From: an uncultured Erysipelotrichaceae bacterium
GTDB taxonomy: Bacteria; Bacillota_I; Bacilli_A; Erysipelotrichales; Erysipelotrichaceae
Direction of reading: 5' to 3'
Assembly (NCBI GenBank): GCA_902793635.1
Contig: CADBEA010000011.1
Coordinates: 1 to 59,553, forward strand
Length of the DNA stretch: 59,553 nt
In this document: positions 1 to 59,553 of the stretch, one piece after another
How the letters are laid out: each line of letters opens with the position of its first letter
How positions within the stretch are numbered: the first letter of the stretch is position 1
Position numbers and translations under genes: made by a program
The notes under the pieces: generated by a model
The model's input: the letters and a program-made list of their open reading frames with translations, nothing else
What the model was told of the DNA's origin: nothing
Databases searched by the model: none

Positions 1-95
1 CTCTGTTGGCGACAGGAGAAGACGTAAGTGCTCATCTTGCCTTCTTATAATACCATTCTTTTTCTTCTTTGTCTTTTGACTTTGTCAACAGGCTG

Positions 96-117
96 AAATG
101 CAGGACATCCTGCATTT
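96..117. terminator. Bidirectional terminator-like hairpin
   Basis: Perfect 9-bp stem (AAATGCAGG / CCTGCATTT) with an ACAT loop. It lies 9 nt past the stop of the minus-strand STAS-HAD gene, so it probably ends that transcript; T-rich flanks exist on both sides. Bases 1-95 hold no gene I can support. Confidence 0.6.
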
Positions 118-125
118 TCATTTTC

Positions 126-1223
126 CTATTGAATTAAACCAAAGTGACGCAGACCGTTGGCAATACCGTCGTCATCAATGTCAGTCGTGACATAGTCAGC
201 AGCTTTTTTCAATGCGTCGATGCCGTTGCCCATTGAGATGCCGGTCCCGACAAAACGGATCATGTCTATGTCGTTCTGTCCGTCACCGAAAGCCATCGTT
301 TCATTCAGACGGAAGCCGTAATGATCCATGAATTTCTGGATACCGGCCGCTTTGCCGCCATGCTTGGAAATGATATCGATTCCGGTGTCGTTCCAACTGG
401 TAATGATACAGTCATCCAGCAGATCATCCAGCATCAGGCGCTCCTTGTTCTGTACGAAGGCAAGACACTGATAGATCTTCTCGCCCCTGTATTCACCGAT
501 ATCGGGAATCGTGCCGTTGGTGCTTGTCTGCGTGTCGATGACCAGATCGTCCACATGGTTGATATAGCGCTTGTCTTCACCGACCAGGACAAACGGAATC
601 TTGTCCGCGCTGAAGATCCTGACCAGGATCTCGACTTCGTCCTGATCGATTTCAATACCGGCAAACATCTTTTCATGTTCATCCAGACATACGTTGCCGT
701 TCAGAGTCAGATAGCCGTCAAACGGAATCTGATAAACCGGCAGTTTTCTGAGTTCCCGGATATCACGGCCGGTGCACACGACAGTCAGTACACCGTTCTT
801 TCGTACTTCACTGATCGCATCAATGGCACTCTGGGGAATGCTTTGTGTTTTATGGGAAAACAGAGTTCCGTCAATATCGAAGAAGATGACCTTTGTCTTG
901 CTTTCGAGAACAACATCAGGATCGATACTGACGACATCGTCGAAGCCTGTCAGTTCAAATACGTCACGGACGGTCTCGTTAATATTCACCGCTTCGATGG
1001 CAATGTCTTTGGGAGTATTGCGCCGCAGTCCCAGGAAGACCCGCAGACCGGCGGAAGAAACATAATCCAGGTCAGCAAAATCAAAGACGATTTTCCGATA
1101 GCCGCCCGCTTCGACCGGCTTTTTGATCTGTTCCGCAAACTGCTGAAAGGAATTCGAATCGATTCGTCCGTCAATATATATTTTCAGTATTTCATTATCA
1201 AGTTCACTTCTGACCTTCAGCAT
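126..1223 (-). CDS. STAS domain fused to Cof-type HAD phosphatase
   Basis: Two-domain cytoplasmic protein of 365 residues. Residues 1-105 form a STAS (anti-sigma-factor-antagonist) domain with the DYVSSAGLR signature that carries the phosphorylatable serine in SpoIIAA-like proteins. Residues 110-365 form a Cof-type HAD hydrolase: motif I DIDGT (Asp116, Asp118) and motif IV GDGQND near the C-terminus. The HAD half probably dephosphorylates a sugar phosphate or flavin-type small molecule; the substrate cannot be read from sequence. The start is the ATG at 1223, preceded by GGAGGT at 7-nt spacing; the longer frame adds 23 residues without ribosome site. It diverges from the tetR-FNT operon. The fusion is unusual; families are certain, combined role unknown. 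Confidence 0.85.
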   Translation of the reverse strand: MLKVRSELDNEILKIYIDGRIDSNSFQQFAEQIKKPVEAGGYRKIVFDFADLDYVSSAGLRVFLGLRRNTPKDIAIEAVNINETVRDVFELTGFDDVVSIDPDVVLESKTKVIFFDIDGTLFSHKTQSIPQSAIDAISEVRKNGVLTVVCTGRDIRELRKLPVYQIPFDGYLTLNGNVCLDEHEKMFAGIEIDQDEVEILVRIFSADKIPFVLVGEDKRYINHVDDLVIDTQTSTNGTIPDIGEYRGEKIYQCLAFVQNKERLMLDDLLDDCIITSWNDTGIDIISKHGGKAAGIQKFMDHYGFRLNETMAFGDGQNDIDMIRFVGTGISMGNGIDALKKAADYVTTDIDDDGIANGLRHFGLIQ

Positions 1224-1301
1224 AGCAGTACCTCCGTAGTTTTTTGGTATTACCATCATATCCTTTTTCCAGATTGTAAACCAGTGATTCACGGAAGGGA
1301 A

Positions 1302-1330
1302 TTGACGTATCGCTGAGACAAACGTATCAT
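1302..1330 (+). promoter_or_regulatory. Sigma-A promoter of the tetR-FNT operon
   Basis: TTGACG (1302-1307), 17-bp spacer, TATCAT (1325-1330). It is the best promoter match between the divergent genes and points at tetR, predicting a leader of about 35 nt. Confidence 0.6.
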
Positions 1331-1357
1331 TGCATTATCAGTGAGACATTTATCTCA
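1314..1357. promoter_or_regulatory. Two palindromic operator candidates (TetR autoregulation)
   Basis: A perfect inverted repeat TGAGA-N6-TCTCA occupies 1342-1357 and a one-mismatch copy (TGAGA-N6-TATCA) occupies 1314-1329. Their centres are 28 bp apart. The first copy sits in the promoter spacer and overlaps the -10 box; the second covers the expected start of the transcript. This is the geometry expected for repression by the TetR-family protein encoded immediately downstream. Confidence 0.5.
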
Positions 1358-1370
1358 GAATGAGACGAGC

Positions 1371-1892
1371 ATGAATATGAACAACGAGGAAAAAAACACA
1401 TATGTCAGAAAGCAGATCCTGAAAAGTCTGCTGCAGATGCTGAAGACGAAACGGATCGAGGATATCTCCGTCAGTGACCTGGTCCGGAAAGCCGGCGTCG
1501 GCCGTGCTTCTTTTTACCGCAATTATGTCAGTGTCGAAGATGTCCTGCAGCAGGAATCCGACCGCCTGACAGCCGTGTGGGAAGAACAGTTCGCCGCTGA
1601 TCCATCTGCCTCGTCAAATGCCCTGCTGATCAGTCTTCTGGATTTCTATAAGGAACACAGCCGGTTCTATCTCGCTCTATACAAAGCCGGCCTTTCGGAA
1701 ATTGTCATGCATACGATCGTCGACACATTTCCAATCGATGAAAACACACCGAATCCGGCAGCGTATCTGCAGTCTTCCCTGGCCTATATGATCTACGGCT
1801 GGATCCACGAATGGATCCGCCGCGGCATGCAGGAGTCAGGAGCGGAACTTGCCTATATGATCGAACAGTCACAGAAACGGAGGCAATCATGA
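1371..1892 (+). CDS. TetR/AcrR family transcriptional regulator
   Basis: Regulator of 173 residues. The N-terminal helix-turn-helix has the family pattern (ISVSDLVRKAGVGRASFYRNY spans it, about residues 30-50), followed by an all-helical ligand-binding half of the TetR_C type. The start is uncertain: ATGs at 1371 and 1377 both follow only a weak purine stretch, and a GTG at 1341 would fall inside the operator palindrome. The stop overlaps the next ATG (ATGA), so the gene is translationally coupled to the FNT channel, its probable target. The inducer is unknown. Confidence 0.85.
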   Translation: MNMNNEEKNTYVRKQILKSLLQMLKTKRIEDISVSDLVRKAGVGRASFYRNYVSVEDVLQQESDRLTAVWEEQFAADPSASSNALLISLLDFYKEHSRFYLALYKAGLSEIVMHTIVDTFPIDENTPNPAAYLQSSLAYMIYGWIHEWIRRGMQESGAELAYMIEQSQKRRQS

Positions 1893-2638
1893 TCAATTCA
1901 CCAAAAGAGATTTTCAGAATCTGGGTAAACAACGGCAAAAACAAAGCCGCCCTGCCCGCCCTGAACATGTATCTGCTTGGTATTCTGGCCGGTCTCTTTA
2001 TCGGCTTCGGCTGCCATGTGTTTGTTCTTGCGACAGCCGCTGATCCGGGTGTCATCGGCAAACTGATCGGTGCCGCTCTGTTCCCGGTCGGCCTGATGCT
2101 GGTAATCTTCTGCGGTGCGGAACTGTTTACCGGCAACAACCTGATGACCCTGGCCCTCATGAGCAAAGAAATCAGCCTGCCGGCTATGCTGAAAAACTGG
2201 GGCATTGTCTATCTAGGCAATCTGACCGGTTCCGTACTGCTGGCCTTCCTGCTTGCCAAAAGCAGTCTGTATGCCGGCGATGCGGCCGCAAGAGCAGCCG
2301 CTATCGCGGCCAGTAAGGCATCCATGCCTTTTATGGCAGCGGTAATCCGCGGTATGCTGTGCAATATCCTGGTCGTTCTGGCCTGCTGGTTCCAGGCTGG
2401 TTCCAAAGAGATGAGCGGCAAGATCCTGTCTGTCTGGTTTCCGATCATGCTGTTTGTGTTCGCCGGCTTTGAACACAGCGTCGCCAACATGACATATATT
2501 CCCCTCGGCATGTTTCTGGGTGCCGAAGTGTCTCTCTCCGGTTTCCTGTTTGGCAATCTTCTGCCGGTTACATTGGGCAATCTGCTGGGCGGTGCTCTCT
2601 TCATTCCCGGCTTCTACTATCTCTGCTACAAAGACTGA
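1889..2638 (+). CDS. Formate/nitrite transporter (FNT) family channel
   Basis: Integral membrane protein of 249 residues with about six hydrophobic segments, the size of FocA/NirC channels. FNT pentamers move formate, nitrite, hydrosulfide or lactate; the substrate here is not evident. The segment around CGAELFTGNN (about residues 71-80) matches the conserved FNT region after the second membrane span. Start set by ACGGAGG 5 nt upstream and by the 4-nt overlap with tetR. No pyruvate formate-lyase gene lies nearby. Confidence 0.88.
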   Translation: MINSPKEIFRIWVNNGKNKAALPALNMYLLGILAGLFIGFGCHVFVLATAADPGVIGKLIGAALFPVGLMLVIFCGAELFTGNNLMTLALMSKEISLPAMLKNWGIVYLGNLTGSVLLAFLLAKSSLYAGDAAARAAAIAASKASMPFMAAVIRGMLCNILVVLACWFQAGSKEMSGKILSVWFPIMLFVFAGFEHSVANMTYIPLGMFLGAEVSLSGFLFGNLLPVTLGNLLGGALFIPGFYYLCYKD

Positions 2639-2657
2639 CACCGCTGTCAGTTTTTTT
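2635..2657 (+). terminator. Rho-independent terminator after the FNT gene
   Basis: CTGACA-CCGC-TGTCAG followed by seven T; the stem overlaps the stop codon. Confidence 0.8.
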
Positions 2658-2757
2658 GCATTCTGATGAAGCATAAACAAATTATTTTTCAAGATTTGTT
2701 TTAATATAATTATTAGATATCATTGTTGTTGGTGTGGGATGGAGGAACGCTTACTTT

Positions 2758-2868
2758 ATGAACGAGAATAAAGAAAGAAAGACCGACGAACAGAATCAAC
2801 CTGTTCCTGACAGCAAATCTCTGACTTTAGACGAAATCATCGAAGTAACTCTGGAAATTCGTTTCTGA
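2758..2868 (+). CDS. Orphan 36-residue protein
   Basis: Reading from the ATG at 2758 gives 36 residues: a highly polar N-terminal half (MNENKERKTDEQNQ) and a C-terminal half likely to form an amphipathic segment (TLDEIIEVTLEIRF). There is no signal peptide or membrane span. GGAGG lies 12 nt upstream (slightly long spacing), a TATAAT is at 2705-2710, and the gene is closed by its own terminator at 2923, so it appears to be an independent transcription unit between fnt and the convergent pgi. I do not recognise the family. Confidence 0.5.
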   Translation: MNENKERKTDEQNQPVPDSKSLTLDEIIEVTLEIRF

Positions 2869-2892
2869 TACTGATCCGGAAACATGACAAAC

Positions 2893-2904
2893 TGCCGTAC
2901 GGCA
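2893..2904. repeat. 12-bp perfect palindrome
   Basis: TGCCGTACGGCA in the 3' region of the 36-codon transcript, 19 nt before its terminator. Role unknown; it could stack with the terminator hairpin. Confidence 0.35.
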
Positions 2905-2922
2905 ATCATAACTAATCTGAAC

Positions 2923-2947
2923 GCGGTTTTAATGACCGCTTTTTTTA
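2923..2947 (+). terminator. Terminator of the 36-codon gene
   Basis: GCGGT / ACCGC stem with a 7-nt loop followed by a run of T. Confidence 0.75.
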
Positions 2948-2960
2948 TATCCCGGGCAAA

Positions 2961-2987
2961 AAGAAAAAGACCGGTTCAGCACCGGTC
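2961..2987 (-). terminator. Terminator of pgi
   Basis: GACCGGT-TCAGC-ACCGGTC; on the minus strand it is followed by TTTTTCTTTTTG. Confidence 0.8.
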
Positions 2988-3000
2988 TATGAATGATTAC

Positions 3001-4581
3001 TCAGATATTGAGCAGGTCGCTGTATACAGCAAGGGCACCATCTGTATCATGGGCCAGAACACGCTTGGCAAGTACTTTACCGAGCTGTACGCCTTCCTGG
3101 TCAAAGCTGTTCACATTCCAGAGGAAGCCCTGGAACATGACTTTATTCTCAAAGTGAGCAAGCAGGGAACCGAGGGAAGCCGGTGTCAGCTTGTCGCCGA
3201 TGATAATGCTGGAAGGACGGCCGCCGTCAAACTTCTTGTTGAGGTTTGTATCGTCTTTGCCGCAGGCAAAGGCAACGATCTGAGCGGCGACGTTGGCGCA
3301 CAGTTTCTGCTGGGAAGTGCTGCCTTCAATGACAACATCCGTGCCGATCTGCGAGTTTCTGTAACCGATGAACTGCAGCGGAACGATGGTCTTGCCCTGA
3401 TGGAGGAGCTGATAGAAGGAGTGCTGTCCGTTTGTGCCCGGTTCACCAAAGATGATCGGTCCGGTCGGATAGTCTACCGGCTCGCCGAAACGGTTGACAG
3501 ACTTACCGTTGGATTCCATGTCCAACTGCTGCAGATGAGCCGGGAAGCGGCTCAGAGCCTGTGAATACGGAAGAACAGCAGTATTTTCAAAGCCGAGAAC
3601 ATTGCGTTCGTAGACACCAATCAGAGCGTCCAGCATAGCGGCGTTCTTGAGCGGATCAGCTTCCAGAGCCAGCTTGTCAGCAGCTGCAGCGCCGTCCAGG
3701 AACTGTGCGAATACTTCCGGACCAAAAGCCAGGGAAAGGACACCGCATCCGACAGCGGAAGAGGAAGAATAACGTCCGCCGATGTAGTCGTCCATGAAGA
3801 AGGCATCGAGATATCCTTCGTTCTTGGCCAGCGGTGAAGTCTCACTGGTAACCGCGACCATGTGTTTGGACGGATCCAGACCGGCTTCCTGCAGAGCATT
3901 CTTGACAAATGCTTCGTTGGTCAGTGTTTCCAGTGTTGTACCGGACTTGGATACCAGTACAAACAGGGAATGCTTGACATCGAGGGAGTTCAGAACAGCT
4001 GCCGCATCATCCGGGTCGACATTGCTGATGAACTTTGCTTCCATCTTCAGGGTATTATTCTTTCTTGCCCAGTTTTCAAGAGCGATATAAATAGCACGCG
4101 GGCCAAGGTCGGAGCCGCCGATACCGATCTGAACGACGGTCGTGAACTTTTCACCGTCCGCATTGGTGATTTCACCGCTGTGAACCTTCTTTGCGAAGGC
4201 GGCGATTCTCTCCTGCTGCTTTACATAGAATTCACGTTTGTTGCAGTTGTCTGCCATGACATCTTTGCCCAGCTGACCGCGGCAGAGCTGATGCAGAACC
4301 AGACGCTTTTCACCGGTGTTGACAACAGCACCGTTGTACAGTTCAGCGAACTTGTCCTGAAGCTGTGCTTCTTCGCCCAGTTTCTTCAGGTCTGCGAGGA
4401 TTTTGTCATCTACTGCTTTGGCTGCATAGTTGAAGGCGAGGCCTTCTGCCATTGGTACAGAATAATTCTTAACACGGGCAGCTCCGTTTTCACCGGCCAT
4501 GACTTCCGGCAGGCACACACGGGCATCCGCTTCCAGTTCCTTGAAAGCTTCCAGCTGATCAAGGTTCTTCCAGTTAACCAT
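3001..4581 (-). CDS. pgi: Glucose-6-phosphate isomerase
   Basis: Interconverts glucose 6-phosphate and fructose 6-phosphate in glycolysis/gluconeogenesis. The 526-residue protein shows the SIS-fold signatures IGGSDLGPRA, SKSGTTLETLTNEA and the C-terminal PGI signature GTNGQHSFYQLLHQG with the catalytic histidine. It is longer than the roughly 450-residue Bacillus enzyme and nearer the long E. coli/eukaryote-type form. AAGGAGG precedes the ATG. Monocistronic, with its own terminator. Confidence 0.97.
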   Translation of the reverse strand: MVNWKNLDQLEAFKELEADARVCLPEVMAGENGAARVKNYSVPMAEGLAFNYAAKAVDDKILADLKKLGEEAQLQDKFAELYNGAVVNTGEKRLVLHQLCRGQLGKDVMADNCNKREFYVKQQERIAAFAKKVHSGEITNADGEKFTTVVQIGIGGSDLGPRAIYIALENWARKNNTLKMEAKFISNVDPDDAAAVLNSLDVKHSLFVLVSKSGTTLETLTNEAFVKNALQEAGLDPSKHMVAVTSETSPLAKNEGYLDAFFMDDYIGGRYSSSSAVGCGVLSLAFGPEVFAQFLDGAAAADKLALEADPLKNAAMLDALIGVYERNVLGFENTAVLPYSQALSRFPAHLQQLDMESNGKSVNRFGEPVDYPTGPIIFGEPGTNGQHSFYQLLHQGKTIVPLQFIGYRNSQIGTDVVIEGSTSQQKLCANVAAQIVAFACGKDDTNLNKKFDGGRPSSIIIGDKLTPASLGSLLAHFENKVMFQGFLWNVNSFDQEGVQLGKVLAKRVLAHDTDGALAVYSDLLNI

Positions 4582-4691
4582 TATATGATTCCTCCTTATA
4601 TTCCTACTCTATTATGACACAGTTTATTCTCGTCCTGTCATATTTTCCCAGCCGGAAACCGTATATTTTTACATAAAAAGACATAAGAAAA

Positions 4692-4720
4692 GCAGTATAT
4701 CCCATTCAGAGACATACTGC
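4692..4720 (-). terminator. Terminator of the XRE gene
   Basis: GCAGTAT / ATACTGC inverted repeat with a 15-nt loop; on the minus strand followed by a T-rich stretch (TTTTCTTATGTCTTTTT). Confidence 0.6.
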
Positions 4721-4736
4721 CTGCTGCCTGATCGCT

Positions 4737-5249
4737 TTATGCTTTCATTCTGCCGAGCAGACGCATCTTGAATTCACGGATCCGCGACGCGTATTTGCTG
4801 GTGAAGATCACACCGATGATCACCATTCCGAAGGAGACACCAAGACCGAAACTGGCAATCGTCTCATACGGTGCTGTGTCCTCCAGTCCGAGGATCGAGA
4901 TCACCATGAAGGCGATGAATCCGATCAGACCGGCGATAAACAGCCAGTGCAGCCGCTGCAGAAATCTTTCCTTTTCGTCATTGCTGTACTCCGCTACTTT
5001 CAATACTGTTTCTTCCATTTCCTTGTTCATTTCCTCACTTTTCCTTTCTCCGTCAAGTAATTCCCGGAGTCCGACATTGTAAAGATCAGACAATTCAATG
5101 AGAATATCCAGATCCGGCAGATTACTGCCGGTTTCCCAGCGGGATACTGTTCTTCGGGCCACGCTGAGCTGTCCCGCCAGTTCTTCCTGGGTCAATCCCT
5201 TTTCTTTTCTCAGTTCCTGTAAAAATATTCCGATTCTGACCTGATCCAT
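4737..5249 (-). CDS. XRE-family regulator with two membrane spans
   Basis: Protein of 170 residues. Residues 5-60 are a Cro/C1-type helix-turn-helix (LTQEELAGQLSVARRTVSRWE). After a charged linker there are two hydrophobic segments, about 103-121 and 132-150, ending in a basic tail. This suggests a DNA-binding protein tethered to the inner face of the membrane. AGGAGG precedes the ATG. It may bind the inverted repeat 80-97 nt upstream of its start. Signal and targets unknown. Confidence 0.85.
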   Translation of the reverse strand: MDQVRIGIFLQELRKEKGLTQEELAGQLSVARRTVSRWETGSNLPDLDILIELSDLYNVGLRELLDGERKSEEMNKEMEETVLKVAEYSNDEKERFLQRLHWLFIAGLIGFIAFMVISILGLEDTAPYETIASFGLGVSFGMVIIGVIFTSKYASRIREFKMRLLGRMKA

Positions 5250-5329
5250 ATACCGGCCTCCTGTTTACGGTCTCAGCATAGCCTCCCTCCTCAGGGGAAT
5301 GAAGGACACAAAGTGAGCATTTGCGCGAT

Positions 5330-5346
5330 GGGACATGCCGTGTCCC
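5330..5346. promoter_or_regulatory. Inverted repeat upstream of the XRE gene
   Basis: GGGACA-N5-TGTCCC, just downstream of a possible minus-strand promoter (TTACAA, 16 bp, TATCAA). It could be the XRE operator or a weak terminator of the preceding radical SAM operon, although no T run follows. Confidence 0.3.
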
Positions 5347-5382
5347 GGAATTATTTGATAAAATCGGCTGTTTTTTTTGTAA

Positions 5383-6468
5383 TTAACGGTCCATACGGGA
5401 CAGAAGCGGCAGAATATGATCCAGAACCTGCTGATAGGCACAGACCTCGTCATTGAGGTAACAGACGTTCTGCCGGCGGCAGCCGCCCCCGCACATCTTC
5501 TGATAACGGCAGTTTTCACATGGTTTTTTCATACACATGTCTGTCCGGATGAAATTTCTGGCTGCTTTGCTCTTTGCCAGCTCGGCAAAGGATGCGTCAT
5601 GCAGATTGCCCATACGGTATTCATCGAGACACCAGAAGTCACAGGGATAGGTATCACCGTTGGATTCGACGACAAACTGAACAGTACACCTGCCGATCAT
5701 GCCGCACTGATAGGGCATCCTCCCCTGCAGCATCTCATACAGATTGTCAAACAGGTTGACGCTCATCGGAAATCCCTTCTCTGTCTGCTTCAGCCACTCG
5801 TCAAAGAAACTGTTGAAGAACGAGGCATATTCCTTTGGGGTCAGGGCATACGGATCATCTTCCGCTTTCAGAGCCGGCAAGCACGGAATCAATTGTACAT
5901 ACTGGAAATGGTGTTCGCGGTAAAACTTCATCAGTGCCTGCGGACGGGCCGCAAGTTTTTTCGTCACGACCGTCAGGATATTGTATTCCACTTTTTTCTT
6001 TGCAAGGATATCCACTGTTTTCAGGATGCGGTAAAAGACACTCTTTCCCGCTGCATCAAACCGGAAATAATCCATATTCGCCTGATAGCCGTCCAGCGAA
6101 ATACCGATCAGGAAATTGTTTTCCCGGAAGAAATCAGCCCATTCCTCATCGATCAGTGTTCCGTTTGTCTGCAGGGCATACACTGTCTTAACGCCTTCAT
6201 ATTGCTTCATCGCGGCGATAAACCTGCGGAAATAACCGAGACCGGCAAGGGTCGGTTCGCCGCCCTGAAAGCTGATAGTGGCAATTCCCTTTCCATCCAG
6301 TGCCTCATTGATTCGCGCGCAGACGACGGAAAGCGTTTCGTCCTTCATGATGCCGTTGGTGGCCGTCATGCGGTTTTCGCTGATATCGGCATAGAAACAG
6401 TAACGGCAGCGCAGATTGCAGGAAGCCGAAGCCGGCTTGATCATAATCGAAATCTGTTTGTCTGCCAT
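5383..6468 (-). CDS. Radical SAM/SPASM protein, anaerobic sulfatase-maturase-like
   Basis: Protein of 361 residues. The N-terminal radical SAM cluster motif is CNLRCRYC (Cys17, 21, 24). The C-terminal SPASM region is cysteine-rich (CGMIGRC, YPCDFWC, CENCRYQKMCGGGC, DEVC) and fits two auxiliary 4Fe-4S clusters. Spacing and wording match the anSME group, which oxidises a Cys/Ser to formylglycine in sulfatases. No sulfatase is in the window, so the substrate may be elsewhere or different. Start chosen at 6468 because AGAAGG precedes it; it begins 1 nt after the stop of the deaminase-like gene, so the two form an operon. Confidence 0.85.
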   Translation of the reverse strand: MADKQISIMIKPASASCNLRCRYCFYADISENRMTATNGIMKDETLSVVCARINEALDGKGIATISFQGGEPTLAGLGYFRRFIAAMKQYEGVKTVYALQTNGTLIDEEWADFFRENNFLIGISLDGYQANMDYFRFDAAGKSVFYRILKTVDILAKKKVEYNILTVVTKKLAARPQALMKFYREHHFQYVQLIPCLPALKAEDDPYALTPKEYASFFNSFFDEWLKQTEKGFPMSVNLFDNLYEMLQGRMPYQCGMIGRCTVQFVVESNGDTYPCDFWCLDEYRMGNLHDASFAELAKSKAARNFIRTDMCMKKPCENCRYQKMCGGGCRRQNVCYLNDEVCAYQQVLDHILPLLSRMDR

Positions 6469-6469
6469 A

Positions 6470-8926
6470 TTATTTACCTTCTGAAAGTTCGTCAGAAGCG
6501 TTGATGATACGCTCAACGATGCCGTCTGCTTCCGGCATGAACAAAGTGACATAGCCCTGCAGGGATACTGCCTTGGCTTTCAGCACCCGGCTGCGCCTAT
6601 TAACAAAGATCAGACATTTCTGGCGGCCGTTGCGGGCTTCCTGGATCATATTGGCACCGGCACTGTTGCCGTCAAAGGCAAGCAGAACCGCTTTGCGCCG
6701 CTTGAAGATCTCATAGGCAAAGCTTTTATACAGTCCCATCGGTGAAACTTCAATCGCTGTACGGATCCAGAACGGCGCCTTGCGCAGATTATCCGCTTCC
6801 TTCCGGCTGATCATACGGGGCACAATAGCAAAGATCTGAAAACGTCCCTGATTCTGATCCAGCAGATATTTCTCATAACCGCTGAGCTGGTGGCCGATGA
6901 CAAAGAAGACTTTGTCCGGATCAGCCTTTTCCAGCAGGTCGTCGATCATCTGCAGACCTTCCGTATGAACGGATGTCACATGCCGGTCATTGTTGAAACT
7001 GCCGCCGCATACGACGATCGGCAGACCGTCTTCCGGCAGAGAGCGGATGCGGTCCGCCAAGGCCACGTCACTGATCACCCTGTCGTCTGTATTCTTCACT
7101 GACAACTCTTCAATTTCCGAAGAATCGATACGTTTCTGATAGTATTCCCGCCAGGACGTCAGCTCCGGCATCGCCTGCTGTTTCTCAGCAAATGCCTCTT
7201 CACTGATCAGGCGGACCTTTTCCTCGCTGTTTTTCATATGCTGCATCTCAGCCACGCTCAGATGCAGGAAACGCTCGAGAGCCAGCTGTTCATCCATCGA
7301 GTCCGTTCCGTAAAGAGCGCCGCCGTCGGTTCCCTGCACGCAGTTCAGACCGTATGACAGATAGGTCCTGAGCGGATGGTTCTTCATACTGCTGAGATTG
7401 TTCAGACGCACGTTGGAAGTAATCTGGAATTCCAGCACGGCATCGGTTTCCCGCAATGCTTTGATCAGTGCCTGGCCCTTGGCTGTCTGCAGATTGGCTG
7501 TATATAAACCGTGGCCGATGCGGATCTGCGGCATCTTCTGCCCTTCCCGCAGAGCATCCGTGACACAGCGGATACTGTTTGCGACATTGTCGCGCAGACT
7601 GTCATTTTCACCAGCATGGATGCGGACGACATAGCCCGGTACATCTTCGGCAATCCGGACGATTTCTCTGATCACCGGTGCAAGATCGCGGATGTCATTG
7701 ATTTCTTCACCGAGAATGTCACTGCCGGCAACATACGGATCATTGGCGATGGCCTTGAGGACCCGCAGGTTTTCCCGGAAATAATCGAGGGCAACCTGAT
7801 CCTTGACGATCGTCAGCGGAATCCGGCGGATCGCCGCCAGGAAACGCAGACGCACACCGGTTTCGGCATAAATTGCCGGCATGACCTGATGCACTTCATC
7901 CAGCATTTCCGCCGCGCCGTGTGTCTTGACCAGCGTCGTATCGGATATCTCCGCATAGACGATGCCGCGGGACTGATAACTGCGAGCGATCCACAGAAGC
8001 TTGTTCTGGAACAGGCTGTTGTTTGCATAGCGGGGATCTTCCTGATCCTTCAGCATCTGCCCAAGGATCCTGACAATGTCCTCATCCGGCAGCTGCTCAA
8101 TGTTTTTCAGTCTGATCGGACGGGTGGAAGGAACACCCTTGGTGAACACATAGCGGTACAGATATACCTTCTCCAGATTGGTAAAGACGGCCTGGCCGTC
8201 TTTCAGCACGGACAGGGAGGTGCGGATACGTGAAATATTGTAGGCGGCGTCCTTCAGATTATTCAGGATCAGATCCGCGAAGTTGATAAAGGTATTGTCA
8301 TCGATGCGCCGTTCCAGATATTTGCCTTCCAGACCGCAGCCGGCCTGCTGGACTGCTGCTTTTTCACGTCGTTCCGCCAGTTTCTCAAGCTGCTTTTTCG
8401 TGCATTTCAGCTGCAGTTTGCGGACATAGTAGAGCGGATAGCGGATCTGGTGCCGGAGGCCGAGGGCAATCAGTATATCGGCATTCAGATTGGCATTCAT
8501 ATGTGTATGCAGGTCCGTGGTGAATTTGCATTCCCGGCGGATATATGTCTTCACGATCGATTCATAGACACCCAGACGGTAATTCTTGGTCTGGCTCATC
8601 AGTGTTTTGGCAATGGAAGGAACCTGGGCCTTCATTTCGACCGTTCCGTCCGGATATATATTGGCCACCTTGGTATTGCCAAGGCGGAAAACGTAGACTG
8701 TCCGGTTATAGCCGTCGATATAGCAGGGAAGCGTGCCGCGGCTTACAAGCAGACCGTTCTCATCTTCCGAAAGAGGCAGTTCGCAGAGCCGGGCCAGATT
8801 GCGGATCAGATTGCCGGTATTATGATTCGGTGTCTTCAGGACATAATGAAGATCCTCTCCGTCACGGAAGAGGTCAACGATAATATCTTTTTCCTTGTCC
8901 AGATAAAAACTCTTCATGTACTCCAT
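6470..8926 (-). CDS. Large adenosine-deaminase-like protein with C-terminal Rossmann-like domain
   Basis: Protein of 818 residues, more than twice a normal adenosine deaminase. Metal and catalytic residues of the ADA fold are present in order: HTHMN (His140, His142), HAGE (His437, catalytic Glu440), IGHG (His472) and GTDGG (Asp534). Residues 1-130 and the 150-400 insertion are extra. Residues about 630-818 form a separate alpha/beta domain with VVCGGS near its start and DGNSAGANMIQEA towards its end, resembling SLOG/YspA-type nucleotide-binding folds (inference). Likely a purine or nucleotide deaminase; substrate unknown. Start at 8926 preceded by GAGGGAG. Cotranscribed with the radical SAM gene. 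Confidence 0.8.
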   Translation of the reverse strand: MEYMKSFYLDKEKDIIVDLFRDGEDLHYVLKTPNHNTGNLIRNLARLCELPLSEDENGLLVSRGTLPCYIDGYNRTVYVFRLGNTKVANIYPDGTVEMKAQVPSIAKTLMSQTKNYRLGVYESIVKTYIRRECKFTTDLHTHMNANLNADILIALGLRHQIRYPLYYVRKLQLKCTKKQLEKLAERREKAAVQQAGCGLEGKYLERRIDDNTFINFADLILNNLKDAAYNISRIRTSLSVLKDGQAVFTNLEKVYLYRYVFTKGVPSTRPIRLKNIEQLPDEDIVRILGQMLKDQEDPRYANNSLFQNKLLWIARSYQSRGIVYAEISDTTLVKTHGAAEMLDEVHQVMPAIYAETGVRLRFLAAIRRIPLTIVKDQVALDYFRENLRVLKAIANDPYVAGSDILGEEINDIRDLAPVIREIVRIAEDVPGYVVRIHAGENDSLRDNVANSIRCVTDALREGQKMPQIRIGHGLYTANLQTAKGQALIKALRETDAVLEFQITSNVRLNNLSSMKNHPLRTYLSYGLNCVQGTDGGALYGTDSMDEQLALERFLHLSVAEMQHMKNSEEKVRLISEEAFAEKQQAMPELTSWREYYQKRIDSSEIEELSVKNTDDRVISDVALADRIRSLPEDGLPIVVCGGSFNNDRHVTSVHTEGLQMIDDLLEKADPDKVFFVIGHQLSGYEKYLLDQNQGRFQIFAIVPRMISRKEADNLRKAPFWIRTAIEVSPMGLYKSFAYEIFKRRKAVLLAFDGNSAGANMIQEARNGRQKCLIFVNRRSRVLKAKAVSLQGYVTLFMPEADGIVERIINASDELSEGK

Positions 8927-8999
8927 CTGCTGTTTCTCCCTCAGATTACCGTTATTGTACCTGCCCGGCATGGAAACTGCCAGTCCTGTCATAAGAAAA

Positions 9000-9016
9000 G
9001 ACCGGCTGAACCGGTC
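9000..9016 (-). terminator. Terminator after the FemABX gene
   Basis: GACCGG-CTGAA-CCGGTC; followed on the minus strand by TTTTCTTAT. Separates the FemABX gene from the deaminase-like gene. Confidence 0.75.
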
Positions 9017-9022
9017 ATAATC

Positions 9023-10270
9023 TTATTTCTTTACAGTTTTGTACAGCTTGTATGCCAATTTGTTCACCGGCAGGATGAATTCACCAAGCAGCTGTTCGAC
9101 CTGACCGCCGAAACCGCGCTTGAATTCATAGACACCGTAATCCGATGCGTCTTTGGAGAAATCACCGGAGATACCGTAGAAATTGTAGCGGGGAATCTGA
9201 TGCTCGATCGCATAGCGGATAATCGCCAGCTGAATCGCATACGGTGCGTAGTATTTGCGGAATTCATCGTTGACGGCACTGTAGAGATAGATGATCTCAT
9301 TCTCATAGATGATGAAGAACGAGGCGGCCATCTCGAGAAGCGTGCCGTGTTCCTGTTCCATTTCGTCCGCTTCTTTGTATTTGGCGGCGTTCAGGTCCAG
9401 TGCTTCCTGGGTGACTTTCTTTTTCTTCTGGAATTTCTTGGAGCCGGGCATTTCCGTCAGTTTGGCGTCGACTTCCGCCATTTCCTGATCCAGCTGTTCT
9501 TTTTCGGCATCCAGACGTTTGCGGAATTCATTCAGGTCCAGATAAGCAAGCAGTACTTTGGCGTGTTCACCATACGCTTCCGCCTGCCGGCGGTAGAATT
9601 CTGGTTCGCGCATCGCGAAACCGCGCTTCCGGGAGGTTTCCTCTTCCATGCGGATAAAGATATCGATTTCCGAAGGATCCAGTTCCCTGACCTGAATGCC
9701 CTGTTTCTGTGTCCGGTTGGCCGACCAGCGGGTCTGCTGGTCCATATCCTTCAGCACCTGGGCTTCGTTCCGGCCTGTCAGATCCATGGCAAAGACCCAG
9801 CTGATGGCTGTAAAAGCGGAATAATCCGTCGGGAAACCCTGATGTTCATAGCCAAGACTCTGCAGGAAAGCCATGATGTCGCTGTTGTCATAACCGCCTT
9901 CCACAAGATTTCCGTCAATATCTCTTTCCCGGTAGTTCATATTGGGATTGATCAGCATATACATGACCTTTTTGCCGGCCAGGTATTTCTTCAGCTCTTC
10001 GGTAAAGAACCGGATCGTGTCCTGATCACGGTAATCGGCAAGGAAGCCGCTCTGGGCATGACAGAACTTGTAGATCTTCATGACCGGAATATATGTCAAT
10101 GGTGTCGCGGCGATCAGCCGGCCGTCTTCTCTGATGCCGGCATACTCCGTTTCCCATCCGTTCATCTGTTTCAGATGGATCGCTTCCGTTGAATTCAGAA
10201 AACTGCGCAGTTCACTCTGTTTCTGAAACTGACTGTATTCTTCTTCCGAAAGCAGACAGAATTCTTTCAT
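9023..10270 (-). CDS. FemABX-family aminoacyltransferase (peptidoglycan interpeptide bridge)
   Basis: Members of this family transfer amino acids from aminoacyl-tRNA to the lysine side chain of lipid II to build the cross-bridge. The 415-residue protein has the two GNAT-like halves and, at about residues 245-305, a charged coiled-coil insertion (LDAEKEQLDQEMAEVDAK) like the tRNA-synthetase-like arm of FemA/MurM. The C-terminal half includes YNFYGISGDF and YEFKRGFGG, typical of the family. GGAGGTG precedes the ATG. Monocistronic. Which amino acid is added is unknown. Confidence 0.88.
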   Translation of the reverse strand: MKEFCLLSEEEYSQFQKQSELRSFLNSTEAIHLKQMNGWETEYAGIREDGRLIAATPLTYIPVMKIYKFCHAQSGFLADYRDQDTIRFFTEELKKYLAGKKVMYMLINPNMNYRERDIDGNLVEGGYDNSDIMAFLQSLGYEHQGFPTDYSAFTAISWVFAMDLTGRNEAQVLKDMDQQTRWSANRTQKQGIQVRELDPSEIDIFIRMEEETSRKRGFAMREPEFYRRQAEAYGEHAKVLLAYLDLNEFRKRLDAEKEQLDQEMAEVDAKLTEMPGSKKFQKKKKVTQEALDLNAAKYKEADEMEQEHGTLLEMAASFFIIYENEIIYLYSAVNDEFRKYYAPYAIQLAIIRYAIEHQIPRYNFYGISGDFSKDASDYGVYEFKRGFGGQVEQLLGEFILPVNKLAYKLYKTVKK

Positions 10271-10311
10271 AATAAATCACCTCCACAGGCTATTCCATTA
10301 TATATAAGTTG

Positions 10312-10345
10312 CTGAAAAAGGCAAAAAAGCAGCTTCCTTTTTCAG
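10312..10345 (-). terminator. Terminator-like hairpin after the Na/Pi gene
   Basis: CTGAAAAAGG / CCTTTTTCAG, a 10-bp stem overlapping the stop codon. A/T-rich, no long T run, so moderate support. Confidence 0.45.
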
Positions 10346-12183
10346 GCAGCCGCTTCCGCTTCTTTCGTTTCCGATTTTGGCATACTGACAATTCTCACCA
10401 TGTCAAAATACTTGTCATATTCCAGTTCGTACTCCGCCGCATATTCCTGATCGGGACGATGATGCAGGTTATGAATATAGCGGTGTTCCATACCGCGGAT
10501 ATAGTTGTCTTCCCGGGCCAGCATATACACGCCCAGATCCGAACACTGGTCGGAAATACGTTCCAGGTTCTGCAGTATCTCCTGATAATCCAGCGCGGCG
10601 TTGGTATTGCATTCCTGTCGCTTGACGCGGGCGATATGCCGTTCTTTCAGTTCGTCGATCAGTTCGTCAATGACTTCTTCCAGCGGTTCGATCAGACGGG
10701 CCAGTTCAGTCTTGTCTTCACTGTAGGCAGTGACCGTACGGCCGAGGATCTGATTGACAGCCATGAAGGCGATCGGCAGCTCCGCTTTCGCATAATCCGA
10801 CAGTTCCAGATTCGTTTCCTGCATATGCCGGATACTGCCAAGGATATTAATGGCAAGGTCCCCGATTCTCTCGAAACAGATGATCGCTTTCATCTGGAAA
10901 TTCTGATTCTGTTCATCCTGTTCCGTGGTAATATACGGTGACACTTCCACAAGATACTGATTGCCCGCATCCGCCATCCGGTCGAGGGCGTTTTCCCGGT
11001 TGTTGATCTTCTGGACCTTTTTGTCATCCGGATTTTTCATGAGATCTATGGTATCCGTATAGTTCTTAAGGGCGCTTTTTCCCATATGAGCAATCAGATG
11101 ATGCGACTCATTCAGAGCCAGACCGGGATTGGTCAGCAGCAGCGGATCCAGCTCACGTACCAGTTTCTCGTTTTCTTCCTCTTCCGGATCCACGGCCGCG
11201 TCTTTGACAAGCATCTCGGAAATCCTGGCAAACACACCTGTAAAGGGCAGCAGGACAACCGCCGGAATCAGACGGAAGAGACCATGTACATTGGCGACAC
11301 CGCCGGAATCCAGAACCGCGAACCAGATATCGTCATTCAGGATCCTGGTGCTGCGCAGGATAAACAGGGCCGCGACGATCAGGACCAGAGCAAACACATT
11401 GTAGATAATATGGATCAGCACGGTGCGGATCTGTTCTTTTTTGGCGCCGATGCGGCAGACAAAATACGTCGTCAGGCAGTCACCGATATTGACGCCGAGA
11501 ATGACCGCGAAAACGGCACAGAAACGGACGCCGACCGAACTGGCGATCGACTGCAGAATGCCGACGACCGCGGAAGAACTCTGGATAATGCCGGTCGTGA
11601 TCACACCGGCCAGAAAACCCAGGAAGTAATTGTTTTCAAACGATACCAGAAAGCCGCTGAGAACTTCGCTCATCGAACTGACGGACGCGCTCATGTTCAT
11701 CAGACCGACGAACAGAATACCGAAGCCCATGCAGATGGTGCCGGCGTTTTTAGCCTTGCGGGTGCCGACAAACATGATCATGATGATACCAATGATCAGA
11801 GCCATCGGTGCCAGGTTATCCGATTTGAAAAAATACAGCAGACTGGTCGAACCGGCATTGAGGTCCATCAGCCGGATGATCTGGGCCGTGATGCTGGTAC
11901 CGACATTGGCGCCGAGAACGATACCGATCGACTGCCGGAAGGTCAGAAATCCGGCGCCTACCAGACCGACTGTCAGAACGATCGTCGCGGTTGAACTCTG
12001 GATCATGCAGGTCACCAGAAGGCCAAGAATAAAGCCCATATAGGATTTATTCGTCACCTTGGCCAGGGCCGCTTTCAGGGCGCCGCCGGAGCTGCTCTTC
12101 AGACCGTCGCCCATGATCCGCATGCCGTACAGGAACAGCGCCAGACCGCCGAGCAAAGACACTATTTTATAAAACATATCCAT
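10342..12183 (-). CDS. Na/Pi cotransporter-family protein with PhoU-like C-terminal domain
   Basis: 613-residue membrane protein. The N-terminal ~310 residues contain the inverted repeat of NptA/PF02690-type transporters with paired QSS motifs (QSSTATIVL and QSSSAVVG). The C-terminal ~230 residues are hydrophilic, helical and PhoU-like (NRENALDRM, CFERIGDLA). Proteins of this layout are predicted sodium-dependent phosphate carriers whose PhoU domain may sense or gate flux; in some bacteria they act on other anions. Monocistronic; a GAGAGGAG ribosome site precedes the ATG. Confidence 0.88.
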   Translation of the reverse strand: MDMFYKIVSLLGGLALFLYGMRIMGDGLKSSSGGALKAALAKVTNKSYMGFILGLLVTCMIQSSTATIVLTVGLVGAGFLTFRQSIGIVLGANVGTSITAQIIRLMDLNAGSTSLLYFFKSDNLAPMALIIGIIMIMFVGTRKAKNAGTICMGFGILFVGLMNMSASVSSMSEVLSGFLVSFENNYFLGFLAGVITTGIIQSSSAVVGILQSIASSVGVRFCAVFAVILGVNIGDCLTTYFVCRIGAKKEQIRTVLIHIIYNVFALVLIVAALFILRSTRILNDDIWFAVLDSGGVANVHGLFRLIPAVVLLPFTGVFARISEMLVKDAAVDPEEEENEKLVRELDPLLLTNPGLALNESHHLIAHMGKSALKNYTDTIDLMKNPDDKKVQKINNRENALDRMADAGNQYLVEVSPYITTEQDEQNQNFQMKAIICFERIGDLAINILGSIRHMQETNLELSDYAKAELPIAFMAVNQILGRTVTAYSEDKTELARLIEPLEEVIDELIDELKERHIARVKRQECNTNAALDYQEILQNLERISDQCSDLGVYMLAREDNYIRGMEHRYIHNLHHRPDQEYAAEYELEYDKYFDMVRIVSMPKSETKEAEAAA

Positions 12184-12205
12184 ATGTTTTATCTCCTCTC
12201 TCAGA

Positions 12206-12231
12206 AAAGCACAGTATGTCTACTGTGCTTT
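12206..12231 (-). terminator. Terminator after murI
   Basis: AAAGCACAGTA / TACTGTGCTTT, an 11-bp perfect stem with a 4-nt loop, followed by TTCT on the minus strand. Confidence 0.7.
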
Positions 12232-12294
12232 ATAATGATCTGTTTTTCTCAACTATTGTAGCAGATTCCTGTGTTTTTAATACACAGAAAATCT

Positions 12295-13101
12295 TCAGAC
12301 TCTGACAAGTTCCGCTTCCGCCTGGATCTCATCACCCAGGAAAAGCACGGCGTTTTCATGGAAATGGTCAGGATCGTCACTGACATAATAGCGACGGGTG
12401 CTGCCCGGTGTCTCCTTCAGAAGATCCTGTTCAACCAGACTTCTGCGCAGTGTTTCCGCGGCCGCTTCCGAAGAAGAGATAATATTCAGATCGGGAACCA
12501 GCGAAGAGATCGCATCCATCAGCAGCGGATAATGCGTGCAGCCAAGCACGATCGTGTCCACGTCATGAACGAGAAGCTTATCAAGATATTCCTGCAGTAC
12601 CGTCGTAACGACGATATCGTCTTTCCTGTAACGGCCGTTTTCCACCAGCGGCACCAGCAGCGGGCAGGCCAGCGAGAAGACTTCAGCATTTTCGTTGTAC
12701 CAGTGAATGGTCCGCGTATAGGCCTGTGAGCGGACTGTCGCAGCTGTCGCCATGACACCGATCCGGTTATTGCGGGTCGTTCTGGCAGCCATGTGGGAAG
12801 CCGGTTCAATAACACCGTAAATCGGTATGTCAAACTGTTCTTCCAGGGTTCCCTTGGCAACCGAATCCGCTGTATTGCAGGCAATGACCAGCGCCTTCAG
12901 ATCAAATTTGGACAGAAAGGTCACGTCATTGACGGCGTATTCACGGATCTGCTTTTCACTTTTCGTGCCATAGGGAAGATGGGCCGTGTCACCGAAGTAA
13001 ATAATATTTTCATTCGGCAGTGACTTCATGATACTGCCGGCAACCGTCAGGCCGCCGATACCCGAATCAAAGACGCCGATATAACCTTCTTTATTGCTCA
13101 T
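12295..13101 (-). CDS. murI: Glutamate racemase
   Basis: Converts L-glutamate to D-glutamate for peptidoglycan. The 268-residue protein begins with GVFDSGIGGLTV and has both catalytic cysteines in their usual contexts, ACNTAD and GCTHYPLL. Its ATG overlaps the stop of murD (ATGA), so the two are translationally coupled; MurD adds the D-Glu that MurI makes. Confidence 0.96.
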   Translation of the reverse strand: MSNKEGYIGVFDSGIGGLTVAGSIMKSLPNENIIYFGDTAHLPYGTKSEKQIREYAVNDVTFLSKFDLKALVIACNTADSVAKGTLEEQFDIPIYGVIEPASHMAARTTRNNRIGVMATAATVRSQAYTRTIHWYNENAEVFSLACPLLVPLVENGRYRKDDIVVTTVLQEYLDKLLVHDVDTIVLGCTHYPLLMDAISSLVPDLNIISSSEAAAETLRRSLVEQDLLKETPGSTRRYYVSDDPDHFHENAVLFLGDEIQAEAELVRV

Positions 13102-14435
13102 AATTCATTCACGATCTTCTTGAAGTGAAGACCTCTTTCCTCAAAACATGAATACTGATCAAACGACGAAGTGGTCGGTGAAAGCAGCACGGTATCGCCG
13201 CTGACCGCCAGATCTTTCGCCAGATGCGTCGCTTCCACCAGATCAGTGACAACATGCGCTTTGTCGCCGACCAGATCGGTGGCGATACGCCGGCCGGAAG
13301 CGCCGTAGCCGATGACTTCCTTCACACAGCCGAGATGCTTTTTCATCTCATCCATGGACAGTCCCTTCTCATAGCCGCCGACCAGCAGGATGACACCATG
13401 GTCAAAAGCCTTCAGCGCGGTGATCGTGGCATCGGTATTGGTGCCTTTCGAATCGTTGTAGTATTTGACGCCGTCCAGTTCACGGACAAATTCAATACGA
13501 TGTTCCACACCCTGGAAACCATAGACCACTTCCCTGATCACATCAGCGTCAATGCCGATACAGGTACAGGCGGAAGCAGCGACGATGATATTCTGCAGAT
13601 TATGCATGCCGACCAGACGGATGCGGGAAATCTCAAGCATCTTCTCACCGTTGATGACGAGCCAGCCGTCTTCAATGTGGCTGTCCGCTTCCTTCTTTTC
13701 CAGAGAGAAGGTCAGCACACGGCAGGGAATCGGCCGCCGTTCCGTATAGGATATGACATTGTCGTCATCGAGATTGCGCAGGAATACTTCTTCCCCTTTC
13801 ATGTTTTCATAGACTCTCGTCTTGGAAAGGTAGTAGTTTTCCAGACCGCCCATGGAATCGACATGATCCGGTGTCAGGTTGGTAATGACCGATACTTCCG
13901 GTTCGAATGTATCAATATCAACCAGCTGACCCTGTGATATTTCCAGGGCAATATAATGACCTGCCTCTTCCAGCATGTTGTTGTCGAGAACCACCTCGCA
14001 GAGCGGAATGCCGATATTGCCAGCGACATGTGCCTTATCACCGTAGACCTTTTTCAGGATCTCATAGACAAGTGTCGTGGTCGTTGTCTTGCCGTTGGTG
14101 CCGGTGATTGTAATATAGTGCTGTCTGGCAGCTGTCTGATACGCCAGTTCAATTTCAGTAATGACGGGAATGCCGCGCTCATGGAGACGTTTGATAAACG
14201 GACTGACCGGCGGAACTCCGGGGTTCTTGATCACCAGGTCATAATCTCCTTCAAATACAGCATCATCCTGACCGACGATTTTTACGCCGATCTCATCAAG
14301 ATATGTTCTGTCTTTGATCTCACTTCTGTCACTCAGTGTGATATCCTGCACACCGATTTCATGGAGCAGCCGGATCGCGGCCATACCGCTGCGGGCAAGA
14401 CCGATGACCAGTACTTTCTTTTCTTTCAGATTCAT
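13098..14435 (-). CDS. murD: UDP-N-acetylmuramoyl-L-alanine--D-glutamate ligase
   Basis: ATP-dependent cytoplasmic ligase adding D-glutamate to UDP-MurNAc-L-Ala. Visible: the N-terminal nucleotide-binding motif GLARSGMAA, the Mur-ligase P-loop GTNGKTTTTT and the C-terminal segment YNDSKGTN. Length 445 residues, normal for the family. I place the start at 14435 because GAGGA is 6 nt upstream; ATGs two and seven codons earlier lack spacing or signal. Coupled to murI. Confidence 0.96.
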   Translation of the reverse strand: MNLKEKKVLVIGLARSGMAAIRLLHEIGVQDITLSDRSEIKDRTYLDEIGVKIVGQDDAVFEGDYDLVIKNPGVPPVSPFIKRLHERGIPVITEIELAYQTAARQHYITITGTNGKTTTTTLVYEILKKVYGDKAHVAGNIGIPLCEVVLDNNMLEEAGHYIALEISQGQLVDIDTFEPEVSVITNLTPDHVDSMGGLENYYLSKTRVYENMKGEEVFLRNLDDDNVISYTERRPIPCRVLTFSLEKKEADSHIEDGWLVINGEKMLEISRIRLVGMHNLQNIIVAASACTCIGIDADVIREVVYGFQGVEHRIEFVRELDGVKYYNDSKGTNTDATITALKAFDHGVILLVGGYEKGLSMDEMKKHLGCVKEVIGYGASGRRIATDLVGDKAHVVTDLVEATHLAKDLAVSGDTVLLSPTTSSFDQYSCFEERGLHFKKIVNEL

Positions 14436-14494
14436 ATTCATTCCTCGCCAGACCATTATAAACCACTATGTGTTTTTTTTCATTGTTCACCGGT

Positions 14495-14524
14495 AAAAAC
14501 AGACTGCCTGCCAGGCAGACAGTC
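14495..14524 (-). terminator. Terminator after the S9 peptidase gene
   Basis: Imperfect stem GACTG-C-CTGCC / GGCAG-A-CAGTC followed on the minus strand by GTTTTT. Confidence 0.75.
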
Positions 14525-14527
14525 CGC

Positions 14528-16471
14528 TTATTTCAGATACTTTTCAAACCAGTCGGTCATTTCCTGCAGACGGCGGATGCGGTGCTTTGGCTTGCCGCTG
14601 CGGGAGAGACTGTGATTTTCTTCTTCGAAGACGACCATCCGGGAAGGAACACCGAAGTGCTTCATCGCCGTGAACATCTGCGCTCCCTGATCAATGAAGC
14701 AGTTATAGTCGCGCAGTGAGTGGATGAACAGGATCGGTGTCTTGCCCTGATCGGCATATTTCAGCGGCGACTGTTCCCACATCTTTTCCATGTCGGTCCA
14801 GGGATCCGCACCCATTTCATTGCGGTCAAAGGAGAAACCGATCTCACTGGTGCCGAAATCCGCCACCCAGTTGGATACTGAACGCTGTGATGCGATCGCC
14901 GCGAAACGGTCGGTGTGTCCCTCGATCCAGTTGCACATAAAGCCGCCGTAGGAACCGCCGGCCGCACCAAGACGCAGCGGATCAAGTGCCGGATATAATT
15001 TCAGGACATGGTCAGTGAAGTCCATCAGATCTTCAAAATCAATTTTACCGTACTGGCCGCGCAGATCGGCGAACGCTTCACCATAGCCTTCCGAACCGCG
15101 CGGATTGCAGAAGAAGACGAAGTAGCCCATACCGGCCCAGATCTGCATTTCACGGAACAGAACCATGCCGTAGGCAGCCCGCGGACCGCCATGGATCTCG
15201 AGAATGCCCGGATAGGATCTGTTTTCATCATAATCCTTCGGTTTCAGTACCCAGCCGTCCACCGTCTGGCCATTGCGGTTGGTAAAAGGAATATATTCCG
15301 CCTGTGCCGGCTCTCTGTCCTTCATGAGTTCCTCATTCGGATCAAAGACTTTTTTACCATTGTGATAAAGGGCATTCAGGGCATTGACTTCGGCGCCGAT
15401 ATACCAGAAATCATCATCATGTTCCGCGAAGCAGAGAACCGCTCCGTCTTTCAGACAGACTTTCTTTTCAACTTCATCATTCTGCAGGGCATAGACAGCT
15501 GTCTCATAATGATGCAGAGCGAGGAAAAGCACACTGTCTTCTTTGCCGAAGAATGTCGTGCCGCCCGGCCGCAGCGTGTCACCCATCGTGGTGTCGCCGA
15601 TCGCCAGTTCCTCTTTGTTGGCATGGAACAGACTGCTTGTCTTTGTCTTACTGTCGTAGCGCCAGAAATCCAGCAGCTGCCCGGAACCCCACTTTTTCAT
15701 GTCAGTGGCCGTGAAGATGACATCGTCACCGGCAAACTGGCAGTGTGATATATTCATCTTTCCTTCTTCCATCAGACAGTCAATGCTTTCATCGGTCAGA
15801 TCCATCAGATACAGACCGGCTGTCTGCGGCAGAATGTCACGCCATGTACTGGCTATATACAGGAGCTTATCGCCCTTCAGCGTGAAATAACCAACATCCG
15901 TATCCGGTTCCGTCAGCTGTTTCAGTTCATCCTTCTTTTCGTCATACAGGAAGAGAAGTGACCGTTTGCCGGAAACATAACCGCGGCCGTTGCCCCAGAA
16001 AGGAAGCTCGTCGAAGATGTGGTAATCAGCTTCGTCTTTTCTGTCTTCGACTTTCTCCGGCAGATTTCTGTCGTAGAGTACTTTGACAGCATACTTCCCC
16101 GGACATACCTGTTTGATATCCTGAACATTGCGGGCAATCTCAAAAGCCTTCACCGCTTCGCCGCCATGGATATTCAGACGGTAAAAGACTGTTTTTTCTT
16201 CAAAGTCCTTCGCCTTGTCCGCTTCGCTTCTTTCACTCATCAGCAGCAGTGTCTCATCATCATCCCAGAGGCCGAAGCTGTCTTTGCCGGTGCCGGTCAT
16301 CCGCGTTGTTTTTTCCGTGCGGCAGTCAGTTACATAAATATCCTGATGATACAGATTCTCATCTCTGACCGGTGTCGTCAGCGTGAAACTGACATGGTCA
16401 TGCGCCGGATTCATCTTCAGCTGGCTGATGTTCCGAAATAATGCGATGTCTTCCAGTAAAATCGGTTTCAT
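14528..16471 (-). CDS. S9 (prolyl oligopeptidase/acylaminoacyl peptidase) family serine peptidase
   Basis: 647-residue cytoplasmic peptidase. N-terminal ~400 residues look like the beta-propeller of S9C enzymes (repeated short beta/WD-like segments). The C-terminal alpha/beta-hydrolase has the oxyanion motif HGGPRAAYG, nucleophile GGSYGGFM, an Asp around HSLRDYNCF and a His in FEEENHSLS. Removes N-terminal residues or cleaves short peptides. Only 15 nt separate it from the upstream dehydratase gene, so the two are probably cotranscribed. Confidence 0.92.
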   Translation of the reverse strand: MKPILLEDIALFRNISQLKMNPAHDHVSFTLTTPVRDENLYHQDIYVTDCRTEKTTRMTGTGKDSFGLWDDDETLLLMSERSEADKAKDFEEKTVFYRLNIHGGEAVKAFEIARNVQDIKQVCPGKYAVKVLYDRNLPEKVEDRKDEADYHIFDELPFWGNGRGYVSGKRSLLFLYDEKKDELKQLTEPDTDVGYFTLKGDKLLYIASTWRDILPQTAGLYLMDLTDESIDCLMEEGKMNISHCQFAGDDVIFTATDMKKWGSGQLLDFWRYDSKTKTSSLFHANKEELAIGDTTMGDTLRPGGTTFFGKEDSVLFLALHHYETAVYALQNDEVEKKVCLKDGAVLCFAEHDDDFWYIGAEVNALNALYHNGKKVFDPNEELMKDREPAQAEYIPFTNRNGQTVDGWVLKPKDYDENRSYPGILEIHGGPRAAYGMVLFREMQIWAGMGYFVFFCNPRGSEGYGEAFADLRGQYGKIDFEDLMDFTDHVLKLYPALDPLRLGAAGGSYGGFMCNWIEGHTDRFAAIASQRSVSNWVADFGTSEIGFSFDRNEMGADPWTDMEKMWEQSPLKYADQGKTPILFIHSLRDYNCFIDQGAQMFTAMKHFGVPSRMVVFEEENHSLSRSGKPKHRIRRLQEMTDWFEKYLK

Positions 16472-16486
16472 ATGTTTTTCCCTTCT

Positions 16487-18241
16487 TCAGTCGTCAAAAT
16501 CAAGATACGCGCCTTTCATCGGGCTGACCGCATGTTCGCTGAACAGCCGCAGGACACCGCGTTTGTAATGCAGCGGCATTGGCTGCCACTTCGCTTTTCT
16601 TTCGGCCAGAACCGCATCGATTTCCGCCGCAGTCTTCCTCTCGCCGGCAATGCCGATGATATTCAGCTTCCGCTCGGCAATATCGATCTCGATCAGGTCA
16701 CCCTCCTCGACCAGGGCAATCGGGCCGCCGCTGGCAGCTTCCGGTGAACAGTGACCGATGACCGGTCCGGTGGAAGCACCGGAGAAACGTCCGTCGGTGA
16801 TCAGGGCAATACTGCGGCCGAGTTCCGGATCGGAGGAAATCGCCTCAGATGTATAGAACATTTCCGGCATACCGGATCCCTTCGGACCCTCATAGCGGAT
16901 AAATACCGCGTCTCCTTTTTCCACTTTGTGATGCAGAACAGCATCCAGACATTCCTCTTCGGAATTGAACGGACGGGCTCTCAGCACAGCCTTGAACATT
17001 TCCTTCGGGCAGGCGGTATGCTTGATGACCGCGCCTTCCGGAGCCAGGTTGCCTTTCAGTACGGCAATACTGCCGTCGGTTCCCATCGCTTTGTCAAACG
17101 GACGGATAATATCTTCTTTCTGCAGGTGCAGACCGTATCTTTCATTGAACAGATCCAGCCATTTCTGACATTTCTCATAGAAGCCGTTCTGTTTCAGCTC
17201 ATCCAGGTTTTCCGCCAGTGTCTTGCCGGTGACCGTCATGGCATCGAGATGCAGGAACGGTCTGATTTCCTCCATGATGGCAGGAACGCCGCCGGCATAG
17301 TAGAACACTTCCGCCGGCCATTTTCCGGTCGGTCGAAGATCCAGCAGGAAACGGGCATTACGGTGCAGTCTGTCAAATGTGTCACCGTCGATTTCCAGAC
17401 CGAATTCATGAGCGATGGCCGGCAGATGCAGCAGCGTGTTGGTGCTGCCGGAAATAGCCGCGTGGACAAGAATGGCATTTTCGAAGCTGTCCATTGTGAT
17501 CATTTCCGAAACGGTCTTTCCTTCTCTGGCCAGACGTACCGCCTGACGGCCGCTTTCATAGGCATATTCCAGCAGATCAGGACTGTCAGCCGGCAGTAAA
17601 GCCGAACCGGGCAGTGTCAGCCCCAGTGCTTCCGCCATGATCTGCATGGTGGAGGCTGTACCGATAAAGCTGCAGGCGCCGCATCCCGGACAGGCGTTGA
17701 TCTTCGCCCATTCCAGACGTTCCTTAGTGATTTCTCCGCGCTCATAGCGGGCAGAATATACACCCAGTTCATTCAGGGTCAGCAGTTCGGGACCGGCTTT
17801 CATCGTGCCGCCGCAGACGACGACAGAAGGCAGATTGACACGGGCCATGCCGATCAGATTACCGGGCATGCCTTTGTCGCAACTGGCAATGTAGACTGCT
17901 CCGTCAAACGGAGTGGCATTAGCCTGGATCTCGATCATGTTAGCAATCATTTCCCGGGATGCCAGTGAATAGTTGATGCCGTCTGTGCCCTGGCTTTCGC
18001 CGTCGCACATATCCGTGCAGAAATAACGGGCTCCGTGACCGCCTTCGTCCCTGACACCGCGGCGGGCTGCTTCACACAGCTTGTCGAGATGACCGCTGCC
18101 GGGATGGCTGTCACCGAAGGTGCTTTCAATAAAGATCTGCGGCAGGCCCAGTTCTTCCGGTTTCCAGCCGGTGCCGATGTGCAGCGGATCCAGCTCCGGT
18201 GCCAGTTTCCGCATTTTCTGACTGTTGAGTTCTCTTTCCAT
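16487..18241 (-). CDS. IlvD/Edd-family dehydratase, probably acting on a sugar acid
   Basis: 584-residue Fe-S dehydratase. Cluster ligands and active-site segments are visible: DMCDGESQGTDG, ASCDKGMPGN and CPGCGACSF. The family includes dihydroxy-acid dehydratase (IlvD), 6-phosphogluconate dehydratase (Edd) and aldonate dehydratases. Wording around SCDKGMPG and the lack of any ilv neighbours argue against a simple branched-chain amino acid role; next-door genes are a PTS IIC-type membrane protein and a peptidase. AGAGGT precedes the ATG. A structured leader candidate lies 31 nt upstream. Confidence 0.85.
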   Translation of the reverse strand: MERELNSQKMRKLAPELDPLHIGTGWKPEELGLPQIFIESTFGDSHPGSGHLDKLCEAARRGVRDEGGHGARYFCTDMCDGESQGTDGINYSLASREMIANMIEIQANATPFDGAVYIASCDKGMPGNLIGMARVNLPSVVVCGGTMKAGPELLTLNELGVYSARYERGEITKERLEWAKINACPGCGACSFIGTASTMQIMAEALGLTLPGSALLPADSPDLLEYAYESGRQAVRLAREGKTVSEMITMDSFENAILVHAAISGSTNTLLHLPAIAHEFGLEIDGDTFDRLHRNARFLLDLRPTGKWPAEVFYYAGGVPAIMEEIRPFLHLDAMTVTGKTLAENLDELKQNGFYEKCQKWLDLFNERYGLHLQKEDIIRPFDKAMGTDGSIAVLKGNLAPEGAVIKHTACPKEMFKAVLRARPFNSEEECLDAVLHHKVEKGDAVFIRYEGPKGSGMPEMFYTSEAISSDPELGRSIALITDGRFSGASTGPVIGHCSPEAASGGPIALVEEGDLIEIDIAERKLNIIGIAGERKTAAEIDAVLAERKAKWQPMPLHYKRGVLRLFSEHAVSPMKGAYLDFDD

Positions 18242-18272
18242 GTTTACCTCTGATTATTGTTTACTACTCTGC

Positions 18273-18349
18273 ATCACACCGCATGCCGTTATCCGGCAAA
18301 GGTATTCATATGTGATCAGATCAGCGCCGTATGAACCCGGCGGTGTGAT
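18273..18349 (-). promoter_or_regulatory. Candidate structured leader RNA (three-way junction)
   Basis: In minus-strand RNA, ATCACACCGC (18349-18340) pairs perfectly with GCGGTGTGAT (18282-18273). Enclosed are a TTCATA/TATGAA 6-bp helix (18335-18330 with 18310-18305) and a GCCG/CGGC hairpin. An alternative hairpin, CGCCG/CGGCG around GGTTCATA, would disrupt the closing helix, giving two mutually exclusive states. The 3' end is 31 nt before the dehydratase start. It matches no riboswitch class I know. Equally it could be paired DNA operators. Confidence 0.4.
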
Positions 18350-18443
18350 TGCAATAATACTGCTGACTCTGATGATTTATGAAACCGACGGGAAACAGTG
18401 GCCTGTCCCCTGTCATTCATATCTCCAGTATAAACGATTGCCG

Positions 18444-18469
18444 AAAAAAAGAGGATGATGTACATCCTC
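18444..18469 (-). terminator. Terminator of the PTS IIC-type gene
   Basis: GAGGATG-ATGTA-CATCCTC with seven T following on the minus strand. Confidence 0.85.
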
Positions 18470-18479
18470 AATGTGTTTG

Positions 18480-19535
18480 TTAAAGTTTGAGATCGCCTTC
18501 CTTGATCCAGCCGGCTTTCCGTTCGGCTTCACAGACAATGACGCTCAGTACGGCCGGAAGAACGAAGCAGATCAGGATCAAGCCAAGCCAGTCCATGCCG
18601 GTGATGCCTGTTTTTGTGCCGGCGGCAATGTCATTGAGCCAGCCGGTGTAGACACCGATCTGTCCGACCAGACCGCAGGTGCCCATGCCGGAAGAAACAG
18701 CCGGACCGTTCATCTGCATCCGGAAGATGCATGTAGCGATCGGACCTGTGATGGCGCTCGCAACGATCGGCGGCAGCCAGGTTTTCGGATTCTTGATGAT
18801 ATTCGGCATCTGCAGCATGCTGGTGCCGAGTCCCTGGGACACGATCCCGCCAATGCCGTTTTCCTTGTAGCTCATGACGGCGAACCCGACCATCTGAGCG
18901 CAGCAGCCAGCTACCGCAGCACCGCCGGCCAGACCGGTCAGACCAAGCGCCGCGCAGATTGCCGCGCTGGAAATCGGCAGGGTCAGGGCAATGCCGACCA
19001 GAACGGATACGATAATGCCCATGAAGAACGGCTGCAGTTCAGTAGCCCACATAATGATGCCGCCCAGCGAACTTGCGGCTTTGCCGATAGCAGGCGCGAA
19101 AAGAACGCTTAATCCGGCACCGACCAGGATCGTTACCGCCGGGGTGACAAGGATATCCACTTTTGTTTCCTTCGATACGATCTTGCCGCATTCACATGCC
19201 GCAATAGCAATCAGATAGACAGCCAGCGGTCCGCCGGCTCCGCCCAGACTGTTGGCGGCGGCACCGACAGCAATCAGGCTGAACAGCACCAGCTGCGGCG
19301 CTTTCAGGGCATAGCCAATTGAAACGGCCATAGCCGGACCGGCAACACTTTTGGCAAAAGTACCGGCATCGATCAGAAACTGTATCGAAAGCTGGGTGCC
19401 CAGCGTCTCAATGATCGTACCGATCAGAAGACTTGCGAACAGACCCTGCGCCATCGCGCTCATTGCTTCTATTCCGTATCTGTGCGCGGAAAAGGTGACA
19501 TCTTTTTCTTCCAGAAATTCTTTCAAGTTTGCCAT
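18480..19535 (-). CDS. PTS EIIC-type integral membrane protein
   Basis: 351-residue, strongly hydrophobic, Gly/Ala-rich protein with about ten membrane segments, matching the PTS_EIIC_2 group (IIC-like proteins often without attached IIA/IIB domains). Short motifs FSAHRYGIEAMSAMAQG near the N-terminus and MNGPAVSSGMGTCGLVGQ near the C-terminus are typical. Transport of a carbohydrate or related compound is inferred. Start at 19535 because AGGAGGG is 7 nt upstream; the ATG two codons earlier is too close. Monocistronic. Confidence 0.8.
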   Translation of the reverse strand: MANLKEFLEEKDVTFSAHRYGIEAMSAMAQGLFASLLIGTIIETLGTQLSIQFLIDAGTFAKSVAGPAMAVSIGYALKAPQLVLFSLIAVGAAANSLGGAGGPLAVYLIAIAACECGKIVSKETKVDILVTPAVTILVGAGLSVLFAPAIGKAASSLGGIIMWATELQPFFMGIIVSVLVGIALTLPISSAAICAALGLTGLAGGAAVAGCCAQMVGFAVMSYKENGIGGIVSQGLGTSMLQMPNIIKNPKTWLPPIVASAITGPIATCIFRMQMNGPAVSSGMGTCGLVGQIGVYTGWLNDIAAGTKTGITGMDWLGLILICFVLPAVLSVIVCEAERKAGWIKEGDLKL

Positions 19536-19561
19536 CTGCATACCCTCCTGTGATCTCTGTC

Positions 19562-19611
19562 GATATATTTATATCACCTATTTCTTGATTTGTATAGTCA
19601 TTTTGACTATA
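19562..19611. promoter_or_regulatory. Two palindromes upstream of the PTS IIC-type gene
   Basis: TATAGTC-N5-GACTATA (19593-19611) and a 14-bp palindrome GATATATTTATATC (19562-19575) fill the 79-nt gap upstream of the gene. They could be regulator sites; the first could also be a weak terminator of the preceding AlkZ-related gene. Confidence 0.3.
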
Positions 19612-19614
19612 TGT

Positions 19615-20313
19615 TTATTTCAGAAAGTATTCGATTTCCGCTTCACTGGCTTCCGGCAGGATCTTCTTCAGGTGCCGGATGATGCGTTTCCGCGACTCTT
19701 CCGGACTCCTGTCATATACATGATTGGTGAATTTCTTTCCGAAAAAAGCTTCCGGGGTACTGTAACGCGCAATGCCCCAACCATAGAACTTACCGTTTTT
19801 GTCCATCTCATATTCAAAGTTGCTGGTGACGACATAGCCCTGCATCTGCAGTTTCGTGATCAGCGTGTCAAAACCTTTACGCGGTTCCCACTGATCCGGA
19901 CCGTTGACACGCGGCTTGATATAGCCGCCGATTGCCTTGGCCTCCTTGGAAAGAATGGAATGGCGGGAAGCGATGATATCATACAGATACTGTTCATTGT
20001 AGTTGGCAAGACCTTCATCCACGCGGGCGTCGAAGTCATAGCCGTCGCGCCGGAAATTGGCGAAATCCGGATACCACTTCTTTGAAATAAAGCCGGCTTT
20101 CTTATGGAAGAACTTGCCATAAGCACAGCCCAGTTCCTGAATGACAGGACCTTTCCATTCCCAGACACCCGGCTGGTCGGAGAAATAGACAGCCGGATCG
20201 CAGTGTTCTTCAATGGAAAATCCTTCGATTTCATGAGCGAAATACGGCAGAAAGCCAAATCTTTCCACCGCGTCGAGCAGATCCTCTTTGGTTCTGATAT
20301 AAAAGTCAGGCAT
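19615..20313 (-). CDS. AlkZ-related protein
   Basis: 232-residue soluble protein, rich in aromatic residues (VWEWKGPVI, FANFRRDGYDFDAR, YGWGIARYSTPEA). The pattern matches the short proteins annotated as AlkZ-related in many Firmicutes, distantly similar to the winged-helix DNA glycosylase family AlkZ/YcaQ. No biochemical function is established to my knowledge. It starts 3 nt after cbiO ends and is probably part of the cbiMQO operon, although nothing links it to metal uptake. Confidence 0.65.
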   Translation of the reverse strand: MPDFYIRTKEDLLDAVERFGFLPYFAHEIEGFSIEEHCDPAVYFSDQPGVWEWKGPVIQELGCAYGKFFHKKAGFISKKWYPDFANFRRDGYDFDARVDEGLANYNEQYLYDIIASRHSILSKEAKAIGGYIKPRVNGPDQWEPRKGFDTLITKLQMQGYVVTSNFEYEMDKNGKFYGWGIARYSTPEAFFGKKFTNHVYDRSPEESRKRIIRHLKKILPEASEAEIEYFLK

Positions 20314-20316
20314 GAT

Positions 20317-21036
20317 TTATCTCCTTGTAAATGAAAGCGGCAGTTCCATACGATGGGCTTCCAGAAGTTTCTGATCCTGCAGGATCTCCTCTGTTTTCCC
20401 ATCTGCTATTATTTTACCCTGATCCAGAAGAATTACCCGGCTGCATGTATCAAGAATCATATCAAGATCATGAGAAGTGATCAGTTTTGTCTGACTGAGG
20501 GAATTGATGGCATTGATGACCAGACGCCGGTTATACGGATCCAGAGAAGCCGTCGGCTCATCCATCAGGATCACTTCCGGATCCATGGCCAGAATCGTGG
20601 CAATCGCGGCCATTCTTTTTTCACCGCCGGAAATCTTATGATTGCGGCTGTGCTTCAGTTCCATCAGATCCAGCTTTTCAAGGACCTCATCGATTCTTTC
20701 TTCCGTTTCTTCTTTGCTTAAGCCGTAATTGCGCGGTGCGAAGATCATGTCTTCATAGACGGTAGGCATAAACATCTGATCGTCGGAATCCTGCAGGACA
20801 TAGCCGAGCTTACGGCGTATTTCATACAGATTCTTCGGCCCGACAGGTGTTCCCGCGATCATGACTTTACCTTCGCCGAACAGGATGCCGCTGAGCAGTT
20901 TCATGATCGTCGACTTGCCGGCTCCGTTGGCACCGATCAGACCGACACTCTCGCCCTTCTCAAGACGGAAGCTGATGTCATTTAATATCTCTTTTCCCGC
21001 TTCGTAGCGGAATGATACATGTTTCATCTCAATCAT
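20317..21036 (-). CDS. cbiO: ECF cobalt/nickel transporter ATPase
   Basis: 239-residue ABC ATPase that powers the group I energy-coupling-factor transporter. Walker A GANGAGKST, Q-loop YVLQDSDDQ, signature ISGGEKRM and Walker B VILMDEPTA are present, with the switch His in TSHDLDM. It follows cbiQ by 6 nt in the order M-Q-O, which assigns it to the metal transporter. Confidence 0.93.
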   Translation of the reverse strand: MIEMKHVSFRYEAGKEILNDISFRLEKGESVGLIGANGAGKSTIMKLLSGILFGEGKVMIAGTPVGPKNLYEIRRKLGYVLQDSDDQMFMPTVYEDMIFAPRNYGLSKEETEERIDEVLEKLDLMELKHSRNHKISGGEKRMAAIATILAMDPEVILMDEPTASLDPYNRRLVINAINSLSQTKLITSHDLDMILDTCSRVILLDQGKIIADGKTEEILQDQKLLEAHRMELPLSFTRR

Positions 21037-21042
21037 CAGATA

Positions 21043-21846
21043 TTACCTCATAAACAGGCTTCCCAGAAAAGAAGCGACATTATAATACCGGCAGAAAACG
21101 ATCAGAGCACCGATCAGCAGCGCAGTCAGCCACTCTTTCCATGTGGCAGGTCTTTCGTCGGTGTAATGGAAATGACCATGAAATCCTCTCAGCAGCATGG
21201 CCTGATAGATTTCCTCCGCCCTGTCCATACTGCGCAGCAGCAATTGACCGAGAAACGAACCCCAGGCGGAGTATTCAATCCCCTTCTGTCTGGGAGCCCT
21301 AAGATGATAGGCATTGCTCATCACCGAGACTTCCTCACTCAGCACGGTAATATACCGATAGGTCAATAACAGCAGCGTGACCAGCACGGACGGCACATGA
21401 ATACGCCGCAATGCCGCGCAGATCCTGGCAATGCCGGAAGTGGCAACCAATAGAAACGAAGCCGTCAGGGACAGAATGCCCTTCAGCATCAATGTAAACA
21501 TTGACAGCCAGCCGCCGGTAAGTGAAAACGAGCCGATCCGCAGGATCACGGTATGGTCAAACAGCGGATTCAGTATGCCGACGGCCATGACCAGCGGCAG
21601 AACAAAACGCAGTTTATAGAAACATTTGCGCAGCGGGATGCCGCTCATCTGATAGAAGAAAACCGGAAAAAGGATCATCACCGACAGCGAACTCAGATCA
21701 TATTTATGAAACGAAAGAACAATCAGAATATAGAGTATCGTCAGCAGTACTTTCGGCAGCACGGAAAAACGATGAACCAGTGAATCCTGATCCGCCAGTT
21801 CATCCATTTCCCGAAATTCATACAGTGCCTGATCGATTTTGTTCAT
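21043..21846 (-). CDS. cbiQ: ECF cobalt/nickel transporter transmembrane T-component
   Basis: 267-residue membrane protein of the EcfT/CbiQ family. Central membrane spans are followed by the cytoplasmic coupling region with Ala-Arg-Gly-like signatures (AMLLRGFHG), which contacts the ATPase. Located between cbiM and cbiO. Confidence 0.9.
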   Translation of the reverse strand: MNKIDQALYEFREMDELADQDSLVHRFSVLPKVLLTILYILIVLSFHKYDLSSLSVMILFPVFFYQMSGIPLRKCFYKLRFVLPLVMAVGILNPLFDHTVILRIGSFSLTGGWLSMFTLMLKGILSLTASFLLVATSGIARICAALRRIHVPSVLVTLLLLTYRYITVLSEEVSVMSNAYHLRAPRQKGIEYSAWGSFLGQLLLRSMDRAEEIYQAMLLRGFHGHFHYTDERPATWKEWLTALLIGALIVFCRYYNVASFLGSLFMR

Positions 21847-21864
21847 AACCTACAGTATAACAAA

Positions 21865-21882
21865 GGGCATCCATGGATGCCC
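21865..21882. repeat. 18-bp perfect palindrome between cbiM and cbiQ
   Basis: GGGCATCCATGGATGCCC, followed on the minus strand by TTTGTTAT. It may attenuate transcription within the operon or protect the cbiM message. Confidence 0.45.
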
Positions 21883-21897
21883 TGATTTTGAATGCTC

Positions 21898-22953
21898 TTA
21901 AGCTGTCTTCTTCGGCCTAAAGAAGCCGCCGGCCAGACAGATGAGGACAGCTGCACCTGCCACCATGGCTGAGCCGACCAGACCCGATACCGTCGTACCG
22001 GCCGCGCTGTCATTGTCCTTGAATGCGTAATCCGGCAGGAAGGATGTGGTTTCCTGAATGCCGGCAGCTGTTTCCGCTGCTGTGCTGGAAACACCGTAGT
22101 TTTCCTCATCCAGGCCCATGTTTTCTTTGTATCCGGCTTCCGCATTGCCGAACAGCGCCCATTCCAGTCCGTCCGGATTGGAACTTGCATACAGTGAGAG
22201 ACCGCCGCCGACCAGGCATGTCACAACTGCCAGAATGGCTACTGTCTGATTCAGGGAAAGCTTTCCGGCACCGTCTTTTGTCGGTGTGACTTCCTGCAGA
22301 AGTTCCGGTCTTGATTCATACACAAAGGTCAGGACCGCAGCCGTGATCAGACCTTCCACAAAACCGACGGCCAGATGAATCGGCAGCATCAGTCCGCAGA
22401 ACGTTCCGAACGGCAGTTCCGTAATGCCTGAGAATGTCGTCTCCAGAACGACGGAGAACGCACCCAGCTGCAATGTAATGACACAGCCGAGAACCGACGC
22501 CAGAATAATGCGCAGCCGCTGCGCGTTATGATCATCAGAAGCACCGAACAGCTGGCTTCTCATGATCGGCCGCCATATCAGGAAATACCCGACAAAGCAG
22601 CCATAGAATGCCATATTCCAGACATTCGCCCCGAGGGCCATCAGCCCTCCGTCCGCGAAAAACAGACATTGTATCGCCAGGACAACGATCATCGACAAAA
22701 AGCCCGCATATGGGCCCAGCAAGGCCGACAGTAACATACCGCCGCACAGATGTCCGGATGAGCCGGTTCCCGGAATTGTATAGTTGATCATCTGACCGGC
22801 GAAGATCATCGCTGCCGAAACGGCCATTACCGGCAGCTTGCTGTGTTCTTCATCCTTTTTCAGCCGGTTGATCGATATCGCCGCAGCTGTTCCCGAAGCC
22901 GCGTACATCACCGTCGCGACCGCCGGTGACAGTAAAGCATCCGCCATATGCAT
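21898..22953 (-). CDS. cbiM: ECF cobalt/nickel transporter substrate component, CbiM fused to a PDGLE (CbiN-like) domain
   Basis: 351-residue membrane protein. The N-terminus MHMADALLSP carries the family His2, which with the free N-terminal amine and the His in PGTGSSGHL binds Co2+ or Ni2+. At about residue 265 a PDGLEWAL motif starts the CbiN/PDGLE-type domain, ending in a membrane span. The start is the third ATG (22953), which keeps His at position 2 and places GGGGG about 9 nt upstream. Co versus Ni cannot be decided; there is no cobalamin riboswitch upstream. Confidence 0.9.
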   Translation of the reverse strand: MHMADALLSPAVATVMYAASGTAAAISINRLKKDEEHSKLPVMAVSAAMIFAGQMINYTIPGTGSSGHLCGGMLLSALLGPYAGFLSMIVVLAIQCLFFADGGLMALGANVWNMAFYGCFVGYFLIWRPIMRSQLFGASDDHNAQRLRIILASVLGCVITLQLGAFSVVLETTFSGITELPFGTFCGLMLPIHLAVGFVEGLITAAVLTFVYESRPELLQEVTPTKDGAGKLSLNQTVAILAVVTCLVGGGLSLYASSNPDGLEWALFGNAEAGYKENMGLDEENYGVSSTAAETAAGIQETTSFLPDYAFKDNDSAAGTTVSGLVGSAMVAGAAVLICLAGGFFRPKKTA

Positions 22954-23026
22954 AATCATTATCCCCCTTGATTGTTTTGCATTATTGTACTGTCTCCGGT
23001 AAAACCGCGGAAGCCTCCCCTGGGGT

Positions 23027-23058
23027 CAAAAAAAGAACGGCTTCATTGAAACCGTTCT
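23027..23058 (-). terminator. Terminator of the lipoprotein gene
   Basis: AGAACGG...CCGTTCT stem with seven T following on the minus strand. Confidence 0.85.
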
Positions 23059-23085
23059 GCTGCGTGTATCTCTCAGGAATGCGGA

Positions 23086-23487
23086 TTATTCGCCGCCTTC
23101 AGCCTGATAAGCTGCGAATTCTTCCGGTGTGCCGACAAAGACAGTCACTTTGTTGTTCTTGACGGAATTGTCCTTGTTATAAGCCATTATGATCTTCTGC
23201 GGGCCCTGAATCTCACGGTTGAAACCTGTGAAACTTACAACAGATCCCTGATATGTAAAGGTTGTGCTGGATGTCAGCAGTGACGAATCGATAAATACCA
23301 GTCCGGAATCGACAACAGCCGGATCGTTGATATCAGCCAGTTCGATCTTCGATACTTGATAGTTTGTATTATTGGATCCGGTACGCGGTGCGGATGATGT
23401 CGATCCACCTGCGCAGCCTGCCATTCCAAAAGTCATTGTCGCAGCCAAAGCAACTTTTAATAACCAGGTTCTTGTCGTGTTTTTCAT
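23086..23487 (-). CDS. Small lipoprotein of unknown function
   Basis: 133 residues. A basic N-terminus, hydrophobic core and lipobox GMAGC (Cys25) indicate lipid-anchored export. The mature part opens with a Ser/Thr/Gly linker and then a beta-rich domain (SKIELADIND, FTYQGSVVSFTGFNRE), unlike a solute-binding protein in size. AGAGGGAGG precedes the ATG. Own terminator, so not part of the cbi operon. Function not recognised. Confidence 0.75.
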   Translation of the reverse strand: MKNTTRTWLLKVALAATMTFGMAGCAGGSTSSAPRTGSNNTNYQVSKIELADINDPAVVDSGLVFIDSSLLTSSTTFTYQGSVVSFTGFNREIQGPQKIIMAYNKDNSVKNNKVTVFVGTPEEFAAYQAEGGE

Positions 23488-23694
23488 AAGTGATCCTCCC
23501 TCTGATTCTTACCCGCTTCTGACACCCGTCAAATAACAGGTATATACAATAAATACTAAAAATCAGCGAAAAAATAAAGGAAAAAATTACATTTTTAACC
23601 GAAATATGTAAATTTCTTTCTGGGAAATGAAAATACTTTCATCGAAAACATGTTCGTTAGTTGGTTATGATAATTCCATACGGAGTGTCTGAAT

Positions 23695-24684
23695 ATGGAA
23701 CTGTTATTAAAAGATGCCTTACTGATGAGTCATGACCGTATGTGGCTGGCTGACACAGCCCGCTCGTTCGGTCTCACACCGGAAACCGATCCGGTCCTGA
23801 CCGCTGAAAAACTGGCGGAAGCCATGCTGGATCCCGAGAACCTTTACAGCCGCATGCTGGTGCTGAACGACAATGACATCAGTTTTTTCGAATATGTCAT
23901 CAGAAACAAGACTGTTCATCCGGCTTCCGCCAATTACCGCAGTGCCGACCGGCTGCGCCATCTGGATCTGGCGGCGATCGTCAATGCCAAAAGAGATCTG
24001 GCTGTCCCCGATGATCTGGCCGCGGTATATCAGTCATTTGATCTGAATGCCTTCCACGGTCTGCGCCGCAAGGTATCCTGGCTGTTTGACTGCGTCAGTC
24101 TGATTCCGAATTTCTATGGCTTCCTGGCCATCCACGATCTCTGCGACATGTACCGCCGCAAAAAGGGAATGGATGATGACAATGTCGCGATCGTCATGCG
24201 GTTACTGCCGTATGTCATCCATCATCCCGACTGTCTCTGTATCCGGGAAGGCAATGAAATCATCACGATCGGTCTGAACGACGCCGGCAATGAGGCAAAA
24301 CTGCGCGAACTGCACGAAAGCATTCCGCTTGGCATACCCTCCTACAGTGAAATCAAGGATATCCTTGACCACCGCTATCCATCCCGCAATCCTGCCTATG
24401 CGAAACTCAACCGCTATCTGATCCGCCAGCTGAACCAGAGTGAATACTACGCCGAAGCATTGATGGAAGCCATCTTCCGCTACATCGGCTATGGAAATAC
24501 CTTTGATGACATCATGGAAATGTTTGCCGCGGAACAGATCGAAGTCAGCCCGGAACAGCGCCAGGATCTGAAGAACCTTATGGCTGATGCCTGGGATACT
24601 ACCCGTATGTTAATGTGCAACGGCCACAGGCCATGCGACGTCATGCCGGGGAACCGCCAGATTTTCCTGAATGAAGAAGACTAA
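23695..24684 (+). CDS. Unrecognised 329-residue soluble protein
   Basis: No signal peptide or membrane segment; mostly helical and acidic. The C-terminal stretch DTTRMLMCNGHRPCDVMPGN resembles the segment that precedes SEC-C zinc motifs in some Firmicute proteins, but no SEC-C cysteine/histidine cluster follows. A weak CGGAG lies 12 nt upstream of the ATG, and TATGATAAT in the AT-rich 207-nt upstream gap could include a -10 box. Monocistronic. I do not assign a function. Confidence 0.7.
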   Translation: MELLLKDALLMSHDRMWLADTARSFGLTPETDPVLTAEKLAEAMLDPENLYSRMLVLNDNDISFFEYVIRNKTVHPASANYRSADRLRHLDLAAIVNAKRDLAVPDDLAAVYQSFDLNAFHGLRRKVSWLFDCVSLIPNFYGFLAIHDLCDMYRRKKGMDDDNVAIVMRLLPYVIHHPDCLCIREGNEIITIGLNDAGNEAKLRELHESIPLGIPSYSEIKDILDHRYPSRNPAYAKLNRYLIRQLNQSEYYAEALMEAIFRYIGYGNTFDDIMEMFAAEQIEVSPEQRQDLKNLMADAWDTTRMLMCNGHRPCDVMPGNRQIFLNEED

Positions 24685-24686
24685 AA

Positions 24687-24713
24687 AATGCTCAGATTAT
24701 TGAGCATTTTTTT
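24687..24713. terminator. Bidirectional terminator
   Basis: AAATGCTCA-GATTAT-TGAGCATTTTTTT between convergent genes; the A-rich left flank also gives a T run on the minus strand. Confidence 0.85.
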
Positions 24714-25563
24714 AGAAATCACAGGTGTCCGGATCGATCATATCCAGACCGTAGTTTTTCATATGATCAAGGAATTTCAGTTCCTCATCGGTCAGGCTGA
24801 AGTTGAATGCCTGAACACTGTCTTTCAGTTCCTGCAGATCTTTTCCCTGGCATAAGGCAAGGCATCCTTTTTCAAGAAGATAACGGATACATACATGCCG
24901 GGGTGTGACATGATACTTCTCGGCGAAGATCTTCAGTTCCCTTGATTTCAGGATCTCGTCATGTTTGGGCGGCAGAAAACCGATCGTCTGAATGTTGTGA
25001 TCGTCAGCGCAGCTCAGGTTATTGTTGAACGGGAAACCGGGATAGATACGGGCCTGATTGACCATCGGCGCAATCTCTGCATATTCCAGAATATGTTCAA
25101 TATGATGGGCATGTGAGTTGGCCAGACCGATGGCTCTGACCCGGCCCTGCTTATATGCTGTTTCAAGACCGCGCCAGGTATCAATACTGGCTTTTTCATA
25201 ATCCGCCCTGAACTTCACCGGGTTGGGCCAGTTGACCAGAAACAAATCGGCATAATCCGTGCCGAGTCTCTTCAGGGTACGGTCCAGCCCGCGCAGGGCA
25301 AGGTCATGACTGTGATCGTCGTTGCCGACCTTCACAGTCAGAAATAATTCATTCCTGGGAACTTCCGAATCTCTGAGTGCTTTGCCGATCAGTTTTTCAC
25401 TGTCCGGATCAACCGGCACGTCAATATGCCGGAAGCCCGCTTTCAAAGCAGTGAGCACATTCTCATAGATTTCATCTTTATTATCTTTGTCCACCCGGTA
25501 GCCGAGACTGGGAATGACAGTCCCGTTATGCAGGGTGGTCATCTGGCTGGTGATAGACTTCAT
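24712..25563 (-). CDS. Aldo/keto reductase-fold protein lacking catalytic Tyr and His
   Basis: 283-residue (beta/alpha)8 AKR homologue (LHNGTVIPSLG at the N-terminus, GFRHID at 44-48). Of the tetrad, Asp48 and Lys78 (FLTVKV) remain. The tyrosine expected five residues after Asp48 is Pro53, and the histidine in the usual LIHWP is Asn111 (LVNWP). The C-terminal coenzyme motif, normally PKS...R, reads CQGKDLQELKDS. So it may not reduce carbonyls with NADPH, or it does different chemistry. GGAGG precedes the ATG; monocistronic. Confidence 0.85.
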   Translation of the reverse strand: MKSITSQMTTLHNGTVIPSLGYRVDKDNKDEIYENVLTALKAGFRHIDVPVDPDSEKLIGKALRDSEVPRNELFLTVKVGNDDHSHDLALRGLDRTLKRLGTDYADLFLVNWPNPVKFRADYEKASIDTWRGLETAYKQGRVRAIGLANSHAHHIEHILEYAEIAPMVNQARIYPGFPFNNNLSCADDHNIQTIGFLPPKHDEILKSRELKIFAEKYHVTPRHVCIRYLLEKGCLALCQGKDLQELKDSVQAFNFSLTDEELKFLDHMKNYGLDMIDPDTCDF

Positions 25564-25704
25564 GCAATTCCTCCATCAAGTATTATACATGCCTCTCTTT
25601 AAAAAGCATGTGAAATTATCATGAAACATGCATTTCACATAAATTCGTTTCGACTGTCCACAATTATGCACAATGCTCTGTGTTTCCTTGTATATACTTT
25701 GGTC

Positions 25705-25884
25705 ATGGCAAAACTGATACGCATTCGCAAAAAAGAAGTTTCTGATGAAAGACAAAAGACCCGTCTTTCCAGGAAAAAGGTCATCCATACGGAAGAACTG
25801 ACACCTGAACAGCTCTGCCAAGTCCTGGCAGAAGGTTTCGATCCGATTGCCGTATCAGTCCCTGCCGATGACATCCCTTCGTAA
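25705..25884 (+). CDS. Small basic protein, 59 residues
   Basis: Starts with a strongly basic stretch (MAKLIRIRKKEVSDERQ) followed by an acidic/hydrophobic half (TEELTPEQLCQVLAEGFD). There is no Shine-Dalgarno; a TATACT box ends exactly 6 nt before the ATG, as if translated from a leaderless mRNA. A strong hairpin 11 nt after the stop closes the unit. The reading frame continues upstream to 25621, also without ribosome site. Family not recognised; could be non-coding. Confidence 0.4.
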   Translation: MAKLIRIRKKEVSDERQKTRLSRKKVIHTEELTPEQLCQVLAEGFDPIAVSVPADDIPS

Positions 25885-25894
25885 ATGCTGTAAG

Positions 25895-25946
25895 GACGGA
25901 CCGGTCCCTCCCTTGCCGGTCCGTCTGAAACCGGCACGCTTTTTTT
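25895..25946 (+). terminator. Hairpin and T run after the 59-residue ORF
   Basis: GACGGACCGG / CCGGTCCGTC 10-bp perfect stem (25895-25925), then 14 nt and seven T. The gap before the T run is atypical. Confidence 0.6.
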
Positions 25947-25955
25947 ATTTTCCCC

Positions 25956-25984
25956 TTGAAATATCCTGAAATGGGTTATATAAT
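25956..25984 (+). promoter_or_regulatory. Promoter of tRNA-Lys
   Basis: TTGAAA (25956-25961), 17-bp spacer, consensus TATAAT (25979-25984), 19 nt before the mature tRNA. Confidence 0.85.
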
Positions 25985-26003
25985 CAATGAGCACTGAAAA
26001 AAT

Positions 26004-26079
26004 GACTCCTTAGCTCAGTTGGTAGAGCAACTGACTCTTAATCAGTGGGTCTAGGGTTCGAGTCCCTAAGGAGTCACCA
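26004..26079 (+). tRNA. tRNA-Lys (anticodon CTT)
   Basis: 76 nt including encoded CCA. Acceptor GACTCCT / AGGAGTC, D arm TAGCTCAGTTGGTAGAGCA, anticodon arm ACTGA-CTCTTAA-TCAGT with anticodon CTT, T arm GGGTTCGAGTCCC. All stems pair. It reads AAG codons. Single gene with its own promoter and terminator. Confidence 0.97.
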
Positions 26080-26085
26080 TGGAAA

Positions 26086-26108
26086 AACCGCCTGGAGCGG
26101 TTTTTTTG
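26086..26108 (+). terminator. Terminator of tRNA-Lys
   Basis: AACCGC-CTGGA-GCGGTT followed by a T run. Confidence 0.85.
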
Positions 26109-26216
26109 TTTATCCTGATATGCCTGACAAATATACGGGCAAAATCCGCCATGCATGATGATATTTCGGCAGAATGAATAAAACGGCATAAGTAATTCTC
26201 CTAAAAGGAGGGAACG

Positions 26217-26267
26217 ATGAATAAAGAAACAAAAAACATTTACTGGCTGGTGGTCATTGCCGGCTGA
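26217..26267 (+). pseudogene. 16-codon remnant resembling the start of an MFS transporter
   Basis: A strong AAGGAGGG 6 nt before ATG leads into MNKETKNIYWLVVIAG and then TGA. The peptide looks like the cytoplasmic N-tail and beginning of the first membrane span of major-facilitator transporters. Nothing related follows before the hairpin at 26293, which suggests a deletion removed the rest of the gene. It might instead be a functional micropeptide. Confidence 0.4.
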
Positions 26268-26292
26268 ACATATTCCCGAAAGATATGAAAAA

Positions 26293-26324
26293 GACCTGTC
26301 AGATGATCATAGATCTGACAGGTC
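26293..26324. terminator. Bidirectional terminator
   Basis: GACCTGTCAGA / TCTGACAGGTC, an 11-bp perfect stem; the minus-strand reading is followed by TTTTTC and ends the amidohydrolase transcript. Confidence 0.85.
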
Positions 26325-26341
26325 TTATTTAGTTCCCTCAA

Positions 26342-27556
26342 TTATTTTTTGTATACTTTGCCGTCTTTCATGACAAAGGAAACGTGTTCCATGGTATGGA
26401 TATTGTCAAACGGATCTTCGTCTACAGCAACCAGGTCAGCGAACTTACCGGCTGTTACAGTACCGATGCAGTCACTCATTCTGACCAGTTCAGCGTTTCT
26501 GCTGGTGGCAGCCTGCAGAATATAGGCGGTCGGCAGTCCTGCTTCCTGCATGAAGCCGAATTCTCTTGTCTGGGTTCCATGATAGTTGCCCGGTGTGCCG
26601 GCGTCAGTTCCGAAGCAGATTGGAACGCCCTTGTTCAGGCATTTCTTCAGGTTCTCATAATGATTGGCGACACAGCGTGCTGCCTTTCCCACGTTTTCCG
26701 GATGAATGCCGGAAGCGACACCGTTCTCCACGATTGCCTTTGCCGCGACGATGGTCGGGATCAGATAGGTATGATGTTCAGCCATCAGGTCGATTGCTTC
26801 ATCGTCCATTAACATGCCGTGTTCGACGGAATGAATTCCGGCTCTGACAGCGATCTTGATGCCTTCAGCACCATGGGCATGGACAGAAGACATGCGGCCG
26901 CGGGAATTTGCGACATCGAGGGCAGCCTTCATTTCTTCAAAAGTGAATTCCGGAGCACCCGGTTCATCACCCATTGACATGACACCGCCGGTGCCCATCA
27001 GCTTGATCTGGTCAGCACCGTATTTGAAGACCATACGGGCAGCCTTGCGGGCAGCGTCAGGAGAATCGCAGACGAGGGATTCGTGCTCACCCGGTTCCAG
27101 ATAGTACGGATATCTGCTGTCGGCATGGCCGCCGGTCGCCGTCAGGCATTTTCCGGAAGTGATCATACGCGGTCCGTCGATCTTGCCGGCAATGATTGCC
27201 TTCTTGAGCGCCACGTCTTCGAAATCACTGCAGCCTTCGTCACGGACTGTCGTGAAGCCTGCCATCAGGTCTTTCTTCAGATTGACCACACCATTCAGAG
27301 TAGCCTCGGCACTTGTCGGATAGTAGCCGGGGATTTCCCTTGTATCCCCGTTGGATGTGCAGTGCATATGGCCGTCAATCAGACCCGGCATGACAAATCT
27401 GTCAGAAAGATCGATGACTTCCGCGCCGTCCGTATCCGCTTCGGATGCCGGCACGACAGCAGTGATCATGTTGTCTTCCACAACGACTGCCATGTTCTTC
27501 TGCACGTCATTGTTTTCGGCTGTGAACAGCTTGCCGCATAAAACTACTTTTTTCAT
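26342..27556 (-). CDS. Metal-dependent amidohydrolase (imidazolonepropionase-like)
   Basis: 404-residue enzyme of the amidohydrolase superfamily. Metal ligands appear in order: DGHMH (two His), the bridging Lys in DQIKLMGTGG, HAHG, SVEHG and the active-site Asp in GTDAG. The GTGGVMS segment and overall layout fit the Xaa-Pro dipeptidase/arginine-carboxypeptidase-like subgroup of this superfamily. Substrate is probably an N-acyl or peptide compound. GAAGGGG precedes the ATG. Divergent from a peptidase gene. Confidence 0.88.
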   Translation of the reverse strand: MKKVVLCGKLFTAENNDVQKNMAVVVEDNMITAVVPASEADTDGAEVIDLSDRFVMPGLIDGHMHCTSNGDTREIPGYYPTSAEATLNGVVNLKKDLMAGFTTVRDEGCSDFEDVALKKAIIAGKIDGPRMITSGKCLTATGGHADSRYPYYLEPGEHESLVCDSPDAARKAARMVFKYGADQIKLMGTGGVMSMGDEPGAPEFTFEEMKAALDVANSRGRMSSVHAHGAEGIKIAVRAGIHSVEHGMLMDDEAIDLMAEHHTYLIPTIVAAKAIVENGVASGIHPENVGKAARCVANHYENLKKCLNKGVPICFGTDAGTPGNYHGTQTREFGFMQEAGLPTAYILQAATSRNAELVRMSDCIGTVTAGKFADLVAVDEDPFDNIHTMEHVSFVMKDGKVYKK

Positions 27557-27699
27557 ATTGTATCCCCTTCTTTTACGTATGATTTTACATGATTCTGCCG
27601 CTCATTCAACATGAAAGCATGCCTCCCGGGGTTTTTATGTTTCTTTTCCTTCTGTTTTTTCAGTACAATTACAGTGGAAAAAGAAAGAGGTACATCTCT

Positions 27700-29049
27700 A
27701 TGATTTCATATGACAAGGAACGTTTTATCCGCCATCTGCAGGCCATGGTACAGATTCCCACGGTATCCAGTGCTGATCCGGAAAAAACAAGAGTCGAAGA
27801 ATTCGAGAAGCTGCATAAATGTCTCGAAGAAGCTTATCCGCTTGTCCACAAAACCCTGAAAAGAGAGATCATCGGCAAGTGCGCTCTGCTCTACACCTGG
27901 AAAGGAACCGGCAAATCCAGCCAGCTGCCATTGTTAATGACAGCCCATCAGGACGTCGTGCCGGAAGGCGACCATGCCATGTGGACATATCCGCCGTTCT
28001 CCGGCCATGTGGACGAAGAAGGCATTATGTACGGCCGCGGCACCACCGATTCCAAATGCAATATCCAGGCTTATCTGGACGCCATTGAACTGCTGATCGA
28101 AGACGGTTTCACACCTGACTACGATCTGTATCTCGCGTTTGGCTACAATGAGGAAATCATGGGCGGTCCCGGTGCGGCTGGTGTCCTTCTCCATGACGAA
28201 CTGCAGAAGCGCGGCATTCAGCTTGGCATGGCCATTGACGAATGCGGCGGCGTTTCCAAAAAGAATGACAAATATGTCGCTGAAATCTTCGTTTCTGAAA
28301 AGGGCTATGCTGATCACGAGATCTATATCGATGCCAAGGGCGGCCACTCCGCTTATCCGCCGCTGCACAATGCCCTGGGAAAACTCGGCAAAGCGATCTA
28401 TGATCTTGAAGAAAACCGGATGACACCGAAACTCTGTGAACCGGTCATCAAGCAGATGAAAGCCGACGCTCCTTTCCGCAAGGATGAAACTGTCCAGGCG
28501 CTGTTTGCCGATCCGGAAGGAAATGAAGAAGTACTGAAAGAACTGGCGGCCGACAGTGCGCTGCTCAATCAGATGCTGAGAACGACCACAACACCGACGA
28601 TGGCCAAAGGCAGTGACCAGGCCAATATTCTGCCGGAACACGCTTCCGTGATCACCAACAGCCGCATCCTGCCGACCGAAACACTGGCAGATCTGGAAGC
28701 GCACTTCCGTTCCGTTCTGCCGGAAGAAGTGCAGTTCCGTCTGATCAAGGGTCATAACCCGCCGGCTGTTTCCTCCACGGAAAGCTATGGCTACCGGCTG
28801 TTGCAGAAAATCATGGAAGAAAAATATCCCGGCATCACCTTTATTCCCAGCATGATGGCCGGCGGTACGGATTCACGCTATTACTGTGACCTTTCTCCCT
28901 CACACAGCGTCTACCGCTTCACCGGCATCTTCTACAACGGCAGATCCGGCGGCGCCCATTCTGTCAACGAGCATATCGATACGGAAGTCCTCTGTGACAA
29001 CGTTGAATTCTACGTCCAGCTGTTCAGTCGCTATGGTGAAGAGCTGTAA
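27700..29049 (+). CDS. M20-family metallopeptidase
   Basis: 449-residue zinc peptidase or deacylase. Visible: TAHQDVVP (His, Asp), RGTTDSKCN (bridging Asp), YNEEIMG (catalytic Glu and metal Glu) and a later GGTDSRYY. The central dimerisation/lid domain lies between. AAAGAGGT precedes the ATG at 27700; the longer frame adds 37 hydrophobic residues without ribosome site. Cytoplasmic dipeptidase or acyl-amino-acid hydrolase activity is inferred. Confidence 0.9.
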   Translation: MISYDKERFIRHLQAMVQIPTVSSADPEKTRVEEFEKLHKCLEEAYPLVHKTLKREIIGKCALLYTWKGTGKSSQLPLLMTAHQDVVPEGDHAMWTYPPFSGHVDEEGIMYGRGTTDSKCNIQAYLDAIELLIEDGFTPDYDLYLAFGYNEEIMGGPGAAGVLLHDELQKRGIQLGMAIDECGGVSKKNDKYVAEIFVSEKGYADHEIYIDAKGGHSAYPPLHNALGKLGKAIYDLEENRMTPKLCEPVIKQMKADAPFRKDETVQALFADPEGNEEVLKELAADSALLNQMLRTTTTPTMAKGSDQANILPEHASVITNSRILPTETLADLEAHFRSVLPEEVQFRLIKGHNPPAVSSTESYGYRLLQKIMEEKYPGITFIPSMMAGGTDSRYYCDLSPSHSVYRFTGIFYNGRSGGAHSVNEHIDTEVLCDNVEFYVQLFSRYGEEL

Positions 29050-29066
29050 TCTCTCCAGCAAAAAAA

Positions 29067-29092
29067 GAAGATCTGCGAGATCTTCTTTTTTT
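29067..29092. terminator. Bidirectional terminator
   Basis: GAAGATCT-GCG-AGATCTTC flanked by A7 and T7; serves the convergent M20 peptidase and pmbA genes. Confidence 0.9.
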
Positions 29093-29097
29093 CGTGC

Positions 29098-30423
29098 TTA
29101 TTTGCCGGAAATAGCGCAACCTTGGAAGGCGATGCTCGGTGTGACGATGGAATGATATTTCCAGTCCAGATCACTGCCGACGGCGGTGACCTGCTTCATC
29201 ATTTCCAGGAAATTCGCGGCGACGGTTACCAGTGAAACACTGTGATCCCGTTTGCCGTCTTTGACCCAGTAACCTGAGCACTGTAGGGAGAAGTTGGTCG
29301 TCACGAAGTCGATACCGGCGTGCAGACCGGCCAGGTCAGTAATGACGTAGCCGTCTTTCATATCAGCGCACAGTTCGTCCAGACTTTTTTCACCCGGCAC
29401 GATATAGCAGTTGAACATGGAAACGTCGACCGGTGCGGCATAGGAGCTTTTATAGCCGCTGCCGGTGCTTGTCATGTTCATGCGGGCCGCGCTGCGGCTG
29501 CTGTGCAGGATCGTTTTGAAAACGCCTGCTTCGACAAGTGCCTTGCGATATGTCGGGGTACCTTCATCGTCATAATTCGCCAGCATGACGGCGTCCGTAT
29601 TGCGTGGATCGTCGATGACGGTGATCAGGTCTGAGAAGATTTTCGTATTCAGACTGTCACGCAGCGGCGAAATGCCTTTGCCGATCAGGTCGCCGGAGAA
29701 AAGATCGGAGAAGGCCGCAAACAGTGACGTCATGGCGCCTTTTTCGAAAATCACCGGATAGGTTCCGCTTGCCAGCTGCACAGCATCCAGTTTATTGACG
29801 ACGTCTTCCGCCAGTTTCTTTGCGAAAGCCTCCGTGTCGAAAGCGGAAAGGTCTTCAATGACTTCCGCCCGGTAGTCATTCTTCACTTCATTGCCGGAAG
29901 CTGCCGCGGCACCAGCCTGCAGAAGCTGCACGTGGTTTTCTTCGAAGATCCGCATACCTTTGGAATTGACGATTTCCCGGCTGCTGTCTTCTTCGTTCCA
30001 GCTGAGGTGAATGACCTGAATAATACGCGGGTCTGCCTTGGCGATCTTTTCTTCCAGTTCGGCCAGCGTCTTTTTGATCAGTTCGTTGCCGGGACGTACC
30101 CAGTTTTTCGTTGAAGCAGTTTCCTCGCATTCCGCCGGTGCGGCGATCGCAGCTGTCTCTTCGGTGGAAATGACGGCTGCCTGTTCCTTCATCTGTCTGA
30201 TCAGACGTTCCATCTGATCATCAGATGTATCCTCGGTGGCCAGATTTACCATCTGTGACTGATAGGTTCCGCGCAGGGCTGTGCCAAGCACCCGGCTTGT
30301 CACAAAGGTATCCATCTGTCCTTCATACCATGTGACTTTCTTTTCACTGCTGAGAGACTGGTAGATTTCAAAATCACTGAAACCTTCCTGCAAAGCATAT
30401 TCGATCCATTTCTGCTTATTCAT
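29098..30423 (-). CDS. pmbA: TldE/PmbA subunit of the TldD-TldE metalloprotease
   Basis: 441-residue partner of TldD. It lacks the HExxxH zinc motif, as TldE proteins do, and has the family pattern (MKGMRIFEE-like region SKGMRIFEEN, C-terminal VTVAANFLEMM). TldD-TldE trims unfolded or ribosomally made peptides in the cytoplasm. AGGAGG lies upstream; the gene overlaps tldD by 8 nt. Confidence 0.92.
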   Translation of the reverse strand: MNKQKWIEYALQEGFSDFEIYQSLSSEKKVTWYEGQMDTFVTSRVLGTALRGTYQSQMVNLATEDTSDDQMERLIRQMKEQAAVISTEETAAIAAPAECEETASTKNWVRPGNELIKKTLAELEEKIAKADPRIIQVIHLSWNEEDSSREIVNSKGMRIFEENHVQLLQAGAAAASGNEVKNDYRAEVIEDLSAFDTEAFAKKLAEDVVNKLDAVQLASGTYPVIFEKGAMTSLFAAFSDLFSGDLIGKGISPLRDSLNTKIFSDLITVIDDPRNTDAVMLANYDDEGTPTYRKALVEAGVFKTILHSSRSAARMNMTSTGSGYKSSYAAPVDVSMFNCYIVPGEKSLDELCADMKDGYVITDLAGLHAGIDFVTTNFSLQCSGYWVKDGKRDHSVSLVTVAANFLEMMKQVTAVGSDLDWKYHSIVTPSIAFQGCAISGK

Positions 30424-31804
30424 TTGCTGTGCCTCCTACGGTGATGGAAGTGACTCTGAGGGACGGCTGTCCGACGTCAGTCGGAATCGAGCCGCTGAGT
30501 GATCCGCAGTTGCCCTGGCCGGTCTTCAGATTGCTGCAGATCTTATCGATATTCAGGAGAATATCACGGCCGTTGCCGATCAGTGACGCGCCTTTGACCG
30601 GATAGGAGATCCTGCCGTTCTCAATCATATATCCTTCATTGACGGCGAAGTTGAATTCACCGGTCTGCGGGTTGACGCTGCCGCCGCCCATCTTTTTGGC
30701 GTACAGGCCTTTTTCAATGCCTTCAAAGAGTTCTTCAAATGTGGCATTGCCTTCGAGGATGAAGGTGTTGGTCATACGTGATGTCGGCTCAAACTGGTAG
30801 GACTGACGGCGTGAACTGCAGGTGCCCTCCATATGCATGCGTCTGGCATTCAGCTGGTCGATCATATAGGAAGTCAGGATACCGTCCTTGATCAGAACGC
30901 GGCGCTTCTGGAAATTGCCTTCGTCATCGATGTTCTCGGATCCCCAGGCATTCGGAATCGTTCCGTCATCGACCGCACTGACACATGTATTGGCGATCTG
31001 CTGGCCTAATTTGCCGCAGAAGACAGACATGTTTTTGGCGACGGAAGTTGCCTCAAGGGAATGACCGCAGGCTTCATGGAAAATAACGCCGCCGAACGCA
31101 TTGTCAATGATGACCGGCATCTGGCCGGACGGGCAGTCTTTTGCCGAAAGGTTGACCAGCGCTTCTCTGGCTGCTTCTTTGCCGGAATCTTCCGGTTTAC
31201 GGATTTCATAGAATTCCAGTCCCATGCCTGCACCCGGCCGGTCGGATCCGCTCTGGAAGTTGTCGCCTTCTTTGGCAAACGCCACCACGCCGAGTCTTGT
31301 CCGCACGCGGGTATCGCTGATCAGACGGCCGGTGGAATTGGAAATCTGCACATTCTGTCTGACATTCAGCATTGAAGATGACACTTTCACAATTCTCTCG
31401 TCCGCTGCCATCGCGGCATCATTCGCCCGCTTCAGAATATCGGCTTTATCCGCCAACGGAACCGTCTCAAAATCAATTTTGACCGGATGACGGTTTTCGT
31501 ATTCGACCCGTTCCAGCTCGACAGCAGGACCTTCTTCCTTCTGGCCAATAGCCGTGCGCACCTCTTCGATCAGTTTCATCACCGATGCCTCGTCGGTTTC
31601 GTTGCCATAGGCATAAACCGACTGAACGTCCTTATACAGGCGGATGCCGATGCCGCTGATCGTGATGCGGTTGACATCTTCGACTTCCCCATTCAGCATA
31701 CTGATGGTTTCGTCTGTTTCGAACTGTTCATAGATTTCCGCAAAATCCGCTTCCGAGCGCATGCATGCGGAAAGGTATTTTTCCAGCTGTTTCTTTTCAA
31801 GCAT
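30416..31804 (-). CDS. tldD: TldD subunit of the TldD-TldE metalloprotease
   Basis: 462-residue zinc protease subunit with the metal motif FHEACGHSLEA (HExxxH). GTCSSRRQSYQFEPTSRMTN and GGGSVNPQTGEFNFAV are family-typical segments. The start is the ATG at 31804 with AAAGGA upstream; a TTG two codons earlier is less likely. Forms the active heterodimer with the next gene product. No obvious peptide substrate such as a microcin is encoded nearby. Confidence 0.94.
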   Translation of the reverse strand: MLEKKQLEKYLSACMRSEADFAEIYEQFETDETISMLNGEVEDVNRITISGIGIRLYKDVQSVYAYGNETDEASVMKLIEEVRTAIGQKEEGPAVELERVEYENRHPVKIDFETVPLADKADILKRANDAAMAADERIVKVSSSMLNVRQNVQISNSTGRLISDTRVRTRLGVVAFAKEGDNFQSGSDRPGAGMGLEFYEIRKPEDSGKEAAREALVNLSAKDCPSGQMPVIIDNAFGGVIFHEACGHSLEATSVAKNMSVFCGKLGQQIANTCVSAVDDGTIPNAWGSENIDDEGNFQKRRVLIKDGILTSYMIDQLNARRMHMEGTCSSRRQSYQFEPTSRMTNTFILEGNATFEELFEGIEKGLYAKKMGGGSVNPQTGEFNFAVNEGYMIENGRISYPVKGASLIGNGRDILLNIDKICSNLKTGQGNCGSLSGSIPTDVGQPSLRVTSITVGGTANE

Positions 31805-31860
31805 ACACAATTCCTTTCATATTGCTCTCATCATATCACAAGTCGTTCGCCAATATGAAA

Positions 31861-31876
31861 AGTGCCTCGCGGCACT
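31861..31876 (-). terminator. Terminator after mscS
   Basis: AGTGCC-TCGC-GGCACT followed on the minus strand by a short T stretch (TTTTCAT). Confidence 0.6.
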
Positions 31877-31883
31877 TTGTGGC

Positions 31884-32684
31884 TTATTTGCTTTCCTGAA
31901 CGATGCGGATACGCGGTGAAGCGACACCGGCCTCGGCCAGAGCTTTCGAGATTTCCTGTGTCAGAGTGTAGTATACCGTCCAGTAATCGGCGTTTTTGCA
32001 GTAAGGACGGACATCGAATTCCAGTGTTTCGTTGGTCGCACCGCACAGGGATATCGTCGGCTGCGGCTCCGGCAGAACCAGACCGTTGCCGGCCACGACC
32101 GCTTTGATGATTTCCTGTACTTTCGTAAAGTCTTCCTGTCTGTCACAGGTGAATTTCAGATCGACACGTCTGACCGGTTCGCTGGAATAATTCTCGATAT
32201 TGGCATTCATCAGAGCGCCGTTGGGAATCGTGATGCGCTTGCCGTCCGGTGTGGCAAGAACGGTGTAGAAAAGCGTGATATGTTTTACAGTTCCCATGCC
32301 GCCGGCCGCGCTGATGAATTCACCGACCGAGAACGGACGGATCGCCATGATCATGATACCGCCGGCCAGATTGCTGAGAGCTCCCTGCAGAGCCATACCG
32401 ACCGTGACACCGGCTGATGCCAGAACCGCGATGACACTGGACATCGGAATGCCGAGAATGGAAATCACGGCGATAGCCAGAATGACATAAAGAAGAACTT
32501 TGATAAAACTGTGGGTAAATGTTCGGACGGTTTCGTCAAGACCGCGCATGGACGGCAGTTTGGCAACCGCTGCCGTGATCCGGTTGATCACCAGCCGGCC
32601 GATTACGTAGACGACCAGTGCCAGAAGAATTTTGCCGCCGGCACTTACAAGAAGTGATTGAATCTGTGAAATTGTCTGTTCCAT
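31884..32684 (-). CDS. mscS: Small-conductance mechanosensitive channel
   Basis: 266-residue MscS-type channel with three N-terminal membrane spans. The pore-lining helix and the start of the beta domain are seen at VTVGMALQGALSNLAGG and IRPFSVGEFI. It releases solutes on hypo-osmotic shock. AAGGGGA precedes the ATG; 19 nt separate it from the methyltransferase gene. Confidence 0.93.
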   Translation of the reverse strand: MEQTISQIQSLLVSAGGKILLALVVYVIGRLVINRITAAVAKLPSMRGLDETVRTFTHSFIKVLLYVILAIAVISILGIPMSSVIAVLASAGVTVGMALQGALSNLAGGIMIMAIRPFSVGEFISAAGGMGTVKHITLFYTVLATPDGKRITIPNGALMNANIENYSSEPVRRVDLKFTCDRQEDFTKVQEIIKAVVAGNGLVLPEPQPTISLCGATNETLEFDVRPYCKNADYWTVYYTLTQEISKALAEAGVASPRIRIVQESK

Positions 32685-32703
32685 TTTTCTGATCCCCTTT
32701 CTT

Positions 32704-35938
<3,235 letters not shown>

Positions 35939-36090
35939 GATACGGCTCCTTCCGGGAAAGTGGGATTTCCAACCGTCCCCTATTGAACTTATTTTACCAC
36001 CTTCGGCACCTGAAGTCTCTTCAGCTTCTTTCATCTGCCGTGTCTTTTCCGGCATCCGCGTTTCATGGTAAAATGCCAGCGGTGATATAA

Positions 36091-36555
36091 ATGAAAAAAC
36101 ACCTTGATACAACAGAATTCAAAACTGACACAAAGCTGCAGGCACTTCTGCAGAAACGGAAAGCGCCGCTTTCCGCCGCGGCCATGCAGGAAACCCTGCA
36201 GGAGCTGACCTGGTACCTTTCCGGACCTGTCCGGTTTTTCCTGGCGGCTTTCCCGAAGCAGGACAAACTTGATCATGAAACGATCCATGCATCTGACATC
36301 GACCGTGTGGATATCATGTATGCCAGTGATGATGAACGCTATCTGCCCGTCTTCACGGATCTTGCCGGTCTGAAGAAGTTCAAGCCGGTCTGCCGCGAAG
36401 GCGAAATGGTCTATCTTGCCGACAAACAGGATTTACTGGATTTTTTGCACGCCAATGACAAAGTCGCGGCCTGTGTCGTCAATCCGGACAAAGACGATCT
36501 GCTGCTGTACCGTATGCACCTGCAGAACATGATCAGAGTAGGACAGGAAAGATAA
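36091..36555 (+). CDS. SseB-like protein
   Basis: 154 residues, soluble. The central part (YLPVFTDLAGLKKF, 90-105) and C-terminal CVVNPDKDDLLL match the SseB N-terminal domain, a widespread but poorly characterised fold. The first 50 residues are an Arg/Lys- and Gln-rich helical extension. GGTGAT lies 4 nt before the ATG. Monocistronic, divergent from the MarR-radical SAM gene and convergent with the patatin gene. Confidence 0.7.
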   Translation: MKKHLDTTEFKTDTKLQALLQKRKAPLSAAAMQETLQELTWYLSGPVRFFLAAFPKQDKLDHETIHASDIDRVDIMYASDDERYLPVFTDLAGLKKFKPVCREGEMVYLADKQDLLDFLHANDKVAACVVNPDKDDLLLYRMHLQNMIRVGQER

Positions 36556-36556
36556 A

Positions 36557-36576
36557 AGCCAGACAGCTGTCCGGCT
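36557..36576. terminator. Bidirectional terminator
   Basis: AGCC-A-GACAG-CTGTC-C-GGCT stem; the minus reading is followed by TTTTATC, the plus reading by TCATTCACCTTTTT. Confidence 0.65.
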
Positions 36577-37434
36577 TCATTCACCTTTTTCCAGGAATTC
36601 TCTGACCGCTTCGAGATGTTTCAGACCTTCGGCATAGCCGATGTCATAGACACGTCGCATATCTTTTGGTTCGTGGGAGATCCGGCCGATCGGCAGTTTC
36701 TCCGGCGGATAGATCAGATAAGCTGCACCTGCCGCCGCTCTTTCACGGACATATTCCCTTTCCTGATTGTAGATCTCATGACGGATCTTCATGGCTTCCG
36801 TCACTTTCGGAAATTTCTTTAATGCCATCGCCATCAGTCCCATCATTTTCTGGGGCTTTTTTACATAGTCTTCCGGCTGTGTCAGCACGACGACATTGCG
36901 TTCATAGCCGCGCTCCTCAAATGCTTTCAACGGGATCGGATCGCTGATACCGCCGTCCAGGAAGTGCCTTCCTTCGATTTCCACCGGCGTGGACGCCACC
37001 GGCATGGAAGCCGATGCCTGCATGAAGTCCATCTCCTCATTCTGCAGATGGCGCAGGTCGCGGTATTCCGCTTCACCGGTTTCGCAGTCTGTCGCGACCG
37101 CCCAGAACGAAGACGGATCCTTGACAAACGTTTCCGTGTCAAACGGCTCCAGCCGCTCCGGCACGTCAACATAGCAGAACTGTTTGCCGTACAGGTCCCC
37201 GGTCGTGATCAGCGAACGCAGACTGCAGTACTCCGGATAGTGGGCAAAACGCGTATTGTAGCGCAGCACACGGCCGATCTGATGGCTTTTGTAATTACAG
37301 CCGAAAACCGCACCGGCAGATACACCAATCACACCGTCAAAAACAATTCCATTTTTCATGAAGGCGTCGAGGATACCGGCTGTGAACAGCCCGCGCATGG
37401 CTCCGCCTTCCAGTACAAGTCCCTTTTTCATCAT
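36577..37434 (-). CDS. Patatin-like phospholipase
   Basis: 285-residue alpha/beta acyl hydrolase of the bacterial YlbK/YjjU type. Oxyanion loop LEGGAMRG, nucleophile GVSAGA and dyad Asp in LDGGISD are all present. It should hydrolyse acyl esters of membrane lipids. No Shine-Dalgarno; a TATACT box (37441-37446) ends 6 nt before this ATG, suggesting a leaderless transcript. A GTG two codons earlier is the alternative. Confidence 0.88.
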   Translation of the reverse strand: MMKKGLVLEGGAMRGLFTAGILDAFMKNGIVFDGVIGVSAGAVFGCNYKSHQIGRVLRYNTRFAHYPEYCSLRSLITTGDLYGKQFCYVDVPERLEPFDTETFVKDPSSFWAVATDCETGEAEYRDLRHLQNEEMDFMQASASMPVASTPVEIEGRHFLDGGISDPIPLKAFEERGYERNVVVLTQPEDYVKKPQKMMGLMAMALKKFPKVTEAMKIRHEIYNQEREYVRERAAAGAAYLIYPPEKLPIGRISHEPKDMRRVYDIGYAEGLKHLEAVREFLEKGE

Positions 37435-37464
37435 ATTCACAGTATACTGCTTTCTTTTTATAAA

Positions 37465-37482
37465 GCAGGCTTTGATGCCCGC
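37465..37482 (-). terminator. Terminator-like hairpin after dusB
   Basis: GCGGGC / GCCTGC (with one G-U pair) on the minus strand, followed by TTTATAAAAAG. Confidence 0.5.
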
Positions 37483-38457
37483 TTACATTTCATTGATCAG
37501 CTCTTTGTATTCCCGGACGATTTCTTCCATTTCCTTCAGTGATTTCATCATTGAGAAACGATTGCGGAAGGAAGCTGCCCGCGGCATACCGGCAATGTAC
37601 CAGGAAGCGATGCCGCGCATCATGCGGATGCCGGTTCCTTCGCTTTCATACGCACATAATTCCCGGGCATACTGCAGGGCGAGATCCAGCCGTTCCGGAA
37701 AAGAAGGCTCCTGCCATTCCGTTCCGTTGAAAGCCGCGTTCAGTTCCTGCAGGAAGAACGGCCGGCCGATCAGGCCGCGGCCGATCATGATGGCATCACA
37801 GCCGGTTTCCTCGATCATCCGCTTCGCGTCGGCAACCGTCCGGATGTCACCGTTGCCGATGACGGGAATCGATACCGCTTCCTTGACCATCCGGATATAT
37901 TCATTGCTGGAAGACCCCGAATACATCTGTGCCCTGGTGCGGCCATGAACGGCAATGGCTTTCAGGCCTGCCTTTTCCGCTGCCTGGGCGATTTCCACAC
38001 AATTGATATGTTTCGCGTCAAAACCAGCTCTGATCTTGACCGTGACCGGTTTGTCCGTATGGTCGGCAACCGCCTTCATGACGCGGTAGGCAAGATCGGG
38101 ATCCTGCATCAGCCAGCTGCCGGCGTGGGCTTTGAGCACCTTGTTGACCGGACAGCCCATATTGATGTCAATGATGTCGCATGTGGTATGCGTGCTCAGG
38201 TATTCACTCGCTTCCGCCATTGTTTCCGGATCCGAACCGAACAGCTGCAGAGCCATCGGATGTTCTCCCTCTGCAACGGCGCACATTTCCTGTGTTTTTT
38301 TATTCTCGTAATGCAGGGCTTTGTCACTGATCATTTCACTGACGACCAGACCGGCTCCGTAGTCATGGCACATCTTCCGGTAAACCGGGTTGGAAATTCC
38401 GGCCAGCGGAGCAGCGACGATCCGGTTCATAATGGTGACATTACCGATTGACCACAC
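37483..38457 (-). CDS. dusB: tRNA-dihydrouridine synthase
   Basis: 324-residue flavoenzyme reducing uridines in tRNA D-loops. FMN/TIM-barrel signatures: APLAGISN, DINMGCPVNKV (with catalytic Cys), KIRAGF, AVHGRTRAQMY, VIGNGDI. The start is GTG at 38457: GGAGATG precedes it and the sequence then begins WSIGNV, like other Dus proteins. Overlaps hslO by 17 nt. Confidence 0.95.
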   Translation of the reverse strand: MWSIGNVTIMNRIVAAPLAGISNPVYRKMCHDYGAGLVVSEMISDKALHYENKKTQEMCAVAEGEHPMALQLFGSDPETMAEASEYLSTHTTCDIIDINMGCPVNKVLKAHAGSWLMQDPDLAYRVMKAVADHTDKPVTVKIRAGFDAKHINCVEIAQAAEKAGLKAIAVHGRTRAQMYSGSSSNEYIRMVKEAVSIPVIGNGDIRTVADAKRMIEETGCDAIMIGRGLIGRPFFLQELNAAFNGTEWQEPSFPERLDLALQYARELCAYESEGTGIRMMRGIASWYIAGMPRAASFRNRFSMMKSLKEMEEIVREYKELINEM

Positions 38458-39328
38458 GCCGCATCTCCAGAATCTGTTTCAGATCTTCCGTATCATAGTG
38501 ATAAAGCGAATTGCAGTACTGACAGCGGATCTCAGCGCCGCTGCCGTCAGCGATCATCTCTTCCAGGTCACTTTCCTTCAGAGTGGCCAGACTGTTGAAG
38601 AAGTGCTCCCGCGAACAGCCGCAGTGCCATCTGACATCCCTTGTATCAAGCACTTCCGCATCCGGGAAGTACAGACGGATGACATCCGGCAGATCCAGTC
38701 CTTCATCGATCAGTGAAGAAACCGGCCGCATGACAGCCGCCGCTTCTTCCGCTTTCTGAATCGCTTCTTCGGAAGCGTTCGGCATCAGCTGGCAGATCAG
38801 ACCGCCGGCTGCTTTAATATGCAGATCAGTATCCACCAATACGCCGACCCCGACGATTGAAGGTGTCTGTTCACTGATGGCAAAATAGTAGGCAAAATCA
38901 TCACCGATTTCACCGGTCTGCAGGGCTGCCACACCGCTGAAGGTCTTCCGCAGTCCCATATCTCTTGTCACAGTCAGATTGCCGTCGGTTCCGACTGCCC
39001 TGGCAACGTCGAGGTGACCGTCTTCGCGGGCGAAATAAAGACCCGGATCGCCGATAAAGCCTCTGACATCGCCATTGCCGTTGGCCTGGGCAAGAATTGT
39101 GCCGGACGGACCGTGGCCGTTGATCATGGCGACGATTTTCTCATCGCTGTTTTTCAGATCGCTGGCCATGATCGCCGTCACTGTCAGGGTACGACCAAGT
39201 GCCGCCGCGCTGGTCGGCATGCAGTTGTGGGCGATGCGGGCCGCTTCCACCATCTGGGTGGTCCGGGCCGCATGTATTCTGATCTGTCCGTTCATTGCTG
39301 CCGCAATGACAATTTCATCTTTGTTCAT
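38441..39328 (-). CDS. hslO: Hsp33 redox-regulated chaperone
   Basis: 295-residue cytoplasmic holdase activated by disulfide formation. The C-terminal zinc centre has the usual four cysteines, CGC and CQYC. AGGAGA precedes the ATG, which overlaps the stop of the GH2 gene by 4 nt. Grouped with dusB as in many Firmicutes. Confidence 0.95.
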   Translation of the reverse strand: MNKDEIVIAAAMNGQIRIHAARTTQMVEAARIAHNCMPTSAAALGRTLTVTAIMASDLKNSDEKIVAMINGHGPSGTILAQANGNGDVRGFIGDPGLYFAREDGHLDVARAVGTDGNLTVTRDMGLRKTFSGVAALQTGEIGDDFAYYFAISEQTPSIVGVGVLVDTDLHIKAAGGLICQLMPNASEEAIQKAEEAAAVMRPVSSLIDEGLDLPDVIRLYFPDAEVLDTRDVRWHCGCSREHFFNSLATLKESDLEEMIADGSGAEIRCQYCNSLYHYDTEDLKQILEMRRVVNR

Positions 39329-41055
39329 TTCGCTAATCTCCTGTAGAGCTTCTCATTCATCCGTTTCATCTTGCGGACATCGATCTTGATGATCTCCCGG
39401 TCTGCCGTAAACAGACCGTTGCATTCATCTTCGACGTCCGAGACCTGCGTGTAGATGCAGCCGGACAGTCCGTTTCTGATATTGTTCAGAATCATCTTTT
39501 CATATAGCTTATTCACCGCGCCGTCCAGTTCGATACGGTCGGTAAACTTTTTGTATCCATAGGTTTTCTGCGGTTCACTGTGACCGTGTTCCACATAGGA
39601 ATAGCCGCCGAATTCGGAAAGGATCAGTATCCTTTCATCCTTTGGTTTCTTCGCCCTGAACGGGAAGAAATAATCGTGGATGCTGTCAAAATCACCGGCT
39701 CCCTGATCATGCCAGCCGCTGGCTGAATCGATCAGCCGGGTGGAGTCATAATCACGGATATGAGCCGTTACTTTCGCACTGTCAAACTGGCCCCAGCCTT
39801 CGTTGAACGGCACCCAGGCGAAAATACAGGCGAAGTTGTACAGATTGTCCAGCATTTCATCCAGTTCATGGTAGTAGATCTGTTTTTCTTCCTCTTTTGT
39901 GCGGCCGAGTTTCGGATTGTCAATATCCTTCTGATGCCGGAAACCAAGCGTCGGTTTGATACCCATTTCCTTGAAGTCAAACGTGCCGCCGCTCGGCATG
40001 TCCTGCATGACCAGAATTCCGAGCCTGTCACAGTTGTAGTACCATCTGCGGCATTCCACCTTGACGTGTTTCCGCAGCATGTTAAAGCCCATTTCCTTGA
40101 TCTTTTCCAGTTCATAGGTCATGGCTTCTTCAGCCGGATAGGTCATCAGGCCGTCCACCGTGTAGCCCTGATCCAGCAGGCCGCTGAAAAAGAGCGGTTT
40201 GTTGTTCAGGCAGAAACGCACGGTTCCTTCCGCGTCGTGGCCGACACTGAACTTGCGCATCGCGAAATAACTCTTAATCACGTCGTCTTCCGTCTGAATA
40301 TACAGATCATAGAGGAACGGATCATCCGGCGTCCATGGATGAAGAATGCTGATCGGCGCTTCATAATGCATGTCATTGGTCAGACCCCTGTGCACCACTG
40401 TGCCGGCGGCACCGATCGTGATTGCCGCCTGGGAAAAATCACCGGCCAGGTCAATATAAACTTTCTGTTCGTCAAAATCAGGCGTGATCTTGAGATCCTG
40501 AATGGCATGGGCATTCAGATCCTCGAGCCAGACACTCTGCCAGATACCACCGGAAGGCGTGTACCACATGCCGCTGTGCTCCAGTTTCTGCTTGCCGTAG
40601 GCAAACATGCCCCGATCTGAATCGTCAGTGCATTTTACCATCAGGGAATTCTGATATTTGATGGCATCTGTGACATCGAGCGAGAATGGCGCGTAACCGC
40701 CGACGTGTGAGCCGACCTTGATACCGTTGAGATAAACCGTGCAGACCTGATCCACACCTTCAAAGTTCAGCCAGGTATGAGCGACTGTCGGCTTATAGGC
40801 GAACTGCCGCCGGTACCAGAGCGTCTGATCAGGCAGGAGAATGTCATCGGCACCGGAAAGCTTGGAACCAAGCGCAAAAGGAACGACGATCTTTTTCCAT
40901 CGACCCGGCTTTGGTTCTGCCCCAAGTGCCGTGATCTGATATTCCCAGACCCCGTTCAGACTGAAATAACTGTCTCTCTGCAGCTGCATGCGCGGATATT
41001 CCGGCAGCGGATTCTTCTCGTCAAGCTGCTTTCCCCATCTGCTTAATAATGTCAT
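39325..41055 (-). CDS. GH2 glycoside hydrolase
   Basis: 576-residue family 2 enzyme, shorter than LacZ and near the size of beta-glucuronidases. Order: sugar-binding jelly roll (1-170), immunoglobulin-like domain, TIM barrel. The acid/base Glu is in FNEGWGQF, the nucleophile Glu probably in LSEFGGYS. No signal peptide, so cytoplasmic. Substrate unclear. It lies unexpectedly between ftsH and hslO and is translationally coupled to hslO. GAGGG precedes the ATG. Confidence 0.88.
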   Translation of the reverse strand: MTLLSRWGKQLDEKNPLPEYPRMQLQRDSYFSLNGVWEYQITALGAEPKPGRWKKIVVPFALGSKLSGADDILLPDQTLWYRRQFAYKPTVAHTWLNFEGVDQVCTVYLNGIKVGSHVGGYAPFSLDVTDAIKYQNSLMVKCTDDSDRGMFAYGKQKLEHSGMWYTPSGGIWQSVWLEDLNAHAIQDLKITPDFDEQKVYIDLAGDFSQAAITIGAAGTVVHRGLTNDMHYEAPISILHPWTPDDPFLYDLYIQTEDDVIKSYFAMRKFSVGHDAEGTVRFCLNNKPLFFSGLLDQGYTVDGLMTYPAEEAMTYELEKIKEMGFNMLRKHVKVECRRWYYNCDRLGILVMQDMPSGGTFDFKEMGIKPTLGFRHQKDIDNPKLGRTKEEEKQIYYHELDEMLDNLYNFACIFAWVPFNEGWGQFDSAKVTAHIRDYDSTRLIDSASGWHDQGAGDFDSIHDYFFPFRAKKPKDERILILSEFGGYSYVEHGHSEPQKTYGYKKFTDRIELDGAVNKLYEKMILNNIRNGLSGCIYTQVSDVEDECNGLFTADREIIKIDVRKMKRMNEKLYRRLAK

Positions 41056-41106
41056 TGTCCCTCTTTACTTCCCTAATTGTAACATACATGAATTTGCCTG
41101 CTTTCC

Positions 41107-41487
41107 TCAATCCTTCCAGGCATATCTGTTGAACAGCACCACCGCGATCATCGCACAGCCGTGCAGCAGCGCACTCAAGGGCAGGATGTCTTTGATCAGT
41201 GTGTTCTCGGTTGTGATATCCGCCGGTTTGCCGGCTGCCAGGCCATACAGGATGGTGATGACAAAGGAAGTCAGCACCGCGAAGACCTCCGTCAGTGAGG
41301 CGGAAAGATTCATCTTCCTGACAAAACCATAACAGAGCGGCAGTGCGCAGGCGGCCAGAACAGCCGGAATGATGCTGAGACCGCTCAGATGAAAAGACAT
41401 TCCTCTCATGATATACAGAATGACGAAAGACATCAGGATACCGCCCAGGATTCCCATCAGGACACTCAGTATGTTGGCTTTGTTCAT
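41107..41487 (-). CDS. Small four-span membrane protein (TIGR04086-like)
   Basis: 126 residues with four hydrophobic segments (about 6-27, 37-57, 67-85, 100-120) and short loops. Size and layout fit the TIGR04086 group of small Firmicute membrane proteins, with no known function. Start at 41487 with GGAGG upstream; the longer frame adds 13 residues. Confidence 0.6.
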   Translation of the reverse strand: MNKANILSVLMGILGGILMSFVILYIMRGMSFHLSGLSIIPAVLAACALPLCYGFVRKMNLSASLTEVFAVLTSFVITILYGLAAGKPADITTENTLIKDILPLSALLHGCAMIAVVLFNRYAWKD

Positions 41488-41586
41488 TATGGCCTCGCCT
41501 CCCTTTCTCCTTTTCATCGTTGCCATTGTACCAGAATCACCGGTGACTGACTACGTATGTGTCTGCCGGACATCCTTCCGATAAAA

Positions 41587-41623
41587 AACACTCCATGGGC
41601 TGATGTTCAGCTTCAGGAGTGTT
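41587..41623 (-). terminator. Terminator of ftsH
   Basis: AACACTCC / GGAGTGTT with an inner GCTGA / TCAGC helix; TTTTTTAT follows on the minus strand. Confidence 0.8.
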
Positions 41624-41633
41624 GTTTATGGTA

Positions 41634-43526
41634 TTACCAGTCTGTTTCTTCTGTATCAGCCGGGGCTGCTTCCGCTTTCGGAGCAGCTGTTTCCGTACTG
41701 CCGAAGTCTTCCGCGATGGATTCACCCTTGACGACCTGCTGGATCTGTTCAGCTGTCAGTGTTTCGTATTCCATCAGTGCTTCCGCGATGGCGATCAGCT
41801 GTTCACGGTGCTCTTCCAGAATGGCACGTGCCATGTCATGGCAGCCGTTGATGATCTTGCGGACTTCCTGGTCGATCTCATAGGCTACTTCACCGGAAAC
41901 GTTGTTCGGTGAATTGTAGTCCCGGCCGAGGAAGACATTCTCCGTACCGGCGTTGTACTTGATCGGACCAAGATCGCTCATACCATACAGCGTGACCATG
42001 TCCTTGGCGATGTTTGTCGCTCTTTCAATATCGTTGGAAGCACCGGTGGTGACATCGTCGAAGAACATTTCCTCTGACACGCGGCCGCCCATATAGGACG
42101 TAATCGTCGCGAGCAGATCGTTCTTCGTGTTCATCATCTTTTCTTCCTTCGGTGTCATCAGGTTATAGCCGCCGGCCTGACCGCGCGGAATAATTGTGAC
42201 TTTCTGAACGACCTGGGCATTTTCCAGGAACAGACCGACAATGGCATGTCCGCTTTCATGATAAGCAACCAGTTTCTTGGTCTTTTCATCATATGTGCGG
42301 GATACCTTGGCCGGACCCATCATGACACGGTCGATGGCTTCGTCAATGTGCTGCATATGGATTTCTTCACTGTCTTCACGGACAGCCAGGATAGCCGCCT
42401 CATTCAAGACGTTTTCCAGATCAGCACCGGAGAAGCCCGGTGTCCGCTTGGCAAGGGCGCCAAGATCGATATCAGATGCCAGATGCTTGTTTCTGGCATG
42501 AACTTTCAGAATGGCTTCACGGCCTTTGCGGTCCGGAAGAGAAACGGTGATCTGACGGTCGAAACGGCCGGCACGCAGCAGCGCCGGGTCAAGAACGTCC
42601 GGACGGTTGGTCGCCGCGATGACAACCACGCCGGTATTGTCTTCCATACCATCCATTTCAACCAGCAGCTGGTTCAGGGTCTGTTCACGTTCATCGTGGC
42701 CGCCGCCGAAACCGGCACCTCTCTGCCGGCCTACCGCGTCGATTTCATCGATAAAGATCATGCAAGGTGCGGTCTGCTGAGCCTTCTTGAACATGTCACG
42801 GACACGGGAAGCACCGACACCGACGAACATTTCCACGAAGTCAGAACCGGAAATGCTGTAAAACGGCACATTGGCTTCACCGGCAACCGCTTTGGCAAGC
42901 AGTGTCTTACCGGTACCCGGATGACCGACCAGCAGGATGCCTTTCGGAATACGGGCGCCCATCTTTTCGAACTTCTTCGGATACTTCAGGTATTCGATGA
43001 TTTCCTTCATCTCCTGTTTTTCTTCGTCACAGCCGGCCACGTCGTCAAAGCGGACTCTGATCTTGCCTTCCAGACGGGCTCTGCTCTTGGAAAATTCAAA
43101 CGCCTTGGAATTGGCGCCGGCACCGTTCATCCGGTTGATCATCCAGATGGCAAAGGCACCGAAGAAGACAAACGGGATCAGTGTAATCAATGTGTCCAGG
43201 AACAGATTCGACGCATCGGCATCAACAATTGTCAGTTTGCTGTTCTCCAGCTGGCCGATTACCGCGGTGATTTCGTCCGAGGTGGACGGAATCGTCGAAG
43301 TAAAGCCAACCTGACGGTCGTCCTTCGTATAGACGCCGTGCACGGTCGTGACATTGTTTCCGATCGAGATCTGGCTTTCCTTTATGGTTTCGTTTTTCAG
43401 TGTTTTCTGCAGTTCCTGATAACTCAGTGTCTCACTCACCCCGGAGCCGTTCATATTGAACAGACTCAGGATGGCGATGATCACGATCAGGTACGGCAGA
43501 TAACTGATCAGTTTGTTTTTCTGCAT
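41634..43526 (-). CDS. ftsH: ATP-dependent zinc metalloprotease FtsH
   Basis: 630-residue membrane AAA+ protease degrading misfolded membrane and regulatory proteins. Two N-terminal membrane spans (about 6-23 and 110-130), Walker [11 protein letters not shown] (His where Pro is usual), Walker [14 protein letters not shown] region and zinc motif HESGHA. C-terminal tail acidic/Ala-Pro-rich. Last gene of a tilS-hpt-ftsH operon. Confidence 0.97.
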
Positions 43527-43539
43527 AGGCGCTTACTCC

Positions 43540-44085
43540 TTAATTCTGATAGCATTCTTCCTTCAGCACGCCGACATACGGCAGGCAGCGGTAGCGCTGA
43601 TTGAAGTCGAGGCCATAACCGACCACGAATTCGTTCTCGATTTCGAAGCCGTTATAGTCAGCGTTCACATCCACCACACGTCCTTCCGGCTTATTCAGCA
43701 GGGCGACGATTTTTACACTGTTGGCACCTTTGTGCATCAGAGTCTTGACTACTTCCTTGATCGTCTTGCCGGTATCGATAATATCTTCAACCAGCAGGAT
43801 GTTCATGCCCTGAATCGACGTGTCCAGGTCCTTGATGATACGGATGTCGGTGGATTTGGTTCCCTGATAGGAAGAGACATCCATGAAATCCACCTGGATA
43901 TCCAGATCGATATGTTTCATCAGTTCCGCCAGAAACGGAACCGAACCTCTGAGCAGCGCTACCAGAAGCAGCGGCTCCTCACAGTCTTTGTAATCTTCAG
44001 TAATCTGTCTGCCCAGTTCAGCTGAGCGTGCTTTGATCTGTTCTTCTGAAACAAGAACCTTTTTAATATCTTTGTTTTCCCACAT
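43540..44085 (-). CDS. hpt: Hypoxanthine phosphoribosyltransferase
   Basis: 181 residues. Salvages hypoxanthine/guanine to IMP/GMP using PRPP; the PRPP motif is VEDIIDTGKT. The start at 44085 is preceded by GAGGA; the 56 residues encoded upstream overlap tilS and are not needed. Sits between tilS and ftsH, the standard Firmicute arrangement. Confidence 0.95.
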   Translation of the reverse strand: MWENKDIKKVLVSEEQIKARSAELGRQITEDYKDCEEPLLLVALLRGSVPFLAELMKHIDLDIQVDFMDVSSYQGTKSTDIRIIKDLDTSIQGMNILLVEDIIDTGKTIKEVVKTLMHKGANSVKIVALLNKPEGRVVDVNADYNGFEIENEFVVGYGLDFNQRYRCLPYVGVLKEECYQN

Positions 44086-44104
44086 GGCAGATATCCTCTT
44101 TTCG

Positions 44105-45322
44105 TTAACTAGAATATTGTAACACATTGAAATCAGGCTTAGTAGAATAATGCGAAGCGTCACAGCCAAGACCCGGCACGAGAATGATCTCTCCCCGGAC
44201 ATTTTCCACGACCGGCCATCTTCTTCTCTCAAACAGCGGGATATGCCGGTCAATGAAGAATCTGTGCACCGGTTTCGTCCCGAAACGCATGCGGATCGCG
44301 TCCCCTTCCTGAAAACTGCGGATCTTCAGGGGAAAGTCGGAAGCTGTCACACTGACGGCATTGACCCCCGGCTGACCGGCCGCGATACGGTAATACCTGC
44401 CTGTTCCCCGTATCACTTCAGGCAGGGATGAATAGACATCACAGTCGGCTGCCTGTTCCCGATACAGAAAGAACCAGCTGTCCTTCTGAACGATCCAGTG
44501 TTCCTGAAAGGGAATCATGAAGTCATCCTTTTTCATCAGGATCCCATCAATTTCCCGCAGATGGGCAAGTGACAGTGCCTTTTCGGTAACCTGTTCAAGG
44601 AACATCCGCAGCAGAGCATCTCGTTCTTCCTGACTCTGTTTCCGGTATTCATTCAGCCGGATTTTCTCCTGATGGATCAATGTCTTCACCCGGCAGCGTC
44701 TTTCCTGCAGGACGGCATTCTTCATGCGGATCTCCCGGAGGATCATGTCTCTTTCCGTACGGGAGAGCGGCTCCACCTGCTGATGACGGATACGGTTGCG
44801 GGTATATTCCTCACTGGCATTCGTCGCGTCGATATAATAGCGGATCTGATGGCTGCGGCAGTATTCCTTCAGCTGGGCGGCTGTATGATCAAACAGCGGC
44901 CGCCGTATGAGAACTCCGTGATACATGATCTCCGCCGCCAGACCATAGTATTCGGGAATCAGCCCCTTCTCTTCCTGCATCAGAAAGGTTTCGATCAGAT
45001 CGTCTTCCTGATGGGCCACCAGTACACCGGCAAAGCCATTGGCCTTTACGACTTCCGCGAAGAAATCATAGCGCCAGGCTCTTGCGGCTGCCTCAAAGTT
45101 GCCCTGAAAGACAAACGGCTCATTGCGCACGAAGACAAGCAGGCCATGCGTTTCAGCGAAAAGACGCACATACGCTTCTTCTTCGTCCGCCTGCGGGCGG
45201 TGATGATAATTCACATGGGCAAGCGCGATATCAATACCTTTCTCAAGACACATACCGGCCAGTGCCATGGAATCTGGACCGCCTGATACGGCCGCCAGCC
45301 ATTTTCCCGTAAAATAATCCAT
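44105..45322 (-). CDS. tilS: tRNA(Ile)-lysidine synthase
   Basis: 405 residues. Modifies C34 of tRNA-Ile(CAT) to lysidine using ATP and lysine. N-terminal PP-loop SGGPDSMAL, then a middle domain (HHRPQADEEEAYVR) and a C-terminal TilS substrate-binding domain. The first ATG is 45322; no Shine-Dalgarno precedes it and a TATAAT is only 3 nt upstream, so the promoter or start is unsettled. First gene of the hpt-ftsH operon. Confidence 0.92.
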   Translation of the reverse strand: MDYFTGKWLAAVSGGPDSMALAGMCLEKGIDIALAHVNYHHRPQADEEEAYVRLFAETHGLLVFVRNEPFVFQGNFEAAARAWRYDFFAEVVKANGFAGVLVAHQEDDLIETFLMQEEKGLIPEYYGLAAEIMYHGVLIRRPLFDHTAAQLKEYCRSHQIRYYIDATNASEEYTRNRIRHQQVEPLSRTERDMILREIRMKNAVLQERRCRVKTLIHQEKIRLNEYRKQSQEERDALLRMFLEQVTEKALSLAHLREIDGILMKKDDFMIPFQEHWIVQKDSWFFLYREQAADCDVYSSLPEVIRGTGRYYRIAAGQPGVNAVSVTASDFPLKIRSFQEGDAIRMRFGTKPVHRFFIDRHIPLFERRRWPVVENVRGEIILVPGLGCDASHYSTKPDFNVLQYSS

Positions 45323-45360
45323 GGCATTATAGTAGCACAACGCCTTTTTTCTGAAAGTAA

Positions 45361-45382
45361 AAAGATCACCGAAGTGATCTTT
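45361..45382 (-). terminator. Terminator of the upp-DUF1146 operon
   Basis: AAAGATCAC-CGAA-GTGATCTTT, overlapping the stop codon; TTTAC follows on the minus strand. Confidence 0.65.
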
Positions 45383-45579
45383 CAGGCATGATACATAAAA
45401 GCCAGCAGGAACGATCCGCTCAGGTAGGCCAGTGCCATGACCAGCAGGAAATACAGCACCTGTGCCTGACTGACATGATCCTTCCGCAGAAACTGCTCAT
45501 AATTCAGGGCCCGTAAACTGTACCAGGACAGCAGGAAACAGCCGATGTATACAATACATCTGACGAAAAAGGCCGCCAT
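45382..45579 (-). CDS. DUF1146 small membrane protein
   Basis: 65 residues, two membrane spans (about 3-21 and 41-61) separated by the family segment LNYEQFLRKDHVSQAQVLY. DUF1146 proteins (YwzB in Bacillus) are conserved in Firmicutes near upp/atp genes, function unknown. It starts 3 nt after upp ends. Confidence 0.82.
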   Translation of the reverse strand: MAAFFVRCIVYIGCFLLSWYSLRALNYEQFLRKDHVSQAQVLYFLLVMALAYLSGSFLLAFMYHA

Positions 45580-45582
45580 TGC

Positions 45583-46203
45583 TTACTTGGTTCCGAAAAT
45601 ACGGTCGCCGGCATCGCCCAGACCAGGAACGATATAGCCAATTTCATTCAGCTTTTCATCCAGAGCAGCCAGATAAATATCAACATCCGGATGTGCTTCC
45701 TGAACTGCCTTGACGCCTTCCGGCGCGCCGACCAGGCAGACAAGTTTGATATTGTTGGCGCCGCGACCCTTTACAGCAGTGATGGCGTCAATTGCTGAAC
45801 CGCCGGTTGCCAGCATCGGGTCAACGATCATCGTGATCGCCTGATCCAGATTGTTCGGGAACTTGGCGAAGTATTCGACCGGTTCCAGTGTTTCTTCATT
45901 ACGGTACATGCCGATGAAGCCGACCTTGGCTGTCGGAACCAGACGTCTGATGCCGTCCAGCAGACCGATGCCCGCTCTCAGGATCGGTACGATGACGACT
46001 TCCTTGGACAGTTCGTAACCGACTGTCTTGGCCATCGGTGTTTCAATGTCAATTGGTCTGACCGGCAGGTCACGGCATACTTCGTACGCCATCAGTTCCG
46101 CGATCTCGTCAAGATTTTCACGGAAATCCTTTGTTCCGGTTTCCTTCATACGCATCAGCGTCAGTTTATGAGTAATCAGTGGATGATTCAGTACTTCCAA
46201 CAT
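45583..46203 (-). CDS. upp: Uracil phosphoribosyltransferase
   Basis: 206 residues. Converts uracil and PRPP to UMP. Motifs: [10 protein letters not shown] at the N-terminus, [12 protein letters not shown], and PRPP motif [16 protein letters not shown] precedes the ATG at 46203. The atp operon that often follows upp is absent here. Confidence 0.97.
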
Positions 46204-46280
46204 AAATGCCTCCGTTTTTTCTTTAACAATGATATGCCAAATCAAGGTGGTTGCGCAAGGTGTGGTGTATACTATGTTTA

Positions 46281-47369
46281 ATGAAGATTCTGATAACTCC
46301 GCTGATTACGTCCGTGAAAGCAGACGCTTCCTACTATATGTCCCGCAGTCTTGCGGACCTTTTCATGCAGGAAGGCCATGCCTGCGCAATCAGTGCCGAT
46401 GCCGCGAACCAGTTTCACAATGTGTCGCTTTATCCCTGCGGTCTGCTGAAGAAACCGCTGTTTTCTTCCCGGCCGAAAACCCGGAGCTATGAAGAATGGA
46501 TGTATGCCAAAGGCGCCCTCTCACGTGATTATGTGATCGATGATACCGAAGCTGTCCTGGAAGCCATTGACCAGTTCGAACCGGATCTGATCATTACGAT
46601 CGACCGGGTTGCCGGTGTCATCGCAGCCCGCAAGAAGAACATTCGCTGCTGGGCTGTCGTCAACAGCGCCATGTACAGGAACATCGCCTTTCCGTCCCAG
46701 ATCATGCAGGGTCTGAACCAGGCGCTTTCCTATTTCCGGCTTGAACAGGAGTTCCATCTCCGCTCCGTCTATGCCCGCTGTGAAAGACGCATTGCCTTCG
46801 GCATTACCCTGACCCAGCCGTTCACTCCCAAACAGGACGTCACGCGGATCGGTCTGGCCAGTATCTTTCCGGCCAAGGCGACCCGCACCAACCGGTTGTT
46901 CATCTGTCTGGACGACGTCAGACTGTCCCAGCGGACTTTATATAAAGCAATCCACGATGCGTTCCTCGGCGCTCCCTATGCGGTACAGGCCTGGTATAAA
47001 GGCTGCCGTTCCAGCAAGGAAGACAACATTCAGTTCATGTCAGCACCGAAACTTGATCTGCTGCCGGGATCGATCGCCGTGATCCATGACGGCAATGACT
47101 ATATCTTCCATCAGGCCCTTGCCCTCGGCATTCCGCAGATGATCATCAGCGGCAATGAATATCTGCGTGCCTACAATGCCCAGACCCTCCTGCGGCAGGA
47201 CTTCGGCGTTGTGCTGAACGAGGAAAACCTCTCAATGTCGTCGCTGTATGAAACATACCGCAAGCTGATGAGTGACGATCATTACTATGACAATACCCAG
47301 TGGCTGATGGGGCGATATCAGAAGGAAGGCGATCTGAACAGTCTTCTCCCCTATCTTCAGCAAAAGTAA
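46281..47369 (+). CDS. GT-B fold glycosyltransferase-like protein
   Basis: 362 residues, no membrane span. The N-terminal Rossmann half starts [13 protein letters not shown]; a later half has [13 protein letters not shown] and [25 protein letters not shown], resembling the UDP-sugar-binding region of MGT/UGT-type enzymes (normally HGG.N...EAL..G.P). The usual HGG reads HDG, so sugar-nucleotide binding is uncertain. TATACT (46268-46273) ends 7 nt before the ATG and no Shine-Dalgarno is seen. Confidence 0.7.
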
Positions 47370-47392
47370 AAGATCCCGAAGGATCTTTTTTT
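47370..47392 (+). terminator. Terminator of the glycosyltransferase-like gene
   Basis: AAGATCC-CGAA-GGATCTT then a T run; the A-rich left side may also serve the convergent HAD gene. Confidence 0.75.
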
Positions 47393-47395
47393 GGA

Positions 47396-48235
47396 TCAGA
47401 TAAGTTTCAGATATTTGAATGCGTTGTAGAGGCCGTCGTCATCGACATCGGTCGTGATATAGTCAGCTGCTTCCTTGATTTCCGGACCGCCGTTGCCCAT
47501 TGCGACATTGAACGCACACAGTTCAAACATCGAAAGGTCGATCTTGGCGTCACCGAAGGAAATCGTGTCTTTCTGATCGGCACCGAGATAGTCCAGCAGG
47601 ACTTCGATCGCGTGCTTTTTTGTAATGCCGGCCGGGCCAAGATCACCGAACAGAGCCAGTTCGCCCTTGCCGCCCCAGGTATTGGCAATCAGATCCGGGA
47701 ATTCCGTTTTGGAATCGAGGTGATCCTGATAGCTGCTGAGGATGAAGCTGATCTTGTTCACGTCATCGCGGTAAAGATCCTCACCCTTCAGATGAATGAA
47801 ACTGTTGACGAAACCGGAAGCGGACTTCTCCGCCTTGGCGAGATCAGCGCCTTTGCCGGTCGCGTATTTGATCATTGTGGCAGGTCCCTGCTCGAGCATA
47901 TAGTCATTGCAGTACATACCGGAATTGGCTTCCAGATAGAAACCGAGATGTCTTTCGTTGCACCAGTCGACGATGTGCTTCACGTCTTCCTTTGACAGAC
48001 CCTGATGCATGACAACTTTGCCTTCGTCTTCGACATAGGCACCGTTGCCGCCGATCATACCGTCCAGTTCCGGCAGGTCTCTCTGTTCGATCTCGGCTTT
48101 TGAGCAGCCGGTGCAGATGTATACTTTATGACCGTTTTTTCTGGCCAGATCGATCGCCTCTTTGGCGCTGGCCGGTGTTTTTGTCTCATAGTTGATCAGC
48201 GTGCCGTCAACATCAAGAAATACTATTTTGCGCAT
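47396..48235 (-). CDS. Cof-type HAD phosphatase
   Basis: 279 residues. Motif I DVDGT, then STG-like CTGC (motif II) and motif IV FGDAKID, where the usual Asn of GDxxND is Ile while the acidic residues remain. It is a paralogue of the HAD half of the STAS fusion at 126-1223: both end with a similar AADY(I/V)TTDxDDDG segment. Substrate unknown. GGAGGA precedes the ATG at 48235. Confidence 0.85.
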   Translation of the reverse strand: MRKIVFLDVDGTLINYETKTPASAKEAIDLARKNGHKVYICTGCSKAEIEQRDLPELDGMIGGNGAYVEDEGKVVMHQGLSKEDVKHIVDWCNERHLGFYLEANSGMYCNDYMLEQGPATMIKYATGKGADLAKAEKSASGFVNSFIHLKGEDLYRDDVNKISFILSSYQDHLDSKTEFPDLIANTWGGKGELALFGDLGPAGITKKHAIEVLLDYLGADQKDTISFGDAKIDLSMFELCAFNVAMGNGGPEIKEAADYITTDVDDDGLYNAFKYLKLI

Positions 48236-48275
48236 ATGTCCTCCACTTCGTAGCTGTATTATAACAGACGCACGC

Positions 48276-49493
48276 TTATTCAAACGGGAACTGTTCGGTA
48301 AGTTCAATGACTTCCTGACGGATTCTTTCCTTCAGCTGTTCGTCATCCTTGTTTTTCAGAACTTCGGCGATCCAGCTGCCGACTTTGCGGAATTCTTCTT
48401 CCTTAAAGCCCTTGGTCGTCATCGCGGCAGTGCCGAGACGGATACCGGAAGTGACGTTCGGTTTCTGGGTGTCAAACGGAATCGCGTTCTTGTTCGCCGT
48501 GATATTGACTTCGTCCAGAGCTTTTTCCGCATCCCGGCCGCTGATGCCCATCGACATGGTGTCCACCAGGATCAGATGGTTGTCCGTGCCGCCGGATACA
48601 AGCCGGAAGCCTTCCTTCTGAAGAACTTCAGCCAGCACCTGGCAGTTGTCCAGGAGCTGTTTGATATACACTTTGTAGGACGGCTGCAGAGCTTCATAGA
48701 AGCAGGCAGCCTTGGCAGCCGTAATATGGCAGAGCGGACCGCCCTGGATACCCGGGAAAATCGCCTTGTCGACGGCTTTCGCGTATTCTTCCCGGCACAG
48801 GATCATACCGCCGCGGGGACCGCGCAGTGTCTTATGGGTCGTGGTCGTCACAAAGTCCGCATAGGGAACGGGACTCATATGATAGCCGGCCGCCACCAGT
48901 CCGGCAATATGCGCCATGTCGACCATCAGCATCGCGCCGCTTTCATCCGCGATACGGCGGAATTCCTTGAAATCGATTTCTCTGGCATAGGCACTGGCAC
49001 CGCAGACGATCAGCTTCGGCCGGATTTCCAGAGCCTGCTTTCTTACCGCGTCATAATCGAGACATTCCGTTTTGGCATCGACACCGTAGGAATGGAATTC
49101 ATACAGTTTGCCGGAGAAGGACACTCTGGCACCGTGGGTCAGATGACCGCCGGCGGAAAGGTCCATACCCAGGACTCTGTCCCCTGGCTGCAGGATTGAA
49201 AAGTAAACGCCCATGTTGGCCTGTGAGCCGGAATGCGGCTGCACGTTGGCGTGGTCGGCGCCGAACAGTTCTTTGGCTCTGTTTCTGGCCAGATCTTCTA
49301 TTTCATCGACATTGACACAGCCGCCGTAGTATCTGCGGCCGGGATAACCTTCGGCATATTTGTTCGTCAGGATGGATCCGGCTGCTTCCCGGACTTCTTT
49401 TGAGCAGAAGTTTTCCGAGGCGATCAGTTCGATATTGTGTCTCTGTCGTTCTGTTTCTTTTGCGATCAACGCTTCAAGCTGTTTGTCTTCCAT
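48276..49493 (-). CDS. glyA: Serine hydroxymethyltransferase
   Basis: 405-residue PLP enzyme making glycine and methylene-THF from serine. The PLP lysine is in [26 protein letters not shown] and the THF-site segments are present. AAAGGAGA precedes the ATG. Overlaps tsaC by 20 nt. A threonine aldolase, which also makes glycine, is encoded divergently next door. Confidence 0.97.
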
Positions 49494-50091
49494 TTTTGTC
49501 TTCTCCTTTGAGCTGTTCCAAGGTCAGCGGTCCTGGCCGCAGGATCCGCACTTCTTCCTGCGTGCAGTCGGCGATCGTGCTCGCCCTGCCAAACGCAGTA
49601 CTGCCTTCCATCATACCATCCAGATCCGGACATGCCAGTTCTATTTCATCCAGATTCTCACACGTTTTCTCACCGGACCGGTTGGCGCTGGTCATAAACA
49701 GCGGACAGCCGGTCGCTCTGATCAGTTCGGCGAGCGCATCGGATGTTGCCATGCGGATGGCCAGTGTATCCATACCGCCGTTGACGTAGGCCGGCACATG
49801 ATCTTTCTTTTTCAGGATCACGGTCAGCGGTCCCGGCATCCAGCGCCGGATGATATCCTCAGCCATTCCGCTGACTTCGGCAATCTGTTTGATCTGGTCA
49901 AGATCGCGGCACATGATGGGAAAGGCTTTTTCTCTGGGCCGGTGTTTGATATCCCGCAGATGTTCCTGGGCAGCCAGCGAATCCATCCGCGCGCATAAGC
50001 CGTAAACCGTATCCGTCGGCACTGATATCACACCGTCGTTTTTCAGTATTTCCGCCATTGCGGCAGTCTCACTTTGAGCAAATCTTCTCAT
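49474..50091 (-). CDS. tsaC: L-threonylcarbamoyladenylate synthase
   Basis: 205-residue YrdC/Sua5-type protein (short form, no Sua5 C-terminal domain). Catalyses the first step of t6A tRNA modification from threonine, bicarbonate and ATP. Motifs: [38 protein letters not shown]. Shares a 50-nt divergent promoter region with the threonine aldolase gene; TATAAT can be seen on this strand at about 50115-50120. Confidence 0.94.
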
Positions 50092-50141
50092 CTTTTCTTC
50101 TTTCCATGTATGATATTATAACAAACAGAGAGGTTTTGAAT

Positions 50142-51167
50142 ATGATACGTTTTGACAGCGACTATACAGAAGGATGTATTCCGGAAATACTGCAGGCTCT
50201 GAACAGCACCAATGACGAGCAGACGATCGGCTATATGGAGGATCCCCACTGCGCCAACGCCCGCAGACTGATTCAGAAGTGGATCGGCCGGGAAGACGCC
50301 GACGTTCATTTCATGGTCGGCGGTACCCAGGCCAATGTTACCGTCATCGCTTCCGTTCTGAAGCATTATCAGGGAGCTGTATGCGCTGATGGCGGTCATA
50401 TCAACGTTCATGAGACCGGTGCCCTGGAAGCGGCCGGCCACAAATGTCTGGCCCTGCCCAACAGCAACGGCAAGATTTCCGCCGCTCAGGTCGATCAGTT
50501 TATTGTCAACCATTACAATGACGCCGCCCACGAGCACATCGTTCAGCCCGGCATTGTCTATATTTCCTTCCCGACGGAAAGCGGCACGCTCTATTCAAAG
50601 AAAGAACTGAGCGACCTCTATGCCGTCTGTCAGAAACATGACATCCCGCTGTTTATCGACGGTGCCCGGCTTGGCTACGGTCTGGCATCCTCCCATAACG
50701 ACGTGACGATCGAAGAACTGGCTCGGATGTGCGACATCTTCTACATCGGCGGCACGAAGGTCGGCGCCATGTTCGGGGAAGCAATCGTCATTCTCAATGA
50801 CCGCTATAAAAAGGATTTCCGCTATCATATCAAACAGCGTTTCGGCATGCTGGCGAAAGGCAGAATGCTCGGCATCCAGTTTGAAGAACTGTTCCGGGAT
50901 GGCAAATACATGGAAATCTCCCGTCATGCCATCGCCATGGGCGACCGTCTGATCAAGGGTCTGCAGGAAAAAGGCTATGAATTCCGCTATACAGCGGAAA
51001 CCAACCAGCTCTTCCCGATCCTTACTGAAGAGAAGATGCAGGAACTGTCCGGTGAATTCGCCTTCTCCCACTGGGATGATCTCGGCGGCGGCAGACATGT
51101 CATCCGCTTCGTCACTTCCTTCATGACCAAAGAAGAAAATGTCGATAAACTGATCGCAGCATTATAA
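50142..51167 (+). CDS. ltaE: Low-specificity threonine aldolase
   Basis: 341-residue PLP enzyme of the beta-eliminating lyase family, splitting threonine to glycine and acetaldehyde. Begins FDSDYTEG, PLP lysine in YIGGTKVGAMFG, Asp in FIDGARLGYG. GAGAGG precedes the ATG at 50142; the frame upstream overlaps tsaC and is not needed. Confidence 0.92.
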   Translation: MIRFDSDYTEGCIPEILQALNSTNDEQTIGYMEDPHCANARRLIQKWIGREDADVHFMVGGTQANVTVIASVLKHYQGAVCADGGHINVHETGALEAAGHKCLALPNSNGKISAAQVDQFIVNHYNDAAHEHIVQPGIVYISFPTESGTLYSKKELSDLYAVCQKHDIPLFIDGARLGYGLASSHNDVTIEELARMCDIFYIGGTKVGAMFGEAIVILNDRYKKDFRYHIKQRFGMLAKGRMLGIQFEELFRDGKYMEISRHAIAMGDRLIKGLQEKGYEFRYTAETNQLFPILTEEKMQELSGEFAFSHWDDLGGGRHVIRFVTSFMTKEENVDKLIAAL

Positions 51168-51168
51168 A

Positions 51169-51201
51169 AGCCAGAATTCAATTCAACTCTGGCTTTTTTT
51201 T
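51169..51201. terminator. Bidirectional terminator
   Basis: AGCCAGA / TCTGGCT with 12-nt loop and eight T; serves the convergent ltaE and beta-helix genes. Confidence 0.8.
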
Positions 51202-51860
51202 CAGATCTGTTTGACGATTTCGTCGTTGTTTTTATAAATGCTGTCAGCTGGAACGACTCTTCTGACACAGGAGGTCGGATAAACACGGCTGTTGCGGCCG
51301 ATGACCGTGCCTGGATTCAGAACGGAATTACAGCCGACTTCAACATGGTCACCGATCATTGCGCCGAACTTCTTACGGCCGGTGTCAATGTTCTCTTCGC
51401 TGTCATGAACGACAACCGGATGCTTGTCGGATTTGACGTTGGAAGTAATGGAACCGGCACCCATGTGGGCGTAGTAACCAAGGATCGAGTCACCGACATA
51501 GTTGTAATGCGGTGTCTGTACATGGTCAAAGAGAATGACATTCTTCAGCTCACAGGAGTTGCCGACGACACAGTCAGCACCGACCAGCGCGCTGCTGCGG
51601 ATAAATGCGCAGTGTCTGACTTCCGTGCGCGGGCCGATAATGCACGGCGCACCGAGGTAAGCGGACGGGAAGACAGAAGCTGTCTTGTGAACCCAGACGT
51701 GTTCAGAGACTTCCTCATACTCTTCCGGATCCAGTGTCGGTCCGAGTTCCAGAATCATATTCTTGATGCCATCCAGAGCTTCCCATGGATAATTGAACTG
51801 CAGCAGATAGTCTTTAGCCAGAGTGTGGTCCAGATCATACAGATCCCGAATCGTATACAT
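51201..51860 (-). CDS. Left-handed beta-helix (GlmU C-terminal-like) protein
   Basis: 219 residues. From about 65 on there are hexapeptide-type repeats (LGAPCIIGPRTEVRHCAFI, LVGADCVVGNSCEL, MIGDHVEVGCNSVLNPG) forming an acyltransferase/sugar-nucleotide-type beta-helix. The GlmU-like segment GAGSITSNV is present. It lacks the GlmU nucleotidyltransferase domain, so is probably an acetyltransferase or a regulatory homologue. AGAGGG precedes the ATG. Follows srtB by 56 nt. Confidence 0.8.
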   Translation of the reverse strand: MYTIRDLYDLDHTLAKDYLLQFNYPWEALDGIKNMILELGPTLDPEEYEEVSEHVWVHKTASVFPSAYLGAPCIIGPRTEVRHCAFIRSSALVGADCVVGNSCELKNVILFDHVQTPHYNYVGDSILGYYAHMGAGSITSNVKSDKHPVVVHDSEENIDTGRKKFGAMIGDHVEVGCNSVLNPGTVIGRNSRVYPTSCVRRVVPADSIYKNNDEIVKQI

Positions 51861-51916
51861 AAATATACCCTCTTTTCTTTTTTACTTTTCCTATTATACA
51901 TAAAAAGAAGAAGATT

Positions 51917-52864
51917 TCACTCCTCTTCTTCTGTATATTCCGGTTCTTCGTAAACAGGTTCCTCATAAACTGGTTCTTCCCAGTAGTATACCTGTTCTTC
52001 GGTGTTCTCTGTCTCTTCCGGTGTTTCCTCAGTTTCAGGCTCCTTCGCCGGCTCCGGTTCCTTTGTCTGTGCCGGTTCTTTCACCGTGGTTCCGGGTTTG
52101 ACAACCTTTTCCACTTTTCCGAACAGAGCGAAACGGCCGTCATAGACATCATAGGAACATGTCGACAGCATGACCATCTTGTCATCTTTCGTCAATGTGA
52201 CGTCAGAGGAGAAGACACTGCGGCTCTGCAGCATGTTGATGTATTCTTCGTATTCCTCGTCGGAAGAAAAACTGAGCTGCACATAATCGTCCATACCGTT
52301 TGAGACGAAGCCGCCGACCGGATAAACGATCCATTCATCATCCGGTGAATAGAGATGGATTTCCTTGTGTTCGTCAGCATAGGCCTGATCCTTGAAGTTC
52401 TCCAGTTCGGCGAACATCGGCGGATCCTGCAGCATGTGATGGCCATACAGGACCGTATTGCGGTCGACCAGATCACGGTTGTTTCCCGCGTCGACAAAGA
52501 CGGTGCCGTTGTCATTGTAGGTTCCGTCCGGCAGATGTTTCAGATAGTAGACGTTGTCTTCCGGATAAATGACCGGATAATCGATCTGCGAACCATCCAT
52601 GGTGATCCACAGTCGCAAATCGGGATTGATGGCCCAGAGGGCTTCCCAGTCGATATGCTTGGAGTTGTCTTCGATATCTTCCTTCTTGACCAGAACGGTT
52701 TCCTTCAGGTCTTTATATGACGCTTCGGCAATGCGGTAGCGTTCGGTTTCCTTAAACAGCATATAGCCGGAAAAACCGGCCATGCAGAGAGCCAGGACGA
52801 GGATCACGTCAAGAATGATCTTGCCGGCTTTCGATAACTTCTTTTTACTTTTATTCTTGCTCAT
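51917..52864 (-). CDS. srtB: Class B sortase with acidic Pro/Glu/Tyr tail
   Basis: 315-residue membrane transpeptidase attaching proteins to the cell wall. Basic N-terminus, membrane span about 15-37, then the sortase domain: catalytic His in LYGHHM, Cys in MLSTCSYD, Arg in DGRFALFG. After the domain comes an unusual ~70-residue tail with KEP repeats and EEPVY/EEPEY repeats ending in EEEE. The start at 52864 lies inside prmC (14-nt overlap). No sortase-sorted surface protein is in the window. Confidence 0.9.
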   Translation of the reverse strand: MSKNKSKKKLSKAGKIILDVILVLALCMAGFSGYMLFKETERYRIAEASYKDLKETVLVKKEDIEDNSKHIDWEALWAINPDLRLWITMDGSQIDYPVIYPEDNVYYLKHLPDGTYNDNGTVFVDAGNNRDLVDRNTVLYGHHMLQDPPMFAELENFKDQAYADEHKEIHLYSPDDEWIVYPVGGFVSNGMDDYVQLSFSSDEEYEEYINMLQSRSVFSSDVTLTKDDKMVMLSTCSYDVYDGRFALFGKVEKVVKPGTTVKEPAQTKEPEPAKEPETEETPEETENTEEQVYYWEEPVYEEPVYEEPEYTEEEE

Positions 52865-53735
52865 CAGAGTATTCCATACCCTCCAGTCCGAAATACACAA
52901 ACAGCATTCTGTCCTTGCCGTTCATGTCTTTCAATATCTCATACTGCGCCTCCGGCAGCGTTTCCGCAACCAGTCTGCTCATCGCTTCCCGCTGATTCCA
53001 GCCCATTTCAAAAGCCATAAAGGCTTTTTCCTTCAGAAGCTGACGGCATCCGGCAAAGATGCGGCGGTAGAAATACAGGCCGTCCGAGCCGCCGAACAAA
53101 GCGACATGCGGTTCGAAATCCACGACTGATTTTTCCATTTCCTCGTCTTCGGGAATATACGGCGGATTGCAGATAAGAACATCCAGCTTCACGCCTGCTT
53201 CGATCAGCGGTTCCAGCATGTCACCGGCCACGAAGGCAATATCCGCGCCGTTGATTTCCGCGTTCTTCACAGCTGTCTTCAGGGCATCGGTGCTGATGTC
53301 GGTCGCCCGCATACGCACCTTCGGCTCTTCTTTGGCAATCGTAATGGCGATTGCGCCAGAGCCGGTGCCGATATCGACCGCTTCGATCGTTTCATAGTCT
53401 GCGAAATAACGGTCCATCCGCTTCAGTATTTCAGCGCACAGTTCTTCGGTTTCCACCCGGGGAATCAGAACGTCCTCGTTGACGATCATCTTATAGCCGT
53501 AAAACCACGAATAGCCAAGCACATGAGCCATCGGTTCCTGATTCAGGATGCGCTCCATGCCGGCTGCGAATTCCGCTTCCAGATCCTGCGGCATTTCCTC
53601 TTCGTAATTGGCATACAGATCATAACGTTCCCGCTGCGACAGTTCAACCAGATAGGCCATGACTGTTTCTTCGGGAACATCCGCCGCACGGCAGAGCTTT
53701 TCGTATGTTCTGACAGCTTTTGAAAACTTCGTCAC
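52851..53735 (-). CDS. prmC: Peptide chain release factor N5-glutamine methyltransferase
   Basis: 294 residues. Methylates the GGQ glutamine of release factors. Motif [11 protein letters not shown] binds SAM and ICNPPYIP is the catalytic NPPY. The start is GTG at 53735, preceded by GGAGG and overlapping the prfA stop (GTGA), so it is coupled to its substrate's gene. Confidence 0.95.
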
Positions 53736-54808
53736 AGCTGTGTTTCCTCCAGTTTTCTCTTTTCTTCTTCCGCCAGAAGACCTTCAATGACGGCATCCAG
53801 TTTGCCTTCCATGATGCGGTCAAGCTGAGTAATGGTCAGCGAGATGCGGTGATCCGTCACGCGGTTCTGCGGATAGTTGTAGGTGCGGATCTTTTCGGAA
53901 CGGTCACCGGTGCCGATCTTGGCGCGACGGATCTTTCCTTCTTCCTCATCCTTACGGCGTTTGTATTCTTCATATACACGGGCTCTGATCAGGCGCATGG
54001 CTGTTTCACGGTTTTCGATCTGGGAACGGCCTTCCTGACAGTTGGCGGTGATACCGGTTGGCACGTGGACAATGCGCACGGCACTGTCTGTTTTGTTGAT
54101 ATGCTGACCGCCGGCGCCGCTGGCCCGGTGGGTCTCAATCGTCAGGTCTTTCGGATCGATTTCAATATCCGCTTCTTCAGCTTCCGGCTGACAGAGAACG
54201 GTCGCTGTCGAAGTGTGGACGCGGCCCTGAGATTCTGTCTTCGGCACCCGCTGTACACGGTGCACGCCGGATTCATATTTCAGTTCCCTGTAAACATCAT
54301 TTCCTTTTACGGAATAGATGATCTGGGCAAAACCGCCGGCTTCGCTCGGGGAAGCTTCCATTACCTGAACCTTCCAGCCTTTGCTTTCGGCATATTTTGT
54401 ATACATACGGTAAAGGTCACCGGCAAAGATATTGCCTTCATCACCGCCGGCACCACCGCGGATCTCCATGATGACGTCATGATCGTCGTCCGGATCGCGG
54501 GGAATCAGCAGATGCTGGATATGGGCCAGCAGTTCTTCCCGCTGCGGCTCGCATTCTTCTTTCTCCATGCGGGCCATTTCTTTCAGTTCCTCATCCGGTT
54601 CCTTCAGCATTTCATCGGCCTGCTGGATCCTCTCGTCGAGCGACTGCAGCTGCTGCCAGGCATCCACCGACTGCTTCAGACGGGCCTGTTCCTTGGACAG
54701 TTTCGTCAGCCGGGCGGGATCTCTCAGCACCTCATCTTCCAGAAGCTGGGCATTGATGTCATCATACTGCTTCTGGATTTCCTGTAATTTGGCACGAACA
54801 GCGTCCAT
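53732..54808 (-). CDS. prfA: Peptide chain release factor 1
   Basis: 358 residues. Terminates at UAA/UAG. The GGQ catalytic loop is GAGGQHIN; the codon-reading tripeptide region reads RVPKTESQG (PKT within the PxT pattern of RF1). AAGGAGA precedes the ATG; only 11 nt follow rpoD. Confidence 0.96.
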
Positions 54809-54819
54809 AGTCTCTCCTT

Positions 54820-55956
54820 TTAATCCTTCAGGTCTCTGTATTCTTTCTTCATTTTCAGCTGCAGCTGCAGGCGGCGCAGCGCCTTGGCTTCCAGCTGACG
54901 GATCCGCTCTCTGGTAACGTTCCAGTTCCGGCCGACTTCTTCGAGTGTCTTCGGCTTGCCGGTGCCGTCGAGACCAAACCGCATGCGGATGATCTGTTCC
55001 TCACGCTCCGGCAGTTCCTTCAGCATCTTGTCCACCTGTTCGCGGACGACACCATTGGTCGCGTACATCTCCGGACTCATGGCATTGACATCCTGAACAA
55101 AGTCACCCAGTGTGCTGGTTTCTTCATCGCCGGCCGGTGTTTCCAGGGAAACCGGATCCATTGCCAGCCGCTGCAGTTCCTGCACGCGCTGAGGCGTCAT
55201 TCCGTCGATTCTGGCGGCGATTTCCTCCACCGTCGGCTCTCTGTTCAACTCCTGCATCAAAGCCCTCTGAATGCGGTTGATGCGGTTGATCTGCTCGGTC
55301 AGATGAACCGGCAGACGGATATCACGGGACTGGTTGGCAATCGCCCGGGCAATGGCCTGCTTGATCCACCAGGTCGCATAGGTGCTGAAACGGAAGCCTT
55401 TCGTATAGTCAAACTTATCCACGGCATGCATCAGGCCCAGGTTTCCTTCCTGGATCAGATCCTGCAGGGACAGACCGCGGTTGGCGTATTCCTTGGCAAT
55501 GGATACGACCAGCCGCAGGTTGCTGGAAATCATCCGTTCCTTGGCGGCCGGATCTCCTTCCGCCGCGGCTTTGGCAGTCTCATATTCTTCTTCCGCGCTC
55601 ATCAGCGGAATCTCACCGATCTCCTTCAGATACACACGTACCGAATCAGCCGGTGTACGGCTTTTGTTTTCTTCAATATAAGGGTCTCTTTCCGACAAAG
55701 ATTCTTCTTCCTCTTCACCGTCTTCTTCCAGGCCGTCTTCCTCGTCGTCCAGGATATCTTCCTCAACGTCTTCTTCATCAGAAAACTCTCTTTCGCTGAG
55801 CCATTCCATGAGCTTTTCCTCATCGGCGGCAGAAAGACCGTTTCTGATTGCCTCATCCAGGATCTCATCCTGGCTGACTTCATCTTCGCTCTGCAGCTTC
55901 TGTTCAATTTCCCGCTGCAATTCCTCCAATGTCTTCAACTGTTTTTCCTGTGTCAT
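54820..55956 (-). CDS. rpoD: Primary sigma factor (sigma-70/SigA)
   Basis: 378 residues. Regions 2 ([27 protein letters not shown]), 3 and 4 ([27 protein letters not shown]) are complete. Before region 1.2 there is a strongly acidic stretch (about 56-90). Start at 55956 with GAGGG upstream. It lies between rpmE and prfA, not behind dnaG as is common. Confidence 0.96.
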
Positions 55957-56027
55957 AATACCCTCTGATGCATTCAACTTTACCACATTCACCTGCGAGA
56001 AAAAAGAAAAGAAGGTATTTCACCTTC

Positions 56028-56231
56028 TTACTTAAGTCCGTATTTCTTATTGAACTTTTCTACGCGACCCTGCGCCTGTGCGAATCTCTGACGTCCTGTG
56101 TAGAACGGATGGCAGTTTGAGCAGGTGTCAACTTTGATTTCCTTCAGAGTGGAACCTGTCATGAACTCAGATCCGCAGCTTGTGCAGACTACCTTGCACT
56201 GGTAGTACTTCGGGTGAATACTCTTTTTCAT
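56028..56231 (-). CDS. rpmE: Ribosomal protein L31, zinc-binding type
   Basis: 67 residues with CTSCGSEF and [10 protein letters not shown] forming the zinc site of the C+ L31 type. GGGAGA precedes the ATG. Confidence 0.97.
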
Positions 56232-56289
56232 TCTATCGATCTCCCTTCTGCCTTAAGCCTCTATGCGTGCTTAAAGAAAGTGCTTATTC

Positions 56290-56318
56290 ATATTACCATA
56301 AGGTAATTTTCACTGCAA
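56290..56318 (-). promoter_or_regulatory. Promoter of rpmE
   Basis: Minus strand: TTGCAG (56318-56313), 17-bp spacer, TAATAT (56295-56290) with an extended TGG before the -10. The spacer contains half of an ATTACC-TTAT-GGTAAT inverted repeat. It begins immediately after the murA stop. Confidence 0.7.
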
Positions 56319-56319
56319 G

Positions 56320-57585
56320 TTAATCTTCTTCCATTTCGCGCCAGATATTCGCGCCGAGTTTCTTCAGCTTGCTGTCGATTTCCGAATAGCCGCGGTCAAT
56401 GTGATACACATTGTCGATTTCCGTGACACCATCGGCGATCAGACCGGCAATTACCATGGCCGCGCCGCAGCGCAGATCCGTCGCCGCGACTTTACAGCCG
56501 TCCAGCGGTGTCGGGCCCTTGATCAGGGAAGAGCCGTTCATGATATCGATGTCGGCACCCATACGCTGCAGTTCAATGCAATGCTTGAAGCGTTCCGTGT
56601 AAATGGTTTCCACAACGTGACTTTCGCCTTCCGCCTGCGTCAGCAATGTTGTCAGCGGCTGCTGCAGGTCGGTCGCGAAACCGGGATACGGCTTGGTCGT
56701 AACATCAATTCCCTTCAGGTGTTCAGTACGTTCGATCGTCACCTTATCAATACCGACCTTCATCTTCACACCCATTTCCTGCAGCTTGGACAGAAGTGCG
56801 TCCAGATGCTGGGGAATGATATTGTTGATGGTCATCTTTCTGGCTGCCGCAGCAGCGATGATAATAAACGTTCCGGCTTCAATACGGTCCGGGATGATCT
56901 CATGGAAACAGCCGCTCAGGCTCTTGACGCCGTCGATCGTGATCACGTTCGTGCCGGCACCGCGGATCCTCGCTCCCATCTTGTTCAGGAGTGTTGCCAC
57001 GTCGATGATTTCCGGTTCCTTCGCAGCGTTTTCAATTACCGTACGGCCTCTTGCGTAGACAGCCGCCATCATGATGTTGATGGTCGCGCCGACACTGGCA
57101 ATATCCAGGAAGATCTTGTTCCCGACAAGTTCCTTCGCTTCAATGGTGTAGCAGCCCTTGTCATAGGTCACTGTGGCACCGAGCGATTCAAAGCCCTTCA
57201 GGTGCAGATCGATCGGCCGCGGACCAAGATAGCAGCCGCCCGGCATCTTCATACGGACATAGCCGTATTTGCCAAGCAGGGCACCCATGAAATAGTAGGA
57301 CGCGCGAAGCTTGGTGACACTGTCGTCATCAAGATCAACATTCTTCATGTGCGTCGGATCGATAATAATATGATCTTCGGCGACTTCATTCACTTCCACC
57401 TTGAGAATGCGCAGTATTTTGGCCAGCGCATCGACATCAGCGATCTGGGGAATGCCGACGATCGTGACCGGACCATTGGCCAGCACGGCTGCCGGAATCA
57501 ATGCCACTGTCGCGTTCTTGGCACCGGATATGGTAACTTCACCTTCCAGAAGGTGACCGCCTTCAATCTTCATGACTTCATGCAT
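56320..57585 (-). CDS. murA: UDP-N-acetylglucosamine 1-carboxyvinyltransferase
   Basis: 421 residues. First committed peptidoglycan step, adding enolpyruvate from PEP. SGAKNATVALIP at the N-terminus, catalytic Cys in MPGGCYLGPRPID (fosfomycin target), C-terminal RCGAAMVIAGL. AAGGAAA precedes the ATG at 57585. Overlaps the upstream HAD gene by 8 nt. Confidence 0.96.
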   Translation of the reverse strand: MHEVMKIEGGHLLEGEVTISGAKNATVALIPAAVLANGPVTIVGIPQIADVDALAKILRILKVEVNEVAEDHIIIDPTHMKNVDLDDDSVTKLRASYYFMGALLGKYGYVRMKMPGGCYLGPRPIDLHLKGFESLGATVTYDKGCYTIEAKELVGNKIFLDIASVGATINIMMAAVYARGRTVIENAAKEPEIIDVATLLNKMGARIRGAGTNVITIDGVKSLSGCFHEIIPDRIEAGTFIIIAAAAARKMTINNIIPQHLDALLSKLQEMGVKMKVGIDKVTIERTEHLKGIDVTTKPYPGFATDLQQPLTTLLTQAEGESHVVETIYTERFKHCIELQRMGADIDIMNGSSLIKGPTPLDGCKVAATDLRCGAAMVIAGLIADGVTEIDNVYHIDRGYSEIDSKLKKLGANIWREMEED

Positions 57586-58237
57586 GACTGTTTTCCTTTC
57601 TGATCCACTCAACAAGTGACTGGATATCTTTTACTTTTTTATCGGCATGGCTCTGATCCTGCAGGAAACGTTTGTCTTCCCTTGCTACCGTGAAGATGCC
57701 TGCCCGTTTTCCTGCTTCAATGCCCAGCGTACTGTCTTCATAGACAATGCATTCTTCCTTTGGCACGCCGAGTTCTTTCTGGGCAAGAAGATAAATATCC
57801 GGGGCCGGTTTGGGATTCTGTACATTATCGCCGGATTCGACGAAATCAAACAGACTGTCAATGTCCATTTCCTTCAGACTGTCATGGATCAGATCAATCG
57901 GTGACGAAGAGCAGACTGCCATCCGGATTCCCATGTCCTTCAGTTTCTGCAGTTCTTCCTTCAGACCCGGAAACATGATTTCCCGGAAATGAAGCGGATG
58001 TTCCACCTGGAAATAGTGCTCGTTGTTCTTACGGATCTCATCCAGGGGTACTTTGCCGTCAAGAAGACGGTAAAGGATCAGGTAGGTATCTTCCATGGAA
58101 GTACCCATGATCGCATAGACATCCTCAACCGGTCCGTCATAGCCATAACGCCGCATCTGATCGATCGTACCGTTCATATAAAAGTATTCACTGTCGTAGA
58201 GAATACCGTCCATGTCAAATAATACTGCTCTTATCAT
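57578..58237 (-). CDS. HAD-superfamily phosphatase/phosphoglucomutase-like
   Basis: 219 residues, subfamily IA with an alpha-helical cap. Motif I DMDGILYDSE, motif II CSSSP, motif IV YEDSTLGIEAG. DMDG-I rather than DMDG-V/T and a Tyr-Asp-Ser-Glu start fit beta-phosphoglucomutase-like phosphatases. Substrate unknown. The promoter at 58245-58273 puts the -10 box 7 nt before ATG. Confidence 0.87.
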   Translation of the reverse strand: MIRAVLFDMDGILYDSEYFYMNGTIDQMRRYGYDGPVEDVYAIMGTSMEDTYLILYRLLDGKVPLDEIRKNNEHYFQVEHPLHFREIMFPGLKEELQKLKDMGIRMAVCSSSPIDLIHDSLKEMDIDSLFDFVESGDNVQNPKPAPDIYLLAQKELGVPKEECIVYEDSTLGIEAGKRAGIFTVAREDKRFLQDQSHADKKVKDIQSLVEWIRKENSHA

Positions 58238-58244
58238 CTCTCGT

Positions 58245-58273
58245 ATTGTACAGGATTATAGCCGGAAAACCAA
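58245..58273 (-). promoter_or_regulatory. Promoter of the HAD-murA operon
   Basis: Minus strand: TTGGTT (58273-58268), 17-bp spacer, TACAAT (58250-58245). Predicted start of transcription coincides with the ATG, giving a leaderless or near-leaderless mRNA. A TATAAT inside the spacer is an alternative -10. Confidence 0.55.
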
Positions 58274-58278
58274 TAAGC

Positions 58279-59145
58279 TTATCGCTCTTCATTTCCTTCT
58301 GATCCAGGTTTTAGTACTTCATTTTCCATTTTCACCAGCGCGGTATTCTGATCGTGATCCATTTCAAACAGATATCCGTAGAGCAGATCAAGAATAAAGG
58401 CAAGGCCGGTCCCGGAGGCCAGCGGTGCCATTTTCGGTGATGGTTCATAATAACCGACACGGATCGTGGAATCCGCGTATTTTTCCAGAAGTCCCCTGGC
58501 CGGTCCGGCAATCAGATAAACGGGTATCTTCTTTTCGGAAAGAATCCTGGCAGCCTGGGCAAGAGCCTGGCTGCGGGTCTGATAGGAAATAAACAAAGCA
58601 GCTGTCCTTGGATTATGGGAATTCGCTCTTTTCAGAATACTGTTAGGCAGGTAGATGACATTGGCATTGTAGCCGATATTTTCCAGACGGGATTCCAGTT
58701 CCATGGAAACAAACCGGTTCTCATCCGTCGTATATATTGTAACATTCCGGTACTCACGGATTGCCTTGGCAAGTGTATGAACTGTTTCGAGATTCAACTC
58801 CGCATAAGTATCGTTCAGTCCTTTAACTTTCAGTGACAGGAGTTTTTCGGCAATGATACGGTTATTGTCGTCCTTGGCAAAAGGAAAAGACGGATCCAGT
58901 TCCGTTTCGTTGGCCATGAAAGCATTCAGTTCCTTCGCCAGTTGGACACAGAATTCTTTATGGCCGGCAAAACCAAGTTTTTTACAGAATCGGATAATCG
59001 TTGATTTTGATATATTGAGTTGATCCGAAAGTTCGTCTAAAGACATATTGATAGCAAGGCCGGTATGTTCATTGATGTAGGAGATGATCTTGCTTTCTTT
59101 TGGCGTAAATAATTCTCTGTTACGCAGTTTTGTTTCGATTCTCAT
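58279..59145 (-). CDS. RpiR-family transcriptional regulator
   Basis: 288 residues. N-terminal HTH_6 domain (SLDELSDQLNISKSTIIRFCKKLGFAGHKEF, about 35-65) followed by a SIS phosphosugar-binding domain (about 115-260). Such proteins sense sugar phosphates. The ATG at 59145 is 7 nt after a TAAAAT; another ATG three codons earlier is possible. Target not evident; a HAD phosphatase follows. Confidence 0.88.
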   Translation of the reverse strand: MRIETKLRNRELFTPKESKIISYINEHTGLAINMSLDELSDQLNISKSTIIRFCKKLGFAGHKEFCVQLAKELNAFMANETELDPSFPFAKDDNNRIIAEKLLSLKVKGLNDTYAELNLETVHTLAKAIREYRNVTIYTTDENRFVSMELESRLENIGYNANVIYLPNSILKRANSHNPRTAALFISYQTRSQALAQAARILSEKKIPVYLIAGPARGLLEKYADSTIRVGYYEPSPKMAPLASGTGLAFILDLLYGYLFEMDHDQNTALVKMENEVLKPGSEGNEER

Positions 59146-59177
59146 GACATACATTTTAAAGCAAATTCAAAATAAAA

Positions 59178-59202
59178 AGAAGTCACGATCTTCATGACTT
59201 CT
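59178..59202 (-). terminator. Terminator of the coiled-coil membrane gene
   Basis: AGAAGTCA / TGACTTCT with a 9-nt loop, then TTTTTATTTT on the minus strand. Confidence 0.75.
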
Positions 59203-59216
59203 AGTGATCTGTTTTC

Positions 59217-59534
59217 TTATAAAACGCCGGTCCACTGCATGATCAGCTTGATCCATCCGAAGAAGACAACGATTCCGACAAATGTCCATAACAGAACCGA
59301 TTCAATATTCAGATGCAGTTTCTCTCTGCGTGTCCATATGTACCAGACTCCTACAGGAGGAAGAAAGAGGACCATCACGTACGCGATGATATTCTGTGTA
59401 CTCAGAATATTTACAATACGTTCCTGGTCCTCTTTGGATGAATAGTTACGCTGTGCCATTTCCTGGCGCAGTTTTTTATTCTCCTCTTTTAATTCTTCTT
59501 CTGTGAGTTTCTGGCGTTTAGACGCCTTACTCAT
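59217..59534 (-). CDS. Small protein with coiled coil and two membrane spans
   Basis: 105 residues. Residues 9-45 are a charged coiled-coil-like helix (LTEEELKEENKKLRQEMAQ); spans lie about 48-67 and 80-98. No family recognised. The start shows no clear Shine-Dalgarno; ATGA at the start suggests coupling to a gene beyond the window edge. Confidence 0.7.
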   Translation of the reverse strand: MSKASKRQKLTEEELKEENKKLRQEMAQRNYSSKEDQERIVNILSTQNIIAYVMVLFLPPVGVWYIWTRREKLHLNIESVLLWTFVGIVVFFGWIKLIMQWTGVL

Positions 59535-59553
59535 TCAGTCAAGCAACAGCTTT

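Follow-up and report, generated by a model that had tools for sequence, protein, structure and literature searches.

We propose that an 818-amino-acid protein encoded in the window, the whole 59,553-nucleotide stretch of DNA analysed here, is a stand-alone, SLOG-gated purine-nucleotide deaminase. The protein joins an adenosine deaminase (ADA)-fold barrel to a C-terminal domain predicted to have a SLOG fold. We infer the activity, the nucleotide substrate, the SLOG ligand, and the gating, and put this reading at slightly below even.

Gene, start site, and neighborhood

An earlier, sequence-only reading had marked an 818-residue protein at this position. The open reading frame is confirmed on the minus strand, with 283 relatives found in a scan of the contigs of one genome collection, and it is real, well past chance. 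Translation of 6470-8926 on the plus strand gives many stops. The gene and its neighbors are as follows.

6470..8926, minus strand: deaminase-SLOG gene, 818 codons, ATG at 8926 with GGGAG upstream
9023-10270, minus strand: FemAB-family (femX-like) protein, flanking the deaminase gene on the same strand
10342-12183, minus strand: Na/Pi cotransporter with PhoU domains, on the same strand as the deaminase gene
5383-6552, minus strand: radical-SAM/SPASM protein downstream of the deaminase gene (listed ORF; a later start is probable)

An alternative in-frame ATG at 8992 would give an 840-aa product. We prefer the start at 8926 and consider 8992 unlikely, because it directly follows the terminator-like hairpin that ends the femX-like gene. 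This hairpin, GACCGGTTCAGCCGGTC followed by TTTTCTT (9000-9016, minus strand), separates the femX-like and deaminase genes, suggesting that each is transcribed on its own. Among the homologues, open frames extend far upstream of the conserved start at loci L032 (3887-6886), L041 (5530-8460), and L048 (4357-8439), the longest such frame reaching up to 1361 aa.

The radical-SAM/SPASM protein is related to anaerobic sulfatase maturases, scoring 334.9 bits, just below the NCBIfam cut-off of 349.45, and its gene is found downstream of the deaminase gene in the closest relatives only. No neighbor genes are conserved around the homologues across about 80 loci. Elsewhere in the window, the ORF at 126-1292 (minus strand), judged by eye, looks like a HAD-like hydrolase preceded at the N terminus by a STAS/anti-sigma-antagonist domain.

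Domain architecture

The full-length AlphaFold2 model, based on 71 sequences, has a pLDDT of 88 and a pTM of 0.84. The protein divides into the following parts.

8552..8926, minus strand: N-terminal beta-rich domain, residues 1-125 (AlphaFold2 secondary structure)
7181..8551, minus strand: ADA-fold TIM barrel, residues 126-582 (PF00962 profile and VIA)
7967..8434, minus strand: barrel insertion, about residues 165-320, mostly helical (AlphaFold2 helices and alignment)
7028..7180, minus strand: variable linker, residues 583-633 (1 of 51 columns nearly invariant)
6539..7027, minus strand: C-terminal SLOG-fold domain, residues 634-796 (its own AlphaFold2 model, Foldseek, and VIA)

The barrel matches PF00962 with 56.7 bits (cut-off 27). 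Residues 125-581 of the model superpose on Plasmodium vivax ADA in VIA with a Z score of 27.9 (rmsd 3.2, 317 residues aligned), and the top Foldseek match is human ADAL. The N-terminal extension of about 130 residues described from the sequence is borne out by the AlphaFold2 model and by conservation: residues 1-125 have 38 nearly invariant columns and are predicted to form a beta-meander with few helices and without alternating beta and alpha elements. The large insertion noted between the first two motifs is likewise present, following HTHMN; in the alignment it amounts to about 150 extra residues past the HxH strand that are missing from ordinary ADAs.

Active site

The residues that define the active site fall in four motifs.

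8501..8509, minus strand: HxH zinc ligands H140/H142, then M143 and N144 (alignment, conservation)
7607..7618, minus strand: HAGE, with zinc ligand H437 and catalytic E440 (invariant in 71 of 71)
7508..7519, minus strand: IGHG, with catalytic H472 (invariant in 71 of 71)
7319..7333, minus strand: GTDGG, with zinc ligand D534, and G535 at the position of mouse D296 (alignment, conservation)

The claim that all ADA metal and catalytic motifs are kept stands for the zinc ligands (H140, H142, H437, and D534) and the catalytic E440 and H472, which are invariant in all 71 homologues, but not for the residues expected to contact the substrate. The base-contacting Asp of mouse ADA, D296, is replaced by Gly (G535) in 71 of 71 homologues, whereas the aligned ordinary bacterial ADAs have D or N. 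At the position of the ribose-contacting Asp, D19, we found Asn (N144) in 65 homologues and Ser in the remaining 6, as opposed to mostly D or E in ordinary ADAs. Since N is found at the D296 position in many ordinary bacterial ADAs, a change there is not by itself proof of a new substrate. The altered pocket makes plain adenosine a less likely substrate but does not single out another.

The NCBIfam equivalog scores are far too low (best, 44.1 bits against a cut-off of 459; TIGR01430, 43.3 against 216.55). We rejected a canonical adenosine deaminase on the basis of these scores and the changed substrate aspartates.

Family, distribution, and copy number

The best 80 of the 283 relatives are full length, with about 56-93% identity. 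Their source genomes belong to Lachnospiraceae, Oscillospiraceae, and Erysipelotrichaceae, and most are MAGs from the ruminant gut. The closest homologue (93% identity) belongs to a Solobacterium MAG from goat ileum, which points to a gut Erysipelotrichaceae host. Full-length copies are rare in a broad sample of the window's phylum (7/392 genomes), and another phylum-level group has them in 2 of 398 genomes. Of 266 genomes in the window's own family, about 71 are carriers, with one copy per carrier genome. The distribution in gut Bacillota is patchy.

The architecture is fixed while the neighbors vary: the SLOG and ADA parts are found together throughout, with no convincing case of the SLOG part without the deaminase part. 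We found no SLOG paralogue in the protein's own genome and no convincing one among the 266 family genomes. No relatives of intermediate similarity were seen, the other matches being just ordinary ADAs of about 320-430 aa. Shorter frames of the family do occur (for example, 248 and 684 aa), several of them at contig ends. Matches to the SLOG part in shorter frames at G910:C32 (437 aa), G892:C112 (517 aa), and G997:C98 (349 aa) may represent frameshifts, contig ends, or split genes.

Bacterial orders are intermingled in a quick tree, which places the window's three-member clade among Lachnospirales. This mixing hints at transfer of the gene but does not prove it, and the MAG labels are coarse. 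We found no related gene in phages or viral contigs and no full-length copy in plasmids, the one plasmid match in total being an ordinary ADA, and we rejected a phage, plasmid, or viral-contig origin on these grounds. In a viral fold library, one match fell below an E value of 0.001 and covered the barrel only.

These counts bear on whether the protein could be a metabolic adenosine or AMP deaminase whose extra domains aid assembly only, with the SLOG domain structural or vestigial. The window's genome has no second PF00962 protein, 35 of the 71 family carriers have this form alone, and housekeeping neighbors such as femX and the Na/Pi transporter would suit such a role. However, an ordinary ADA is also present in the other 36 carriers (counted over two search lists), so the protein is not merely a substitute for one. 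A SLOG domain with 28 of 163 columns nearly invariant and a D296 position that is invariantly Gly also argue against a purely metabolic enzyme, which we regard as rather unlikely.

An anti-phage effector would answer a phage-induced nucleotide signal by flooding the cell with inosine nucleotides, in the manner of RADAR or Cad1. The patchy distribution, the mixing of orders in the tree, the altered substrate pocket, and a design logic like that of Cad1 are all consistent with this, and the sequence-only reading had raised a role in conflict or defense. Against it, PADLOC defense models matched 0 families up to E 10, and phage and plasmid copies were not found. The deaminase gene is adjoined by femX and the radical-SAM protein, with no RdrA or signal synthase, no other conserved partner, and no defense neighborhood. 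A defense role is not supported on this evidence, and we consider an anti-phage effector improbable.

The C-terminal tail

The SLOG fold often acts as a sensor of nucleotide signals. Residues 612-818, folded separately with AlphaFold2 (pLDDT 92.7, pTM 0.91), matched SLOG proteins almost without exception in Foldseek and VIA. The matches include TRPM2 MHR1/2 (Z 13.3, rmsd 3.5, 187 aligned; the structure contains a derivative of ADP-ribose), the molybdenum-cofactor (Moco) carrier protein (Z 13.0), DprA (Z 12.1), and LOG-type proteins and PpnN (Z about 11). TRPM MHR1/2 is a recognized SLOG domain (PMC13143021). The modeled fold, and the fold only, thus supports a SLOG-type Rossmannoid domain: hhalign of the tail against 20 DprAs and one LOG gave no similarity, with shallow alignments, and Pfam gave no SLOG family match on the tail. 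A Toprim domain, suggested by sub-threshold Pfam matches over about 40 residues, was rejected in view of the fold matches. The fold supports the SLOG-like label that had been given from the letters alone to this alpha/beta tail and its GGS and DGNSAGAN signatures: the top matches are nearly all SLOG rather than an unrelated fold. Both motifs are conserved.

6995..7006, minus strand: GGSF loop after SLOG strand 1 (conserved)
6650..6673, minus strand: DGNSAGAN loop at the position of LOG PGGxGTxxE, without the catalytic Glu (conserved)

In the tail, DGNSAGANMIQEA stands where LOG has PGGxGTxxE with its catalytic Glu, a motif that is intact in the same genome's own LOG protein. This substitution weighs against bifunctional purine salvage, with deamination in the barrel and cleavage of the N-glycosidic bond at a LOG/PpnN-like site in the SLOG domain. 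The fold matches of the tail do include LOG and PpnN, the latter a nucleosidase that, going by the titles of its solved structures, binds ppGpp or pppGpp. But with PGGxGTxxE replaced, the catalytic place lacks a Glu; we rejected a LOG-type second enzyme on this basis, and bifunctional salvage seems to us a poor prospect. The missing motif makes a sensor role the better fit for the tail. Its invariant residues do not cluster significantly at strand-end loops (crude test, p 0.19), so the candidate ligand pocket is placed by fold and motif position only.

A DprA-like tail that binds nucleic acid and so recruits the deaminase to DNA or RNA is very improbable: DprA is among the nearest folds (Z about 12), but the tail has no profile similarity to it, ADA-type pockets are known to take mononucleosides and nucleotides, and RdrB, with the same site, gave no RNA deamination in vitro (PMC9994260).

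Proposed function

In the SLOG-gated deaminase that we favor, the zinc-bound site of the TIM barrel would take the 6-amino group off a purine, with a 5'-phosphorylated adenine nucleotide a likelier substrate than free adenosine. A nucleotide-derived small molecule would bind to the C-terminal SLOG domain, which would then switch or tune the barrel in the way that CARF acts in Cad1 and SLOG in ThsA. The probable role of the N-terminal domain and the insertion is to form an oligomer or to give the substrate pocket its shape.

The gating is proposed because a sensor-plus-ADA design is proven in Cad1 and because SLOG domains serve as sensors in ThsA and TRPM2. The ThsA pocket binds cADPR isomers (PMC11204291), and the TRPM2 pocket binds ADP-ribose (PMC13143021), each acting as a sensor. 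It is thus reasonable to infer that a ligand of the tail controls the deaminase. A more specific version is possible but more doubtful: the SLOG domain would sense an ADP-ribose- or alarmone-like molecule and switch the ADA barrel, making the protein a member of an undescribed class of signal-gated purine-nucleotide deaminases that acts without an operon and modifies a portion of the adenine nucleotides.

To our knowledge, sensor-gated ADA enzymes are known from only a few defense systems, Cad1 with CARF and RdrB with an ATPase partner. If our proposal is true, a chromosomal, stand-alone SLOG-gated deaminase is common in gut and rumen Bacillota, and nucleotide signals came to control a purine deaminase away from obvious defense loci as well. 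Both halves, deaminase and SLOG, are open to direct assay. Going by titles and abstracts, the papers found to name both SLOG and adenosine deaminase describe no such fusion; an earlier mention, for example in the founding SLOG survey (Burroughs 2015), is possible. These findings suggest a signal-controlled purine deaminase that is apparently unstudied so far.

Comparison with known systems

The protein shares the TIM barrel and the zinc and catalytic residues with canonical ADA (Add, PF00962) and with ADAL/MAPDA. It departs from canonical ADA in the replacement of D296 by G and D19 by N or S, and in its N-terminal domain, insertion, and SLOG tail. The tail has the fold of the SLOG superfamily (TRPM MHR1/2, Moco carrier, DprA, LOG, PpnN, and ThsA) but no detectable sequence similarity to it; the LOG catalytic motif is missing, and here the domain is fused to a deaminase.

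RdrB of RADAR is of similar size. It has an ADA core with an N-terminal extension and a splitting insertion (PMC9994260), an arrangement common to both proteins, but the accessible part of its description mentions no SLOG tail. RdrB was absent from the 50 best fold matches, and the two could still be close. RADAR membership was rejected, since there is no RdrA AAA+ ATPase partner and no PADLOC match.

Cad1 (CAAD), a type III CRISPR enzyme in which CARF is fused to an adenosine deaminase, offers the nearest parallel. In both proteins an ADA barrel is fused to a signal-binding domain, a putative one in our protein; the barrels superpose with a Z score of about 23-24, and both substrate aspartates, D19 and D296, are replaced. 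Cad1, in which D296 is changed to N and D19 to G, deaminates ATP and hardly acts on adenosine (PMC12669630). Reversal of the first change (N549D) abolishes ATP deamination, and adenosine deamination is not regained with both positions reverted (PMC12669630), so the two positions are not the main specificity determinants in Cad1. By analogy with this ATP deaminase, the changes at D19 and D296 lend support to the idea, put forward in the sequence-only reading, of an unusual purine-nucleotide substrate.

The sensor of Cad1 is an N-terminal CARF domain, whereas here it would be the C-terminal SLOG domain. The insertion of about 150 residues has no noted counterpart in Cad1, and the CRISPR context is missing. 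Pfam gave no CARF match in the 818-aa protein, and we rejected Cad1 membership because the N terminus (residues 1-125) is predicted to be a beta-meander instead of a CARF Rossmann domain. The protein lies outside Cad1, RADAR, canonical ADA, and LOG; on our best reading it would work most like Cad1, and we file it as a variant among sensor-linked ADA enzymes.
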